This document shows, one piece after another, positions 1-64,000 of a stretch of 64,000 nucleotides of DNA. This DNA is from Fodinibius salicampi. Its GTDB lineage: Bacteria; Bacteroidota; Rhodothermia; Balneolales; Balneolaceae. Positions within the stretch are counted from its first letter, which is position 1. Every line of letters starts with the position of its first letter. Both the position numbers and the translations under genes were made by a program. Below the pieces are notes generated by a model. That model did no database searches and was not told the DNA's origin. It saw only the letters and a program-made list of their open reading frames with translations. Location: NCBI RefSeq assembly GCF_039545095.1, contig NZ_BAABRS010000002.1, positions 712,850 to 776,849 on the forward strand. The letters are read 5' to 3'.

Positions 1-1
1 T

Positions 2-244
2 ATACCTTGGTCTAAGGCGGTCAATGAGGACGGCACATTCAAGAGTAAGGAAGAATTACAGAAAATTTACGAGAATGAGGGAGTTACACCAGACAAAGAG
101 ATTATCGCATACTGCCGTATTGGTGAACGATCAGCACACTCCTGGTTTGTACTTAACGAGTTGCTCGAGTATCCAACCGTTCGAAATTACGACGGTTCAT
201 GGACTGAATGGGGTAACTTGGTAAATGCACCTATTGAGCGGTAA
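2..244 (+). CDS. Thiosulfate/3-mercaptopyruvate sulfurtransferase, C-terminal part
   Basis: The left window edge cuts this gene; 80 codons of its 3' end are visible, open from base 2 to a TAA. The active-site loop CRIGERSAH places the persulfide-forming cysteine in a rhodanese domain, and DGSWTEWG near the end is typical of the C-terminal rhodanese domain of two-domain sulfurtransferases. Such enzymes move sulfane sulfur from thiosulfate or 3-mercaptopyruvate to cyanide or thiols. It lies 30 bp before sulfite reductase on the same strand, so it probably belongs to the sulfur assimilation cluster. The missing N-terminus prevents a choice between the two substrates. Confidence 0.88.
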
Positions 245-274
245 TTTCTAACTATAAACAACTGGAAATCCTTT

Positions 275-1957
275 ATGGGTTCTCGACGAAAACGAACAAA
301 AAGTAAAATCGAAGTCATAAAGGAGAACAGCGATTATCTGCGAGCGCCTCTTGCTGAAGAAGTGGGGAATGATTCTTCCCACTTCGGCAAGGAGGCGATC
401 CAGGTGCTTAAATTTCACGGCACCTACCAGCAAGATGATCGTGATCTCCGAGAAGGCCGAGACCGACACTATATTTTTATGATCCGGGGACGATTGCCCG
501 GTGGTAAAATGACTCCCGAACAATATCTTGCGATTGATGAAATCGCCGATGAATATGCGGATCAGACGCTGAGGGTTACCACCCGGCAGGCGTTTCAATT
601 GCATGGGATCATTAAGGACGAGCTCAAAGAAACATTGCAGGAAATCAATAATTCATTGATTACTACACTGGGAGCCTGCGGAGATATTGTCCGAAATGTA
701 ATGGCGACACCTGCACCTGATATCGATGGCCGTCAGGCTAAAGTTCAGGCATTTGCCGATGATCTTTCGGATATTCTCCTTCCGGCCAGTAAAGCCTATC
801 ACGAGGTATGGCTGAATGGGGATAAAGTATATTCTGGAAAGGAAGAGGTTACGGAAAGTGAACCTCTGTATGGACACAGCTACTTGCCACGTAAATTCAA
901 GGTAGGAATCGCACTGCCCAAAGATAACAGTATTGACGCCTATACACAGGATATCGGGTTGGTAGCATTGTTCGATGATGATAATGAAATCGAAGGCTTC
1001 AACGTGATTGTCGGTGGAGGCATGGGTATGAACCACCGCAAAGAAGAAACATTTCCCCGGCTTGGTGATGATCTTGGATACATTCCCAAAGAGAAAGTGG
1101 TAGATGTGGTTAAAACAATCATTGAGATACAGCGCGATCACGGGGATCGAAAGAACCGCAAGCAAGCCCGAATGAAGTACCTGATTCATAAATGGGGACT
1201 GGAAAAATTTGAAAACGAACTCGTAGAACGCCTTGGATATGAGCTGGAGCCCTTTCGAGAGCTGCCGGACTTTGAACTGGATCTTTATCTTGGCTGGAAT
1301 AAGCAGTCGGATGGCAACTGGTTTTTAGGACTCTCCATTGAAAACGGTCGCATCAAAGATGAGGGCGCACTTCAGCTGAAAACGGCACTTCGTAAGATTG
1401 TTAAAGAGTATGAGACGGGTGTTCGATTGACCCCGAACCATAACGTCATTCTTACGGATATATCTGAGGATGATAAAGCTGCTATAGAGCAGATCTTTGA
1501 TGAGCATGGAGTATTGCTGGATGATGAGCTTTCCAATGCAATCAAGTATTCGATGGCATGCCCGGCCCTTCCTACCTGTGGACTTGCCATTACTGAATCG
1601 GAGCGTGCGCTTCCGGATATCATCAGAGATTTGGATGACGTACTCCATGAACTTGGTCTCGAAGACGAGAAGCTGTCTGTGCGTATGACAGGCTGCCCAA
1701 ATGGCTGTTCCAGACCCTATGTAGCGGATATTGGTTTTGTAGGGCGCTCGCTTGATAAATATTCTATTTTTATTGGTGGAGATCCTTCCGGAACCCGGTT
1801 AAATAGCCGTTACAAAGATCTGGTTGAACGTAAAAATCTCGTAAATGAGGTTCGTCCCTTACTCGAGCACTTTAAAGATAATCGTGTAAATGGCGAATCA
1901 TTTGGAGACTTCTGGGAAAGAGTCGGGATTGAAGAAGTCGAACAAGTTACTGCATAA
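275..1957 (+). CDS. Sulfite reductase, siroheme/4Fe-4S hemoprotein subunit (nitrite/sulfite reductase family)
   Basis: It reduces sulfite to sulfide with six electrons, the last step of assimilatory sulfate reduction in the cytoplasm. The 560-residue length fits a single-chain enzyme of the CysI/ferredoxin-Sir type. The N-terminal half carries KFHGTYQQDDRDLREG and RGRLPGG, which resemble CysI. The siroheme/4Fe-4S ligands are seen as ACPALPTCG followed by TGCPNGCSRPY (C-x5-C and C-x3-C). A nitrite reductase of the same family cannot be ruled out on motifs alone, but the following siroheme genes, cysH and a ferredoxin argue for sulfite. No flavoprotein CysJ is next to it, so the nearby 7Fe ferredoxin is a possible electron donor (inference). 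Confidence 0.92.
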   Translation: MGSRRKRTKSKIEVIKENSDYLRAPLAEEVGNDSSHFGKEAIQVLKFHGTYQQDDRDLREGRDRHYIFMIRGRLPGGKMTPEQYLAIDEIADEYADQTLRVTTRQAFQLHGIIKDELKETLQEINNSLITTLGACGDIVRNVMATPAPDIDGRQAKVQAFADDLSDILLPASKAYHEVWLNGDKVYSGKEEVTESEPLYGHSYLPRKFKVGIALPKDNSIDAYTQDIGLVALFDDDNEIEGFNVIVGGGMGMNHRKEETFPRLGDDLGYIPKEKVVDVVKTIIEIQRDHGDRKNRKQARMKYLIHKWGLEKFENELVERLGYELEPFRELPDFELDLYLGWNKQSDGNWFLGLSIENGRIKDEGALQLKTALRKIVKEYETGVRLTPNHNVILTDISEDDKAAIEQIFDEHGVLLDDELSNAIKYSMACPALPTCGLAITESERALPDIIRDLDDVLHELGLEDEKLSVRMTGCPNGCSRPYVADIGFVGRSLDKYSIFIGGDPSGTRLNSRYKDLVERKNLVNEVRPLLEHFKDNRVNGESFGDFWERVGIEEVEQVTA

Positions 1958-1975
1958 CAATCATAACATCGTACT

Positions 1976-2791
1976 ATGAGTATTCAACCACATCAATACC
2001 AGAACTGTGGAAAAGTTTACCTTGTTGGAGCAGGGCCGGGAGATCCCGACTTGATTACCGTTAAGGGGGCAAAAGTGCTGGGAGAGGCCGATGTAATTGT
2101 ATATGATCGGCTGGCTAATCCGGAACTTTTGTCACTTACCCGGGATCGCTCAGAGCACCTTTATGTCGGGAAACGCCCCGGCAAGCCATCGGTTTCGCAA
2201 GAACAGATTAATCACATTTTAATCACCAAAGCTCAGGAAGGTAAAACGGTGGTGAGACTTAAGGGAGGAGATCCTTTTGTCTTTGGCCGGGGAGGGGAGG
2301 AATGTGAGGCATTGCGTAAAGAGGATATTCCGTTTGAGATAGTACCGGGTATTAGCAGTGCCTTGGCTGCTCCGGCCTTTGCCGGTATTCCGGTAACGCA
2401 TCGAAATGTGGCACGATCATTTACGGTAGTTACCGGACATACTATTAAGAAAGCAGATACTTTTGCTAACTGGGAACACCTGGTCAACGCCGATACGCTT
2501 GTTATTCTTATGGGAATGAAGAGTCTTCCAAAAATAGCTGAAATTTTGATAAGATACGGCCGGAAAGCAGATACACCTGTAGCTGTTATTGAGCAGGCGA
2601 CTTATCAATCCCAGCGAACGGTATTAGGAACTTTGGAAAATATTGCTGAGAAAGCTGTGTCGCTGTCTCCACCTGGTACAATCGTAATTGGAGAATTAGC
2701 TGCCAAAAGCAATGACTTAGCGTGGTTTCAGACAGAAGAAAAGGCAGAAGTCACTTTTAATACCAGTTTACGAACGCAATTTGCAGGTTAA
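1976..2791 (+). CDS. cobA: Uroporphyrinogen-III C-methyltransferase (SUMT)
   Basis: It transfers two methyl groups from S-adenosylmethionine to uroporphyrinogen III to make precorrin-2, the first committed step of siroheme synthesis. The family signature YLVGAGPGDPDLITVKG is at residues 15-31, and GGDPFVFGRGGEE and VPGISSALAAPAFAGIP follow in the expected order. The 271 residues cover only the methyltransferase; the dehydrogenase/ferrochelatase half found in enterobacterial CysG is a separate gene here, two genes downstream. The gene starts 18 bp after the sulfite reductase gene, consistent with one transcript that delivers both the apo-enzyme and its cofactor. Confidence 0.95.
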   Translation: MSIQPHQYQNCGKVYLVGAGPGDPDLITVKGAKVLGEADVIVYDRLANPELLSLTRDRSEHLYVGKRPGKPSVSQEQINHILITKAQEGKTVVRLKGGDPFVFGRGGEECEALRKEDIPFEIVPGISSALAAPAFAGIPVTHRNVARSFTVVTGHTIKKADTFANWEHLVNADTLVILMGMKSLPKIAEILIRYGRKADTPVAVIEQATYQSQRTVLGTLENIAEKAVSLSPPGTIVIGELAAKSNDLAWFQTEEKAEVTFNTSLRTQFAG

Positions 2792-2802
2792 AACTATTAA
2801 CA

Positions 2803-3579
2803 ATGCAGAAGCTAAAAGAAAAAATTATTCCAAACCAAAAACTTTCTCCAGAGCTGCTGGATAATCTTAATGCACAGTTTGAAGTAGCTGGTCCTGATGA
2901 GGTATTGCTATGGGCATACCATACTTTTGGATCTGATATGACACTCGGGACAGGCTTTGGTCCGTCGGGAATGTTTTTAATCTATCGTCTTTGGGAGTTG
3001 GGAGTAGAAATCCCGATTTTCTACCTGGATACGAATCTGCTGTTTGATGAAACTTATAAACTCAAAGATCGCATCGAAGAGCGGTATGATTTCGAAATAA
3101 CTAGGGTGACCCCCGAGCTTTCAGTGGACGAGCAAGCAGAAAAATATGGTGATGAACTTTGGAACAAAAATCCGAATCGCTGCTGCTACCTTCGAAAAGT
3201 ACGCCCACTCCGTAATTATCTTTCGGATAAAAGGGCATGGGTAACAGGTATTCGTAGAAGTCAGTCTGAAAGCCGACGTGATACCCAGTTTGTAGAATGG
3301 GATCCCGAGAACAATGTGGTTAAGATTAATCCCCTTGCCAGCTGGACCGGAGATGAGGTATGGAACTATATCCGTTCTAAAGGACTTCCATACAATCCTC
3401 TGCATGATGAAGGTTATCCTAGTATAGGTTGTATTCCTTGTACACAGCCCGCAGATGGAAAAACCGATGATCGGCGTACCGGGCGTTGGAACGGCTCTGA
3501 TAAAACGGAGTGTGGTATTCATCTGCCAACACAACAAAAAAATGGCAAGAAAAATAAATTAACACCAAACAATAAATAG
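2803..3579 (+). CDS. cysH: Adenylyl-sulfate / phosphoadenylyl-sulfate reductase
   Basis: It reduces activated sulfate (APS or PAPS) to sulfite with thioredoxin. The P-loop-like GTGFGPSGMFL lies near residue 50. The paired cysteines in NRCCYLRKVRPL and the later GCIPCTQP give the CC...CxxC set that binds a 4Fe-4S cluster in APS-type reductases, and the C-terminal TECGIHLP holds the catalytic cysteine. The presence of these cluster cysteines favours APS as substrate, as in Bacillus and Pseudomonas enzymes, over the cluster-free E. coli PAPS enzyme. The gene lies 11 bp after cobA. ATP sulfurylase is not in the window and may lie upstream of it. Confidence 0.93.
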   Translation: MQKLKEKIIPNQKLSPELLDNLNAQFEVAGPDEVLLWAYHTFGSDMTLGTGFGPSGMFLIYRLWELGVEIPIFYLDTNLLFDETYKLKDRIEERYDFEITRVTPELSVDEQAEKYGDELWNKNPNRCCYLRKVRPLRNYLSDKRAWVTGIRRSQSESRRDTQFVEWDPENNVVKINPLASWTGDEVWNYIRSKGLPYNPLHDEGYPSIGCIPCTQPADGKTDDRRTGRWNGSDKTECGIHLPTQQKNGKKNKLTPNNK

Positions 3580-3586
3580 CGATATT

Positions 3587-4255
3587 ATGGAGATGTTTCC
3601 CATTTATTTACGCCGATTGGATGAGCGTAAAACGGTGATCGTCGGCGGTGACCACGAAGCGGAAGGGAAGGTTGAACAGCTTCTCGAACGAAATGCCAGG
3701 TTAACGGTTATTAGCCCTCACCTGACAGAGAAACTACAGCGGTGGGCAGGGGAGAGGCGCTTCGAATGGATTCCCCGAAGGTATAAGCAAGGTGATCTGG
3801 AAGGGGCTTTTATGGCAATTGTAGCCCAATTTGAGGGGAATACAAATAAGGTAGCTTATCAGGAGGCCAAAGAGAGAGGTATTTTAATCAATGTAATGGA
3901 TGATCTGTCTCATGCAAACTTTGCTTTTGGATCAATCGTAAAACGCGGTCCACTAACTATTTCTATATCCACCAGTGGCGCAGCCCCTGCTTTATCTGTT
4001 CGATTACGACAGCGTTTCGAGAAAGAATTTGGTCCCGAATATGGAACTTTTCTGGAGTTCATGCAGAAACTGAGGGATCCAATGTCCAAACATCATGATA
4101 AGTTTGAAACTCGTAAAAAACTGTGGTATGAAGTGATAGATTCGGAGGTGCTTACTCTTTTTAGAGAAGAAAAAATTAGTGAAGCCTATCAGAGAACTGC
4201 GGATATTGTAGGCGAAGAAGTAGTGGAAGCTGCCTTGGGCACCTACAAATATTAA
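3587..4255 (+). CDS. Precorrin-2 dehydrogenase / sirohydrochlorin ferrochelatase (Met8/CysG-N family)
   Basis: It oxidises precorrin-2 with NAD and probably inserts iron to complete siroheme. The N-terminal MFPIYLRRLDERKTVIVGG starts a Rossmann fold, and DDLSHANFAFGSIVKRGPL followed by ISTSGAAPALS is the family core, including the conserved aspartate region needed for both activities. The nucleotide loop is slightly odd: the usual third glycine of GGG is replaced, giving VGGDHEAEGK. At 222 residues it is the stand-alone form, like yeast Met8p or Bacillus YlnF. It sits 7 bp after cysH at the end of the tightly spaced sulfur genes. Confidence 0.9.
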   Translation: MEMFPIYLRRLDERKTVIVGGDHEAEGKVEQLLERNARLTVISPHLTEKLQRWAGERRFEWIPRRYKQGDLEGAFMAIVAQFEGNTNKVAYQEAKERGILINVMDDLSHANFAFGSIVKRGPLTISISTSGAAPALSVRLRQRFEKEFGPEYGTFLEFMQKLRDPMSKHHDKFETRKKLWYEVIDSEVLTLFREEKISEAYQRTADIVGEEVVEAALGTYKY

Positions 4256-4348
4256 TTGAGTGATGATAACGATTGCTATTACATTTTTGTAAGAAAAGTA
4301 TTTATACACTAAACCCAATAATCATAATTTAGATAACAAAACTTAACC

Positions 4349-4687
4349 ATGGCTTATATTGTAGCTGAGCCCTGCATTAATTGTAAATATACCCACTGTG
4401 CCGCTGTTTGTCCGGTTGATGCCTTTCGGGAAGGACCTAATTTTTTGGTCATTGATCCTTTTGAGTGTATTGATTGCGACGCCTGTGTACCCGAATGTCC
4501 CGTAGAGGCAATTTATCCGGATGATGAACTGCCCCTGGAGTGGGAGCACTATATCGATCTCAATGATCGGTTGTCCGAAAAGTGGATGGAACACCATATC
4601 ACTGAAACAACGGATCCGTTACCGGATGCTGATGACTGGGCTGAGAAGGAAGATAAAGATGACCTTCTTGAGGAGTCATGGGCATAA
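4349..4687 (+). CDS. fdxA: Seven-iron ferredoxin (3Fe-4S/4Fe-4S)
   Basis: This 112-residue electron carrier matches FdxA-type ferredoxins from the first residues. The cysteines in [19 protein letters not shown] and [16 protein letters not shown] give one 3Fe-4S and one 4Fe-4S site. The tail with LPDADDW is also usual for this family. It is separated from the siroheme gene by 93 bp, so it may have its own promoter, and it ends before a strong hairpin terminator. Its place behind sulfite reductase makes it a candidate donor of electrons for sulfite reduction, but FdxA is often expressed for other redox roles, so this partner is inferred from position only. Confidence 0.93.
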
Positions 4688-4726
4688 TATTTTAAACGGG
4701 ATAGAACCATAACATTACTTTTACCT

Positions 4727-4758
4727 GGCTCTAACCTTATTGGGTTAGAGCCTTTTTT
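4727..4758 (+). terminator. Rho-independent terminator after fdxA
   Basis: A 10-bp perfect stem (GGCTCTAACC with GGTTAGAGCC, 6-nt loop) is followed directly by six T residues. It closes the sulfur/ferredoxin transcript. Confidence 0.93.
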
Positions 4759-4787
4759 ATTTTCACTCGGTTCCATCTATCACATAA

Positions 4788-4817
4788 AAAAGGCCTGACA
4801 TTAATGTCCGGCCTTTT
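4788..4817. terminator. Second hairpin between convergent fdxA and ilvE
   Basis: An 8-bp stem AAAAGGCC/GGCCTTTT encloses the self-complementary GACATTAATGTC. The A and T runs at its two sides mean it can act on both strands, backing up the terminators on either side. Confidence 0.75.
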
Positions 4818-4832
4818 CTAATTGGTAAGTAT

Positions 4833-4874
4833 ATATAAAAAATTAACCTACCCGGCTATCAACCGGGTAGGTTA
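4833..4874 (-). terminator. Terminator of the branched-chain amino acid operon
   Basis: Twelve perfect base pairs (TAACCTACCCGG with CCGGGTAGGTTA, 7-nt loop) lie just beyond the ilvE stop. Read on the minus strand the stem is followed by ATTTTTTATAT. This marks the 3' end of the nine-gene ilv-leu operon. Confidence 0.93.
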
Positions 4875-4876
4875 TA

Positions 4877-5992
4877 TCAGCCAATAGAAGACATCCATTG
4901 ATAGGTGTCTTCGAGAGTTGAATATTGGATACCAGTAATGGTATCATAAAGTCTTTGAGCAAAGGGACCGATTTGTTCTCGATCTGTTACAATAGTTTGT
5001 CCCTTGTGGTTGATGGAACCTACCGGTGAAATAACGGCAGCAGTACCTGTTCCAAATATTTCTTCGAGATTTCCTTTGTCATCTTCTTCGAAGATCTCAT
5101 CGATGGTAAGGGGACGCTGGTGTATGGGTGTATCCCATTTATCGGCAAGCTGAATGACAGAGTCACGTGTTATTCCTCCCAGAATTGAACCATTTAGTGA
5201 TGGGGTATACAACTCACCATTAATTTTGAAGAAGATATTCATCGTACCTACTTCTTCAATATATTTGTGCTCGTGAGCATCTAACCAGATAATTTGGGTA
5301 AATCCGTTTTCTTTGGCTTTTTTGGCCGGAAGAAGAGTGGGTCCATAATTACATGCCGTCTTTACAAATCCGGATCCTCCTTTAACAGCCCGAATATAGT
5401 CTTCGGTAGTCGTCAAATTAACCGGATCAAATCCCTCTTCATAATAAGCACCAACGGGTGAAGTAAGGACAATCAAGCGATATGTCTGCGCTGGCTTAAC
5501 GCCCAGGCATGCATCCGCGGCAAAAACTATTGGCCGTATATATAGTGCATTTCCATACTTTTCCGGAACCCAATCCCGATCGATAGCAATAAGTTTTTTG
5601 ATCGCCTTGCCCAAAAGATTGGCATCCGGTTGAGGAATACACATTCGGGCACAGGAATTGTTAAATCGATTTAGATGGTCTTGGAGTCGAAAAATGTTTA
5701 CGTCGCCATCCTCGCTTTTGAAAGCCTTCATCCCTTCAAAAACCGTTTGTCCGTAGTGAAGGGTGGCAGTAGCGGGAGAGAGTGAGAGATCACCAAATGG
5801 TACAACCTTAGGTTGCTGCCATTGCCCATCTCGGTATTCCATACTTAGCATATGATCAGAGAAAACATCTCCAAAACCAGGATTATCCAGATCTACGGAA
5901 TGAATCCGGCTTTCTCCTTTACGTTCTACCTGGAGAAATGAAGAATCCTGCTGTTTAGCTGTCTGAGGAATGGCTGACGACTGACGGTTCAT
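4877..5992 (-). CDS. ilvE: Branched-chain amino acid aminotransferase
   Basis: It performs the last step of Ile, Leu and Val synthesis, exchanging the amino group with glutamate in a PLP-dependent reaction. The 371-residue size and motifs such as LHYGQTVFEGMKAF near residue 80 and the GSGFVKTACNYGPTLLPAKK segment identify a fold-type IV, class of long (type II) IlvE; the lysine in the latter region is expected to bind PLP. The start codon overlaps the end of leuB by 4 bp (ATGA), so translation is probably coupled. It is the last gene of the operon and ends 3 bp before a strong terminator stem. Confidence 0.95.
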   Translation of the reverse strand: MNRQSSAIPQTAKQQDSSFLQVERKGESRIHSVDLDNPGFGDVFSDHMLSMEYRDGQWQQPKVVPFGDLSLSPATATLHYGQTVFEGMKAFKSEDGDVNIFRLQDHLNRFNNSCARMCIPQPDANLLGKAIKKLIAIDRDWVPEKYGNALYIRPIVFAADACLGVKPAQTYRLIVLTSPVGAYYEEGFDPVNLTTTEDYIRAVKGGSGFVKTACNYGPTLLPAKKAKENGFTQIIWLDAHEHKYIEEVGTMNIFFKINGELYTPSLNGSILGGITRDSVIQLADKWDTPIHQRPLTIDEIFEEDDKGNLEEIFGTGTAAVISPVGSINHKGQTIVTDREQIGPFAQRLYDTITGIQYSTLEDTYQWMSSIG

Positions 5993-7098
5993 AACAGGTT
6001 GCCTGGTTGCATCTTAGGATTTAAATGTTTGAGAACAGCACTTCCCATCTCAGAAGTATCAACCAGATATTCCTTGGAAGGATTGGAAGCAATGTCACCG
6101 GTTCGGAACCCATCCTGAAGGGTAGCCTGTATGGCGTCTTCAATTTCCTGAGCTGCTTCGGGCATATCGAGCGAATAGCGGCACATTAAGGCTATAGAAG
6201 CAATAGCTGCCAGCGGATTTGCTTTATTTTGTCCCGCTATATCAGGTGCGGATCCGTGAACCGGTTCATACATGGCATACTTTTCTCCGATACTGGCAGA
6301 GGGAAGCATCCCGATAGAACCGGTAATCATTGCGGCGGCATCACTCAGGATATCGCCGAACATATTTCCAGTTAGAATAACATCAAATTGTTTGGGATCG
6401 CGGATCAGCTGCATGGCACAATTATCGACCAGCATGTGGCTTAGGGAAATTTCGGGCCACTGGCTGGCTGAGTCTATCACGGTACGCCGCCACAACCGAG
6501 AAGAATCCAATACATTGGATTTATCTACTGAGGTGACCTTGCGATTACGGTCGGTGGCCATCTCAAATGCCTTATGGGCGATACGTTCAATCTCGTGTGT
6601 TTCATAGGCCAAGGTATCAACACCGCGTTCCCCGGCAGAAGTTTGTTCAATAAATCTCGGTCGCCCAAAATAGATTCCACCTGTTAATTCACGCAGGATG
6701 AGAATATCAACTCCATTAACAATTTCTTCTTTAAGCGGAGAAGAATGAATAAGCGATTGATGGGTTGTTATGGGACGCAAGTTAGCAAATAGTCCGAGCT
6801 CCTTGCGAAGACCTAATAAAGCAGCCTCGGGACGTTTATCTTTAGGTTCTTCATTCCATTTGTCGCCTCCAACAGCACCTAATAGAACCGCCGGTACTTC
6901 TTTACAGGCTTCGAGCGCTTTTTCGGTGAGGGGGCGTCCATAGCGATCTATGCTTGCACCTCCCACGTCAAAAGAGCGGGTTTTTAGCTTATAGCCGTGA
7001 CGTTTACAAACGGTTTCTAAAACATTTACGGCTTCCCGGGTTACTTCCGGGCCAATACCGTCGCCGGGTAAAACAACAATTTCTTTGGTTACTGACAT
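5989..7098 (-). CDS. leuB: 3-isopropylmalate dehydrogenase
   Basis: It oxidises and decarboxylates 3-isopropylmalate with NAD, the third leucine-specific step. LPGDGIGPEVTREAV opens the protein, LRELTGGIYFGRPR carries the substrate-binding region, and GDILSDAAAMITGSIGMLPS is the family signature containing the metal-binding aspartates. The 369-residue length is typical. It overlaps leuD by 10 bp and ilvE by 4 bp. In organisms that make isoleucine from citramalate the same enzyme also acts on 3-methylmalate; the cimA gene in this operon makes that dual role likely (inference). Confidence 0.96.
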   Translation of the reverse strand: MSVTKEIVVLPGDGIGPEVTREAVNVLETVCKRHGYKLKTRSFDVGGASIDRYGRPLTEKALEACKEVPAVLLGAVGGDKWNEEPKDKRPEAALLGLRKELGLFANLRPITTHQSLIHSSPLKEEIVNGVDILILRELTGGIYFGRPRFIEQTSAGERGVDTLAYETHEIERIAHKAFEMATDRNRKVTSVDKSNVLDSSRLWRRTVIDSASQWPEISLSHMLVDNCAMQLIRDPKQFDVILTGNMFGDILSDAAAMITGSIGMLPSASIGEKYAMYEPVHGSAPDIAGQNKANPLAAIASIALMCRYSLDMPEAAQEIEDAIQATLQDGFRTGDIASNPSKEYLVDTSEMGSAVLKHLNPKMQPGNLL

Positions 7099-7661
7099 GG
7101 GATCATTCCTTCTTTACGTGCAAATTCAAAAATTCCGCCTGCCTGAACGATATCTGCTACACTGCCCAAGGGGCGAATTTCATAGGTTTCATCTTGTGTA
7201 ATATTGTGAACCGAACGATTTTGAGGATCAATCCGGAGAGTATCGCCTGTAGATACTTTGGAACTGAGGTCTTCCAGGCTTTCGTAGGGAACGACAAAGC
7301 CACCATCTACAGAATTACGATAGAAGATCCGGGCAAAAGTGGGCGCAATAATAGCCTGGATGCCTGCAATATCGAGAGATGCAGGAGCGTGCTCGCGAGA
7401 CGAACCACATCCAAAATTAGGCCCCCCAACTATAATACTATATTCGCTTTCGAATTTATCTTCTTCAACTAATGGGGTATTACCCTCAGGCAAACCAGAT
7501 TCAGCATCTGGGACACCTGAGAGGGCATATCGCCCATAAAATTTTCGTTCCTCGGGATCATCGAGGCTATAGACTAAGTGCTCAGCCGGGATAATTTGAT
7601 CGGTATCGATATTTTTCCCAAGAACAAAAGCCTTTCCTTCAATTTGTTGTTCGTTCGACAT
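7089..7661 (-). CDS. leuD: 3-isopropylmalate dehydratase, small subunit
   Basis: This is the swivelling small subunit that pairs with LeuC to isomerise 2-isopropylmalate to 3-isopropylmalate (and citramalate to methylmalate). GPNFGCGSSREHAPASL is the diagnostic substrate-binding motif, preceded by FVLGKNIDTDQIIPA. At 190 residues it is between the short archaeal-like and the longer enterobacterial forms. It starts 24 bp after leuC and runs 10 bp into leuB. Confidence 0.95.
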   Translation of the reverse strand: MSNEQQIEGKAFVLGKNIDTDQIIPAEHLVYSLDDPEERKFYGRYALSGVPDAESGLPEGNTPLVEEDKFESEYSIIVGGPNFGCGSSREHAPASLDIAGIQAIIAPTFARIFYRNSVDGGFVVPYESLEDLSSKVSTGDTLRIDPQNRSVHNITQDETYEIRPLGSVADIVQAGGIFEFARKEGMIPCQ

Positions 7662-7685
7662 AATTTGTATTAGCGATTAATAATT

Positions 7686-8999
7686 CTAAATAACAGTTTC
7701 TTGAATAAATACGCGTGGATCGGTGATTTTTCCTGTTACAGCAGAAGCAGCTACTGTATAAGGAGAAGCGAGGTATACCTGGGCCTGCTTGGATCCCATA
7801 CGCCCGGGATAATTCCGGTTTGTAGTGGAGATACAAACTTCAGCATTATTCAAGCGGCCAAAGGTATCAGATGGACCTCCAAGGCAAGCAGCACAGGAAG
7901 CTTGTCCAATATGGCATCCGGCATCTCTGAAAATTTGAATCAGCGGCTTGCCATTTAAGGTATGAGTTTCAAGCTTATCAGCTATCTCCGTTGTTGCCGG
8001 TACAATATAAGTATCGAGTTTCAACTCATTGCCCGCAATAATTTCTGCAGCCGCTTCAAAATCCGACAGTTTTCCACCGGTACACGAACCTATATAGGCT
8101 CGATCGAGTTTGGTGCCTTCGAGTTCTAATGCAGTGGCTTTATTATCCGGACTGTGTGGTTTTGCAACCATTGGAACCATATCCTCCAGATTATAGCTGT
8201 ACCGGCTGTGGTAGGTGGCATCAGCATCACTGTAAACAGGTTCAAAGTCTTTGTCGGTTCGTTCGCGGACATAGGCTTCGGTTTTCGCATCCGGTTCTAC
8301 CACCCCGTTCTTACCGCCTGCTTCGATAACCATATTGGTGAGTGTCATTCGATCTTCCATTGTCATGGCACTTATACCGGGACCGCCGAATTCCATCGTG
8401 CGATATGTTGCTCCGTCAACCCCTATATCGCCAATAATTTGCAGAATAAGATCCTTGGCCATCAAATAGGGAGGCATGGAGGTGCCTTCAAAGTCAAAAC
8501 GCATTGTTTCTGGTACTTTGACCCAGAGCTTGCCGGTTCCCATGATGAAAGCGGCATCAGTATTTCCTATACCCGTAGCAAATTGTCCAAAAGCGCCGGC
8601 CGTACAGGTGTGAGAGTCAGTACCGAACAGAACCTCACCCGGACGGGTAAATCCCTCTTCGGGCAGCGCAATATGGCAAACGCCTTTATAATCATCCGAT
8701 CCTACATCATAGAAATAGGGAAGGTCCTGATCAGCAGCAAAAGCGCGGAGGATATCAACATTACGATTAGCGTATTTATCTTCGGTAAAAATGTAGTGGT
8801 CCGGAATAATAACTAACTTTTCCTTGTCCCATACCCGGGCATCTTCTCCAAATTGCTTTTGAAAAATGCCGATGGATGGCGGCCCGCATACATCGTGAGT
8901 CATAAGAACATCCACATCAACCCAAACACTTTCGCCGGGCTCCACGGAGGAGGAGTCACTGTGGTTTGCTAAAATCTTTTCGGTGAGAGTCATTCCCAT
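7686..8999 (-). CDS. leuC: 3-isopropylmalate dehydratase, large subunit
   Basis: The catalytic aconitase-family subunit carries a 4Fe-4S cluster. Cluster cysteines are in YIGSCTGGK and SCAACLGGPSD, and GTDSHTCTAGAFG is the aconitase signature. The protein has 437 residues, closer to the 420-430-residue LeuC2/homoaconitase-like forms than to the 466-residue E. coli enzyme. The ATG lies 35 bp after leuA. In this operon it should serve both the leucine path and the citramalate path to isoleucine, since only one leuCD pair is present here. Confidence 0.93.
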   Translation of the reverse strand: MGMTLTEKILANHSDSSSVEPGESVWVDVDVLMTHDVCGPPSIGIFQKQFGEDARVWDKEKLVIIPDHYIFTEDKYANRNVDILRAFAADQDLPYFYDVGSDDYKGVCHIALPEEGFTRPGEVLFGTDSHTCTAGAFGQFATGIGNTDAAFIMGTGKLWVKVPETMRFDFEGTSMPPYLMAKDLILQIIGDIGVDGATYRTMEFGGPGISAMTMEDRMTLTNMVIEAGGKNGVVEPDAKTEAYVRERTDKDFEPVYSDADATYHSRYSYNLEDMVPMVAKPHSPDNKATALELEGTKLDRAYIGSCTGGKLSDFEAAAEIIAGNELKLDTYIVPATTEIADKLETHTLNGKPLIQIFRDAGCHIGQASCAACLGGPSDTFGRLNNAEVCISTTNRNYPGRMGSKQAQVYLASPYTVAASAVTGKITDPRVFIQETVI

Positions 9000-9034
9000 A
9001 GTTCAAATACGTTTATGTCGTTGTTTAATATTTA

Positions 9035-10225
9035 TTATTGTGTAACTGTTGTATCGCCGGATACTTTCTTGTGGGGCAGGGTTTCACTGACAAGCGCAAG
9101 GAGTTCCTGCTCTTTTATGGTTTTCTTTTCATCAGCAAGATTCGTGAACTTCACATATATCTGGTTCAGTTCATCCTTACCGAGAGTATATCCCAGCTTT
9201 TGAAGCTTCTTGTTAAGTGCAAACCGTCCGGAGTGTTTGCCGAGTACTATTTTATTGCCGGTCAGGCCAACTGATTCCGGGGTCATGATTTCGTAGGTCA
9301 TCGGATTATTTAACACCCCATGTTGGTGGATGCCCGCTTCGTGTGCAAAGGCATTTTCACCGACAATCGCTTTATTGGGCTGGACTTGGTTCCCGGTAAT
9401 CTCTGTCAGCAGTTTACTTGTGGGTACAATTTGATCCGTTACAATATTGGTTTCCTTCCCAATGATATTTTTTCGGGTTGCAATAGCCATTACGATCTCT
9501 TCAAGAGAGGCATTACCAGCCCGTTCACCAATACCGTTAATAGTACATTCTATCTGTTGAGCCCCGTTCTTAATAGCAAAGAGTGAGTTGGCTACTGCCA
9601 CTCCCAAATCGTTATGACAGTGTACACTCAGTATTGCCTGGTCGATATTGGGAACATTTTCACGAATTTTGCGAATGAGTTCTCCATACTCCCAGGGCAT
9701 AGCATATCCCACGGTATCCGGGACATTGATGATTTTTGCTCCGGCATCAATAACAGCCGTAAATATGTCATAGAGGAATTCCGGATCGCTGCGGGATGCA
9801 TCTTCAGCAGAAAACTCCACTTCGTCACAGTATTTCCGGGCATGCTCCACGGCTCCCACAGCAGATTCCAATACTTCTTCGCGGTTCTTTTTGAGCTTAT
9901 ACTTCATGTGGATATCAGAAGTCGCAATGAAGGTATGGATGCGTGGCTTTGGAGCCGGTTCTACTGCTTCAGCGGCTCTTTCAATATCCTTTTTCCGCGT
10001 CCGGCATAAAGCTGCAACAGTACTCCTTTTAATATGTTCACTTATTTTACGAACCGTCTTAAAGTCTCCTTCTGATGCAATAGGAAAACCGGCCTCAATA
10101 ACATCAGCCTGTAGACGCTCGAGCTGAAGGGCAAGACGAAGTTTTTCATCCTGGTTCATGCTAAAGCCTGGGGACTGCTCCCCATCTCGAAGAGTCGTAT
10201 CGAATATTGAAATTTGGTTTTCCAT
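9035..10225 (-). CDS. leuA: 2-isopropylmalate synthase, short form without the regulatory domain
   Basis: It condenses 2-oxoisovalerate with acetyl-CoA, the committed step to leucine. [16 protein letters not shown] is the N-terminal signature with the metal ligand aspartate, and [15 protein letters not shown] plus [15 protein letters not shown] complete the HMGL-like TIM barrel. The chain stops at residue 396, after the connector subdomains, whereas classical LeuA continues for over 100 residues with a leucine-binding dimer domain. The end looks natural: there is no broken remainder before leuC. Feedback by leucine on this enzyme is therefore not expected through the usual domain. It follows cimA after 138 bp, the largest gap inside the operon. 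Confidence 0.92.
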
Positions 10226-10363
10226 AGTATTAAGCAGTGTTGATCTATTCAGAATTAGGTTACAATCGTAAATCGGTTAGTTTGAGGTGAAAGCATATTG
10301 CACTTGTTAGCAGTCTGGCTGCTTAGGAGTGTTTGTATGTTGCAGGTAGAACGAATCATGTTA

Positions 10364-11956
10364 TTAGATTGCTTCTTTTTGGTGAATATTTTTCGCTTGT
10401 TTTGCCAGATAGTAACTAAAGCTATCCGTCAGTGCTTGCCAGCTTGCATCAATAATATTGTGTGAAACTCCTACGGTACCCCAACTGTCGCTTCGTTTAG
10501 CTGAATCAATCAATACGCGTACATCAGCTCCAGTTCCGTCTTTTTCATTCAGTACCCGTACCTTGTAATCTGTCAGGTGCATCTCGCTTATTTCCGGATA
10601 GAACTTAATCAGTGCTTTTCGAAGTGCTTTATCCAGAGCGTGTACAGGTCCATTACCTTCGGCGGCACAGTGTTCAACCTGGTCATTGACTTTTATGCGC
10701 AGAGTGGCCTCGGTACGGGAATTGCCGGAAATATTTTTCTCAGCAATGATGCGGAATCCTTCGAGGGTAAAAAACTCTTCCCAAGCTCCGGTCATTTTTT
10801 TTGCAAGGAGCTCAAAAGAAGCTTCCGCTGCCTCAAACTGATATCCTTTGTTTTCCAGTTGTTTCAGTTTCTGAACAATTTCAGGTACTTTGTCGCCATA
10901 TTTTTCCAGCTCAATACCCAGCTGTTCGGCTTTATAGTTGATATTGCTTTTGCCGGATAAATCGGAAACAAGCACACGACGACTATTACCGACCTGTTGT
11001 GGTCGTATATGTTCATAGGTTTCCTCATTTTTCATGACAGCACTTACATGGATGCCTCCTTTATGGGCAAAAGCACTGCGACCCACATATGGTTGTCTGA
11101 TATCCGGATTGAGGTTGGCCACTTCGCTGACGAAGTGGGAAACAGCCGTAAGCTGGTCTAAATTATCAGTTGGGATACAGTGATAGTTTTGCTTGAGCTG
11201 CAAGTTCGGAATCAACGAGCAGAGATTCGTATTTCCACAGCGTTCACCATATCCGTTGATTGTTCCCTGCACATGCACACACCCATTTTGGACTGCTGAA
11301 AGAGCATTCGCCACACCCAACTCGCAGTCGTTATGTGCATGTATCCCCAACGGAGCATCTATCTGTTTTCCAACTTCATTAACGATTTCCGAAACTTCAT
11401 GGGGCAGTGTTCCTCCATTGGTGTCGCAGAGAACCAGTACATCAGCACCAGCATCTTCTGCGGCCTTGAGAGTACTCAACGTATAATCTGGATTGGCCTT
11501 GTAGCCATCAAAGAAATGCTCGGCATCGTATATGACTTCTTTGTCGTGTTCTTTAAGATAGCGAACCGAGTCTTTGATAATAGTTAAGTTTTCCTCTGCA
11601 GAAATTTGAAGCGCTTTTTCTACATGCAGGAGCCAGCTTTTGCCAAAAATAGCAACGGCTGGCGTACCGGCATCCACCAGTAATGCAAGATTACGATCTT
11701 TCTCCGGCGGGGTATGAGCCCGGCAGGTGCTGCCAAAGGCAACAATTTTGGCATGGTCGAAGGAAGCCTGGCCAGCCAGTTCAAAGAACTCCATATCACG
11801 GGGATTGGATCCCGGCCAGCCTCCTTCAATATAGTCTATGCCCAGACTATCGAGACGTTGTGCTATTCGCAGTTTGTCCTCAGCAGAAAAGGCGACCTTT
11901 TCTCCCTGAGTCCCGTCCCGAAGGGTGGTATCGAATATTTGGATTTGTTGGTCCAT
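10364..11956 (-). CDS. cimA: (R)-citramalate synthase
   Basis: It condenses pyruvate with acetyl-CoA to citramalate, which LeuCD and LeuB convert to 2-oxobutanoate, a threonine-independent route to isoleucine. [17 protein letters not shown] and [10 protein letters not shown] near the N-terminus are typical of the CimA branch and not of LeuA. The barrel motif [15 protein letters not shown] and [14 protein letters not shown] are present. Residues from about 390 to 520 form a LeuA-type dimer/regulatory domain, which binds isoleucine in characterised CimA enzymes. The ATG shares one base with the stop of ilvC, so translation is likely coupled. Confidence 0.93.
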
Positions 11957-12975
11957 TATTCAGCAGCTTCTGCAGTTTTATCTTCTTCCAGCCAGTTCAT
12001 CATTGAGCGGAGTTGTTTACCCACTTTTTCAATCTTATGATTATCTAAATCACTTCTGAGCGCTTTAAGCTTAGGTATTCCATTTTTGTTTTCTTCAATC
12101 CATTCATCAGCAAAAGTACTATCCTGTACTTCACTGAGTATCGCTTCCATTCGCTTCTTGGTGACCTCATCAATAATTCGGGGGCCGCGGGTCAACCCGC
12201 CGTATTCGGCTGTATCACTTACAGAGTAATACATGCCTTCGATTCCTCCTTCATACATGAGATCTACAATAAGTTTGAGTTCATGGAGGCATTCGAAATA
12301 CGCAATTTCGGGCTGATATCCAGCCTCGGTAAGGACTTCAAAACCCTGTTTAACGAGTTCAGAAACGCCACCGCACAGAACAGCCTGTTCGCCAAAAAGA
12401 TCAGTTTCTGTTTCCTCTTCAAAAGTTGTTTCAAGTACCCCAGCACGTGTTCCGCCAAGTCCTTTGGCATAAGCCAGAGCCGTATTTTTTGCTGTTCCTG
12501 TATAATCCTGCTCAATAGCAATAAGGCAGGGAACGCCCGATCCTTTTGTATAAACTCGACGAACCAGATGACCCGGGCTTTTCGGGGCTACCATGAAAAT
12601 ATCAACATTTGAAGGCGGCTCAATCTGACCAAAATGAATATTAAATCCATGGGCAAATGCCAACACATTACCATCCGACAAATGGGGCTGGATTTCATTC
12701 TTATATACCTCAGCCTGGAATTGATCGGGAATGAGGACCATCACAATATCGCCTTTCTTTGCTGCTTCAGCAGTGCTAAGTACTTCTAATCCTTCATTTT
12801 GTGCCTCTTCACGAGAAGAACTTCCTTTCCGAAGGCCCACTACAACATCTACGCCGCTTTCTTTAAGATTCAAGGCGTGGGCATGCCCCTGACTTCCGTA
12901 TCCAATAATGGCAACGGTTTTGTCGCTTAGATACTTAAGGTCAGCGTCGTCGTTATAATAAGTTTTTGCTTCCAT
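11956..12975 (-). CDS. ilvC: Ketol-acid reductoisomerase
   Basis: It rearranges and reduces acetolactate or acetohydroxybutyrate, the second common step of Val/Leu/Ile synthesis. The cofactor loop [18 protein letters not shown] is at residues 23-41, and the catalytic region includes [14 protein letters not shown] and [10 protein letters not shown]. The 339-residue size is the class I (short) form. It lies 43 bp after ilvN and its stop codon shares a base with the cimA start. Confidence 0.97.
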
Positions 12976-13018
12976 CTTTATTGTTTGTAGTTATAATATG
13001 TTTGAGTTGTTCGTTGTC

Positions 13019-13546
13019 TTATACAGATCCTTCAAATTCTCTTTTGAGTGCTACACTGCCTGTCCGTGAAATTTCGTCAATACCAAAGGGATCCAGCATA
13101 CCGATAAAAGCATTGATTTTGTCCCGATTTCCAGTGACCTCAATCGACAGTTTGCCGGGACTTATATCGATTACCTTGGCCCGAAAAACCTGAGCAATCT
13201 GCATGATTTCAGATCTGCTGGATCGCGTGGCGGTTACCTTAATCAGTGCTAACTCACGCTCCACAAATCGCTCATAAGTGAGGTCCGTGACGGTAACAAC
13301 ATCAATTATTTTGTGCAGCTGCTTGGTTATTTGTTCAATAATCTGCTCATCACCATGGGTAGTAATCGTAATTCGTGCTAAGTCCGATTCCTTTTCCGAA
13401 CCGAAACTTATGCTGTCAATGTGAAAGCCTTTCCCGCTGAAAATTCCAATAATACGGGAGAGTGCATTCAGATTATAGCTAACCAGTACGGAAAGTGTAT
13501 GTCTGTCGGATGTTTGAGATGAAATACCGTTTTTTGATACTGTCAT
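13019..13546 (-). CDS. ilvN: Acetolactate synthase, small (regulatory) subunit
   Basis: This is the ACT-domain partner of IlvB. Residues 18-90 form the ACT fold (LSVLVSYNLNALSRIIGIF, then GFHIDSISFG), which binds valine in characterised enzymes, followed by the ALS_ss C-terminal domain with ELALIKV and FRAKVIDISPGKLSIEVTG. At 175 residues it is the standard single-ACT form. Its start overlaps the ilvB stop by one base. Confidence 0.95.
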   Translation of the reverse strand: MTVSKNGISSQTSDRHTLSVLVSYNLNALSRIIGIFSGKGFHIDSISFGSEKESDLARITITTHGDEQIIEQITKQLHKIIDVVTVTDLTYERFVERELALIKVTATRSSRSEIMQIAQVFRAKVIDISPGKLSIEVTGNRDKINAFIGMLDPFGIDEISRTGSVALKREFEGSV

Positions 13547-15297
13547 TATTCTGGACCTTCAACCATTTCGTTCAATGCGGCTCCTGAGGGAACCATAGGA
13601 TAACAATTTTCTCGTGCTTCAACGCGGAAATCCATTACGACCGGCCGGTCGTTAATCTTCATTGCTTTTTCAAGTATATCATCCATCTCCTCATCATTGG
13701 AGGCTCGATATCCAACGGCGCCATAACTTTCCGCAAGTTTTACAAAATCGGGATTTCCTTTCTTAAGGATAGAGTGGCTATATCTCTTATTGTAGAAAAG
13801 TTCTTGCCACTGCCGGACCATGCCGAGGCATTCATTATTCATAATGGCGATTTTTACCGGCACTTCATATTCAACAGCCGTTGCCAATTCGTATGCTGTC
13901 ATTTGAAATCCACCATCGCCGGTAATACATACAATCGGCCGATCGGGACAACCAAAAGCAGCACCCATTGCGGCGGGGAAACCATACCCCATTGTTCCTA
14001 ATCCACCTGAGGAGAGAAATGACCGCGGATGATTAAAAGTATAGTGTTGGGCAGCCCACATTTGGTGTTGGCCAACATCGGTAACTACAATCGCCTCGCC
14101 ATTTGTTACTTCAGAGATTCGTTCAATCATACGTTGCGGCTTAATAAGCCCTTCAGATTTCGGAACTTTCAGGGGGTGATTCTTTTTCCAGTCTTCAATA
14201 GTATTCCACCAGTCAGTAGTATCAGGCTTGCTGGCCTGTTGATCTATAGCTGAAAGGACATTCTTTACATCTCCAACAATAGGTACCTCAACCGGAACAT
14301 TCTTTCCAATATTAGAAGGATCAATATCAATATGGATTTTCTTGGAATGCGGAGAAAATCCATCGAGTCGGCCCGTAACCCTGTCATCGAATCTTGCGCC
14401 TGCGGCCAAAAGTACATCGCATTCGGTAGTAGCCATATTTGCATAATAGGTGCCATGCATTCCCAGCATTCCGAGTGATTGGGGTTTACTTTCGGGAAAT
14501 CCACCCAAGCCCATTAATGTAGTTGTTACCGGAATATTGAGACGTTCAGCCATTGCAGTGAGTTCTTCCCAGGCTTCCCCAAGAATAACACCACCGCCGG
14601 CATAAATAAGCGGCTTCTTGGCATTGCTAAGCATTTGGGCTGCTTTGGAAACCTGTGTGGAATGTCCCTCACGCGTAGGTTTATAGCTGGGGATAGAAAC
14701 TTTCTTTAAGCCGCTGTAGTGGGCCTCGCTTTTGATCATATCCTTTGGGAGATCAACGAGTACAGGCCCCGGTCGCCCGCTTGTTGCTACATGAAATGCT
14801 TCCCGGATAACCTGTTCAAGATTACTGACATCCTTAACCAAATAATTATGCTTGGTTATGGGACGAGTGATGCCTACAATATCCGCTTCCTGGAAAGCAT
14901 CATTTCCAATCATATCTGTGGGAACCTGGCCGGTGAAAACCACCATGGGAATAGAATCCATGGCGGCGGTAGCAATACCGGTAACCGTATTTGTTCCACC
15001 GGGACCAGAAGTCACCAATACTACTCCGGCTTTTCCAGTGGCACGGGCATAACCATCTGCGGCATGAGCGCCGGCCTGTTCGTGACGTATCAAAACGTGG
15101 TTGATGTCATGTTCGTCAAAAAGGGAATCATAAATAGGCAGAACAGCCCCACCGGGATAACCGAAAATGGTATCCACATTGACATCCTTTAGAGTATTAA
15201 TTAAAATCTCCGCTCCATTTAATACAGCCGTGTCAGGCGTATTCGTAGCTTGGTTCTTATTTTTGTGTTCAGCGGGTTCTGTTTTTGGCTGTGCCAT
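13546..15297 (-). CDS. ilvB: Acetolactate synthase, large (catalytic) subunit
   Basis: This ThDP/FAD enzyme makes acetolactate from two pyruvates or acetohydroxybutyrate from pyruvate and 2-oxobutanoate. FGYPGGAVLPIYD and HEQAGAHAADGYARATG at the N-terminus include the ThDP-activating glutamate; the ThDP-Mg motif GDGGFQMTAYELATA is near residue 450. Length is 583, as expected. The first 25 residues are polar and poorly conserved. It is the first structural gene of the operon and follows a hydrophobic leader frame by 93 bp, within which lies a 14-bp hairpin, so its expression is probably set by attenuation. Confidence 0.96.
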   Translation of the reverse strand: MAQPKTEPAEHKNKNQATNTPDTAVLNGAEILINTLKDVNVDTIFGYPGGAVLPIYDSLFDEHDINHVLIRHEQAGAHAADGYARATGKAGVVLVTSGPGGTNTVTGIATAAMDSIPMVVFTGQVPTDMIGNDAFQEADIVGITRPITKHNYLVKDVSNLEQVIREAFHVATSGRPGPVLVDLPKDMIKSEAHYSGLKKVSIPSYKPTREGHSTQVSKAAQMLSNAKKPLIYAGGGVILGEAWEELTAMAERLNIPVTTTLMGLGGFPESKPQSLGMLGMHGTYYANMATTECDVLLAAGARFDDRVTGRLDGFSPHSKKIHIDIDPSNIGKNVPVEVPIVGDVKNVLSAIDQQASKPDTTDWWNTIEDWKKNHPLKVPKSEGLIKPQRMIERISEVTNGEAIVVTDVGQHQMWAAQHYTFNHPRSFLSSGGLGTMGYGFPAAMGAAFGCPDRPIVCITGDGGFQMTAYELATAVEYEVPVKIAIMNNECLGMVRQWQELFYNKRYSHSILKKGNPDFVKLAESYGAVGYRASNDEEMDDILEKAMKINDRPVVMDFRVEARENCYPMVPSGAALNEMVEGPE

Positions 15298-15325
15298 ATG
15301 TAATCCGGTAGATATACTTTTCCTA

Positions 15326-15381
15326 CCAGAGGTCAGAAATAAAGCAGCATTTTTAGTGGACTGTGAGTTTCTAACCTCTGG
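15326..15381 (-). promoter_or_regulatory. Long hairpin between leader frame and ilvB (candidate attenuator stem)
   Basis: On the transcript CCAGAGGTTAGAAA (15381-15368) pairs over 14 bp, one of them a G-U wobble, with TTTCTGACCTCTGG (15339-15326), leaving a 28-nt loop. The upstream arm also contains GGTTAG, which can pair instead with CTAACC (15394-15389) that overlaps the leader stop codon. The two structures exclude each other, as in classical attenuation. There is no clear U tract after the stem (the transcript continues UAGGAAAAGUAUAUC), so whether it terminates transcription or blocks ribosomes is open. Confidence 0.65.
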
Positions 15382-15390
15382 CTATTTTGG

Positions 15391-15618
15391 TTAGCTAATA
15401 ATTAGAATTAGGTTAATAATGCCAGAAATTAGAATAGGTAGACCAATTAGAATGCTAATTAGACCTACCACAGGAGAGACAGAAACAGCTATAATAGGTA
15501 ATACAATAGAAATGAATGTAAGAGCAACCAGTACAGATATACTATCAGTTGTTTTAAAGCTGGAAGGAATTTCCGCCAGTTGGACAACAGAGTTTGTATG
15601 TGATGCTGGTTTATTCAA
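15391..15618 (-). CDS. Ile/Leu/Val-rich leader peptide of the ilv-leu operon (75 codons, TTG start proposed)
   Basis: The frame ends 93 bp before ilvB and has no ATG anywhere after the promoter; TTG at 15618 is the first usable start, about 25 nt after the predicted transcript start. Thirty-one of the last 50 residues are I, L or V, ending in IINLILIIS directly before the stop. This composition in front of a branched-chain operon is what a ribosome-stalling leader should show. The stop codon lies inside one arm of the alternative hairpin. A different reading is a small two-helix membrane protein, since a run of such residues with breaks at SVSP and GLP would also span a membrane. The open frame continues further upstream to 15840, but that part lies before the promoter. 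Confidence 0.62.
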   Translation of the reverse strand: MNKPASHTNSVVQLAEIPSSFKTTDSISVLVALTFISIVLPIIAVSVSPVVGLISILIGLPILISGIINLILIIS

Positions 15619-15649
15619 TTTTGGCTGTTTCTTTGAATTAAGAAGCAGT

Positions 15650-15678
15650 AGTATATATAATGGAGAGTTGCTTGTCAA
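15650..15678 (-). promoter_or_regulatory. Sigma70-like promoter for the leader and ilv-leu operon
   Basis: On the minus strand TTGACA (15678-15673) is followed after exactly 17 bp by TATACT (15655-15650). Transcription would start near 15643, about 25 nt before the proposed leader start. The match to the general sigma70 consensus is close; the surrounding sequence is A/T-rich. Confidence 0.7.
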
Positions 15679-15820
15679 ATAAAAAAACAAATATTTTTGT
15701 TTCTTTTTCTCCTTGTATAGTTTTACGAATATGTTAGCTTTAGCATGCTGTTGATTACAGCGTTCTTTTTTATTTATCTCTTTAACCTTTTTTAGAAAAT
15801 ATATCGTAAATAACGTCTCT

Positions 15821-17500
15821 ATGTCTCCTAAACTTAACAAGTACAGCTCTCGATTAACACAGGAGGAATCTCAGGTTGGCTCACAAGCTATGTTATACGG
15901 CGCGGGTTTGACTGATGAAGATTTTGATAAAGCGCAGGTAGGAATTGCCAGCACCGGATGGGAAGGAAATCCTTGCAACATGCATTTAAATGATCTTGCT
16001 GAGCATGTGCGTGATAGTGCATGGGAATCGGGGCTGGTAGGATTAAATTTTTATAGTATTGGTGTGAGTGACGGCATCTCCATGGGTACCCAGGGTATGA
16101 AATATTCCCTGCAATCCCGCGAAATTATTGCAGATTCTATAGAAACAGTAATGCGTGCCCAATGGTATGATGCTAATATCTCTATTGTAGGATGTGATAA
16201 GAATATGCCTGGGGCCGTAATAGCTATGGCTCGATTTAATCGTCCATCAATTATGGTATATGGAGGATCCATTCGACCTGGAGAGCTTAACGGACAGAAG
16301 TTAGATATTGTATCTGCTTTTGAATCGTATGGCTCCTACCTCTCGGAGGAAATTACTAAAAAAGAAATGAAGGATGTGCTCCGTCATGCATGTCCCACAG
16401 CCGGTGCTTGTGGAGGAATGTATACGGCCAATACCATGGCTTCGGCTATTGAAACAATGGGAATGAGTTTGCCTTTTAGTTCTTCTATCCCGGCTACCCA
16501 TTCCGAAAAGATCAAGGAATGCAAAAAAGCGGGAGAAGCAATCCGACTTTTACTTGAACAGGATATCAAACCGAGGGACATTATTACACGGCAGGCGATT
16601 GAGAATGCGGTTACCATGACTATAGCTCTTGGGGGATCCACGAATGCCGTAATGCATATCCTGGCGATTGCGCATGCAGCTGAAGTGGATTTTACGATTG
16701 ACGATTTTCAGGAAATTAGCAACCAAACACCCTATTTGGCAGATCTCAAGCCCAGTGGAAAATATGTTATGGAAGATCTCTATAATGTAGGCGGGGTTCC
16801 GGCGGTTCAAAAGTTACTTCTCGAAGAAGGCTACTTAGAAGGGGATTGTTTAACGGTAACCGGAGAGACGCTGGCAGAAAATGTAGCTGATGTACCGGGA
16901 CTTTTTGAGGAACAGAATATCATTGCACCGGTTGATAAGCCTATTAAGTCCACGGGGCATTTGGAAATTTTGTATGGCAATCTGGCTTTGGAAGGGGCAG
17001 TAGCCAAGATTACAGGCAAGGAGGGAACCCGTTTTTCAGGTCCGGCGCGCGTTTATAACTCAGAAGAGGAAAGTTTGAAAGCAATTCAGGACGGAGAGGT
17101 GCAAAAAGGAGATGTCGTTGTAATTCGATATGAAGGCCCTAAAGGCGGTCCCGGAATGCGTGAAATGCTGTCGATAACGGCAGCGATTATGGGCGCTGGA
17201 CTCGGTAAGGAAGTAGCACTTATTACTGACGGACGCTTTTCCGGAGGGAGTCACGGCTTTGTCATTGGTCACGTGACACCGGAGGCGCAAGTTGGCGGAG
17301 CTATTGGATTGATCAAGGATGGAGACCTCATTACGATTGATGCCGATGAGCGAGCTATTAATGTGGATCTTTCCGACGAAGAGCTGGAAGACCGACGCCA
17401 AAATTGGGAAGCTCCTCCACTGCAGGTTACCAGCGGCTCACTGTACAAATATGCCAAGTTGGTTTCTTCAGCCTCCGAAGGATGCGTTACGGATAAATAA
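15821..17500 (+). CDS. ilvD: Dihydroxy-acid dehydratase
   Basis: It dehydrates dihydroxyisovalerate and dihydroxymethylvalerate, the third common step of branched-chain synthesis. The Fe-S cluster residues are in [17 protein letters not shown] and [17 protein letters not shown], all intact. Length is 559. It is transcribed away from the ilvB operon, so the one step missing from that operon is supplied by a divergent gene; the 202 bp between its ATG and the -35 box of the operon promoter is A/T-rich and I could not pick a clear promoter for ilvD in it. Confidence 0.96.
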
Positions 17501-17548
17501 TGTAATTCTGATGTTTTCCTTTAAGCAGGAAGATAGTTTTCAGAAAAT

Positions 17549-18715
17549 TTAATGCAGGGCTTGATCAATATCCTGCTGAATATCTTCTATTGCTTCAAGT
17601 CCTACGGCTATTCTAACCATTCCGGGTGTTATATTTACTACCGCACGCTCTTCTTCCGTGAGTTTAGAGTGAGTCGTAGAGGCCGGATGTGTAGCAATGG
17701 TTCGGGTATCTCCCAGGTTAGCTGAAAGAGAAAGAGTATTCAGTTTGTCCAGGAATTGTTTGGCAGCATCATATCCGCCTTCAATGTTGAAGGCCACGAC
17801 TCCGCCTCCTTTCTTCATCTGTTTTTGTGCCAGTTTATATTGTGGATGGCTCGGCAGAAAAGGATATTTTACCCATTCAACAGTAGACTGTTCTTCCAGG
17901 AATTGAGCCAGGGCCAACGCATTATCGCAGTGGCGATCCATACGTACGGGCAGGGTTTCCAGACTTTTGGAAAACATCCAGGCGTTAAAAGGGGAGAGGG
18001 CCGGACCGGAATGCCGGCAAAAGAAACTGATATCTTCAATATATTCTTCTTTTCCTACGATTACGCCCCCTATCCCGCGACCCTGTCCATCGATAAACTT
18101 CGTGGCAGAGTGTAAGACGATATCGGTTCCGTATTCTATCGGCTTTTGAAGGTATGGGGTGGCAAAGCAGTTGTCAACAATAAGAATCAGGTTATGGGCT
18201 TCGGCCAGCTCCCCGGCCCATTCCAGATCAATAAGATCGAGCCCCGGGTTAGACGGGGTTTCAAGAAATAATACTTTGGTATTATCCTGTATATATTGCT
18301 CCCATTGTTCCGGTTGGTCGATATTGCCATAAGAGTAGTCGATACCCCATTTAGGTAAAATCTCATTTAAAATTTGATGAGAGGATCCAAATAGAGAACG
18401 ACAGGCCAGTATATGATCTCCCTGTTCGAGCAGAGCAGCAAGACTCGAGAAGATAGCAGACATACCTGAAGCTGTAGAAACACCGTCCTCGGCACCTTCC
18501 AGCCGACACATTTTTTCTACAAACTCATTGGTATTGGGATTGGAGTATCGACTATAAACATTTCCATCTACCTCCCGGGCAAAAAGTGCACGCGCATGCT
18601 CAGCTGAATCAAAAACAAAGCTGGAGGTCATGAAAAGGGGAGTAGAATGCTCGCGCTGTTCAGTGCGTTCAGTTTGGGTACGAATAGATTTTGTTTCGGC
18701 TTGCTGCTCACTCAT
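17549..18715 (-). CDS. metZ: O-succinylhomoserine (or O-acetylhomoserine) sulfhydrylase, Cys/Met metabolism PLP enzyme
   Basis: It probably makes homocysteine from an activated homoserine and sulfide, using the sulfide produced by the reductase cluster at the left of the window. The PLP lysine is in LHSATKFIDGQGR, and STASGMSAIFSSL and YSRYSNPNTNEFVEKM are conserved family stretches. The 388-residue length and GVSTASGMSAI favour MetZ over cystathionine gamma-synthase, although the family is hard to divide by eye. It ends convergently with ilvD 48 bp away and is followed by no obvious terminator. It starts 9 bp after the OsmC gene, so the two probably share a transcript. Confidence 0.87.
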   Translation of the reverse strand: MSEQQAETKSIRTQTERTEQREHSTPLFMTSSFVFDSAEHARALFAREVDGNVYSRYSNPNTNEFVEKMCRLEGAEDGVSTASGMSAIFSSLAALLEQGDHILACRSLFGSSHQILNEILPKWGIDYSYGNIDQPEQWEQYIQDNTKVLFLETPSNPGLDLIDLEWAGELAEAHNLILIVDNCFATPYLQKPIEYGTDIVLHSATKFIDGQGRGIGGVIVGKEEYIEDISFFCRHSGPALSPFNAWMFSKSLETLPVRMDRHCDNALALAQFLEEQSTVEWVKYPFLPSHPQYKLAQKQMKKGGGVVAFNIEGGYDAAKQFLDKLNTLSLSANLGDTRTIATHPASTTHSKLTEEERAVVNITPGMVRIAVGLEAIEDIQQDIDQALH

Positions 18716-18724
18716 AATAAAATA

Positions 18725-19141
18725 TTATTCGGATTTGATTTCGTAGCTATGGGTAATTTCTGATGTCTTTTCGAGGGTTTTTGAGACAGAACAGTATTTA
18801 TCCAAAGATAAGTTGATGGCACGCTCTACTTTTTGTTTGTCAAGATCTCCGGTAAATATATAGTGCATATGGATAGTCGTAAACTCTGAATAGGTATCTT
18901 TCTTCTGTCGATCCCCTTCGATTTCAACTTTAAGATCTTTTAAATTCTGCTTTTGTTTCTCAAGTATACCAATAATATCAATAGCGCTGCATCCGCCTGC
19001 GCCGGCCAGCAGAAGCTGCATGGGACTAAATCCACCTTCAAGTCCGCCAATACTGGTAGAGCCGTCCATGCGAATAAGTCCTTCTTCTTCATTTTCAGCC
19101 TGCATATGCGTTCCTTTTAGCTGCTCAACTGTGATCTTCAT
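18725..19141 (-). CDS. OsmC family peroxidase-like protein
   Basis: These 138 residues match the OsmC/Ohr fold of thiol peroxidases that reduce organic hydroperoxides. The two cysteines expected in the active site are seen in LLLAGAGGCSAIDI (near residue 51) and LDKYCSVSKTL (near residue 115). The protein is closer to the general OsmC/YhfA group than to Ohr, so the physiological substrate is unknown. It is the first gene of a two-gene unit with metZ. Confidence 0.88.
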   Translation of the reverse strand: MKITVEQLKGTHMQAENEEEGLIRMDGSTSIGGLEGGFSPMQLLLAGAGGCSAIDIIGILEKQKQNLKDLKVEIEGDRQKKDTYSEFTTIHMHYIFTGDLDKQKVERAINLSLDKYCSVSKTLEKTSEITHSYEIKSE

Positions 19142-19321
19142 ATATAATAATTTTTTAACTATTTAATGACAGGCGGAAGTTAATTAAATCGGATGGGGGA
19201 AGAAAGGTCATTACCAATATCAGATAATCCTATGTAATGCTAAAATGCTCTTGTTTTCTTAATTACATCTATTAACTTTGTTTTGATATCAATTATCAAG
19301 CCAATAAAAAGAGGAGTGCCC

Positions 19322-21370
19322 TTGAGTAATTCAAAAAAGAAGTTCACGCCTTTTGTTAGCGCTGAAGATGACCTTCCGCAAATAACATTCAAAGCGGTAG
19401 TATTGGGTATCTTATTATCTGCAATTTTAGCCGGGGCCAACGCCTATCTGGGATTAAAGGTTGGAATGACGGTTTCAGCTTCTATCCCGGCAGCAGTAAT
19501 TTCAATGGCTGTTCTGCGATTATTTAAGCACTCTAATATTCTTGAGAATAATATCGTTCAGACAGCAGCCTCGGCCGGGGAATCACTCGCCGCTGGTGTT
19601 ATATTTACCCTTCCTGCCCTTATCTTGCTTCGTTACTGGGTGGACTTCCCCTTCCTCGATACAATGGCTATTGCCATGCTGGGAGGAGTGCTAGGTGTAC
19701 TCTTTACCATCCCTTTGCGTCGCGCTTTGATTATTGAACAGGATCTGAAATTTCCGGAAGGGGTAGCTACCGGGGAAGTCCTGAAAGCTGGAACCGAGGG
19801 TGGTCAGGGAATTAAACAAATTGCATGGGCTGGATTGGCTGGTGCGTTATTTAAACTGGGACAAACGGGGCTAAAGGTATTTTCAGGAGCAGCTAGTGGA
19901 TCGGTAACAGTAGGCCGTTCTATTTTTGGATTAGGAACAGAGCTTTCGGTAGCGTTGCTTGGCGTGGGGTATATCGTGGGACTTAATATTGCGGTATTGG
20001 TTTTTGCCGGTGGACTTATTTCCTGGCTATTCGGAATACCGTTGTATATGGCTTTTACGGATCCCGCTGAAGTGTCAGCTGTTGTGGGAGAGGCTTCGGG
20101 CTATAGTGCCGCTCTAGAGATTTGGAGCCAGAAAATACGCTATATGGGAGTAGGTGCTATGGTTGTTGGTGGTATCTGGGCTCTTATTTCCTTAGCCAAG
20201 CCCCTAAAAGACGGTATCCAATCATCATGGAAGACCGTTCAAAAAATACGGTCAGGTGAAGAAGATACCCGACTTAGAACAGAAAGGGATATGCCGATTA
20301 ATTATGTCCTGTGGGGAGTTGCAGGACTTGCATTACCGATTTTTTTGGTTTTTACCCAGGTTATTGACACTTCCCATTTACCCGTTAGCAGCGGACTGTA
20401 CTGGTCAACGATGGCGATCGGGATGCTGTTTTCGCTCATTGCCGGATTTTTGTTTGCATCCGTCGCCGGTTATATGGCGGGACTGGTCGGTTCTTCCAAT
20501 AATCCAATTTCAGGAGTAACTATAGCAACTATCTTAGCTACCTCGTTGATTTTACTTGTACTGCTGGGATCGCAGCTTGAGTTTAGTGCTGATACGGAGA
20601 GGGCTCAGGCTGCTGCCGCGGCTGCCATTGTTGTGGGAGCCATGGTTGCCTGTGCTGCGGCCATAGCTGGTGACAATATGCAGGACTTAAAAGCAGGTCA
20701 GTTGGTAGGATCCACGCCCTACAAGCAACAAATTATGCAGATTATAGGAGTGGTAGCTGCGGCCCTTGTTATTGCACCTATCTTAAGTCTTCTTTTTAAT
20801 GCATATGGCATGGGAGGAGTATTTCCAAGAGAGGGAATGAATCCCGATGAGATGCTTAGCGCACCACAGGCCACATTAATGCAGTCCGTGGCCGAAGGGG
20901 TATTTGCCCGCAATTTAGAGTGGAATATGATCTGGATTGGATCAGCCATAGCGGTGGCTATTATTATACTGGATAAGTTCCTGGAAAAGCGGGGAACAGA
21001 TTTTCAAACACCTGTGTTGGCCGTAGCCGTGGGAATCTATCTCCCGCTGGAATTAACGGTCCCTATCTTTGTGGGCGGTATGATTGCCTGGTTTGCTGGA
21101 AGAGTCGTGGCTAAGCGGGCTAAAGAAGCAGGGAAAGATCCGGAAAAAGCCAAAACAAAAGCTGAAAATAACGGCTTACTCTTTTCATCTGGACTTATCA
21201 CAGGAGAGGCGCTGATAGGAATTGTCTTGGCTATTCCGTTCGCTATCCAGGAGAGTACCGATGCGCTTCGTATTGTTCCGGAATCCTTTACTCCTTATGC
21301 AAACTGGCTGGGCGGACTGGCAGCGGTCTTCTTTATTATCTGGCTTTACAAGGTTGCCGTTAAGAAGTAA
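19322..21370 (+). CDS. OPT family oligopeptide/metal-chelate transporter (TTG start)
   Basis: This integral membrane protein has about 15 hydrophobic segments and the OPT features GAGNAYLGLKVGMT-like (here ILAGANAYLGLKVGMTV) near the N-terminus and SNNPISGVTIATI in the middle. OPT carriers import peptides or metal-chelate complexes with protons. I place the start at TTG 19322 because GAGGAG at 19311-19316 stands 5 bp before it; an in-frame TTG at 19283 would give 13 more residues but has no Shine-Dalgarno. The product is then 682 residues. It is a single gene, convergent with hisIE, whose stop is 9 bp away. Substrate cannot be told from sequence. Confidence 0.9.
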   Translation: MSNSKKKFTPFVSAEDDLPQITFKAVVLGILLSAILAGANAYLGLKVGMTVSASIPAAVISMAVLRLFKHSNILENNIVQTAASAGESLAAGVIFTLPALILLRYWVDFPFLDTMAIAMLGGVLGVLFTIPLRRALIIEQDLKFPEGVATGEVLKAGTEGGQGIKQIAWAGLAGALFKLGQTGLKVFSGAASGSVTVGRSIFGLGTELSVALLGVGYIVGLNIAVLVFAGGLISWLFGIPLYMAFTDPAEVSAVVGEASGYSAALEIWSQKIRYMGVGAMVVGGIWALISLAKPLKDGIQSSWKTVQKIRSGEEDTRLRTERDMPINYVLWGVAGLALPIFLVFTQVIDTSHLPVSSGLYWSTMAIGMLFSLIAGFLFASVAGYMAGLVGSSNNPISGVTIATILATSLILLVLLGSQLEFSADTERAQAAAAAAIVVGAMVACAAAIAGDNMQDLKAGQLVGSTPYKQQIMQIIGVVAAALVIAPILSLLFNAYGMGGVFPREGMNPDEMLSAPQATLMQSVAEGVFARNLEWNMIWIGSAIAVAIIILDKFLEKRGTDFQTPVLAVAVGIYLPLELTVPIFVGGMIAWFAGRVVAKRAKEAGKDPEKAKTKAENNGLLFSSGLITGEALIGIVLAIPFAIQESTDALRIVPESFTPYANWLGGLAAVFFIIWLYKVAVKK

Positions 21371-21379
21371 TGCTCTTTC

Positions 21380-21994
21380 TTATTGATGCCGTTCTTGTAA
21401 TCGCTCAATAATATCATCTAAACGTATCCCTTTTTCGGTTAGCAACACCAGCAGGTGATATAACAGGTCTGCGACTTCACCTTTAAATTCATCCGGGTTG
21501 TTGTTTTTTGCTTCAATAACTGTTTCAATGGCTTCTTCACCTACTTTTTGAGTGATCAGGTCCAGTCCCTCATCAAATAGATGGGTAGTGTAGGAGCCTT
21601 CCGGCCGTTCTTTTTTTCTGCTGGCAATAAGGTTTTCCAGCTGGGATAAAAAGTCCGGTGATGAGGTTGGTTTAAAGTCTTTTTTAAAAAAACAGCTTTT
21701 ATTGCCCGTATGACAAGTGGGACCCTGCGGATGAGCCAGTACCAATAGCGTATCATTATCACAATCCTGCTGAAGCTCAACCAGATCTAGATAGTTGCCG
21801 GAGGTTTCCCCTTTGGTCCAAAGTCGCTGTTTGCTTCTGCTAAAGAAAGTAACTTGTTTTTTTTCAAGAGTTGTTTCCAGAGCTGGGCGGTTCATATAGC
21901 CCAGCATGAGCACCTGAAATGAATCCGCATCCTGAATGATGGCAGGAATAAGTCCGTCTCCTTTGTCAAAGTCTATAGAATCAATATCAATCAT
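21380..21994 (-). CDS. hisI: Bifunctional phosphoribosyl-AMP cyclohydrolase / phosphoribosyl-ATP pyrophosphatase
   Basis: The fused HisIE enzyme carries out the second and third steps of histidine synthesis. The N-terminal cyclohydrolase has RLWTKGETSGNYL and the metal-binding DCDNDTLLVLAHPQGPTCHTG; the C-terminal pyrophosphatase (from about residue 115) has KVGEEAIETVIEAKNNN and ADLLYHLLVLL. Length 204 is normal for the fusion. It lies 75 bp after hisF with a stable hairpin between them; the other his genes are not in the window. Confidence 0.95.
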   Translation of the reverse strand: MIDIDSIDFDKGDGLIPAIIQDADSFQVLMLGYMNRPALETTLEKKQVTFFSRSKQRLWTKGETSGNYLDLVELQQDCDNDTLLVLAHPQGPTCHTGNKSCFFKKDFKPTSSPDFLSQLENLIASRKKERPEGSYTTHLFDEGLDLITQKVGEEAIETVIEAKNNNPDEFKGEVADLLYHLLVLLTEKGIRLDDIIERLQERHQ

Positions 21995-22035
21995 TTTAAA
22001 ATAGTTATGGTGAATTTCTTATGGCATATTTTAGC

Positions 22036-22063
22036 TCTTTATCTTTGACAGCAAAGATAAAGA
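22036..22063. promoter_or_regulatory. 12-bp hairpin between hisF and hisIE
   Basis: TCTTTATCTTTG and CAAAGATAAAGA form a perfect 12-bp stem with a 4-nt loop in the hisF-hisIE gap. No T run follows on the minus strand, so it is more likely an RNA-stability or processing element than a terminator (inference). Confidence 0.6.
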
Positions 22064-22069
22064 AGGTAA

Positions 22070-22831
22070 TTATATAGTTTCTCGAACCGGGATATCTGCA
22101 TTTTTTAGTTTTTCTTTGAGATCATGAATTTCAATTTCCTGGAAGTGGAAAATACTGGCCGCCAATACTGCGTCGGCCTTCGCCTTTTTAATGGCGTCGA
22201 TGCAGTGTTGAGAAGTTCCCGCCCCGCCGCTGGCAATGACAGGAATGGAGGTGATATCGTTCACTGCTGAAAGCAGTTCCAGATCAAAGCCGGACTTTGT
22301 ACCGTCGCGGTCCATACTCGTCAGTAAAATTTCTCCCGCTCCCCGCTCTTCAACTTCCTTAATCCATTTAAGAGCATTTTTGCCCGTATTTTTAGATCCA
22401 CCTGAAATAAAAACTTCCCACTGGTCTCCTTGACTTTTGGCATCTACAGCAGCAACAATGCACTGAGATCCAAATTGTCGGGAAGCTTCATTAATCAAAT
22501 CAGGATTGCGTACGATGGCGCTGTTTAGAGATACCTTGTCGGCCCCGGCATGCAGCAAGTCAGCTATTTCTTCAACACTTCCAATACCACCACCAACAGT
22601 AAAGGGTATGTCCAGCTCAAGGGCGATTTTTTCTACGAGCTTTACCAGTGTTTTTCGCTTCTCCTTGGTAGCTGTTATATCCAGAAAGACAAGCTCATCT
22701 GCACCTTCCTTCGCATAACGGCGGGCCAGTTCTACCGGATCTCCGGCATCACGTAGTCCCTCAAAATTCACCCCTTTTACTGTTCGTCCGTCTTTGATAT
22801 CGAGACAAGGAATAATTCGTTTTGCGAGCAT
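22070..22831 (-). CDS. hisF: Imidazole glycerol phosphate synthase, cyclase subunit
   Basis: It uses ammonia from HisH to close the imidazole ring, producing IGP and AICAR. The barrel begins with [16 protein letters not shown], holding the first catalytic aspartate, and the second is in [11 protein letters not shown]. The repeats [10 protein letters not shown] and [11 protein letters not shown] are the phosphate-binding loops. The 253-residue length is standard. Glutaminase HisH is not adjacent. A possible Bacteroidetes-like promoter (TACCTTTA with an upstream TTG) is present about 50 bp before the ATG, but it is weak. Confidence 0.96.
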
Positions 22832-22927
22832 TCGTTTCGGTTAACTTAAAGAGTTTTGATATATTACTTGAAGCTAAAGGTAAGACTTAAGTAGTGGTGA
22901 ATCACAATTTATTTAAGAAATAATATC

Positions 22928-23428
22928 GTGAGGTACATAATACAACCTATTTTTTTTCTGATTGAGCTTGCCCTTAAGCTGGCAGCACCGCTATCTGCTA
23001 TCATTAGTATGGCCGCATCGGGTAATTTTATTCAGAAAGTTTTAGAAGGATTTCATTCGCTGCCGGATACCGTAAGGGAAATAATCTGGTGGATTCGTAA
23101 TATTCCCGAGATAAGTAATATTATTGATGACTATAATACCTTAACCGCCGCTGAATTTAATCAAAAATACGGGGCTGGGGCAGTAAATTATGTAATGGAT
23201 TATCTTAATGAAGGAGTCGAGTATCTTCAGCAAGTGTATGTAAATCTTGCTGAACGACCGCTAAGTACTATTTTAGCTGCGCTGTTGGCCTTTTTTATAT
23301 GTTATTTATCGGCGCGCATTGTACGCTTTATACGGCAGAAGGGAGAAGGTTCCGTAATTACTAAATTTGAACGACAGGCGGGTGATAGAATGTTCAAAAA
23401 AGGTGATAAAAATGAGAAGTGGTTTTAG
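22928..23428 (+). CDS. Membrane protein of unknown function (GTG start)
   Basis: The 166 residues contain a hydrophobic N-terminal segment (residues 4-30, possibly a membrane anchor or hairpin), a soluble middle and a clear transmembrane helix at about 112-130 (STILAALLAFFICYLSA), ending in a basic tail. I do not recognise a family. The frame starts with GTG and has no strong Shine-Dalgarno, and it is divergent from hisF. Codon use looks like that of its neighbours. I judge it real because of its length and coherent hydrophobic pattern, but the function is unknown. Confidence 0.65.
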   Translation: MRYIIQPIFFLIELALKLAAPLSAIISMAASGNFIQKVLEGFHSLPDTVREIIWWIRNIPEISNIIDDYNTLTAAEFNQKYGAGAVNYVMDYLNEGVEYLQQVYVNLAERPLSTILAALLAFFICYLSARIVRFIRQKGEGSVITKFERQAGDRMFKKGDKNEKWF

Positions 23429-23581
23429 CTATAATTGTAAGGATTTTTCTGTTTTTAATTATTAAGGAAGTAAATATATCTATTTAACTTAGATCAAGTA
23501 TAAATTTTGGATTCAGGGAATCATCTTAGCAAAACTTTGGTATGTTCCTAATGAAGGTTAACAAAAAACCGAGGAGTAGTT

Positions 23582-23677
23582 ATGGCTAAACCAAGTGAAT
23601 GTCCAAAATGCGGAGCTACAGCAGTTGATCCGTGTAAGAAGGAACCAAAAATCGACTGCGTACGAGATGATAAGTAG
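23582..23677 (+). CDS. 31-residue four-cysteine protein
   Basis: A short frame starts with ATG 5 bp after GAGGAG (23571-23576) and ends with TAG. The protein has cysteines at 7, 10, 18 and 26, in SECPKCGATA, DPCKKEP and IDC, spaced as for a small zinc knuckle. A strong terminator follows 28 bp later, so the gene is a complete transcription unit by itself. A possible promoter upstream has a TTTTGG box and AAACTTTG about 20 bp downstream, near 23530, of the Bacteroidetes form. The function is unknown; such tiny proteins may bind metal or a partner. Confidence 0.72.
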   Translation: MAKPSECPKCGATAVDPCKKEPKIDCVRDDK

Positions 23678-23705
23678 ATTCTAATAACATTAATTAGGTA
23701 GTAAA

Positions 23706-23736
23706 AAGGCTGCGAGGTTACTCGCAGCCTTCTTTT
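23706..23736 (+). terminator. Terminator of the 31-residue protein gene
   Basis: AAGGCTGCGAG and CTCGCAGCCTT form 11 perfect pairs around a GTTA loop, followed by CTTTTATTT. Confidence 0.93.
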
Positions 23737-23784
23737 ATTTAATACATTTTTTTATTAATTCCAGATTGAAAATATCTAAATAAA

Positions 23785-23808
23785 AAGCCGACCCAACGAG
23801 GCCGGCTT
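23785..23808 (-). terminator. Terminator of the act-cox operon
   Basis: On the minus strand AAGCCG...CGGCTT with partial inner pairing is followed by TTTATTTAG, 32 bp after the stop of the last cox gene. Confidence 0.75.
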
Positions 23809-23839
23809 AAGATGATAAAAGGATTTAAAAAAGTTTAAT

Positions 23840-24142
23840 TTAAAATCCTGGTACAACATCCGTTCTGAATAGGGTATCGAGCAAAGTAAGTCCTACTAAG
23901 AGGATAAAAAAGGCAATAGAGGCGAGAAAAAGCATCAGGTTAAATCTGTCATCCCAGTACAGATTCATGAAAAATAGAGCAACCAATGTAGCTTTAAAAA
24001 TAGCTATACCCATAGCAACGATAATAGACCAGGGATCAGGAATATGCACGTAATGAACGCCAACGGTAAGTACTGTTAAGATAAAAAGCGCGCCCGCCAC
24101 GCCTAATAAAGTTTTATCGGATGAAATGTGATGTCCGCTCAT
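23840..24142 (-). CDS. Cytochrome c oxidase subunit IV (small membrane subunit)
   Basis: It is a 100-residue protein with three hydrophobic helices, matching the prokaryotic subunit IV family found in caa3 and cyanobacterial oxidases. The motif AIFKATLVALFFMNLYWDDRFN is conserved in the second helix and loop (quoted around its core KATLVALFFMNL). It has no cofactor and probably stabilises the complex. It is the last gene of the respiratory operon, 22 bp after subunit III. Confidence 0.9.
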   Translation of the reverse strand: MSGHHISSDKTLLGVAGALFILTVLTVGVHYVHIPDPWSIIVAMGIAIFKATLVALFFMNLYWDDRFNLMLFLASIAFFILLVGLTLLDTLFRTDVVPGF

Positions 24143-24163
24143 GAGAAAAAACGTTTTTAGTTA

Positions 24164-24817
24164 TCAGTCAATTAGATAGAATAAGGGGAAGAGGAAAATC
24201 CAAATAATGTCAACCAGGTGCCAGTACAGGCCTGTTATTTCAACCGGTGTATAGTATTCGCTATCAAAATGGCCCTTCATCGATCGCAAAAGAAGCCAAA
24301 TCATTAAGCCTATACCAATAACCACGTGAATACCGTGTAGGCCGGTCATTAAATAATAAAGGCTAAAAAAGACATTGGCTTTAGGATGATCTATACCTTC
24401 AAAGGCATAGAATTCGCCGGGGAAAATTCCAAGGTGGAATTTATGCGTCCACTCAAAATATTTAATAACCATAAAGACGGCAGCAAGTGCCAGCGTAATG
24501 CCAAGGTTTATGGCAATATTTTTTTTCTGGTTAAGCTGAGCCGATTTAATGGCCATTGCTACCGTCAGACTACTACCGATAAGTACAACAGTGTTAACTC
24601 CACCCCAAAGCGTATTAAGTTCCTCAGAAGCAAGGGTGAAGAGTTCGGGATACCATAGCCGGTAGACGATATAAGCGGCGAAAAGGCCACCGAAAAAGAG
24701 GATTTCAGTTACTAAAAATACCCACATCCCCATTTTTGCAGAATCAAACTGCTGTTCAGCATCTACAAAATGATGCTGTAAAAATTTAGAATGTGTGGAA
24801 CTTGAATGATTTGCCAT
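24164..24817 (-). CDS. Cytochrome c oxidase subunit III
   Basis: The 217-residue protein has five to seven membrane helices and the subunit III features MGMWVFLVTEILFFGGLF, LTGLHGIHVVIG and GLYWHLVDIIWIFLFPLFY. It belongs to the caa3 oxidase encoded by the adjacent genes, where subunit III supports the stability of proton uptake but holds no redox centre. It is placed 36 bp after subunit I. Confidence 0.95.
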   Translation of the reverse strand: MANHSSSTHSKFLQHHFVDAEQQFDSAKMGMWVFLVTEILFFGGLFAAYIVYRLWYPELFTLASEELNTLWGGVNTVVLIGSSLTVAMAIKSAQLNQKKNIAINLGITLALAAVFMVIKYFEWTHKFHLGIFPGEFYAFEGIDHPKANVFFSLYYLMTGLHGIHVVIGIGLMIWLLLRSMKGHFDSEYYTPVEITGLYWHLVDIIWIFLFPLFYLID

Positions 24818-24852
24818 AATTCAGATTCTGCTGTTTATAGTTTAATACTCAA

Positions 24853-26577
24853 TTATTCAGCTTTTGCTTCAATTTCATCAGTTGTTTCGGCCTCTTCTCC
24901 ATGCCCGGTTTCAGCCAGACCAAGCTGGAATTCATCCATTGGCTTATGATAGTCGTACGGGCCATTGATGATTACCGGAGTATAGTTGAAATTATGAAGA
25001 GGCGGCAAGCTATTTACCTGCCATTCTAATGCGCGGCTTCCCCAAGGGTTAACCGGTGCCTTTTTGCCGGTATAAATAGATTTCACCAAGTAGTAGAAGA
25101 TCATTACAAATCCAAAGCCGAGGATGTATGATCCAATAGTAGAAGCTTGGTGGAAAGGCTGAAATTGTTCAATGTAATTGAAATAGCGTCGGGGCATTCC
25201 AAGAGAACCCATTACGAACTGGGGAAGGAAAGTAGCATTAAATCCAATGAAAATGATGCCGCATGCAATCTTGGCCATTGTTTCGTTGTACATACGCCCC
25301 GTCATTTTAGGCCACCAGTAATGAACACCGGCTAGGAACGCCATCACCATACCACCAACCATCACAAAGTGAAAGTGAGCAACTACATAGTAGGTATCGT
25401 GCAGATGTACATTAAGGCCAATTGAGCCGAGTACAATTCCGGTAAATCCACCTACAAGAAAGAGAAAGAAAAAGCCAAATATATAGAGCAGGGGGGATTT
25501 TAAATCGATTGAGCCCTTATATAGGGTGGCCGTCCAGTTAAACATTTTAATACCTGTTGGAATCCCCACCAAGAAAGTGAGAAAAGAGAAGACCATAGAG
25601 GCCAATGAAGCCTGGCCTGAGACAAACATATGGTGCCCCCAAACCAAAAATCCAATAAAGGCAATAGCTAAGGAAGATAAAGCAATAGCCCAGTAACCGA
25701 AAATATGCTTCCTGGAAAAGGTGGTAATCACTTCAGAGACGATTCCAAAACCAGGGACAATCATAATATAAACGGCGGGGTGGCTGTAGAACCAGAAAAA
25801 ATGTTGGAAGAGTACAGGATCTCCTCCCAGTGCCGGATCGAAAATACCGATTCCTAAAAGCCGTTCCATCCCAACCAGGGCTAGCGTAATCGCCAGTACA
25901 GGAGTAGCCATAATCTGGATAATGCTGGTTGCATAGAGACTCCAGGAAAAAAGAGAAAGTTTATCCCAAGTGAGGCCCGGCGCCCGCATTTTATGGATCG
26001 TAGTTATAAAGTTTACACCTGTAAGAATAGATGAGAATCCGATAACAAAAACACCAAACACCATGGTAGTGACAGCACCTCCCGTAGTTGATGAATAGGG
26101 GGTGTAGAATGTCCATCCGGTATCTATGCCACCATTAACAATAGATATAATTGCGATAAAAGCTCCGGCCAAATAGAGATAATAACTCAGTAAGTTAAGC
26201 CTTGGAAATGCTACATCTTTTGCTCCCAGTTGGATAGGAAGAAAAAAGTTACCTAAGGCAGCAGGAACAGACGGCACAAGGAACAGGAACACCATTATGG
26301 CTCCGTGCAACGTAAAGAGCTGATTATAAGTATTGGCCTCAATAAAAGTTTTGGCCGGGGTCCAAAGTTCAGTGCGAACCAAAAGGGCCATAATGCCTCC
26401 CACAAAAAAGAAGAAGGTGATAGAAGCCAGATACATAAGGCCAATTTTCTTATGGTCAACGGTAGTTAACCAAGCCCATAAGCCCGTTTCCTCATTTAAA
26501 TAGTGTTTCTCAGGGTCTGCTTCAGGTTCAAAGCGTTGAACCTGAAATTTCTCAAGGTTTGATTCTGCTGTAGCCAT
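24853..26577 (-). CDS. Cytochrome c oxidase subunit I, A2-type (caa3)
   Basis: This is the catalytic heme-copper subunit that reduces oxygen and pumps protons. The CuB/heme ligands are visible in [35 protein letters not shown] and [14 protein letters not shown]. The helix VI motif reads YSHPAVY and not YSHPEVY, so the usual D-channel glutamate is missing and the YS pair takes its place; this is the A2 subfamily known from Rhodothermus marinus and Thermus. The 574-residue protein has a hydrophilic N-terminal extension of about 30 residues and a charged tail. Its start is 1 bp from the end of subunit II. Confidence 0.97.
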
Positions 26578-26578
26578 G

Positions 26579-27529
26579 TTAATTCAGTGTTTTTATATAT
26601 TCGATAATAGCATTGATCTGTTCGTCGTTCAGCTGGCCTTGATAGGTGTTCATTACATCAGGATAGCCATCAACGACTTTTGCACTGGGTTCGAGTATAG
26701 ATTCGCGGAGGTAGTTTTCATCAACCGTTACGGTAGATCCGTCTGTTAGGGTTTCTTCGCTGTCAAAGACTCCTTGCCAGGTTGGGCCGGTCAGTTGGGT
26801 CCCGTCGGTAGAGTGACAGGTTGTACATGCGTACTCCTGAGCGAGTTGTTCTCCCCACTCTGCCGGCTCCATATCTTCAGGTGCTGAACCCCCACCTGCA
26901 TTATCAGCCAGCCATTTTTTGAATTCGTTTGGTTCATGAACAATTACATTGGCTGTCATATCGGAGTGGGCCGTACCGCAGTATTCAGTACAAAAGATAA
27001 TTGACTCACCTGGTTCCGGGGCGTTAAACCAGACTTCAGTATAACGTCCGGGTAATACATCCTGCTTTATTCGATAATCGGGAACATAAAAGGAGTGAAT
27101 AACATCATTAGAATTCATAATCAGCTTAATAGGCCGTCCGGCAGGTACATGTAATTCTCCGGTAGTTCGAGCACCGTTTTCATAGCTAAACTGCCAGAGC
27201 CATTTTTGCGCCGTCACGTTAACTTCATATGAATCCTCTGGGGCAACACGTTGATCTATAAAAACCTGATATCCCCATCCAAATACAATGAGTACCATAA
27301 TAAGCGGAATAACAGACCAGGTTACCTCAAGCTTATTATTATGTGTGATAAGTGGTGTGACCTCATCCTCAGACTTCCGTCGATATTTGATTACAAAGTA
27401 TACGATGACAGCAATAAGTCCTATGGTAAGGACCAAGCTGCTCAGATGAACAAACCAAAAGAGAGTATCGGTCTGATGGGCCAGCGTTGATTTCGCCGGT
27501 GGTAATAGTAAATCGTTAAGCGCGTCCAT
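26579..27529 (-). CDS. Cytochrome c oxidase subunit II fused to cytochrome c (caa3)
   Basis: It accepts electrons at a CuA centre and on a fused cytochrome c. Two helices (residues about 24-48 and 70-92) anchor it. The CuA ligands are H145 and the block [13 protein letters not shown] (C180, E182, C184, H188, M191). After a Gly-rich linker near 211-215 comes a heme-binding CTTCH at 235-239 with a distal methionine region, which defines the caa3 type. That cytochrome domain is clearly homologous to the C-terminal domain of ActE and to the small cytochrome in the same operon. Its first codons overlap the end of the SCO gene by 14 bp. Confidence 0.96.
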
Positions 27530-28355
27530 TCGGTTCCTTTATTTGCTTTTCATTAGTATAATTTCGGTGCCGTAACCACATGAAACCTAAAAATATACCC
27601 AGAATGATAAGGGTGGCAAAGCCGCCTATCTGCATAAATCTCCAGGCAACAGGTACATAAGAGTTAGAATCCGCATCGTATTGATAGCAGTAGAGCAATA
27701 CCTGTTCAGCTGTGCTGCCGATATTTCCATCTGCTGCATCATAGAGTGCATTCCTCATGTCAAATTCATTAAACTTAAGACCATAAAGATATCGGGTAAT
27801 GGTCCCGTCGGGACTTAAAAACATGATTGCAGCCCCGTGGGCAAAGTCTCCGTTTTCAAGTTTATTATAATCATATCCAATTGTTTCAGTTAATCGTTGG
27901 ATATTTTCTTTATTGCCGGTCAAAAAATACCAGCCTTCTTCGGCACCTTTACGCTTTAGTTTATTCAAATATTTTTCTTTGTTCTCTGCTGCCAGTTCAT
28001 AGCTCTCACTGGGATCAAAACTAAAGGTTACAATATTATAGTCAGTGCCCGGATTCCATTTCAAATCTTTTACGCCATTATAAATAGCATCTTTTACCAT
28101 AGTACAAAGTTGCGGACATTCATAATAGACCGGGTTCAGCAATATCGGTTTATCATTATTAAAAAGTTTTTCCAATGTTACGGAATCTCCCTTTGCATTG
28201 GCAAACTTCAAATCCAAGGGGACTTTTGTTCCCAGTTGTTCTGTAACTCCTACGTCCTGAATATTTTCAGGTTTTTGTTTGTTAAGCTGAGCAACAGAGT
28301 ACATTGGTTGTAGGAACAAGCAACATATTCCTAAAGCTATTCCTACCGAGCGCAT
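27516..28355 (-). CDS. SCO1/SenC/PrrC-type copper chaperone
   Basis: It inserts copper into the CuA site of subunit II. A signal peptide (about 22 residues) precedes a thioredoxin fold with the copper-binding CPQLC (in VYYECPQLCTMV) and the conserved histidine in GDFAHGAAIMFL. Unlike most SCO proteins, which are anchored at the N-terminus, this 279-residue version has a C-terminal transmembrane helix (about 238-260, FATLIILGIFLGFMWL) followed by a short basic tail. It sits between the complex III and oxidase parts of the operon, where assembly factors are often found. Confidence 0.92.
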   Translation of the reverse strand: MRSVGIALGICCLFLQPMYSVAQLNKQKPENIQDVGVTEQLGTKVPLDLKFANAKGDSVTLEKLFNNDKPILLNPVYYECPQLCTMVKDAIYNGVKDLKWNPGTDYNIVTFSFDPSESYELAAENKEKYLNKLKRKGAEEGWYFLTGNKENIQRLTETIGYDYNKLENGDFAHGAAIMFLSPDGTITRYLYGLKFNEFDMRNALYDAADGNIGSTAEQVLLYCYQYDADSNSYVPVAWRFMQIGGFATLIILGIFLGFMWLRHRNYTNEKQIKEPNGRA

Positions 28356-28369
28356 AATTTCATATTATT

Positions 28370-28924
28370 CTATTCTTCATTGACAGCCATTTCATTGATT
28401 ACGCTGTCTATAGGTACCCTATAGGTACCCTCTTCAAGGTCAACAACACCGAAAGTATTCAGTTTTTCTTCTGCATTTTCCTTTAATTCTTTAGCTTGGT
28501 AAAATTCACTTTCAGAAGAAACACGGAGTTGTGTTGTATCCATGTGATATTGATACATTTCAAAAAGCGCCTGTACAAATACGAGAACTAAAATAATACC
28601 TAAAACACTCCAGAAAGTGAGGCGTTTATAGTTGAGTTTGTCGTACATCACGCCATGTTGCATGGAGTCTGTTAACTCTTCATCAGAAATATCTACATCA
28701 GCTTCTTTTAACTTATCTTTTTGTGCAGTGCTCTCCGTATCCGAGGCTTCTTTAAATGCTTCTTCGCCTCCTTTTTCGAGTTCCGTTGCCCACATAAGAA
28801 TGACGGAAACAGGAATATCATATTGGTCAGATAATTGCTCAAGATTTTGTTTTTCATTTTCTAAAGCTTTTTGAGCAATCTTTTTCTTGAACTCCGGAGT
28901 GTATTTATTTCCTTCGTTAGGCAT
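28370..28924 (-). CDS. Membrane-anchored protein with a transposase-like helix-turn-helix, in the act-cox operon
   Basis: The first ~55 residues (YTPEFKKKIAQKALEN, then LSDQYDIPVSVILMWATEL) resemble the HTH_Tnp_1/IS3-type helix-turn-helix. An acidic linker leads to one transmembrane helix at about 102-122, so the HTH would be cytoplasmic and the last ~60 residues periplasmic, ending with the motif GTYRVPIDSVIN. The gene lies between actF and sco, with gaps of 67 and 14 bp. No catalytic transposase part exists, so this is not an insertion sequence. Whether the domain binds DNA or is reused for protein contact is unknown. I know of no assigned function. Confidence 0.7.
   Translation of the reverse strand: MPNEGNKYTPEFKKKIAQKALENEKQNLEQLSDQYDIPVSVILMWATELEKGGEEAFKEASDTESTAQKDKLKEADVDISDEELTDSMQHGVMYDKLNYKRLTFWSVLGIILVLVFVQALFEMYQYHMDTTQLRVSSESEFYQAKELKENAEEKLNTFGVVDLEEGTYRVPIDSVINEMAVNEE
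28408..28429. repeat. 11-bp perfect tandem duplication inside the HTH-membrane gene
   Basis: CTATAGGTACC is repeated twice without a gap, and encodes GTYRVPID in the conserved C-terminal motif. Because 11 is not a multiple of three, the two copies are read in different frames. Confidence 0.8.
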
Positions 28925-28991
28925 AACATTAGATCTTTATTTGAACGCAGCAGAGTGTTTCTTTTGCGTTAAAAAGTATTGAATATTTTAC

Positions 28992-30176
28992 TTAGTGTTT
29001 ATTAAGAGAACTTTCCAACTGTGGATCCTTAACGGGTACCATTTTGCTTTGCTTAAACTTACGGAAAAATAAGCCCAGAAAAATCCCCCCAAGTCCAAAA
29101 AAGCTGGTTATGCTCATCCAGTTAAAATGGAAGCCGTGATGATCGAGAACCGGCATAACAATCCAGTAGAGTTCAACAAAATGGGAGACAAGTATTAACA
29201 CTGAAATGCTTCCTACAACCTTAGAATTGGACTTTGCCCTTTTTGGTAGTAAAACTATGAAAGGAATCACAAAGCGTCCGAACAAATAGAAATAGGCCAA
29301 ATATTCATAACCTCCACTAAGACGCTCTAAAAACCAAAGCGTTTCTTCCGGGATGTTGGCGTAATAGATTAATAAAAATTGACTAAATGCGATGTAGGCG
29401 TAAAATACCGTAAACCCAAAGAGCTGGACACCGAGGTCGTAAATATGTCCTTTTTTAATAGTGGAAGTCAGTAAATTTTTGCTCCAAAGAAAGAATATGA
29501 TAAGTATGAGTGCTGCAAAGAGCCCCTGGAAACTCATGGCAAAGTAATAAACTCCGAAAATGGTAGAATACCAATGGGGATCGAGCACCATTAGCCAGTC
29601 GAAAGAGGCAAAGCCAAGTGTAATAGCAAAGAAAAATAATCCTGGACCACTCACTTTACGCATCAATGTTTGAAGTCCCCAATCACCGGTTTCATCCATT
29701 TCCACGGAATTGCTATACAAGCTGTATCCCAGATAGCTCCACAGTCCAAAATAGATGAACTGGCGAACGATAAAGAAAGGAGTATTCAAATAGGGAACCT
29801 TTCCTTCCAGGACGGGATCATGTGCAATGGCATCCGCATGGGTCCAGTGAAAAAGCGTGTGCATTCCAAAGAAAATAGGAATTATAAAAAGGCCCCAAAT
29901 CCAAAAATTTGAAGAAATAGCTTCCGGAATTCTTCGAATGGCTACACTCCAATGAGATCTCGTTAAATGCTGAACCATTACAAAGAATAAGCTGGCCAGT
30001 GCAAAACTGGAAAAGAAAGTAAAGTTAACCAGATATGAGAAGAAAAACTGGCCGTGGTCTAAGTAATAGCCAATACCACTGGCCAATAACCCTACCACAC
30101 CAACACCAAATAGCGATTTGGTAATATTCAGGTCAGAGGGAAAGTCCAGCGTATCTGTTAATTTAGGCTTGCTCAT
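28992..30176 (-). CDS. actF: Alternative complex III subunit ActF (quinol-binding-type membrane subunit)
   Basis: It is a polytopic membrane protein of 394 residues, with about ten hydrophobic helices, in the place where ActF is found in Rhodothermus act clusters. ActF is a shorter relative of ActC without an established cofactor. Motifs such as WTHADAIAHDPVLEGK and WYSTIFGVYYFAMSF occur in ActF proteins. It comes after a small cytochrome (45 bp) and is followed by the HTH-membrane gene. Confidence 0.9.
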   Translation of the reverse strand: MSKPKLTDTLDFPSDLNITKSLFGVGVVGLLASGIGYYLDHGQFFFSYLVNFTFFSSFALASLFFVMVQHLTRSHWSVAIRRIPEAISSNFWIWGLFIIPIFFGMHTLFHWTHADAIAHDPVLEGKVPYLNTPFFIVRQFIYFGLWSYLGYSLYSNSVEMDETGDWGLQTLMRKVSGPGLFFFAITLGFASFDWLMVLDPHWYSTIFGVYYFAMSFQGLFAALILIIFFLWSKNLLTSTIKKGHIYDLGVQLFGFTVFYAYIAFSQFLLIYYANIPEETLWFLERLSGGYEYLAYFYLFGRFVIPFIVLLPKRAKSNSKVVGSISVLILVSHFVELYWIVMPVLDHHGFHFNWMSITSFFGLGGIFLGLFFRKFKQSKMVPVKDPQLESSLNKH

Positions 30177-30221
30177 AATTTTTTAAACACAATTAAGCTT
30201 TTGGTGTAAGCATTTTAAAAT

Positions 30222-30641
30222 TTAACGTAATGCTTTAATATAATCTGTAATTTCCTGCAACTCCTGATCAGACATCAAATCTCTGAAAGAGGGCATATTA
30301 TCGTTGTATCCCTGTACTACCTTAGCACCGGGATATTGTATCGACTCTTTTATATAACCTTCATCAGCAACTATTGTGGAATCATTCTTAAGTTTTCGCT
30401 CATTTCCATACAACCCTCTAAGGGGTGGTGTCAGCTGATTTGAACCATCAATAGGGTGACAACTCTGGCATTTATGTTGTTCAAAAAGTGTTTTGCCCCT
30501 TTGAGCACTGGTTGTAAGCGTATCTGCTTGTTCAGTTGTAACCGTATCTGTTGTATTGTCGGTATCCACGGAGTTACTTACTTTCTTTTGCAATAGGAGA
30601 CTCATCAGTTGCAGTATCAGAAGTTTCTTGCGCAGATACAT
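30222..30641 (-). CDS. Monoheme cytochrome c domain, probably separated from ActE by a +1 shift
   Basis: The frame carries KCQSCH, a distal DNMPSFRDLMSD segment and a C-terminal helix EITDYIKALR; it is a complete cytochrome c module homologous to the ends of CoxB and ActE. The chosen ATG (30641) gives 139 residues but overlaps actE by 68 bp, and neither it nor the alternative ATG 30605 has a Shine-Dalgarno. The N-terminus has only a short hydrophobic patch (LLILQLMSLLL), a doubtful signal for export, which c-type heme attachment requires. If one A is dropped from the A4 run at 30586-30589 the frame fuses to ActE through a Ser/Thr/Asp-rich linker, so a tri-cytochrome ActE is the likely ancestral or actual product. 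Confidence 0.6.
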   Translation of the reverse strand: MYLRKKLLILQLMSLLLQKKVSNSVDTDNTTDTVTTEQADTLTTSAQRGKTLFEQHKCQSCHPIDGSNQLTPPLRGLYGNERKLKNDSTIVADEGYIKESIQYPGAKVVQGYNDNMPSFRDLMSDQELQEITDYIKALR

Positions 30642-31656
30642 TATTACTTGGCTCAGGTTCCATATTCCCTTCAGGCGGTTCCTGGTCACTTAATGATTTT
30701 ATATATTCAATCAGTGAATTGATCTCGCTTTCGCTAAGATGATCATAGGGAACCATAGAGGGTGGATACCCTTCAGCAACTTTTGCCGATGGTTCTACAA
30801 TTGATTCATGCAAATAATCTTCGTCCGCAATTACCGTTGATCCATCCTCAAGAGGACGTTCCGAGCCATACAAATTCTGCCAGGTTGGTCCAACCATTGA
30901 GGAACCATCCGTAGAGTGACAGGCTCCACATGCATTTTCTGTAGAGATAGTTTTTCCTCGCTCTACTGAAACTTCACCGCCATCTTCAGCAGCAGGTTCC
31001 TCAGCCTGTGCGTCCGCCATTTGCTGCTCAAACTCATCTTGCAGTGCAGCGATATCAACGTCATAGCTACGCAGCTGTTCTTCAGTAGCATTTTGACTTC
31101 TTTGGAGAGCACGTACATAAGCAACAATTGCCCAGCGGTCTTTGACTCCTATCTGTTTACCATATGCGGGCATATTACGAATACCGTCCGAAATAACAGA
31201 ATACAGATAGCCATCGGCTTGGTTTCTCAGGCGATCGGAATGAAAGCTTGGCGCGGGCACATAACCATAGTTATTTTCCATGATAATGCCATTACCAGCC
31301 CCGGTTCCACCATGACAGGGGGTACAGAATACGTCGTACTGATCCTTACCCCGGTAAATAAATGATTTTGTGAGATCAACGGGAATCTCTTGTACGTAGC
31401 TGCTGTCTTCATTTATTCCATAATATAACGCTTTGTCGTCTTTTAACTTGCCGCGGGCGACCGTCCCTTCAACCGGCTGACGCATGGCCCGATTATCGGC
31501 AAAAAATTCATTTCGTTCTTGTGGATCAAATCGTTCCTGTTGATCCATATTCATATTAGGATGAATCGGAGGCTTTTCCGAGGTTTGACCGCGGCATGAA
31601 GTCAGGACAATGGGCAAAGTAATAGCCGCCAGAAGTAAATAGTTAGTAGCTTTCAT
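30574..31656 (-). CDS. actE: Alternative complex III subunit ActE with an extra cytochrome c domain
   Basis: It is a lipoprotein (MKATNYLLLAAITLPIVLTS then C21) carrying two heme sites: CTPCH at about 111-115 and CGACH at about 243-247. The first domain (residues 90-190) is the ActE cytochrome; the second is joined by an Ala/Glu-rich linker and is a copy of the type at the end of CoxB. Typical ActE has one heme. I take Met at 31656 as start because the signal peptide then begins with MKATN; an upstream ATG at 31671 adds five residues. It passes electrons from ActA to the oxidase. Its last 67 bp overlap the next cytochrome frame in another phase. Confidence 0.9.
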   Translation of the reverse strand: MKATNYLLLAAITLPIVLTSCRGQTSEKPPIHPNMNMDQQERFDPQERNEFFADNRAMRQPVEGTVARGKLKDDKALYYGINEDSSYVQEIPVDLTKSFIYRGKDQYDVFCTPCHGGTGAGNGIIMENNYGYVPAPSFHSDRLRNQADGYLYSVISDGIRNMPAYGKQIGVKDRWAIVAYVRALQRSQNATEEQLRSYDVDIAALQDEFEQQMADAQAEEPAAEDGGEVSVERGKTISTENACGACHSTDGSSMVGPTWQNLYGSERPLEDGSTVIADEDYLHESIVEPSAKVAEGYPPSMVPYDHLSESEINSLIEYIKSLSDQEPPEGNMEPEPSNNVSAQETSDTATDESPIAKESK

Positions 31657-31693
31657 CGGATTGTAATGCAAAACTATAGATTGTATTTGTTAA

Positions 31694-32242
31694 TTATTCC
31701 GAATCGTAAACGGTTTCTATGTGTGAAGCTCCATTCTCACGAAACAGCTGAGATACTTTTTCTTCGGCAAAAAGATCGTCGGAGGCTTCAATACACACGA
31801 AAAAACCATCGTCCGAAGCTTTATCAAAGCGATCAACGTTAAAAAGAGGGTTGTTAAACCGTGGAAGTTTATTTAAGGATAACATTCCGAAAACAGCTGC
31901 AAAAGCAGAGAGTAACACGGTAATTTCAAAAGTAATAGGAACATAAATGGGATAGTTAATAAAAGGCTTTCCACTGATGTTCATTGGATATTCATAACCC
32001 ATTACCCAGATCATCAACGACAGGGCTCCAATCATGCCTGTCAGTGCTCCGCCCAATACAATCCAGCCCAATGGGGATTCTTTAATACCCATGGCTTTCT
32101 CCATCCCATGGATAGGAAAAGGGGCATAGGTATCAAAATCCTGATACCCGGATTTTCGTACCGAATTGGCGGCATCCACCAACTCTTTTGGATTACGGAA
32201 CTCCGCTAAAACACCGTGAACTTGTTTGTTTTCAGATTCCAT
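31694..32242 (-). CDS. actD: Alternative complex III subunit ActD (DUF3341)
   Basis: The 182 residues match the DUF3341 family: a soluble N-terminal domain starting VHGVLAEFRNPKELVDAA, the motif PFPIHGMEKAMG, two transmembrane helices (about 60-82 and 103-124) around PINYPIYVP-like sequence (FINYPIYVPITFEITVLLSA), and a soluble end. ActD has no cofactor and is a structural subunit of complex III. It lies 13 bp after actC. Confidence 0.94.
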   Translation of the reverse strand: MESENKQVHGVLAEFRNPKELVDAANSVRKSGYQDFDTYAPFPIHGMEKAMGIKESPLGWIVLGGALTGMIGALSLMIWVMGYEYPMNISGKPFINYPIYVPITFEITVLLSAFAAVFGMLSLNKLPRFNNPLFNVDRFDKASDDGFFVCIEASDDLFAEEKVSQLFRENGASHIETVYDSE

Positions 32243-32255
32243 AAAATATTATTCT

Positions 32256-33686
32256 CTAAACAGTTTGCTCTTGTTGAACCACTACAGGCTCAGTTTTCGC
32301 TTCTTCAAATTCATTATTCTCATCGTAGTTATGTGGATCGGCTTGCGGCATCACACCTTTAACTTCTGCAATGGCAACCATTGGCAGGAATCGGAGAAAA
32401 AGCAGGAAAAAGGTGAAAAAGAGTCCGAAAGTACCAATGTAAGTCAATATATCCCAAATGGTCGGGGAGTAGTAGTCCCACGCAGAAGGCATAAAATCGG
32501 TTGCAAGTGAGGCAACAGAAATCATAAATCGCTCAAACCACATGCCGATATTTACAATAATGGAGATGATGAATGTCGCAACAACATTTCGCCGAATACT
32601 CTTGATCCATAAAAACTGGGGTGTAACCACATTGCAGAACATAAGTGTCCAGAATCCCCAGGCATAAGGTCCTACCACATATAGCCAAAAAATACCTTGT
32701 TCATATATGTAGCCACTGTACCAGGCAACGAAACCCTCGGTTAGGTAAGCAAACCCAACCAGATTACCGGTCAATAGTAATACAAGGTTCATCTTTTCCA
32801 TGATGTCGATGTTCATGATATCTTCGAGCCCATAAATTTTTCGGGCGATTAACATCAGGGTAAGAACCATTGCAAAACCAGAAAAAATAGCTCCTGCAAC
32901 AAAATAGGGCGGAAAAATAGTACTGTGCCATCCGGGAATAACTGAAACGGCAAAGTCAAAGGATACAATAGTGTGGACTGAGAGTACCAATGGTGTTGCC
33001 AGTCCGGCCAGGATCATATAAGCCTTTTCATAATTCCACCAGTTGCGGAAACTACCAGTCCATCCCAAAGCTGCAATACCGTAAGAAATTTTAGCAACTT
33101 TGCTTTTTGCTTTATCGCGCAGTGTTGCAAAGTCGGGAATAAGTCCCACATACCAGAAAAGTAGGGAAACCGTAAAATAGGTACTTACGGCAAATACATC
33201 CCATAGGAGCGGACTTGAGAAATTAGGCCAGGCTGCCATCTGGTTGGGAATAGGAAAAACCCAGTAGATTACCCAGATACGACCTACGTGAATAGCAGGG
33301 AAAATACCCGCACACATCACAGCAAAGATCGTCATAGCCTCCGCAAAGCGGTTAATAGCCGTTCGCCAACCTTGCCTGAAAAGGAATAGAATCGCTGAAA
33401 TAAGTGTTCCTGCGTGACCGATACCAACCCACCAGACAAAGTTAATAATGGCCCAACCCCAGCCTGCGGGATTGTTTAATCCCCATATACCGGTACCTTC
33501 CCAAATCAGATAGCCAATTGCTCCCAAAAGAACAAGAAGTAAAATATTTGCGAGTCCAAAGGCCAGATACCATAATTTAGGAGTGGGCGATAAGGGAGTT
33601 TTGGCAATAAGATCGGTAATATCCCCAAAATTATGATCGCCTTTTACGAGTTTTGGCTCTGGTACGTATTGATAATCTGTGCTCAT
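32256..33686 (-). CDS. actC: Alternative complex III subunit ActC (NrfD/PsrC-type membrane subunit)
   Basis: This 476-residue protein has about ten transmembrane helices of the NrfD/PsrC fold that binds the menaquinol substrate. [31 protein letters not shown] and [19 protein letters not shown] are typical ActC stretches. It works with ActB and ActF in oxidising quinol and may couple this to proton translocation, as proposed for the Rhodothermus and Flavobacterium complexes. It follows actB after 17 bp. Confidence 0.95.
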
Positions 33687-33703
33687 CGTAAATTTATTGA
33701 AAA

Positions 33704-36700
33704 TTAAGCCAATTTGGGATTGGGATTACGAAGTTTAGCAAGATACGACGTTCGAGGTCGTGTATTTAGCTCTTCAAGAAGCAGATAGTTACGGTTGTCC
33801 TTCTTTGCTTTAACTACTTCACTTTCTGGATCGGTAAGATCTCCAAAATAGATAGCATCTGCGGGACAAGCCTGTTGACATGCTGTTTCTACAGCTCCAT
33901 CTTTAGGTTTCTTGGTTTCACCGTTTGTTTCAATGCTTCGATTGATCTTGGCACGGTTTACGCGCTGCACACAATAGGTGCATTTTTCCATCACACCACG
34001 GAATCGTACGGTTACTTCCGGATTCATTGCCATCTGAACGATTTCGGGATCGTCGCCGGTCGTCAAAAATTCCTTAGAGTAATTAAAGAAGTTGAAACGG
34101 CGAACTTTATAGGGACAGTTATTTGCACAATAGCGAGTACCAATACAACGATTATAGGTCATTTGGTTCATGCCATCATCACTATGAGTGGTTGCCGCAA
34201 CAGGACAAACCTGCTCGCAAGGGGCCAGCTCGCAGTGCATACATGGCACAGGCTGATGTAACGCTTTGGGATTGTTTACATCTCCGTCAAAATAGCGGTC
34301 GTTACGTATCCAGTGCATTTCGCGCCCTTCACTTACTTCTCGCTTACCAATGACTGGGATATTATTCTCAGCCGTACATGCTATAGTACAAACGCCACAG
34401 CCGGTACAGGCATTAAGGTCAATCGCCATTCCCCATTGCGGCTCGTCGGCTGGATATTCTTGCTCATCAATAGAGTTAAAAATAGAGAGCGGACGATCTT
34501 CGCCATGTTCCTCCGCATAGGATAGACCCGGCATTTCGGCATCATATGAAGATTCATAAGAAGAGAAATTAGGGTCTTCACGGTATTCCTGAAGGGTAGC
34601 GTGACGCAGCAGCGATCGCCCTTCCATTGTATTGTGATCCTGCGTACAGGCAATTTCGTAAGTTCTGTTGGTCTTTTCTATGGAAATATTATCCGCAACA
34701 AGCATGTTTTCAGTAGTGCGAAGCGGATAAGTATCCGTTCCCATGGTATTGGCAACACGCCCGATGCCTTCCCGTCCATACCCAACGGTAATAGTAATGC
34801 TGTCATCGGCATGTCCAGGTTGTACCCAAGCCGGGATCTCAATCGTTGTTCCATCTACAGTGATGGAAACCACTTCAACTTCTGATTTTCCAAGTCCGGC
34901 CTCCGTAACTCCAAGTTCGTCTGCGGTCTTTTTACTCATCAAAGCCACATTATCCCAAGTTATTTTTGTCATCGGCTTGGGAAGTTCCTGCAGCCAGCCA
35001 TTATTGGCATATCGACCGTCGAATACGGTTGAATCCGCCCGAATGACAAGCTCCATTCCTTCTGAGGGCTGAGCTTCACCGACAAAGGTCGCTGCCTGGG
35101 AACCAAACTCTTCCGCAATATTGACCGAAACAGTGGGATACTCCTCTTCTTCAGCTACTCCGTCATGGAGCACTCTTTCCCATTGGTCTTGGAAGTTTGA
35201 GGTAAAGTAATCTTGCCAGGTTTCCTGAACCAGATCGAAGCCATCGCTTTCTTCTCCGGTTAGAATCGTATTCAGAAACTCTATTTCACTGATTCCGGAA
35301 TAAAGCGGTTCAATCTGTGGCTGTATGATGGAGCGCGTCCCCGTATAAGAAGTTCCATCGCCCCAAGCCTCAAGAAAATGGGCACGGTTAATGTGCCAGT
35401 TAGCTAATTTAGACGTTTCGTCGTAATAGTCGGAGAGATGGACAACCTGCTCGGCATTTGAGATCGCCTCAGGAAAGTTAAGGTCGGCCGGAGCGGTAAA
35501 TGCCGGGTTGGTTCCCACTAATACTACTGTATCAATGGTTCCACTGTTAAGATTGTCAACCAATTCCGTAAATGCTTCCTGATTGTTCTGGTCCTCAATG
35601 TGGGGCACATCATAATAACTGACCGTTTCTCCGGCATTGCCAAGCGCAACATTCATGGCTGCTATTGTGGCATGCAGGGCAGGTTTATGATCCCGTCCAA
35701 CTGTTAGTATGGAATCACCACGGTTTTCTAGTAGTTCTTCTGCTAATACGGGAATCCATTCGTGATCAGAAAACTCATTGCTGTATCCATTAAAGGCTTC
35801 TAGTCCGCTTACCGATTGGGACAGTTCAGCAGCCAGGGCATAGACAAATAGTTCAATATCACCCGACTTGATTCGCAATCGGTTATCGGCATTTGATCCG
35901 GTGAGTGAAAACGTACTCTCAACCGTGTAAAGTCGGGACATACCATCTTCCGGAGAGCTTACGCTTCGTCCATCCGTAAATTGTTTGGTATCCTCAACGC
36001 TATTTTTGTTAGCCGCGGGATTCAGGAAATCGTCATCAAAAGAAACGATGACATTTGCCTGTCCAAAGTGATTGTACGTTCGCAGGCGTTGTCCAAAGGC
36101 AATATTTGTGCCTTCAAGCGCATGATCTTCTCCAAAGGGTTCATATGTAATCCACTGTGCGTTGGAGAATGTCTCCAGTGCCTGCTCCTTTAGGCGACTG
36201 TAGGTAATGGATGAGTTTGCCTCCGATATAAAAGCAATATTTTGATCGGTGTTGGCAAAATGCTCGCTGCAAAATTCAGCAAAAGCACTGACAGATGACC
36301 GTTCGCCATCCTTGCGGATATAGCGTGAACGGTCTGGATCGTACATATTTAACAGTGATCCCTGGCCGAATATACTGGTATTGCCCTTGCTGGCGGGATG
36401 AAGCTCATTTCCTTCCACCTTGCTGGGTCTGCCCTCATTATTTTCTACGACAATACCTGCCAATGCATCTTGGAAGGGCATTGCTGAAGCATAATAGAGA
36501 GGATTGCCTGGTACAATATCTTCCGGCTCCTCGCTATAAGGCATAATCTTTTGAACCGGTCGTCGACAGGCAGCAAATCCAGCCAGGGCAATAGAAGCCC
36601 CCATAACACGCAGGAAGCTTCGCCTTGATACCTGATCATTTAGTTCAGTAGCATTTTCAGGGAACTCACGCTCGACGAACTTTTCATACTCCTCATTTTT

Positions 36701-36754
36701 GGCAAGTTCGCCCAGACTTTTCCAGTAATTGGGACTTGTTACTTCTTCGCTCAT
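33704..36754 (-). CDS. actB: Alternative complex III subunit ActB (Tat-exported iron-sulfur protein)
   Basis: The 1016-residue protein fuses a molybdopterin-oxidoreductase-like part that lacks the cofactor in characterised ActB with a C-terminal ferredoxin-like part. The Tat signal [10 protein letters not shown] is at residues 43-52, followed by LAGFAAC with a lipobox-like cysteine at 63. The cluster cysteines are in [53 protein letters not shown] and [10 protein letters not shown], enough for three 4Fe-4S and one 3Fe-4S. It lies between actA and actC with gaps of 57 and 17 bp. Confidence 0.95.
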
Positions 36755-36811
36755 TCGGTTACGATTGCATTAATTCAGATTCGTTCGGTTTCTTGCTTCC
36801 ATCCATTGATA

Positions 36812-37462
36812 TTAATAATGGCAACTCTGGCAATAGGTTGGAGCGTTGATATTATTCTTAGATACCAGCTCTCGTCCTTTTTCTATCTGATTTTCAACTT
36901 TATAACCCATTGTTGTGACTTCTTCAATGGGACGAACATGTTGTTCGGGGTTTCTGTGACAATCAAGGCACCAGCTCATACTCAGGGGTTCTACTTGACG
37001 AACAACATCCATACGATCTATGCGGCCATGGCAGCTTTCACATCCAACTCCAACATTTACATGTGCTGCATGATTAAAAAAGGCATAGTCAGGAAGGTTG
37101 TGGACTCGAATCCATTCAATGGCTTCTCCTGTTTCCCAGCTCTCCCGAACTTTTTGGACTTCTTCTGGATTCTGTGTTCCATCAATTTGGCTGTGGCAGT
37201 TCATGCATGTCTCGGTTCCGGGAACATTGGCCTTGTCAGAATTAAAAACATCTGTGTGGCAATACTGGCAGTCAAAATCCAGCTGACCGGCATGTAACTT
37301 ATGGCTGAATTGCACGGGTTGTTCAGGAGCATAGCCAACATCTGTATATTCAGGGGAAAAGTAGTACCAAACGCCGGCTACAGTTGCTGTCGCAATAATA
37401 ATAAGCCCTAAAAGAATTTGGCGTGGAACATCATTTGCCCATTTTGGAAAAATCTGAGCCAT
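36812..37462 (-). CDS. actA: Alternative complex III subunit ActA (pentaheme cytochrome c)
   Basis: An N-terminal membrane anchor (residues 15-33) is followed by five heme sites: CQYCH 65-69, CMNCH 86-90, CESCH 141-145, CLDCH 165-169 and CQSCH 211-215. This is the standard ActA heme number. The last site is two residues from the C-terminus. It collects electrons from the Fe-S chain of ActB. It is the first gene of the operon, so the promoter of the whole act-cox cluster should lie in the 337 bp upstream. Confidence 0.95.
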   Translation of the reverse strand: MAQIFPKWANDVPRQILLGLIIIATATVAGVWYYFSPEYTDVGYAPEQPVQFSHKLHAGQLDFDCQYCHTDVFNSDKANVPGTETCMNCHSQIDGTQNPEEVQKVRESWETGEAIEWIRVHNLPDYAFFNHAAHVNVGVGCESCHGRIDRMDVVRQVEPLSMSWCLDCHRNPEQHVRPIEEVTTMGYKVENQIEKGRELVSKNNINAPTYCQSCHY

Positions 37463-37799
37463 AGGTCACGTGAAATTTATCGTTACTTATTAATCAAATG
37501 ATTGTAATAGTTTCGGCCTGAAGGTATGGAAAATCCACCTTTTTTAGAACCCGTAAAAATGCCTTGGCAAATATTTAAATCGATTCTAAATAGGACCGCC
37601 TTATTAACTGCCTGTACAAATTGATGGGCAAAGATATAATCTATTTTTAAAAGATGCTTAATTAAAGTCTATTTTATCTGAAAATTAAGATTTTTGCTGA
37701 GAATGCTTTTCTATGTAGGCGAGGGAATTCTTTCACTAGGTGGAAATCTTATTTGTATATTATACCCGGTTTAAAATTTGACTCTAGATCTATTTCTTA
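37463..37799. other. Intergenic region between divergent actA and DUF420 gene
   Basis: These 337 bp hold no reading frame I would support. They are A/T-rich and must carry the promoters of actA (minus) and the DUF420 gene (plus). A TAAAATTTG box about 30 bp before the DUF420 start with an upstream TTTG is a weak Bacteroidetes-like candidate. I could not identify a clear actA promoter or any operator repeat. Confidence 0.5.
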
Positions 37800-38363
37800 A
37801 TGAATTCTGAAAATCCGTATACCTTGAAACTCCTTAAGGATATAAGTTTATCCAAAGCGATAGGAGTTATCCTTGCTATTAGCGCGGGAGCACTTGGTTT
37901 TTTGTTTTGGCTGATCTATTTCAAGGGTGGGGAAGATTACAGTTCTGAATTAGTTGCCAGCTTACCAGCGCTTAATGCTTTATTAAATAGTACAAGTACG
38001 GTACTATTATTATTTGGTTTCCAGGCTATCAAGCAACAGAACATTACACGGCATATGAAGTTTAATTTGACTGCATTCGTAACTTCTTCTCTTTTTCTTA
38101 TCAGTTATGTTATTTACCACAACTTTCATGGCGATACTCCTTTTACCGGTGAGGGATACATTCGTCCTATCTATTTCTTCATATTAATATCTCATATTAT
38201 TCTTTCGACACTGGTCATGCCCATGATTCTAACCAGTTTTTATTTGGCGTTTTCCGGTAAAATTCAATTACATCGCAAGGTATCCAAAGTAACATTACCG
38301 GTTTGGCTTTATGTATCGGTAACGGGGGTTGTGATATTTTTTATGCTCCGTGCCTATTCCTGA
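37800..38363 (+). CDS. DUF420 family membrane protein
   Basis: A 187-residue protein with five or so transmembrane helices; conserved histidines in TRHMKFNLTA, YHNFHGD, ISHIILS and QLHRKVSKVTLPVWLYVS match the DUF420 (Bacillus YozB/CtaM-like) group. Related genes are commonly next to cytochrome oxidase or SCO genes and CtaM supports assembly of aa3 oxidase in Staphylococcus. Its divergent position beside the act-cox operon fits an oxidase assembly role, which is inference. Confidence 0.88.
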   Translation: MNSENPYTLKLLKDISLSKAIGVILAISAGALGFLFWLIYFKGGEDYSSELVASLPALNALLNSTSTVLLLFGFQAIKQQNITRHMKFNLTAFVTSSLFLISYVIYHNFHGDTPFTGEGYIRPIYFFILISHIILSTLVMPMILTSFYLAFSGKIQLHRKVSKVTLPVWLYVSVTGVVIFFMLRAYS

Positions 38364-38442
38364 TTAAGATAAGTACCCGACTGTAAAACGAAATTTTGAT
38401 CTTTTGATTGTAGGCAGGTAAAGATCAAAGATCAGGGGGGAT

Positions 38443-38474
38443 ATTAAAGGCCTCCGTCGATGGAGGCCTTTAAT
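38443..38474. terminator. Bidirectional terminator between DUF420 and UPF0173 genes
   Basis: ATTAAAGGCCTCC pairs perfectly over 13 bp with GGAGGCCTTTAAT around a 6-nt loop; the A/T flanks allow use on both strands between these convergent genes. Confidence 0.9.
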
Positions 38475-38526
38475 AATAGAAGTAGAGAGATAAAAGGGTT
38501 ATCAGTAAGGATACTAGGTGAAATGT

Positions 38527-39234
38527 TTAAATCAAGAAATCTTCTCCTACTTCCGGAATCCAAACTTCTGTGTTTGTGGACTCTTCCGTAAATTCTTTAA
38601 AATCTTCAGGATCGCCCGTCAGTACAGGAAAAGTCCCATAGTGAATAGGCACCGCATAATCGGCCTGGATTAAGTCACATGCCATTGCTGCTTCCTGTGG
38701 AGCCATCGTATAGTGGTCGCCCATAGGTACGGCAATAATATCCGGTTCATAGAGTTCTCCATATAACTCCAAATCATAAAAAATATTGGTATCTCCCAAA
38801 TGGTAAAACGTAATGTCATCGTCGAATGCAACAACAAGTCCTGCGGGATCTCCGGCGTAATCACCCTGAAAAGAAGAGCTGTGATTGGCGGATACCATGG
38901 ATACGGAAAAATCATCGAATGAAACGGTGCCTCCTTTGTTGAATTCAACCGCCTGATCTTCACTTAGTCCGTGCTTACCAACAAGCAGTCGGGATAGCTC
39001 AACCATCGTAGCTACCGTACAACCGGTTTTTTCGGCAATATCCAGAGTATCGCCTACATGGTCTTCATGTCCGTGGGTAAGCAGAATATAATCAATGTCA
39101 TCCTGCTGAGCATATTGATCTGGGGTTGTTGGATTTTGTGAAAGAAAAGGATCGATTAATATCTTTTTCCCGGCGGGACTTATAAGTTTAAAGGCCGAAT
39201 GTCCCAGCCATTGTGCTTGAACTGCTGTTTCCAT
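38527..39234 (-). CDS. UPF0173 metal-dependent hydrolase (metallo-beta-lactamase fold)
   Basis: The metal site is seen in LLTHGHEDHVGDT, with further ligands in VSANHSSSFQGD and HLGDTNIFYD, matching the UPF0173/YtkL family of MBL-fold hydrolases. I start it at ATG 39234; a TTG three codons earlier is less likely. The product is 235 residues, as usual. The substrate of this family is not established. It is a single minus-strand gene. Confidence 0.9.
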   Translation of the reverse strand: METAVQAQWLGHSAFKLISPAGKKILIDPFLSQNPTTPDQYAQQDDIDYILLTHGHEDHVGDTLDIAEKTGCTVATMVELSRLLVGKHGLSEDQAVEFNKGGTVSFDDFSVSMVSANHSSSFQGDYAGDPAGLVVAFDDDITFYHLGDTNIFYDLELYGELYEPDIIAVPMGDHYTMAPQEAAMACDLIQADYAVPIHYGTFPVLTGDPEDFKEFTEESTNTEVWIPEVGEDFLI

Positions 39235-39464
39235 AATAATCAAAATTTAAGGTTAATTATGATTTTCGTTAAAAAGCTGTTGACTATCCGTAATCATTGT
39301 GTTATAAATGAGTTTCAAAGGTGCATAAAGCAGGAGGCTCCATGCGAATGATACACACTATCGAAGTTAGATTATTATCACAACTTTTTAAACGGAATCA
39401 TTCCCCGCACCTTTGTTGCATATCTAAATAAAACGATCACTTAAATACTATTAAGGAGTTTTTT

Positions 39465-40136
39465 ATGGCAGAACGTATTAAATTACATCCGGAAACGCCC
39501 CATGTTAAACGTATTTTTGAAATTGCTGATAAGATTAAGCAGGGGGATGTAATACTTTTTCCTACCGACAGCCAGTATGCAATTGGCTGTGACTATAAAA
39601 ATAAAAAAGGTATTGAGAGAATCCGGGAGATCCGTCAACTGGACAAAAACGATCACTTAACAATTTTATGTGATTCTCTTTCTGGTATCTCAAAGTTTGC
39701 TCATATTTCTGATCATAATTTTAAGCTGATTAAACGACTTATCCCGGGTCCTTATACTTTTATTCTGCCGGCAACAAAAGAAGTACCCAAACTGTTGGTT
39801 CATCCAAAGAAAAAAACCGTTGGTATTCGGGTGCCGGACTATCCTATAGCTCAGGGACTGGTTCGGGAGGTAGGACATCCGATGCTGGCAATTACAGCCA
39901 AAAAGCCGGAAATGGAGGAAGAAGCTTTAAATACTTATGAACGAGAACCATTTTTGAGAGAATTTGAGAAGCAGGTAGATATTATTATTGACAATCAGCA
40001 AGAATTGCCATCGCGAGGTACATCTATTTTGGATATGACCGATGATAATACCAAGCTATTGAGAGAAGGCCTTGGAATGGAGGCATTGGAAGAAGTGTTT
40101 CGGATGCAACGGGAACCATTAGAGGAAGTTAGTTAA
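39465..40136 (+). CDS. yciO: YrdC/Sua5-domain protein of the YciO type
   Basis: The fold is that of threonylcarbamoyl-AMP synthases, and ILFPTDSQYAIGCDYKNK, IRQLDKNDHLTILCDSLS and PGPYTFILPATKEVP resemble E. coli YciO more than TsaC. The stretch that reads MxSTS in relatives is MLAITAKK here, so a serine of the usual site is missing. YciO proteins are related to the tRNA t6A pathway, but their own role is uncertain. A TAAGGAG-type Shine-Dalgarno (AAGGAG) stands before the ATG. It ends 10 bp before the phosphofructokinase gene and likely shares a transcript. Confidence 0.85.
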   Translation: MAERIKLHPETPHVKRIFEIADKIKQGDVILFPTDSQYAIGCDYKNKKGIERIREIRQLDKNDHLTILCDSLSGISKFAHISDHNFKLIKRLIPGPYTFILPATKEVPKLLVHPKKKTVGIRVPDYPIAQGLVREVGHPMLAITAKKPEMEEEALNTYEREPFLREFEKQVDIIIDNQQELPSRGTSILDMTDDNTKLLREGLGMEALEEVFRMQREPLEEVS

Positions 40137-40146
40137 AATTAATTAT

Positions 40147-41223
40147 ATGAAAATAGCAATAAATACAGGCGGTGGGGATGCTCCCGGGCTCAATGCAGCT
40201 ATTCGGGCAGCAACGCTAGCCGCCTTAAAGAGAGGCTGGGAAGTTTATGGCATTAAAAATGGGTATGGATCTATTTATACCGATGAACCATTTATAAAAA
40301 TGGATGCGGAAACGGTCCACGGAATTACAATGCAGGGTGGGACCATCCTGGGTACTGCAAACAGGGGTAATCCCTTTGAAATGCCTCATCAGAAAGAAGA
40401 TGGTACATGGACGACAAAGGATGTATCCGATCGCCTCGTAAAAACCTTTAAAGAATATGATATTGATGCCCTTATCGCCATAGGTGGAGATGGCTCAATG
40501 AATATAGCCAGCAAGCTTATTAAGAAGGGGATTAACATTGTTGGTGTTCCAAAAACCATCGATAATGATATTTATGGCTGTGATGTAACGCTCGGTTTTG
40601 ATACAGCTATTGATATAGCAACCGAGGCCATAGATCGCATAACTACGACGGCCGAATCTCACCATCGACTGATGGTGGTGGAAGTGATGGGGCGGTATGC
40701 AGGCTGGATTGCTCTTTATGCCGGTATCGCTTCCTCGGCGGATGTGGTGCTCATTCCTGAAATACCGTTTTCTTACGATTCCATCGAAGAAAAGATTAAA
40801 GAGCGAGAAGCCAACGGACGCCATTATACGATGATTGTGGTGGCGGAAGGGGCCAAGGCACAGGACGGAGAAGTTGTTACCAAGGGTAAAAGTGTGGGTC
40901 AACAGGTACAACTCGGCGGTATTGCTGATCGCATTGCGGATGAGTTGAGTGAACGAACGGGGAAAGAATCGCGCACGGTTGTGTTGGGACATTTACAGAG
41001 AGGGGGATCTCCATCTACCTATGACCGTCTCATTTCGCTCCGTTTTGGAGCAGCCGCAATACGTTGCGTGCAGGAACATGATTATAATAAATTGGTAGTT
41101 TTACAGGATAATCAACTCAAGCGTGTTCCTATCACCAGCATTGAAGGTAAGATGAAATCTGTTTCACTGGATAGTGACACTGTGCAAACTGCAAGAGATA
41201 TTGGCGTTTGCCTGGGGGATTAA
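40147..41223 (+). CDS. pfkA: 6-phosphofructokinase (PfkA family, G104/K124 type)
   Basis: It phosphorylates fructose 6-phosphate in glycolysis. NTGGGDAPGLNAAIRA binds the phosphate donor; IGGDGSMNIA has glycine at the position that separates ATP from PPi users, while VPKTIDNDIYG has lysine where E. coli PfkA has glycine. This mixed G/K pattern is the group III form, mostly ATP-dependent. MGRYAGWIALYAGI and GHLQRGGSPS complete the site. Length 358. It is followed after 1 bp by the ytxJ gene. Confidence 0.92.
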   Translation: MKIAINTGGGDAPGLNAAIRAATLAALKRGWEVYGIKNGYGSIYTDEPFIKMDAETVHGITMQGGTILGTANRGNPFEMPHQKEDGTWTTKDVSDRLVKTFKEYDIDALIAIGGDGSMNIASKLIKKGINIVGVPKTIDNDIYGCDVTLGFDTAIDIATEAIDRITTTAESHHRLMVVEVMGRYAGWIALYAGIASSADVVLIPEIPFSYDSIEEKIKEREANGRHYTMIVVAEGAKAQDGEVVTKGKSVGQQVQLGGIADRIADELSERTGKESRTVVLGHLQRGGSPSTYDRLISLRFGAAAIRCVQEHDYNKLVVLQDNQLKRVPITSIEGKMKSVSLDSDTVQTARDIGVCLGD

Positions 41224-41224
41224 T

Positions 41225-41620
41225 ATGGGTATTTTCGATACGGTTAAAGAAGCTTTTTCTTCATCGGGGCGTGCTGATTTTTGGAACGATTTGGATAATA
41301 TAAGCCAAATTGAAGCAGCTATTTTAGCCTCTGAACATCGTCCACAATTAATCTATAAGCACAGTTCCCGGTGTAGTGTCTGTTTCTTTGCAAAGAAACA
41401 GATTGAAGAGATACCGGAGACTATACGGGAGCAGCTTGATCTGTATTTTGTCGATGTAATAGGTTGGCGGGAAGTATCCGATGCGATTGCAGAAGAGTTT
41501 TCCATTACCCATGAGTCGCCTCAATTGTTGATAATATACGACAGGGAGGTTGTATGGCATGGGTCACATCGGGAAATACAGTCGGATATGATTACAGATA
41601 AGTTGCGGGAACACCTTTAG
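41225..41620 (+). CDS. ytxJ: YtxJ/BrxC-type bacilliredoxin
   Basis: This 131-residue thioredoxin-fold protein resembles the monothiol bacilliredoxins that remove bacillithiol from proteins. The active site is HSSRCSVCFFAKK, with a second cysteine (CSVC) where Bacillus BrxC has CPIS, so a dithiol mechanism is possible. ATG 41225 is chosen because GGGGGAT lies just before it; frames extending into pfkA are not needed. It implies that the cell makes bacillithiol, though no bsh gene is here. It overlaps the end of mtnA by 4 bp on the opposite strand. Confidence 0.87.
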   Translation: MGIFDTVKEAFSSSGRADFWNDLDNISQIEAAILASEHRPQLIYKHSSRCSVCFFAKKQIEEIPETIREQLDLYFVDVIGWREVSDAIAEEFSITHESPQLLIIYDREVVWHGSHREIQSDMITDKLREHL

Positions 41621-42678
41621 TTTCGCTTTAAAAGCTCTTTGAAGTTCTGCTCAAAAGGAGGCTTCACAATACCTTTTTCAGTGATATAAGCCGTAATATA
41701 CTTATTGGGAGTGATGTCAAAAGCGGGATTATAAGCTTCAACTTTTGAGGGAGCTATTTCTGTCCCTTCAAAATGGGTAACTTCCTCACTTTCCCGTTCT
41801 TCATGGGAGAATGCATCTCCTGCCTGTAGTTCCATATCAATTGTGGAAAAAGGAGCCGCAACATAAAAAGGGATGTTATTTTCCTTGGCTAAAACCGCAA
41901 GGGGATAAGTTCCCACTTTACCTGCCGAATCTCCATTAGCAGCAATATGATCGCTGCCAACAAGTATCAAATCCACCTCTTTTTGGTGCATTAATAGTCC
42001 GGCTGTTGAGTCAGTAATTAATGTCATTGGAATTTCGGCATTTTTAAGCTCCCATGCCGTAAGCCGTGCTCCCTGGAGGAGAGGCCGCGTTTCACTTACC
42101 CAAACTTTTAGATCTGTATTGTTCTTATGAGCCTGAAAAATAGCGGAAAGGGCCGTTCCATATTTTCCGGTAGCTAAACTTCCGGTATTGGCATGGGTAA
42201 GAATACGAGCTTTTTTCGGGATGAGATCCATCCCATATTCACCAATTTTTTTACACCCTCTTTTGGTCTCGTCATCGATGGTAATAGCTGTTTTAAGTAC
42301 AATATCCTTAATTTCAGCTATTTCTTTCTCCTCATGTGCCTGGATGGTTTTTTGGATTCTATTTAATGACCATTGTAGATTCCGGACAGATGGGCGAGCA
42401 GATTCCAGGTATTCCGATAGTCGTTTTACTTCGATAGAAAAACTATGGAAAGAATCATTGGGTAGTTCTTTGATTCCGAGATATAAGCCGTAGGCCGCCG
42501 CAATCCCAATGGCTGAAGCCCCTCGTATGCGTTCCTTTTGAATAGCCTCCCAAATGCGCCCCACATCGCGTATGTCACTATAGACTTCTCTACCAGGCAA
42601 ATAAGTTTGATCGAGAATGCGGAGATGGTCTTCGCGCCATTCAATAGATTGAATAGCAGCATCGCTATCATTGCTCAT
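41617..42678 (-). CDS. Methylthioribose-1-phosphate isomerase-like protein lacking the catalytic cysteine
   Basis: The 353 residues belong to the MtnA/eIF2B-like family: GASAIGIAAAYGLYL, RPSVRNLQWSLN, ETRPLLQGARLTAWEL and IAANGDSAGKVGTYPLA are all in place. The active-site cysteine of MtnA, in ILTHCNxG, is alanine here (ILTHANTGSLATG; codon GCC), and the GADRI motif is GSDHI, keeping the aspartate but losing the arginine. Without the cysteine the known mechanism for MTR-1-P to MTRu-1-P should not work. No other methionine-salvage gene is nearby. It could be inactive, changed in substrate, or scaffold-like; assignment to methionine salvage is therefore doubtful. Confidence 0.85.
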   Translation of the reverse strand: MSNDSDAAIQSIEWREDHLRILDQTYLPGREVYSDIRDVGRIWEAIQKERIRGASAIGIAAAYGLYLGIKELPNDSFHSFSIEVKRLSEYLESARPSVRNLQWSLNRIQKTIQAHEEKEIAEIKDIVLKTAITIDDETKRGCKKIGEYGMDLIPKKARILTHANTGSLATGKYGTALSAIFQAHKNNTDLKVWVSETRPLLQGARLTAWELKNAEIPMTLITDSTAGLLMHQKEVDLILVGSDHIAANGDSAGKVGTYPLAVLAKENNIPFYVAAPFSTIDMELQAGDAFSHEERESEEVTHFEGTEIAPSKVEAYNPAFDITPNKYITAYITEKGIVKPPFEQNFKELLKRN

Positions 42679-42847
42679 ATATTATTTTGTCTAAAGAATC
42701 TAGAAATTATTTTTTCAAAGAAGCCAATTGTTTGTACCCCAACTGATCCCTTTTCTTTGAAGGAAAAGCTAAGCTTTGAAAGGATCAGCAATCTTGACCA
42801 AACTTATTGATTTGCGGGTAAAATTTCTAATATTTTGTAATTTAGTT

Positions 42848-44569
42848 CTAATATCCGGTTACAATCCCGTTACCCCTGGGATCTGCAGCGCCGTATTTGA
42901 TTCCTGTCTCATCAATATAAATAGTATGAGCTTGTCCTGAGCTTTCAATTGATTTTAATTTGTGTCCCAATTCTTCCAGGCTATGTTGGGTATCGGGACT
43001 TAAAGTATACTCCTCATAATAGAGTGTATCGGGCATCCACTGGTGATGGAAACGGGGGGCCGAGTTTGCTTTTTGAGTCGGCATTTCAAAAACGGCCATA
43101 TTCAAAAAATTATGGAGGGTTGCAGTGATAATGCGTGGTCCGCCAGCGGCCCCCAATACCATGCGTACTGAATCATTCTTTGTTACGATGGCAGGCGACA
43201 TACTGCTAAGCATTCTTTTTTGAGATTTTATAGCATTTGCTTTTCCCTGTATCAACCCAAACATATTAGGTTCGCTCGGTTCGGCTGTAAAGTCATCCAT
43301 CTCGTTATTCAGAAAGAAACCGGCCCCGTCAACAGCGACCTTACTACCGAAGTTACCGTTGAGAGTAGTGGTAACAGCTACGGCATTTCCCTGTTCATCT
43401 ACTATTGAGAAGTGGGTTGTCTCTTTGGATTCTGGAAAGGGAATATCACCATGATCAATTTTATCACTGTTTGAGACGGTATCCCAGCTAAAACTCTTCA
43501 TGCGTTTTTTGTTATAGGCAGAATCCAAAAGTTTATCCTGTGGAATATTTACAAAGTCGGGATCGCCTAAAAAGTGGGCGCGGTCGGCAAACGCACGCCG
43601 CATGGTTTCAGTCAAAAGATGAATATATTTTGCGGAGTTAAATCCTAATTTTTTAAGATTATAGGGATTTAACATATTCAATATTTGAGCAATAGCAATA
43701 CTTCCACTGCTGGGGGGCGGCATTATATGGAGATTAAAGTCTCTAAATGGAGTACGAACGGGTGTCCGCCAGATACTTTCATAAGCCTTGAGATCTTTGT
43801 GGGAAATTAGTCCACCCTGATTTTCCATCTCTTTCACAATTAGATCTGCCGTATGTCCTTCATAGAATCCTGCGCGACCGTTTTTCGCAATGCGCTCTAA
43901 TGTTTTGGCCAAATCAGCTTGGACAAAATGTTCATTTTCTTTCCATTTAGTACTGTCTGCTTTCAGAAAGTAGCGTGATGTCCCCTCATATTTTCCCAAA
44001 ACCTTCCGGTAGTTGTTTAGCGTTTCGGTTTGTTTATAGGAGAGCGGATAGCCGTTACGGGCCAACTTAATGGCGGGTTCAATAACTTCTTTAAGGGAGA
44101 GAGTCCCATATTTATTGAGAGCCTTCACCATGCCATCGACGGTTCCGGGAACCCCGGAAGCCAAGGCCCCTTCACGACTAAGTTTGGGGACATATTGTCC
44201 ATCCCGAATATACATATCCTTGTCTGCCTTAAGCGGGGCCTTTTCCCGAAAGTCCAGGGCTATACTGCTGCCGTCTTCGAGGTGAATCACCATGAATCCA
44301 CCGCCTCCGATATTGCCGGCGCGGGGTAGGGTTACTGCGAGAGCAAACTGGACGGCCACTGCTGCATCAATGGCATTGCCACCCTGTTTGAGTATACGAC
44401 GTCCAACTTCAGATGCATGCTTTTCAGCGGTTACAACAATTCCATTTTCATAAGACTTTGTCCATCCTATCTGGGCCTTGATTTCAAGTGGTAAGCTTAA
44501 AAAAAGAGATATAGTAAAAATCCAAAACGGACATCGATAAAAATACGTGGTCTTCATCAGCCTACTCAT
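42848..44569 (-). CDS. ggt: Gamma-glutamyltranspeptidase
   Basis: It cleaves glutathione-like gamma-glutamyl bonds or transfers the gamma-glutamyl group, in the periplasm. A signal peptide covers about the first 32 residues (hydrophobic WIFTISLFLSLPL). The self-cleavage threonine is in KETTHFSIVDEQGN, starting the small subunit, and PPPSSGSIAIAQIL and AAGGPRIITA hold substrate-site residues. The first ATG (44569) or the one four codons later could be the start. In a bacillithiol-using organism the substrate may not be glutathione. About 250 bp downstream of the neighbouring minus-strand orphan gene hold no gene. Confidence 0.92.
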   Translation of the reverse strand: MSRLMKTTYFYRCPFWIFTISLFLSLPLEIKAQIGWTKSYENGIVVTAEKHASEVGRRILKQGGNAIDAAVAVQFALAVTLPRAGNIGGGGFMVIHLEDGSSIALDFREKAPLKADKDMYIRDGQYVPKLSREGALASGVPGTVDGMVKALNKYGTLSLKEVIEPAIKLARNGYPLSYKQTETLNNYRKVLGKYEGTSRYFLKADSTKWKENEHFVQADLAKTLERIAKNGRAGFYEGHTADLIVKEMENQGGLISHKDLKAYESIWRTPVRTPFRDFNLHIMPPPSSGSIAIAQILNMLNPYNLKKLGFNSAKYIHLLTETMRRAFADRAHFLGDPDFVNIPQDKLLDSAYNKKRMKSFSWDTVSNSDKIDHGDIPFPESKETTHFSIVDEQGNAVAVTTTLNGNFGSKVAVDGAGFFLNNEMDDFTAEPSEPNMFGLIQGKANAIKSQKRMLSSMSPAIVTKNDSVRMVLGAAGGPRIITATLHNFLNMAVFEMPTQKANSAPRFHHQWMPDTLYYEEYTLSPDTQHSLEELGHKLKSIESSGQAHTIYIDETGIKYGAADPRGNGIVTGY

Positions 44570-44817
44570 TTTGTTTATTTTTTTCGCTAGGGTGATTTTA
44601 TAGAGAGTGCTGGGTACTATACAATAAATGAGATTATTCCTGAAATGAGTATAGATATAAAATTATGGGAAATCACATCAAATCGGAGTGGGTTTATTCG
44701 ACTGTAATTCGAAACCTAATCATAGATCATATCCAGATTTATGGATTGATATAATGATAAGCATAAAATATCGAAGAAATTTTCGGCTTAACCCATCAAT
44801 AATTAATATGATGAGTG

Positions 44818-45003
44818 CTATTTATCTAAATAGTTGTTTTGTTTTGCTTCATGTATTGCATTCAGCAAAAGACGTACCTCCAAAAGGAGTTTATGATCAT
44901 CCTTACACTTATCCTTTATAAATTTTTTTTGTTCCTGTATAGTGTTTAGTGATAAAGCCTGATCGACTATTAATTCAATTTTTTTCCACCGTTGTTGTTT
45001 CAT
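44818..45003 (-). CDS. Orphan 61-residue protein similar to the N-terminus of the nearby Ser/Thr kinase
   Basis: The sequence begins QQRWKKIELIVDQAL and continues with a spaced CK and DD pattern that matches the first 60 residues of the kinase at 48747-51452 (QQQWKKINNIVDTAL). Only this helical segment is present: it stops before any kinase motif, and I see no kinase-like code in the next 250 bp. GAGAGGG stands a few bases before the ATG, and a promoter-like element shared with three lipoprotein genes lies 35 bp upstream. It may be a remnant of a deleted second kinase or a short regulator that competes for a partner. Function unknown. Confidence 0.65.
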   Translation of the reverse strand: MKQQRWKKIELIVDQALSLNTIQEQKKFIKDKCKDDHKLLLEVRLLLNAIHEAKQNNYLDK

Positions 45004-45037
45004 AGTCCCTCTCTTTACTAAGGCGTTTTACCTTCCT

Positions 45038-45079
45038 TCCAATATTATATGCGTAAAGGAAATGTAAAAAAGGCCAAAT
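45038..45079 (-). promoter_or_regulatory. Shared promoter-like element, copy D
   Basis: Read on the minus strand it has ATTTGGCC, then 17 bp, then ACGCATA followed by TAATATTG. The two blocks have the same spacing as copies A, B and C. It stands 34 bp before the ATG of the 61-residue orphan. Confidence 0.6.
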
Positions 45080-45130
45080 TTTATTGATACGAAAAGAAAT
45101 CGTTTTTCGATATATCGGCCAGGTGAATCG

Positions 45131-45172
45131 ATTTGATCCAATTTGTATGAACCTTACGTATATAACTATGTA
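45131..45172 (+). promoter_or_regulatory. Shared promoter-like element, copy A
   Basis: ATTTGATCC and, 17 bp after the first eight bases, ACGTATATAACTATGTA. It lies 47 bp before the collagen-like lipoprotein gene, in the same intergenic region as copy D, which points the other way. Confidence 0.6.
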
Positions 45173-45219
45173 TCGATTTTCATTTATTCACTATTTCTAA
45201 ATAACATTTCTATAAAGTT

Positions 45220-46425
45220 ATGTATCGACTATCAAGAATCATGACGTTAATTGTAATTATAATCTTACCGTTTTTCTTGGGCTGTGAAGGTCCACAGGGA
45301 CCAAACGGGTCACAAGGTCCACAGGGACCTGAGGGTCCGGTTGGACCGGCCGGGGAGGACGGTAGTGTGATGTATTCAGGACAAGGAGGACCTAGTGCTG
45401 ATATTGGAGATAATGGTGATTATTACCTGAATCAAAATACCGGTGAGCTGTACGGCCCCAAAGACAGCGACGGCTGGGGGAATCCGATTATTGTATTGAT
45501 GGGGGAAGACGGCCAGGATGGAGCTGACGGAGAAGACGGTACCCAGATCCACGCCGGAAGTGGAGCCCCGGACGCCTCTGTTGGAGTAGTGGGCGATTTT
45601 TATATCGATACGGCTAACCAAAACCTGTACGGACCGAAAACAGACAACGGCTGGGGCAGTGCGATTGACCTGAACGGTGAAGATGGGGCCGACGGACAAG
45701 ATGGAGCTGATGGGGAAGACGGGAGTCAGATTTATTCGGGCTCCGGAAGCCCTGATGCCTCGCTGGGAACCACCGGTGATTATTATTTTGATACCGCCAA
45801 TAAGGATTTGTACGGCCCTAAAACGGACAGCGGCTGGGGAACGCCCACGAACCTGAGTGGCGATGACGGACAGGATGGGGAAGACGGCAGCCAGATTTAT
45901 GCCGGCACGGGTACCCCCGATGCGTCGCTGGGAGTTGAAGGAGATTATTACCTTGATAAAAGCAGCTATGAGTTATACGGACCTAAAACAAATAATGGCT
46001 GGGGTACTCCTATAAACTTGAAAGGGGCGGATGGCAATGCCAATGTAACGCGGTATATTTTCCCAGCTCACGACTTTTCATTTGATTCTAGCTTTAATGA
46101 ATCAATAAATATAGACGGTGATGATGTAAATGAAAGTGTCTGGCTTGCGTATATGGTTAGTACTAATGGATGGAAATACCAAATTACCAACGGGGAGGCA
46201 TATGGTTCAGTTTATAAATTTTATCACGCTACAAGTAGTGCCATTATGGTAATTGATTTAAAAGAGGGCACGGGTGAGGTCTATGATCCAATCGAGATCG
46301 TACGAATTGAATCCAGTGAAACGGTGGATTACCGCAAGCAGAAAGGGGACTCCATCATTCCCGATGATTTGGATACCTCCGACTATGAAGCCGTAGCGGA
46401 CTATTATAACTTTTACAGTGAATAG
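45220..46425 (+). CDS. Collagen-like repeat lipoprotein
   Basis: A signal peptide with lipobox FFLGC (Cys22) exports this 401-residue protein. Residues 23-47 are Gly-X-Y triplets (GPQGPNGSQGPQGPEGP), and residues 47-272 hold four copies of a 51-61-residue unit with the core DGSQIYAGSGxPDASxG, GDYYxD, LYGPKT and GWGxP, separated by further GxDGxDG triplets. The last 130 residues are unique, with YIFPAHDF and VWLAYMVS. Such layouts occur in surface stalk or fibre proteins. It probably sits on the cell surface; the repeats suggest a length-variable spacer. Role unknown. Confidence 0.82.
   Translation: MYRLSRIMTLIVIIILPFFLGCEGPQGPNGSQGPQGPEGPVGPAGEDGSVMYSGQGGPSADIGDNGDYYLNQNTGELYGPKDSDGWGNPIIVLMGEDGQDGADGEDGTQIHAGSGAPDASVGVVGDFYIDTANQNLYGPKTDNGWGSAIDLNGEDGADGQDGADGEDGSQIYSGSGSPDASLGTTGDYYFDTANKDLYGPKTDSGWGTPTNLSGDDGQDGEDGSQIYAGTGTPDASLGVEGDYYLDKSSYELYGPKTNNGWGTPINLKGADGNANVTRYIFPAHDFSFDSSFNESINIDGDDVNESVWLAYMVSTNGWKYQITNGEAYGSVYKFYHATSSAIMVIDLKEGTGEVYDPIEIVRIESSETVDYRKQKGDSIIPDDLDTSDYEAVADYYNFYSE
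45358..46035 (+). repeat. Four degenerate tandem repeats in the collagen-like lipoprotein
   Basis: The units start near 45358, 45535, 45718 and 45883. They encode the DG-x-QIY...GDYY...LYGPK...GWG core; the copies differ at many third positions, so the array is old, or kept by selection on the protein. Confidence 0.82.
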
Positions 46426-46503
46426 TAATCAGTTGTTAAGAATGGTATTTAATCGCTGATTATACCTATTAGCATAAATATGTTTGGAAGGTAGTAAAAC
46501 TTC

Positions 46504-46536
46504 AAAAGGCTCTGCTGAAAGGCAGGGCCTTTTTAT
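46504..46536 (+). terminator. Terminator after the collagen-like lipoprotein
   Basis: AAAGGCTCTGC pairs with GCAGGGCCTTT (11 bp with one G-T pair) and is followed by TTTATTTT. Confidence 0.85.
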
Positions 46537-46583
46537 TTTCGTCAATGCATAACAAGACTTTCTGTTTGGTATTGCAAATGTGA

Positions 46584-46625
46584 ATTTGTCCCCATCCCGT
46601 AAGAGATTACGCATAGTACTATGTA
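46584..46625 (+). promoter_or_regulatory. Shared promoter-like element, copy B
   Basis: ATTTGTCC, 17 bp, then ACGCATAGTACTATGTA. It lies 32 bp before the start of the small lipoprotein gene and after a terminator, which is the right place for a promoter. Confidence 0.65.
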
Positions 46626-46657
46626 GAATTTTTAAAGGTGAACCAAAGTTCAATATT

Positions 46658-47263
46658 ATGCAAAAATCGATATTTACCCTATTCTTTTCACTGTTAATAC
46701 TATTTTTTGTTTCTTGTGATAACACCGGTACCGAACCAGAACCCCTCGAATTTGTAACTGAACCTTCTGATGATTTAACACAAATGATTGAAGAAACTCC
46801 GAGTGATTTTACCTGGGAGTATTTCGGGCCAAATATTCAAATTAGCCTTCAGTCAGATAATGACTGGGAAGGAGAACTGGTATTATCCGGTTTCCAGATT
46901 GCAAATAATGAAATTATAGATCGAATTACCACTAATTCCTATCCGGCTAATTCTGAAATGCTATCCGGAGATGGTATTCTTGGAAGTGATTTAACTATCG
47001 ATTTTCACGTCCCGGGTTGGGGTGATTGGAAAGTAATATCCGATATAAACTTGAAGTGGAATAATACAAAGGTTCAGGAACATATTGAGCTTTGGGAAGT
47101 GAATGAGAGTTGGTCTCCTTCTGAAATTGAGGATGCGATTTTATCAGAAGTTGATCTTGAAGAAAATGAGACGCTCTTCGTGGTGTATGCTCAACTTGCA
47201 GGAGAGTCTCCGGAGAGAGAACAAACTATACGACCGTTTGGTTTGCTCATGAGAGAAGAGTGA
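46658..47263 (+). CDS. Small exported lipoprotein of unknown function
   Basis: Starting at ATG 46658 gives a clean lipoprotein signal (MQKSIFTLFF, then lipobox FFVSC with Cys20); the frame is open further upstream but that part overlaps the promoter-like element. After a Glu/Pro linker the 201-residue chain is rich in beta-prone sequence (WEYFGPNIQISLQ, WEGELVLSGFQI, PGWGDWKVISDI). I do not recognise the family. It has its own upstream element B, so it is likely transcribed alone. Confidence 0.72.
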   Translation: MQKSIFTLFFSLLILFFVSCDNTGTEPEPLEFVTEPSDDLTQMIEETPSDFTWEYFGPNIQISLQSDNDWEGELVLSGFQIANNEIIDRITTNSYPANSEMLSGDGILGSDLTIDFHVPGWGDWKVISDINLKWNNTKVQEHIELWEVNESWSPSEIEDAILSEVDLEENETLFVVYAQLAGESPEREQTIRPFGLLMREE

Positions 47264-47329
47264 TTTCCTACTAGAAAAGGCGATGACAGAGAAGCTAACT
47301 TTACAGTCTGCTAGTGGGTATTTGGATCG

Positions 47330-47371
47330 ATTTGTCCTCATTCCGTATTTAATCACGCATATTACTATGTA
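47330..47371 (+). promoter_or_regulatory. Shared promoter-like element, copy C
   Basis: ATTTGTCC, 17 bp, then ACGCATATTACTATGTA, nearly the same as copy B. The region before ATTTG (GATCG) also matches copy A. It lies 53 bp before the protease gene. Confidence 0.65.
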
Positions 47372-47424
47372 GAAGAATTATAAGACAAATCAATGATTCA
47401 AGTTAAATTCAAGAGGTGACCTTT

Positions 47425-48573
47425 ATGGGAACACAGAAAAGTTACTTAACAACTAAGAATTCTAATTTTTTATCTTCTCTTCGGTTTATTGTTAAGCAGG
47501 GTGGTATTTTATTTGCAGGTTTATTCCTGTTGTTTGGAATCTCCGCCTGTGATATTACCGAGGAACAGGCAGAAGAAAAGGAGGGACAGGAAGAAGTAGA
47601 GTTTGTTAATCAGGAAATCTCAACTGAAGAGGCTGCAGAAGCCCGGGATTTCTGGACCACTGAGCGACTACAGCAAGCGGAACCGTATCAGCCTGAGTGG
47701 GAAAGCCACGAAGAGGAAGATCCTCCAGGTACACAACCTAACTATGATGTACCTGGAGAATCCGTGGAGTTACTGCAAAGGGAAGGAAATCCTCCTGAAG
47801 TGATGAAGGGAAGTGATACGGGTACCAAGAGAGTAAATAAAGATACCCAGGTACGTGATGCTTCCCAGGTTAGTGAGAACTATACTCAGTATCCATACCG
47901 ATCAGTGGGTAAGGTATTTTTTACAAAAGATGACAACTGGTTTTCATGTAGCGCTTCAGTTATAGCATCGGAGAACCGGAGTGTGGTTTGGACCGCAGGG
48001 CACTGTGTGTCTGAACAAGGAGAAGAAGACTGGCATGATAATTGGATCTTTATACCTGCTTATGAAAGTGGGGACGAGCCACTTGGAAGATGGTCAGCTC
48101 GTGTAAAAACAACGATAGTTGCCTGGCATTCGGGCGGAAATCGTAACTATGACTTAGGTGCGGTTGTTGTTGAAAAACGCGACGAACGACCTATTGCCTC
48201 CGTTACCGGTTCGCTCGGATGGTGGTTTAATGCTTCCAGAAATAAAGATTGGAGAGTGCTTGGCTATCCCGGTTCTGGTAATTTATTCAGTGGACAGAAG
48301 ATGTGGGAATGCTTCGCACCATATGACGGTGCAGATGGCGTCGGTTCAAATCCAGGCCCACGTACTTCTGCCATTGTTGATTGTGATATGACCGGAGGAG
48401 CAAGTGGAGGTCCCTGGGTTGTCGCTTTTGAGAATTGTCCCAGTTGCTATATAAACGGCGAAACCAGTTGGGGATGGTGGAGAAGAGGCCATTCTAATCT
48501 GAGTACACAGCTGGCCAGCCCGTATCATGGAAGTGCAGCCCATAACCTGCTTCAGTTTGCCGAAGGATTTTAG
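47425..48573 (+). CDS. V8-like trypsin-fold serine protease, lipoprotein
   Basis: The start at ATG 47425 follows AAGAGGTGA. A long signal with lipobox GISAC (Cys42) exports and anchors the 382-residue protein. An acidic, Pro-rich segment of about 100 residues, perhaps a propeptide, precedes a protease domain with the full triad: TAGHC, NYDLGAVVV and GGASGGPWV. Glutamyl endopeptidases of Staphylococcus V8 type have this layout. Six or more cysteines in the domain suggest disulfides. Together with its promoter element it could belong to the same regulon as the two lipoproteins upstream. Confidence 0.86.
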   Translation: MGTQKSYLTTKNSNFLSSLRFIVKQGGILFAGLFLLFGISACDITEEQAEEKEGQEEVEFVNQEISTEEAAEARDFWTTERLQQAEPYQPEWESHEEEDPPGTQPNYDVPGESVELLQREGNPPEVMKGSDTGTKRVNKDTQVRDASQVSENYTQYPYRSVGKVFFTKDDNWFSCSASVIASENRSVVWTAGHCVSEQGEEDWHDNWIFIPAYESGDEPLGRWSARVKTTIVAWHSGGNRNYDLGAVVVEKRDERPIASVTGSLGWWFNASRNKDWRVLGYPGSGNLFSGQKMWECFAPYDGADGVGSNPGPRTSAIVDCDMTGGASGGPWVVAFENCPSCYINGETSWGWWRRGHSNLSTQLASPYHGSAAHNLLQFAEGF

Positions 48574-48644
48574 GTTAACTGATCAAGTAATTTATTTGGA
48601 TTTTGTGGATGGGGAATGAGATAGTCTGTAGATAATCATGAAAT

Positions 48645-48679
48645 GCCCTCAGCGGTATGAAAGCCACTGAGGGCTTTTT
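48645..48679 (+). terminator. Terminator after the protease gene
   Basis: GCCCTCAG pairs with CTGAGGGC, extended by an inner GG/CC pair, and is followed by TTTTTA. Confidence 0.88.
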
Positions 48680-48746
48680 AACGGAACAAATCAAGAGGCT
48701 GATCGCAGGAAAATATGCAAGCAGAAATGTAGCTATGGTGGGAAAA

Positions 48747-51452
48747 TTATTTTAATGAATAAGTCTTTGCCAAAGAATCAGCGCTGGAATGGTATCCAAG
48801 CTGTTGATAAACCGAGCTGAGTCGCTTTACATTCTGTTGGAAGTCCGGGTGTCCAGTCCCCTGCAACTCTTTTCTTATATCCAGAGCATTTTCCAGTAAA
48901 TCTTTTGCCTGTGAAATTTTTTTTCTTTTTAATTCCAGCTTTGCCCTGTAACTGTATAGGTTAGCAAAACTGATATTTTCGGAATCATACCTATCCCTCA
49001 TTATTGAAAGGGCTTCTTTGAAGACTTTATCGGCAGCCTCAAGGTTGTTTTTAGCTGTAAGCGTTTTTGCCAGATTTGATTTTACGATGCCAACATAGCG
49101 ATGGTTTTCTCCCAGTGATGAGGCGTAAATATCGATAGCATTGCGGTAGGCATGCTCTGCAGAATTCAGTTGTGCTTTCTCAAACAAAGCATTTGCCAGA
49201 TTATTGTAAGCAGTGCCGGTTTGTATATGGGAATAACCTAAAAGGTTTTTTCGGACTTTGAGGGCTTGGCGATAGTAGGTTTCAGCTTGATCATAATTTC
49301 CTTGATCGACAAGGAATCCGGCAAAATTATTCAGGCTTTGAGCTGTTATTGGATGATTTAGACCATAAATCTTTTTTCGTATTTTCAACGTTTCAGTATA
49401 ATAAGTCTCTGCCAAATCAAACTCACCCCTTGTCCGGTATAGGACAGCCAAATTATTTTTTATGTTGGCGACTTTAGGATGAATATTGCCATAATTATTT
49501 TGTCTTATTCTCAGGGCTTCTTGATAAAACTGTCTTGCTGTTTCCAAATTTCCTTTTGACTTTTCGAGGACCCCCAGGTTGTTCAGGCTGTTGGCAATAT
49601 CGGGATGGTTGGGCGTTAAATTATTTTGTCGAATTTCCAGAGCCCTATTATAAAGTACTTCAGCCGAATCGAGATTCTCTTTGTACCTCATCAAGGCTCC
49701 CAGATCACTGAGTGTTTCGGCATATTGGATATCATTGGGACCCAGAATATTTCTTCGGATATCCAGTGCTTTGGCATAATATGGTTCTGCCTGCTGGGTT
49801 TCTTGTGCTTTTTGGTGTAACCCGCCAAGATCGTTATAGATAGATGCAACTTCAGTATTTAATTCGCCATTTATTTTAGTTTGAATGTTGAGGGCACGTT
49901 TTAACAGCATCTCGGCCCTGTCATATTCTCCCAGATTTGTATAAACCCTTCCCATAGTATGCAACATTTGACTTTGAACCCCCGGTTGTTCACCGAGCTG
50001 ATCAATTTGGTTGAGTCCTTCTTCAAGAATAGATTTGACTGGTACTGTTTCTCCGTTGGTTTCAGCGGGATTGCTAGCAGAAAAGAGACTGACTAAAAAT
50101 TCAGAAGTTTCTTGTGCTCTTTCTGCCTGTAGACGAGCTCTGTTTCTTTCCTGGGTTATACGCCAGGTATAAATGCCAGCAAATGAGACAATCAGGAATA
50201 TAAAACCCATTGTGGCTGCCAATTCTGTTTGATGCCTTTTAATAAACTTTTTTGCTTTATAACGTAATGTATCCTTTCGGGCAATAATCGGTCTGTTTTG
50301 TTTATAGCGCCGGAGATCTTCCAAAAATTGTTCAATAGAATCGTATCGTTCTTCCGGTTCCTTTCTTAACGCTTTCTGAACAATAGCATCCAGATCACCT
50401 TTTAACGTTTGGCTAAGTGAAGTAGGCTTTGTATGACGATCTCTTGCTTTCTTTTGACGAATATCATCCGGTAATTGCAAAAACCTCTTGCGGGGTGTCG
50501 AATGAGGCTTCGTCCGGATTATATTTTCAATTTCTGTCAGTTTTTTCCCTTCAAAATCAAAGGGATGTGCTCCGCAAAGCAACTCGTGAAATACAATGCC
50601 GAGCGTATAAATATCCGTCGCAGTGGTAATCGTCCTGTTCTCTATTTGTTCCGGTGACGCATAGCTGTAGGTAAGCAGGCGGGCTCCCGTTTGGGTCTGG
50701 TAAAGGGGTTGTTCCGGGTCTTCATGCTCAAGTAATTTTGCAATGCCAAAATCGAGAATTTTGACTTCCCCATCTTCAGTAACTAAAATATTGGATGGCT
50801 TAAGGTCTCGATGAATAATAGCATTTTTGTGTGCATGTTGAACGGCGCGGCATATTGACCGGAAGAGCTGGATCCGTTCCTCAATGGAAAAGGAATGCTG
50901 GTTGCAATATTCGTATAAAGACTTTCCTTCTACATACTCCATGACCAAGTAAGGCAACCCTTCCGGGGTTAGCCCCCCGTCCAGAAGTTGGGCAATATTG
51001 GGATGATTCAGTTTTGCAAGTATCTGTCGTTCACGCTTGAATCGGGCTACATTTGAAGGAGTTTGCAATCCACGTCGTAATACTTTGAAAGCTACCTGTT
51101 GTTTGTAAGTATCATCCGCTCTCTTAGCTAAAAATACAGAACCCATGCCGCCGTGACCGATGAGTTCAATAACTTCGTAGCTGTCTATAGTAGTTCCAAC
51201 AAGAGCAGCATCTTTCTTCTGGACCTCTTCATTTAAAACATCCTGGGCAAGCTGTTGCTGATAATCGCTAAGTTCTTCCAGGAAACCTTCAGTATCAGAT
51301 TGTTCGATAGCATCAATAAGGGCGGTAACATCCTGCCTGAGCTGCTTGTCTCCCTTGCATTGTTCCTGTATATAGGCGTCTCGTTCTTTTTTTGTCAGTT
51401 CAAGTGCGGTATCTACAATGTTATTTATTTTCTTCCACTGCTGTTGATTCAT
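48747..51452 (-). CDS. Membrane serine/threonine protein kinase with TPR repeats
   Basis: Residues 1-75 form a helical domain also present alone at 44818-45003. The kinase domain (about 92-385) has IGHGGMGSV, the lysine of VAFKVL (K123), HRDLKPSN (214-221), DFG (234-236) and SPEQ. A transmembrane helix (412-430) separates it from ten or so TPR units (about 480-890) of the kinesin-light-chain type, which would lie outside the cytoplasm. The gene follows the ECF sigma gene by 12 bp. In this arrangement the kinase probably senses or binds something through its TPRs and controls the sigma factor (inference from known ECF-kinase pairs). Confidence 0.93.
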   Translation of the reverse strand: MNQQQWKKINNIVDTALELTKKERDAYIQEQCKGDKQLRQDVTALIDAIEQSDTEGFLEELSDYQQQLAQDVLNEEVQKKDAALVGTTIDSYEVIELIGHGGMGSVFLAKRADDTYKQQVAFKVLRRGLQTPSNVARFKRERQILAKLNHPNIAQLLDGGLTPEGLPYLVMEYVEGKSLYEYCNQHSFSIEERIQLFRSICRAVQHAHKNAIIHRDLKPSNILVTEDGEVKILDFGIAKLLEHEDPEQPLYQTQTGARLLTYSYASPEQIENRTITTATDIYTLGIVFHELLCGAHPFDFEGKKLTEIENIIRTKPHSTPRKRFLQLPDDIRQKKARDRHTKPTSLSQTLKGDLDAIVQKALRKEPEERYDSIEQFLEDLRRYKQNRPIIARKDTLRYKAKKFIKRHQTELAATMGFIFLIVSFAGIYTWRITQERNRARLQAERAQETSEFLVSLFSASNPAETNGETVPVKSILEEGLNQIDQLGEQPGVQSQMLHTMGRVYTNLGEYDRAEMLLKRALNIQTKINGELNTEVASIYNDLGGLHQKAQETQQAEPYYAKALDIRRNILGPNDIQYAETLSDLGALMRYKENLDSAEVLYNRALEIRQNNLTPNHPDIANSLNNLGVLEKSKGNLETARQFYQEALRIRQNNYGNIHPKVANIKNNLAVLYRTRGEFDLAETYYTETLKIRKKIYGLNHPITAQSLNNFAGFLVDQGNYDQAETYYRQALKVRKNLLGYSHIQTGTAYNNLANALFEKAQLNSAEHAYRNAIDIYASSLGENHRYVGIVKSNLAKTLTAKNNLEAADKVFKEALSIMRDRYDSENISFANLYSYRAKLELKRKKISQAKDLLENALDIRKELQGTGHPDFQQNVKRLSSVYQQLGYHSSADSLAKTYSLK

Positions 51453-51464
51453 ACCGAAAAAGAC

Positions 51465-52037
51465 CTATTTACTCTCTTTCTTTTTTAATTCCTTGTAGAG
51501 CCACCCCCGTGCTTTAGCCCAGTCTCGTTTTACTGTTCGTTCTGAGACTCCCAAAGCATCTGCCGTAGCGTGAACGGTCATCTGTCCAAAGAAACGGAGT
51601 GTTACAACATCGGCCATTCGTTGATCCAGCTGAGCAAGTTTATCGAGTTCCTCATCAAGGTCGATGATTTGTTCTGACTCCTGGTGAACTTTTAACAACT
51701 GGTCAACGTAGGTAACGTCTTTTTGATCTCCCCCGCGTTTTTTTGCTTTCTTTTTACGGGCATGATCAACCAGTATTTGACGCATACATCTGGCGGCAAT
51801 GGCCATAAAATGACTTTTATTTTTGGCCTCGATAGCCTCCTGATCAATCATCTTGATATAAACTTCGTGAACTAATTCGGTTCCCGAGATGGTAACTTCT
51901 CCATGCTCCGATTGAAGTTGGGAATAGGCCAGTCGTTTTAATTCCTTGTAGATAAGTGGGAAAAGTTGGGAATAGGCTTCTTCATCACCCCGTTGAACTT
52001 TTATTAACAGATTGGTGACCTCTGACTTTTTTTTCAT
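51465..52037 (-). CDS. ECF-type RNA polymerase sigma factor (TIGR02999-like)
   Basis: The 190-residue protein has region 2 (LFPLIYKELKRLAYSQL, then ELVHEVYIKM) and region 4 (RMADVVTLRFFGQMTVHATA and LGVSERTVKRDWAKARGWL), joined by a longer linker with many lysines. It belongs to the sigma-70_ECF group often coupled to Ser/Thr kinases and not to a classical anti-sigma. It begins the sigma-kinase unit. I found no copy of the shared A-D element in its own upstream region, so it is not clearly autoregulated through that element. Confidence 0.92.
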   Translation of the reverse strand: MKKKSEVTNLLIKVQRGDEEAYSQLFPLIYKELKRLAYSQLQSEHGEVTISGTELVHEVYIKMIDQEAIEAKNKSHFMAIAARCMRQILVDHARKKKAKKRGGDQKDVTYVDQLLKVHQESEQIIDLDEELDKLAQLDQRMADVVTLRFFGQMTVHATADALGVSERTVKRDWAKARGWLYKELKKKESK

Positions 52038-52155
52038 TATCCCCGAATCAGTTCTTTTGAGTTTTCCAACGACCTTTTTAAATATATATGCTCTTTTAGG
52101 GGTTACAAAACATAAAAGATATTCATAGCTGATATCTTACACATATAACAATATT

Positions 52156-53064
52156 TTACGCCCGGGGATGAAATTCTTTGTGCACCTGGTGCAGCAGTGA
52201 ACGATCCACATGAGTGTATATTTCTGTAGTGATGATCGAAGAATGCCCCAGCATTTCCTGGACGGCGCGCAAATCGGCCCCGCCTTCTAAAAGGTGAGTG
52301 GCAAAGGAATGGCGAAAAATATGGGGATATACATTCTTTTCAATTCCAGCCCGTTCCGCCGCATCGTTGACAATATTCCAGATGCTCATGCGCGACAGTG
52401 GGTTGCCCCGCTGACTGAGGAAAACTTTATTTTGGGATTTTTGAGGATTTTTATCACTCTGAAATTTTGGTCGGACCGTCTCAATATAATGTTCAATAGC
52501 TAGTTGAGCAGCCTCTCCAACCGGGACCAATCGTTCTTTATTTCCTTTTCCCAGTACGCGGATAAAACCGATTTCAAAGATGAGGTTATTTAATTCAAGT
52601 CCCGTCAATTCACTGACGCGCATTCCTGTGGCATAAAGGGTTTCCATTATGGCTGCGTTACGGATTCCCGCATCGGTTTCGCGATTGGGACTGTCAATAA
52701 GCGCAGCAACTTCATCCGGATCTAAAACATCAGGTAGTTCTTTCGTTTTTTGAGGAAGTTCAATCAATTCTGCCGGATTGGCTTCTGCCATTCCCTCTAC
52801 CACAGCAAATTCATGGAACCCGCGTATACTGGATATATTTCGTGCAATAGAACTTACCGCTAGATCCATTGCAGAAAGCTCTTCTATATATTGTTCTATA
52901 TGTTGAAGAGTGACTCCATTTAGATTATGAATCCGAAGGTCACGGGCAACAAATCTCAGATATCGCTGGAGATCATTCTTGTAGGAAAAAACAGAATTTT
53001 CAGAGAGACTTTTTTCAAGTTTAATAAACTGCAAATAGCGTTGTAACTCTTCCTCGTAGTGCAT
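52156..53064 (-). CDS. xerD: Tyrosine recombinase XerC/XerD
   Basis: It resolves chromosome dimers. The N-terminal core-binding domain starts at Met 53064 (MHYEEELQRYLQFIKLEK); the longer open frame into pgpH is not needed. The catalytic residues are seen in YATGMRVSELTGL (Arg), LGKGNKERLVPV (Lys), HIFRHSFATHLL (HxxR), MLGHSS (His) and EIYTHV (Tyr). The 302-residue size fits XerD. It begins 4 bp after the pgpH stop, so the two genes are likely co-translated. Confidence 0.92.
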   Translation of the reverse strand: MHYEEELQRYLQFIKLEKSLSENSVFSYKNDLQRYLRFVARDLRIHNLNGVTLQHIEQYIEELSAMDLAVSSIARNISSIRGFHEFAVVEGMAEANPAELIELPQKTKELPDVLDPDEVAALIDSPNRETDAGIRNAAIMETLYATGMRVSELTGLELNNLIFEIGFIRVLGKGNKERLVPVGEAAQLAIEHYIETVRPKFQSDKNPQKSQNKVFLSQRGNPLSRMSIWNIVNDAAERAGIEKNVYPHIFRHSFATHLLEGGADLRAVQEMLGHSSIITTEIYTHVDRSLLHQVHKEFHPRA

Positions 53065-53068
53065 AGTG

Positions 53069-55525
53069 TTACGAGTTATAATACTCATCAACAGGTGGAG
53101 TGGAGTCTCCTTCTTCTTGTTCTTCGGCTTGTTTACTTTCCGATATTTTTGATCTCTCTGGCTTTTTATCTTCTGAAGACTGATCAGTTGATTCACTTTC
53201 TTTTTCTTCATCCGGGTATTCGACACGACTGTGATAAATACCGACTAAAATATTAAGGAATGTTTCCTTAATAGTAGTAAGATCCTTGAAGGTAAGGGGA
53301 GTCTTGCTAAGTTGACCCTCACTCACACGAGTCTCGATCATTTTATCAATAAGATTTTCGAGCTTTTGATAATTGGGGTCTTTCATGGCCCGGGAGGATG
53401 CTTCAATACAATCAGCCAATAACAGGATGCCGGTCTCTTTAGTTTGGGGGAGGGGGCCATCATATCGAAAATCTTCTTCACGAATCTCTTTTTTATCCTC
53501 ATCAGCATTTTCCTGTGCTTTATCCCAGAAAAATTTAATGAGGGAAGTGCCGTGATGTGTTTTAATGAAGTCAATAATGATCTCCGGCAGTTTATGCTCT
53601 TCTGCTATTTTTACTCCATTGGATACATGGGCTTTGATTACCAGAGCACTCATTCGGGGCTTCAGCTTATCATGTTCATTGCTTTCAGTTTGGTTCTCTG
53701 TAAAATAACCGGGGTTCTCCATTTTGCCGATATCGTGATAAAGTCCTCCTACACGACACAACAAGCTATTGGCACCGATGGCTCCTGCTGCCGCTTCCGC
53801 AAGGTTAGATACCTGCAGGCTGTGATGGAACGAGCCCGGAGCTTTGGTCATAAGATCCTTTAATAACGGCAGGTTGGTGTCGCTCAGCTCTAATAGGGTA
53901 AAGTCAGTAGTAACATTAAATGTTTTTTCAAATAAGAGAATAAGTGGATAGGTAAACAGGATGAAAATGGCATTAATCGCTATGAAAAACAGCTCATTGG
54001 CCAGTGCTGTCCATCCCTGAAAAGCCGTCATGCTAAAGGCTATCACAACAATAGTATATGATAAAAATACGATGCCGGGAGTGGTAAAGAAAAACTGCGA
54101 ACGCTTTTTAATATCACGAACCGAGAACAGGCCTAGGCTACACGCAACTGTAGTTGCTGTTACGTGTTCAAAATTATTGCCGTCAATAAGTCCTGTGAGT
54201 AGCGCAAGTGTAATAGTTGCCAATAATCCTACCCTGGAGTCAAATATGATTGTGAGAATAATGGGGGCAATAGCTACCGGGACAATATAGGATGAAATTG
54301 TATCCAGCTCGTAGACAATAGAGCTGCCTATACAAATAATTGACATAGCAATGAGCACCAGCAGGAGCAGGGCATTATTCTTAAAGATATAACGTCTGTA
54401 AAGGTACAGATAGAAGAAAAAGATGGTGACAATAGCTATTACGGCTATGATATCTCCCCCGTAGCGAAGCCAGCGTTCCATAGTAGTGGCATTTTGGGAA
54501 CGGGCCTCAGCCAGACTTTCAAGCATAGTTAACTTTTCTTCGGTAACAATATCACCTTTGCGGATAATAACCTGTCCTTGTGCTACCGCTCCTTGTGTAG
54601 TAGATACTTCTGACAGGGCTTCCTGAATATGGCTTTGAGTTTCTACAGGATCGAAAAGAATATTCGGTTGAATAACCTGTTCAAATATTCTTGTGCCGGC
54701 AGATACAATGTCCTCACTAAAAGTTTCAGATAAGGTTTGTTGAGTAAATACTATAGACTCTTTTATATCGTACAGATTAGCAACATTACGTGTTCGTTCA
54801 GTACGTTCTTTGAGATCACGGACAATTACTTTGTTTTTCTCCAGAGCACTTTTGGAAGTATCAATAATGCCTTCTTCAAGTAACTGTGTCGTAATATCAG
54901 TAATCTGCTGTTTCAAGACATTGAGAACAAACTCATTACGAACATTAAAGCTGGAAGCAGCAGTCTTATTTTGAATCACCGTTTGCTCATAATGGGTTAT
55001 CAAAGCCTTCCAGGTATCTTCTGAAAAATCCAGAGGAGCATTTTTTTTCATGTTTACAAATTGAAGGCTGTCTGAACGGCTGTCAGTAGCAGTATCTTCC
55101 TTGGCTATTTGCCACTGTTCGTAGCTGTTTAAAACAGGTTCCAGACTTTTGTATAGTGAGTCAAGTCGGTTTTGTATTTGTACATTAGCCTGGGGATCAA
55201 TGTTGTAAATCGGGAGCGTAGCATCTCTGATGTTTTCGCGCTCCATTGCAATGGTTTCCTGATCTTTTTTAATGGGAAAGGTAAAGGGGGCCGTTAAATT
55301 GTCAGCCCTCCATGGTTCTCCGATACTATAATTTATAGGTTCTTTAAAGCTTGTCTGTGGGATGGACGCAATTAATACTCCCAAAAAGCCGAGTATAATA
55401 AGAGACCGAATATAGATATTGTTTTGCAGAGACGAAGATTGCTCTTGTTGCTTTTTCTTTTCCCCGATTACAGGAACCTTTCGCTGTTTTTTAGGGGCCA
55501 GCCCAAGTTTTTCAAGAATGCTCAT
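53069..55525 (-). CDS. 7TM-HD (PgpH-like) cyclic-di-AMP phosphodiesterase
   Basis: An N-terminal anchor and a large extracytoplasmic 7TMR-HD domain (about 60-340) are followed by seven helices (about 350-560) and a cytoplasmic HD domain whose metal site is in SFHHSLQVSN and YHDIGKMENP. Related PgpH degrades cyclic di-AMP in Listeria. The C-terminal 60 residues are acidic and disordered. The 818-residue length is usual for this family in the Bacteroidota. It lies 138 bp after ligA and is followed directly by xerD. Confidence 0.91.
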   Translation of the reverse strand: MSILEKLGLAPKKQRKVPVIGEKKKQQEQSSSLQNNIYIRSLIILGFLGVLIASIPQTSFKEPINYSIGEPWRADNLTAPFTFPIKKDQETIAMERENIRDATLPIYNIDPQANVQIQNRLDSLYKSLEPVLNSYEQWQIAKEDTATDSRSDSLQFVNMKKNAPLDFSEDTWKALITHYEQTVIQNKTAASSFNVRNEFVLNVLKQQITDITTQLLEEGIIDTSKSALEKNKVIVRDLKERTERTRNVANLYDIKESIVFTQQTLSETFSEDIVSAGTRIFEQVIQPNILFDPVETQSHIQEALSEVSTTQGAVAQGQVIIRKGDIVTEEKLTMLESLAEARSQNATTMERWLRYGGDIIAVIAIVTIFFFYLYLYRRYIFKNNALLLLVLIAMSIICIGSSIVYELDTISSYIVPVAIAPIILTIIFDSRVGLLATITLALLTGLIDGNNFEHVTATTVACSLGLFSVRDIKKRSQFFFTTPGIVFLSYTIVVIAFSMTAFQGWTALANELFFIAINAIFILFTYPLILLFEKTFNVTTDFTLLELSDTNLPLLKDLMTKAPGSFHHSLQVSNLAEAAAGAIGANSLLCRVGGLYHDIGKMENPGYFTENQTESNEHDKLKPRMSALVIKAHVSNGVKIAEEHKLPEIIIDFIKTHHGTSLIKFFWDKAQENADEDKKEIREEDFRYDGPLPQTKETGILLLADCIEASSRAMKDPNYQKLENLIDKMIETRVSEGQLSKTPLTFKDLTTIKETFLNILVGIYHSRVEYPDEEKESESTDQSSEDKKPERSKISESKQAEEQEEGDSTPPVDEYYNS

Positions 55526-55663
55526 AAATATCTTTAGATCTGTCTTTCAAGAGGTAGAAACACTTGGAAGACATTAAAATGTACCTGCAAGATACTTTGA
55601 TTAACAAATTATACCAACTTACAATTTATTAAGTGATGTTTTTCAATAAAATGCTGTAGTGGT

Positions 55664-57664
<2,001 letters not shown>

Positions 57665-58708
57665 TTATTGACGTTCGAGCTGACGAATAACCGAAGGAGG
57701 CGGGGCCCCAATTCCCAGAGAATCGGGTGAAGGTTGCAGCCATTTCGGATCGCCTTCGAAAAAAGATCTGTTTATTTCTATGCGCCCCGTTTGTGGATTA
57801 AAAAACTGTTCCTTGAAATTAGTAATAGGGTGACCATTCATTAGCAAAACAATATTATTGATCCCATTACGGAATTGAAATTCATTTACAAAATTAAATC
57901 GTATGGCTTCCCCCTCTTCAATCCAATATGGATTAAGAGCTCCGGTAACATCCGTAAATACACGAACAGGTTCCAGTTTACCGTGTGCTGCATAAAGTAC
58001 TATGGAAAGAGTATCGGACAGCTCGTCTTTTGGAGCCTCTAACTGATTTCTTGTTGATGAAGTCAATTCGGCACTATCATTATTTTCTATAGCTGGAGAG
58101 CTGGACTGAAGAGTACCAGATGGAACGGTCGCCTGTATAGGCGTTTCCTGCTGTGAAGAGCTTTGGCCATTCTCTGTCGGTGGACGAAAATAAAACCAGT
58201 AAACAAGGAATGCTGCCACACCAAATAAAAGAAGGGTAAAAAAGACAGGCTTCCATTTTGGTCGCTGCTTGCTGAATGGAGAAAAACGTTCAGCCATATT
58301 AACCCAGTCGATAGAAGTAACCTTTTCAGATCTTTTTAAAACTATATCTTTTTGGGTAGTGCTGGTAGCAGGGTCGTTTTTTTGTCTTTTTTCGGAATTA
58401 GTTTCTTTTTTATCCGTTGTCGGTTCTTCCGGACGTAACTCATCATCAACAAGGCTGCCGTTATAGTGGCCTTTTTCCATCTGGTCGAGCGCATGGATGA
58501 TTTCCCTTTCATCAATAGCAAGTGTACTGGCATAACTGCGAACATAGCCACGGATATATGTCGTTGTACCGGTGATATCCTGGAAAAGAGAATCATCCTC
58601 AATAGCATTTAGAATATGTTTCGGAATTTTTGTGGACTGATGGATCTCTTCTAAACTAATTCCTTGATCCTTCCGAATGATCGCCAAATCATTTCCAAGT
58701 GATGGCAT
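57665..58708 (-). CDS. RodZ-like helix-turn-helix membrane protein
   Basis: The N-terminal HTH (LAIIRKDQGISLEEIHQ, then GYVRSYASTLAID) is followed by a Lys/Glu/Thr-rich linker, one transmembrane helix (about 155-175) and a periplasmic C-terminal DUF4115-like domain. RodZ links MreB to the cell wall machinery. The 347 residues fit. It is the first gene of the minus-strand group with ligA and may be transcribed from a promoter in the 149-bp region shared with comF. Confidence 0.85.
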   Translation of the reverse strand: MPSLGNDLAIIRKDQGISLEEIHQSTKIPKHILNAIEDDSLFQDITGTTTYIRGYVRSYASTLAIDEREIIHALDQMEKGHYNGSLVDDELRPEEPTTDKKETNSEKRQKNDPATSTTQKDIVLKRSEKVTSIDWVNMAERFSPFSKQRPKWKPVFFTLLLFGVAAFLVYWFYFRPPTENGQSSSQQETPIQATVPSGTLQSSSPAIENNDSAELTSSTRNQLEAPKDELSDTLSIVLYAAHGKLEPVRVFTDVTGALNPYWIEEGEAIRFNFVNEFQFRNGINNIVLLMNGHPITNFKEQFFNPQTGRIEINRSFFEGDPKWLQPSPDSLGIGAPPPSVIRQLERQ

Positions 58709-58857
58709 AGGATAAATGACAGATTATAAGTGATTAATAACCGTTGAATTGACCGTAAATCTAAACAAATATGACGGTAGGCAAAAGTTTTAATAGGTAA
58801 TACAATTTTATTTGTAAGGATTTGATTGCAAAATGATCTTACCTAGAAAAGTATTCA

Positions 58858-59571
58858 ATGAAGAAGATGTTTCAAAATATGGTAAGAGGCATTTCAGGGG
58901 TGGTTTTCCCTAATGTATGTGCATGCTGTGGACTTGAAAATACTGAACATCAGCGTCTGCTCTGTTCTTTTTGCCTTCAGGAACGGTTTGAGGATGCTAA
59001 TCCTGACAATGCCCCTGTTTCAAGTGATATTATTTTACCGGAAGGCGTGATTGCCCAACACGCCCTATGGCAGTTTGACAAAGGGGGCGACCTACAGGAC
59101 TTATTACACTTATTGAAATACGAACAACTGACAGGTATTGGGGTTGACTTGGGACGTGAATTGGGAGTCCGAATAAAGAAGCATTCTTTGTTGAAGCAAA
59201 AACTAAGCTTTTTTCCAGCTGTCCTTTTGCCTGTCCCATTGCACTATCTAAAATTTCGGTACAGGGGGTTTAATCAGGCATTTAAAATAAGCTTGGGATT
59301 TCAGCAGGTTTGGAACGATCTGTCTATTTGTGATATTAAAAGCGTAGTAAGAGATAAAAATACGCGCACTCAAACGGGACTTTCTCTAAAAAGACGTCGT
59401 CAAAATTTGAAAAATGCATTTAAGGTAAAAAAGCCTGCTGAGATAAAAGATAAGCTTGTCGTCATTATAGATGACGTTTTTACCACCGGAGCCACTACTT
59501 TTGAGCTTGCTCATACGGTTTTAGATAGTGGTGCCAAAGAAATAGTAGTATTGACGGTTGCACAGGCTTAA
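58858..59571 (+). CDS. ComF family phosphoribosyltransferase-like protein
   Basis: A zinc-type cysteine set (VCACCGLEN, LLCSFC) is followed by a phosphoribosyltransferase fold with the PRPP loop VVIIDDVFTTGATT. KFRYRGFNQAF and RTQTGLSLKRRRQNLKNAF are the ComF signatures. In naturally competent bacteria ComF helps DNA uptake; here no other com gene is adjacent. Length 237. It is followed after 50 bp by a membrane protein gene. Confidence 0.9.
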   Translation: MKKMFQNMVRGISGVVFPNVCACCGLENTEHQRLLCSFCLQERFEDANPDNAPVSSDIILPEGVIAQHALWQFDKGGDLQDLLHLLKYEQLTGIGVDLGRELGVRIKKHSLLKQKLSFFPAVLLPVPLHYLKFRYRGFNQAFKISLGFQQVWNDLSICDIKSVVRDKNTRTQTGLSLKRRRQNLKNAFKVKKPAEIKDKLVVIIDDVFTTGATTFELAHTVLDSGAKEIVVLTVAQA

Positions 59572-59621
59572 TCCTCAGTATTAATTCGTTTTTTCAAAAA
59601 AAGAAGGATATTTTTAAGGTT

Positions 59622-60254
59622 ATGAATAGATTTAGCTCGCAACGTCAAAACTTATTTTTAGAAACAAAGCTGGGTATCGTTACCCGAACAGGAGACTGGT
59701 TCCATACTACATCCAAACATATTAAAGAGTTTGTCCCAGGGCTTTTGGAGAAACGATCACTTGATTTACTCGTCGAGGAAGCTATTGCCTGGGTGCGTAG
59801 TGCGGATAGCCTGTCCTTGACTTTGTTGCTTCTTTTACTGCTTTTTATCCATCCCATATTTGCAGCCGTTATTGCTATTGCTTTCCATTTTTTTTGGTAT
59901 CGCTTTAAAAGTGGTTTTGTTACGATTTACTTGGGCAAACTGCTCAAGTTTATGAATAAAGATGGGTACCTCTTAATGACTTCTTTGGTCATTATTAGCC
60001 TTTTAGGAATAGACGGACAGTATTTGGCGGTGGGAATAGGGCTAGTCTTCTTTTTCCTAATGAAATTGGGACTCCTTAAGATGCTTTGGGATAAGATGGA
60101 TAAAGGTAGCGATAATCATCTAACACTTAACGATCGTGTATTTAAGATGATTCTGGTGAGGTATGCAATGTTTTATAATATGGCACCGGCTGAAGTACAA
60201 ACAATGGAAGAACGATTTAAAGAACTAGCAATAAGCAGGAAAAAAGGGAACTAG
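59622..60254 (+). CDS. Membrane protein of unknown function
   Basis: A basic N-terminal half of about 65 residues is followed by three hydrophobic segments (about 68-90, 118-132, 136-148) and a charged C-terminal tail. I do not recognise a family. It is set between comF and the histidine phosphatase gene, whose GTG start is 1 bp after its stop, so it is likely part of an operon. The C-terminal MAPAEVQTMEERFKELA could be a coiled or contact segment. Function unknown. Confidence 0.65.
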   Translation: MNRFSSQRQNLFLETKLGIVTRTGDWFHTTSKHIKEFVPGLLEKRSLDLLVEEAIAWVRSADSLSLTLLLLLLLFIHPIFAAVIAIAFHFFWYRFKSGFVTIYLGKLLKFMNKDGYLLMTSLVIISLLGIDGQYLAVGIGLVFFFLMKLGLLKMLWDKMDKGSDNHLTLNDRVFKMILVRYAMFYNMAPAEVQTMEERFKELAISRKKGN

Positions 60255-60255
60255 C

Positions 60256-60924
60256 GTGAGTATATCGAATATTTATTTAGCCCGTCATGGGGAGACCGAA
60301 TATAATCGACGAAATCAAATACAAGGCAGGGGTATTGATGTATCTCTGAATGAGACCGGTCAACTGCAGGCGAAGGCCCTTTCAGCACATATTCATACCC
60401 TTGATATTGATTATTTATATAGCAGCAGCCTAAAGCGTTCTCGGGAAACAGCAGAATATGTAGGTAAATATTGTAATCTGGAGAACCAATCGTACCGGGA
60501 GCTGGATGAAATGAACTTTGGAATATTGGAAGGTCGCCCCATTGAGGAGATAGAATCAGAGCTGCAACAGCTGCATGATAATTGGAAGTCAGGGGAAGTT
60601 TCATTTGCTTTAGAAAAAGCTGAAAGTCCTCGTAAGGTCTTGGAACGAGCCGGAGGACGAGCAGAGAACATCATTCGTGAAAAACACAGGTCAAATATCT
60701 TATTTGTTCTTCACGGCCGCCTTATTCGGATTTTAGTTTCACATTGGTTAGGTATGGGGCTCTCATCCATGCATAAAGTTGCTCACAGCAATGGTGCTTT
60801 ATACCATCTTCAATGGGATGGCCAACAGTTTAGGTCAGTCTTTTTAAATAATACTGATCATTTGAAAAATGGGAGTCTGGACTCATTATCGAATGAAAAA
60901 TGGTCGAGAATTGAGCTACAATAG
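60256..60924 (+). CDS. Histidine phosphatase family protein (GTG start)
   Basis: The phosphohistidine motif LARHGETEYNRR and a second histidine in FVLHGRLIRILVSH place it in the phosphoglycerate mutase-like superfamily. SSSLKRSRETAEYVG and LDEMNFGILEGR are also conserved. The 222-residue protein could be a CobC-, GpmB- or phosphoserine phosphatase-like enzyme; sequence alone does not fix the substrate. The GTG start is used because it follows the preceding stop by 1 bp and no ATG is near. Confidence 0.86.
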   Translation: MSISNIYLARHGETEYNRRNQIQGRGIDVSLNETGQLQAKALSAHIHTLDIDYLYSSSLKRSRETAEYVGKYCNLENQSYRELDEMNFGILEGRPIEEIESELQQLHDNWKSGEVSFALEKAESPRKVLERAGGRAENIIREKHRSNILFVLHGRLIRILVSHWLGMGLSSMHKVAHSNGALYHLQWDGQQFRSVFLNNTDHLKNGSLDSLSNEKWSRIELQ

Positions 60925-60954
60925 TTTGGAAAAGTATTTGAGGGTTAAATAATT

Positions 60955-61644
60955 ATGAGCGAAAAAGTACGCAAGATGTTCGCGGATATTGCCGATGATT
61001 ATGATCGGGTAAATTCTATATTATCATTTGGTGTTCACCATATCTGGCGAAATCGGGCGGTACAGTTAAGTGGTGCCCGGGAAGGGGATAATGTGCTCGA
61101 TTGTGCAACGGGTACCGGGGATTTAGCTTTGAAATTTAAGGAGTCTGTTGGTGATAGTGGATCTGTGCTAGGTACAGATTTTTGTAAGGAAATGATTGAG
61201 CACGCACCGGAGAAAGCCAGAGAACATAATCTGGAAGTTGAGTTCGAAGTGGCGGATGCAATGAATCTGCCTTATGAAAATGACCGTTTCGATATTTCCA
61301 GTATTGCATTCGGCATTCGTAATGTAGATGATCCGGTACAGGCTCTTAAAGAGATGGGGCGGGTTGTCAAGCCCGGTGGCACGGTAGTGGTTCTGGAATT
61401 CGGTCAGCCGAAAGGATTGCTAAAATATCCTTATGAGCTTTATAGCCAATATATTATGCCCACAGTAGGCGGGTGGATTAGTGGAAATCGGGAAGCCTAC
61501 TCTTATCTGCCCAGAACGAGTGCTAAATTTCCGGCTGGCAATGAGTTCATTTCATTGATGAAAGAATCTGGTGCTTTTACTTCTCAGATGTTCGAAAAGC
61601 TAACCGGCGGCATTGCCTATGTATATGTGGGTACTGTGAAATAA
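60955..61644 (+). CDS. ubiE: Demethylmenaquinone/ubiquinone C-methyltransferase
   Basis: It methylates demethylmenaquinone in the last step of menaquinone synthesis. LDCATGTGDLALKF binds S-adenosylmethionine, and IAFGIRNVDD and LEFGQPKG are UbiE/MenG signatures. The 229-residue length is standard. Since alternative complex III uses menaquinol in related organisms, menaquinone is the likely product, so the MenG role fits the respiratory chain encoded in the same window (inference). Confidence 0.93.
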   Translation: MSEKVRKMFADIADDYDRVNSILSFGVHHIWRNRAVQLSGAREGDNVLDCATGTGDLALKFKESVGDSGSVLGTDFCKEMIEHAPEKAREHNLEVEFEVADAMNLPYENDRFDISSIAFGIRNVDDPVQALKEMGRVVKPGGTVVVLEFGQPKGLLKYPYELYSQYIMPTVGGWISGNREAYSYLPRTSAKFPAGNEFISLMKESGAFTSQMFEKLTGGIAYVYVGTVK

Positions 61645-61693
61645 AAATGTGTATATTAAATCCTAAATTTTACTACGAAAAACATCTTTTATC

Positions 61694-62140
61694 ATGTCAG
61701 TAATGCAAATTGAAGCAATTAAAAAAGTATTACCACATCGTTATCCGTTCTTATTGGTAGATCGCGTTTTAGAACTGGAAGAAAAACGCATCCTAGCCTA
61801 TAAAAATGTTACGGTAAACGAGGACTTCTTTAACGGTCATTTCCCGGAAAAACCATTGATGCCGGGCGTATTGCAGGTAGAAGCCTTGGCACAAACAGGT
61901 TGCATAATGTTAACTGAAAATCATATTGAGAATCCTGATGAAAGTCTGATCGTTTTTACTAATATCAATCAGGCAAAATTCAGAAAGTCTGTAGTGCCGG
62001 GCGACCAGCTTATGATGGAGGTATTTCTGACTAACCGCCGACGTAATTTTACGACTATGGAAGGAACCGCACGTGTGAATGATAAAGTTGTTTGCGAGCT
62101 TGAAGCTACTTCTGCAATTGTACCTAAAGAAGACGAATGA
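61694..62140 (+). CDS. fabZ: 3-hydroxyacyl-ACP dehydratase
   Basis: The hot-dog fold enzyme dehydrates 3-hydroxyacyl-ACP in fatty acid synthesis. [15 protein letters not shown] and the catalytic block [20 protein letters not shown] carry the histidine and glutamate. The 148-residue length shows it is a stand-alone FabZ, not fused to LpxC as in some Bacteroidota. It overlaps panB by 4 bp. Confidence 0.95.
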
Positions 62141-62964
62141 GTACACAATCCCCAAACCGTCCTCCCAAAGTAACGACCCAGACTATCGTGGATATGAAGG
62201 GTGAAGAGCGGAAAATTAGTATGCTCACCGCCTATGATTTTACGATGGCTAAAATTATTGACCGGGCGGGTATTGATATTATCCTGGTAGGCGATTCAGC
62301 CAGTAACGTAATGGCTGGTTACGATACTACGGTACCCATGACGCTCGATCATATGATATATCATTCTTCCTGCGTGGTACGCGGAGTAGAAACCGCGCTT
62401 GTTATTGCAGACCTGCCTTTTATGAGCTATCAGGTAACACCTAAAGAGGCTTTGATTAGTGCAGGACGCATGATGAAGGAGGCAGGGGTTCACGGTGTGA
62501 AACTAGAAGGAGGAAAGCCTGTTGTTGAGACTATCCGGAAAATTGTGGAGGCGGGTATTCCTGTTATGGGACATCTCGGACTTACGCCTCAAAGCATTTA
62601 TAAATTTGGAACGTATAAAGTACGTGCCACTGAAAGTGAGGAAGCCCAACAACTGCTGGAAGATGCCAAAAAGCTTGAAGAAGCCGGATGCTTTTCCATA
62701 GTACTGGAAAAGATACCCGCTGGTCTGGCAGAAAAGGTAACAAATCAACTTTCTATTCCTACCATCGGTATCGGGGCCGGCAAGAAATGTGACGGACAAG
62801 TACTGGTTGCACACGATATGCTGGGACTTAATAAAGAGTTTAAACCACGCTTTCTCCGACGGTATGCCGATCTGGATACGAAAATGACCGAAGCGGTACA
62901 AAATTACATCCGGGATGTGCAGTCCGGGGACTTTCCTAATGAAGAAGAACAGTACGATAGTTAA
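62137..62964 (+). CDS. panB: 3-methyl-2-oxobutanoate hydroxymethyltransferase
   Basis: It makes ketopantoate from 2-oxoisovalerate, an intermediate of the valine branch encoded at 5-15 kb, in the path to pantothenate and Co[25 protein letters not shown] and [10 protein letters not shown] hold the metal and substrate sites, and [15 protein letters not shown] is the C-terminal motif. Length 275 is usual. It is translationally coupled to fabZ (ATGA overlap). Confidence 0.95.
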
Positions 62965-62980
62965 TTTAGCTATACTACTT

Positions 62981-63012
62981 TTGTTTCAAGCTGCTGCTGA
63001 TCATTATATTTG
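62981..63012 (+). promoter_or_regulatory. Bacteroidetes-type promoter of surE
   Basis: TTG (62981-62983) and TATATTTG (63005-63012) are 21 bp apart, matching the -33/-7 form (TTTG, TAnnTTTG) used by the primary sigma factor of Bacteroidota. It lies 29 bp before the ATG. Confidence 0.65.
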
Positions 63013-63041
63013 TAACGCATTAAACTTTTAACAAAGATACG

Positions 63042-63806
63042 ATGAGTAATTCTGAAGACCCGGTAATTCTTGTTTGTAATGATGACGGTATTTTTTCACC
63101 GGGCATCCAGGCTTTGGCTGAAGTAGCCGATGAGTTTGGGGAAGTCCACATTATAGCGCCCGATCGCGAGCAAAGTGCTGTGGGGCATGCGGTGACGGTA
63201 GATACACCCTTGCGTTCCCGTTCGTTCCAGGTGGATGGCCGATTTAACGGGCAGGCCGTAACCGGAACCCCGGCCGATTCAATAAAGCTTGCGCACGATC
63301 AGCTAATGAAGCGAAAACCGGATTTGGTTGTTAGCGGTATTAACCACGGAAGCAATGCAGGAGTTAATATTTTATACTCCGGCACTGTAAGTGCTGCCAC
63401 CGAAGGTACGATTTTGGGGTATCCGTCCATTGCCGTAAGCTGTACGGATTTTGATGAAGAAGCAGACCTGAGCGGAGCAAGGGATGCGGCACGCAAGGTA
63501 ATTGGGTACGTGCTCAGTCAGGGACTACCCAAAGGCGTTACCTTAAATTTGAATGTGCCACCCGGAGAATTAAAGGGGATTAAATGGGCACGTCAGGCAG
63601 ATAGCCGCTATGTAGAGGAATTTGAGGGGCGAGTAGATCCGAATAATCGGTCCTATTACTGGCTTACCGGCCGATTAGAGCTTCTGGATGAAGGAGAAGA
63701 TCTGGATATTAACGTACTCAAGAAGGGATATGCCGCCTTGACACCCATTCAGTATGATATGACCGCCTACACCCTGCTAAAGGATGTGGAAGATATAGAG
63801 CTTTAG
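63042..63806 (+). CDS. surE: 5'-nucleotidase SurE
   Basis: It removes phosphate from nucleoside monophosphates. The metal site is in VCNDDGIFSPGIQAL, with SAVGHAVTV, GTPADSIKLA, VVSGINHGSNAG and YSGTVSAATEG in the order expected of SurE. The 254-residue length is typical. A good promoter precedes it, and a weak hairpin with TTTTCT lies about 50 bp after the stop. Confidence 0.95.
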   Translation: MSNSEDPVILVCNDDGIFSPGIQALAEVADEFGEVHIIAPDREQSAVGHAVTVDTPLRSRSFQVDGRFNGQAVTGTPADSIKLAHDQLMKRKPDLVVSGINHGSNAGVNILYSGTVSAATEGTILGYPSIAVSCTDFDEEADLSGARDAARKVIGYVLSQGLPKGVTLNLNVPPGELKGIKWARQADSRYVEEFEGRVDPNNRSYYWLTGRLELLDEGEDLDINVLKKGYAALTPIQYDMTAYTLLKDVEDIEL

Positions 63807-63845
63807 TGAAAAGATAATTCTGTTTTTAACTTATAAAAATAGAAC

Positions 63846-63867
63846 GCCCAAACATATTTAGGCTTTT
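63846..63867 (+). terminator. Weak hairpin after surE
   Basis: GCCCAAA and TTTAGGC pair with one mismatch, then TTTTCT. It may be the surE terminator. Confidence 0.45.
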
Positions 63868-63921
63868 CTATATTTTCCCCAACTTTTTTGTAACAAAAAC
63901 GGTTGAAATGACTCTTGTTAT

Positions 63922-64000
63922 ATGAAAGGGGTACGAAAAAGTGCCTGCCAAGCCACCCATCGGGATGGGATTGGAATCAAGAGAATAGGTAACAAAATAG
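63922..64000 (+). CDS. Possible start of a further gene, cut by the window edge
   Basis: An ATG opens a frame of 26 codons to the right edge (MKGVRKSACQATHRDGIGIK and on). There is no clear Shine-Dalgarno, and the visible part has no recognisable family. It may be spurious. Confidence 0.25.
   Translation, partial: MKGVRKSACQATHRDGIGIKRIGNKI

What the first reader, a model, noticed from the sequence alone, without database searches (positions are those of the whole stretch)
45038..47371. A common ~42-bp promoter-like element before three unrelated lipoprotein genes and an orphan kinase fragment, next to an ECF sigma/kinase pair
Seen directly: copies A (45131-45172), B (46584-46625) and C (47330-47371) on the plus strand and D (45038-45079) on the minus strand align without gaps: ATTTG-x-CC, 17 bp, ACG(C/T)ATA, then (T/A)ACTATG(T/A) in three of them. 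Each lies 32-53 bp before a start codon. The genes behind them are not homologous, so gene duplication does not explain it. Inference: they are targets of the sigma factor at 51465-52037, which with its TPR kinase would form a local surface-protein regulon. The element does not fit the Bacteroidetes -33/-7 form seen before surE. Weak point: the sigma gene itself has no copy.
Basis: partly seen in the sequence, partly recalled or inferred. Interest (0 to 1): 0.8.

Follow-up and report, generated by a model that had tools for sequence, protein, structure and literature searches.

The report
Matched sigma-factor promoters for surface lipoproteins
These DNA elements are a real shared motif that recurs in every searched relative carrying a close version of the neighbouring sigma-factor gene, mostly before surface-lipoprotein genes, so they are likely that sigma factor's start sites, while one of the four copies better fits a sister motif likely read by a second, related sigma factor.

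Summary
The element is real. A model made from 23 sites in seven relatives, own genome left out, finds B (E 8.7e-8), C (1.6e-7) and D (0.033) in the own genome. Of 92 family genomes, nine carry a close relative (67% or more) of the window's ECF sigma; all nine have model hits at E<=1e-3, against 2 of the other 83. Seven of the nine supplied training sites; the two that did not (own genome, and G101 of another genus) are also positive. Of 36 such hits, 32 precede a lipoprotein gene; of the 13 held-out ones, 10 do. Copy A belongs to a sister class (TTTGAGC/TTTGATC with CGTAT, instead of TTTGTCC with CGCAT) that tracks a paralogous sigma elsewhere in the genome. In G007 the paralog's clade occupies the same chromosomal interval and the promoters there are of the sister class. 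The "kinase fragment" is a complete 61-aa gene, conserved in 10 of 12 genus genomes, resembling the kinase's N-terminal domain. Inferred: kinase-activated sigma switches on surface lipoproteins; the small protein may feed back. No transcription data.

The parts
45131..45172 (+). element A, class II-like promoter (TTTGATC ... CGTAT, then ACTATGTA)
   Evidence: R2 E 0.0023; R1 not listed; matrices 13.9 class I, 23.6 class II
46584..46625 (+). element B, class I promoter (TTTGTCC ... CGCAT, then ACTATGTA)
   Evidence: R1 E 8.7e-8; matrices 45.8 class I, 9.0 class II
47330..47371 (+). element C, class I promoter
   Evidence: R1 E 1.6e-7; matrices 42.4 class I, 21.2 class II
45038..45079 (-). element D, variant (TTTGGCC ... 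CGCAT, no ACTATG) before the small gene; class ambiguous
   Evidence: R1 E 0.033; matrices 18.7 and 23.3; like sites before the small gene in most relatives
44818..45003 (-). complete 61-aa gene resembling the N-terminal domain of the TPR kinase
   Evidence: 41% identity to the kinase N-terminus; separate gene in 10 of 12 genus genomes and G101
45220..46425 (+). gene A, collagen-like lipoprotein
   Evidence: (PF01391 E 4.2e-6, just under its cut-off)
46658..47263 (+). gene B, lipoprotein of unknown family; relatives behind class I sites in G008 and G004
   Evidence: (no Pfam)
47425..48573 (+). gene C, lipoprotein with weak trypsin-like similarity
   Evidence: (PF13365 E 2.2e-4, under its cut-off)
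48747..51452 (-). Ser/Thr kinase with TPR repeats; HRDLKP and DFG motifs present
51465..52037 (-). ECF sigma factor, TIGR02999; Thr53 at the EcfK/EcfP phosphosite position
   Evidence: 204.4 bits, cut-off 126.15

Best explanation
Elements B and C match a two-part ECF-type promoter (TTTGTCC, 17 bp, ACGCAT) that is found in all nine family genomes carrying a close relative of the neighbouring sigma gene, and they are likely transcribed by that sigma factor once its kinase has activated it. Element A better fits a sister class (TTTGAGC or TTTGATC, 17 bp, CGTAT) likely read by the paralogous sigma encoded elsewhere in the genome. Shown by sequence: two promoter classes whose two boxes are coupled, their co-occurrence with two sigma clades, and lipoprotein genes behind most sites. 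Inferred: the TPR kinase senses an envelope signal and phosphorylates the sigma at Thr53 (the place of the phosphosites of EcfK and EcfP); the sigma then engages RNA polymerase and starts the lipoprotein genes. Inferred, less sure: the 61-aa protein, with its own promoter D of this family, competes for the sigma or kinase surface used by the kinase's N-terminal domain and damps or tunes the response. The sigma/kinase operon lacks a copy and would be controlled by phosphorylation rather than autoregulation.
For: Relatives-only model recovers B, C, D; a second one recovers A. X-clade sigma (67% identity or more) in 9 of 92 family genomes, all 9 with R1 hits at E<=1e-3, against 2 of 83 others; G101, another genus and not in training, has its best hit about 6 kb from its sigma and before a lipoprotein gene. 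32 of 36 hits precede a lipoprotein gene, 10 of the 13 held out. Boxes coupled: 28 of 31 NCC with CGCA, 16 of 18 A[GTA]C with CGTA, p 3.7e-8. In the genus, R2 hits (E<=0.01) in 10 of 10 genomes with a Y-clade sigma and 0 of 2 without. Natural swap in G007: Y-clade sigma in the ggt-xerC interval, class II sites before the small gene and the divergent lipoprotein gene. X and Y differ cleanly at 11 sigma positions, one (167, Arg/Ser) in the likely -35 recognition helix. Thr at the phosphosite position in 45 of 45 tree sigmas.
Against: No expression or binding data. All 23 training sites are among the 36 hits, and sites before related genes are not independent. R1 training holds two sites of class II make-up (L063:443, L073:15032). 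G009 and G022 have R1 hits without a 67% sigma (G009 has a sister-clade one). G004 has a second X-clade sigma (L061, 64%) with no class I site found beside it. Five of 49 sites mix the two box types. D is ambiguous, the G101 small-gene site is weak (-7.4 and 3.8), and G001 and G011 keep the small gene with a mixed-type site though they have no X sigma. In G006 the sigma lies outside the ggt-xerC interval. In a wider sigma set 3 of 60 lack the Thr.
Confidence: 0.7

Rival explanations
1. Another regulator (a different ECF sigma or a DNA-binding activator) reads the sites, and the sigma/kinase pair is only a passenger in the same island.
For: The conserved block is longer than an ECF promoter should need (spacer TTTCGC and ACTATGTA past the likely start). 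G009 and G022 have hits without a close X sigma; G001 and G011 keep a mixed-type site before the small gene without X sigma.
Against: 9 of 9 genomes with X sigma have hits, including a different genus; in G006 class I sites also lie on other contigs, so the link is not only shared location; sigma clade and promoter class change together in G007.
Confidence: 0.17
2. All four sites belong to one sigma that tolerates both box types, and the split into classes reflects gene families, not sigma choice.
For: A and D lie between B and C in the same island; mixed sites exist (5 of 49); A also carries ACTATGTA like B and C; C scores 21.2 on the class II matrix.
Against: Boxes are coupled; G008 and G009 lack Y sigma and have no R2 hit at E<=0.1, while G001, G007 and G011 lack X sigma and have no R1 hit at E<=1e-3; collagen-like genes occur behind both classes.
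Confidence: 0.15
3. Ordinary housekeeping promoters of the Bacteroidetes -33/-7 type (TTTG ... TAnnTTTG; form recalled).
For: TTTG at the right end; 3 of 4 window sites have TA before CG (TACGYATA).
Against: No window site ends in TTTG; CG is invariant in all 23 R1 training sites; only six R1 places at E<=10 in the whole own genome; restriction to lipoproteins.
Confidence: 0.04
4. The similarity is left over from duplication or recombination of DNA blocks, without promoter function.
For: Relatives' islands hold tandem related lipoproteins with similar upstream blocks.
Against: The window's three genes are unrelated; sites keep a similar distance to the start codon in most loci and occur in another genus.
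Confidence: 0.03

Closest known systems
ECF43 systems EcfP/PknT (Vibrio parahaemolyticus) and EcfK/PknS (Xanthomonas citri)
   Same: ECF sigma beside a Hanks-type kinase; a Thr in region 2.2 in place of the canonical acidic motif (PMC8999054 section 12; PMC13147305 passages); the PknS N-terminus weakly matches the domain described here (E 0.16).
   Different: Different sigma family model (TIGR02999); SGTE rather than STTA or QTTA, so an acidic residue stays next to the Thr; TPR-bearing kinase; lipoprotein targets; a stand-alone copy of the N-domain.
STK-associated ECF groups ECF59, ECF61, ECF62, ECF217 (listed in PMC8999054, passages)
   Same: Sigma genes next to Ser/Thr kinases, no anti-sigma gene, phosphorylation proposed.
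   Different: Group membership was not tested; no promoter or regulon for such groups was seen in the passages read.
Classical ECF regulons with an anti-sigma gene (RpoE/RseA type; general knowledge)
   Same: Two-box promoter with a strict spacer before envelope genes.
   Different: No zinc-finger or membrane anti-sigma gene seen beside this sigma; the sigma gene has no copy of the promoter; the small regulon gene resembles a kinase domain.

Membership tests
TIGR02999 (Sig-70_X6) ECF sigma factors | score over the curated cut-off | tested here: met
   204.4 bits against 126.15
kinase-linked ECF systems | Ser/Thr kinase gene next to the sigma gene | tested here: met
   48747-51452, 12 nt from the sigma gene
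kinase-linked ECF systems | phosphorylatable residue in the region 2.2 motif | tested here: met
   Thr53; 45 of 45 tree sigmas, 57 of 60 in a wider set
kinase-linked ECF systems | kinase phosphorylates and activates the sigma | not testable with these tools
   needs biochemistry
ECF43 | uncharged STTA/QTTA motif in region 2.2 | tested here: not met
   SGTE, acidic residue after the Thr
ECF-type promoter | two conserved boxes at fixed spacing before the start codon | tested here: met
Bacteroidetes -33/-7 promoter | TAnnTTTG at -7 (recalled) | tested here: not met
   A TACGTATA, B TACGCATA, C CACGCATA, D TACGCATA by sequence
anti-sigma factor (61-aa protein) | binds and inhibits a sigma factor | not testable with these tools
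   needs binding assay
anti-sigma factor (61-aa protein) | fold of a known anti-sigma domain | tested here: inconclusive
   three-helix model, pLDDT 87.9; no informative match

The most novel reading that the evidence does not exclude
Kinase-linked ECF sigmas of the TIGR02999 family form insulated paralogous channels, each with its own promoter code set by a few sigma residues such as position 167, that switch exchangeable islands of surface lipoproteins; and a kinase N-terminal domain has been set free as a regulon gene that acts as a soluble feedback regulator of sigma or kinase, a new type of anti-sigma factor.
Probability: 0.35. Interest if true: 0.78.

Novelty: new variant of a known kind. 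Interest (0 to 1): 0.62.

Why it matters
Sigma factors paired with Ser/Thr kinases have few worked-out targets, and a sigma that does not regulate itself escapes promoter prediction from its own upstream region. Here comparison gives two matched sigma/promoter pairs with a natural swap, and a conserved free-standing copy of a kinase domain that PknS may share: a directly testable system for sigma phosphorylation, promoter choice and a possible new kind of anti-sigma protein.

Full report
WHERE IT IS. The window is G000:C2:712850-776849 of an unnamed 3.94-Mb genome. Contigs of its genus-mates G003, G004, G005, G008 and G009 have the lengths of records named Aliifodinibius salipaludis WN023, Fodinibius halophilus 2W32 and uncultured Aliifodinibius, so the genus is taken as Fodinibius/Aliifodinibius.

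OBSERVATION. The four copies are where stated. B and C share 34 of 42 bases, the other pairs 21-26. ATTTG-x-CC fails for A. The three lipoproteins are not detectably related. The 'kinase fragment' is a complete 61-codon ORF, 41% identical to the kinase N-terminus.

RELATIVES. About 19 kb round most TIGR02999 sigma genes of the genus, and some of the family, were fetched. The element recurs, extended, in G002, G003, G004, G005, G006, G008 and G010: ATTTGTCC, a T-rich block often with TTTCGC, ACGCAT, then ACTATGTA. The distance to the start codon is mostly 28-53 nt; some sites in G002, G006 and G010 have leaders of 110-175 nt.

RELATIVES-ONLY SCAN. Model R1 rests on 23 relatives' sites. Two of them (L063:443, L073:15032) have class II boxes. 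In the own genome it lists six places at E<=10: B, C, D, two sites before collagen-like lipoproteins (C3:112134, C3:446942; class II boxes) and one inside a reading frame. In 92 family genomes it gives 36 hits at E<=1e-3. By my count lie within 20 kb of an X-clade sigma and 32 precede a lipoprotein gene; the four that do not are G003:C37:134383, G005:C1:160188, G006:C4:339023 (197 nt from a contig end) and G022:C147:2144. All 23 training sites are among the 36. Of the 13 held-out hits, 6 lie within 20 kb of an X sigma and 10 precede a lipoprotein gene. The nine genomes with a sigma at 67% identity or more all have such hits; of the other 83, G009 and G022 do. G101, another genus and outside training, has its hit (E 1.4e-4) about 6 kb from its X sigma, 48 nt before a lipoprotein gene.

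TWO CLASSES. Among 55 distinct sites before lipoproteins in the fetched loci, 28 of 31 with an NCC-type first box have CGCA and 16 of 18 with A[GTA]C have CGTA; 6 of other type were set aside (p 3.7e-8). Sites before related genes are not independent, so the p-value is optimistic. Model R2 (14 relatives' class II sites, four of them from X-clade loci) lists 23 places at E<=10 in the own genome, eight at E<0.06. Six of these eight precede a gene with a lipobox (five by script, C5:160889 by eye), one a gene with a Sec-type signal by eye, one (C3:363102) neither. Four are collagen-like, gene A among them (E 0.0023). With lipobox genes at 9 of 78 in own-genome stretches, 6 of 8 has p 5e-5. One hit, C1:976044, precedes a collagen-like lipoprotein gene divergent from the paralogous sigma.

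CO-OCCURRENCE. In a tree of 45 sigmas, clade X (11 rows, 98/96) and clade Y (16 rows, 96/91) are separate. In the 12 genus genomes X is in 8; R1 hits at E<=1e-3 are in these 8 and in G009 (p 0.018). Y is in 10; R2 hits at E<=0.01 are in these 10 and not in G008 and G009 (p 0.015). Held out of R2 training among the positives: G000, G001, G006, G011. Against: L061 (G004), an X-clade sigma at 64%, has no class I site beside it. X (10 rows) and Y (16 rows) differ cleanly at 11 positions, among them 167 (Arg in 10 of 10, Ser in 16 of 16) and 82 (Ala/Ser); that 167 lies in the -35 recognition helix is recalled knowledge of the fold.

THE ISLAND. In the window the set lies between ggt (42848-44569) and xerC (52156-53226). 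The X sigma lies between the same two genes in G002, G003, G004, G005, G008 and G010; in G006 only the small gene does, and the sigma is just beyond ggt; in G101 neither flank is in the 20 kb seen. G001 and G011 have the small gene there but no sigma, kinase or lipoprotein genes (G011 also has one other large ORF). G007 has a Y-clade sigma there; the small gene (TGTGAGC..TTCGTAT) and the divergent lipoprotein gene (TGATC..CTCGTAT) carry class II sites.

THE SMALL PROTEIN. It stands alone (59-63 aa) in 10 of 12 genus genomes (a remnant in G002, none in G009) and in G101; G066 has a 74-aa frame of unclear status. Four 61-aa clusters at 77-97% identity are in the protein database, the nearest perhaps standing for the window's own. 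All 13 stand-alone rows share one residue that all 14 kinase rows lack, so the split is old. AlphaFold2 gives three helices, mean pLDDT 87.9. Sites before it: TTTGGCC or TTTGACC with CGCA in G000, G003, G004, G005, G006, G008 and G010; weak in G101; class II in G007; mixed in G001 and G011. So its link to sigma X is not exclusive. PknS has a similar N-terminus (E 0.16), which its authors describe as predicted helices without electron density (PMC13147305, passages). A docking role is my inference.

SIGMA ACTIVATION. EcfP and EcfK are reported to be activated by kinase phosphorylation of a Thr in region 2.2 (PMC8999054 section 12; PMC13147305 passages). The window's sigma has Thr53 there (SGTELVHE); 45 of 45 tree rows have Thr, 57 of 60 in a wider set. 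The acidic residue after it differs from ECF43, so details may differ.

VERDICT. A real ECF-type promoter family matched to sigma clades and, by inference, controlling surface lipoproteins. Not shown: transcription, sigma binding, phosphorylation, any role of the small protein.

Noticed in passing
window 42848-53226 (ggt to xerC): An interval used as a site of variable lipoprotein islands across the genus; nearly empty in G001 and G011, occupied by a Y-clade sigma in G007.
   Followed up: partly
class I sites, e.g. 46584-46625: Conservation in the spacer (TTTCGC) and past the likely start (ACTATGTA) is more than an ECF sigma should need; unexplained.
   Followed up: no
L065:3697-3866 and 5156-5329; L055:2368-2573: Some class I sites in G006 and G002 are followed by long leaders (110-163 nt), in G006 with a repeated G+C-rich block that could be a structured RNA.
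   Followed up: no
L055:2099-2293: A 65-aa stretch 71% identical to the neighbouring XerC-like recombinase lies near the remnant of the small gene in G002.
   Followed up: no
L074 (G010:C1:1366098-1366483): A broken sigma gene with broken kinase N-domain pieces behind it.
   Followed up: no
L198 (G101:C10), L199 (G099:C63): Class II sites directly before kinase genes in another genus, so there the kinase itself may be in the regulon.
   Followed up: no
L056:4403-4966 and 14597-15157: G003 carries two X-clade sigma/kinase pairs in one island.
   Followed up: no
window 45220-46425: Gene A has several repeats of a DG..GDYY....LYGPK..GWG unit besides its collagen-like stretch; the same unit is seen in other genus lipoproteins.
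   Followed up: no
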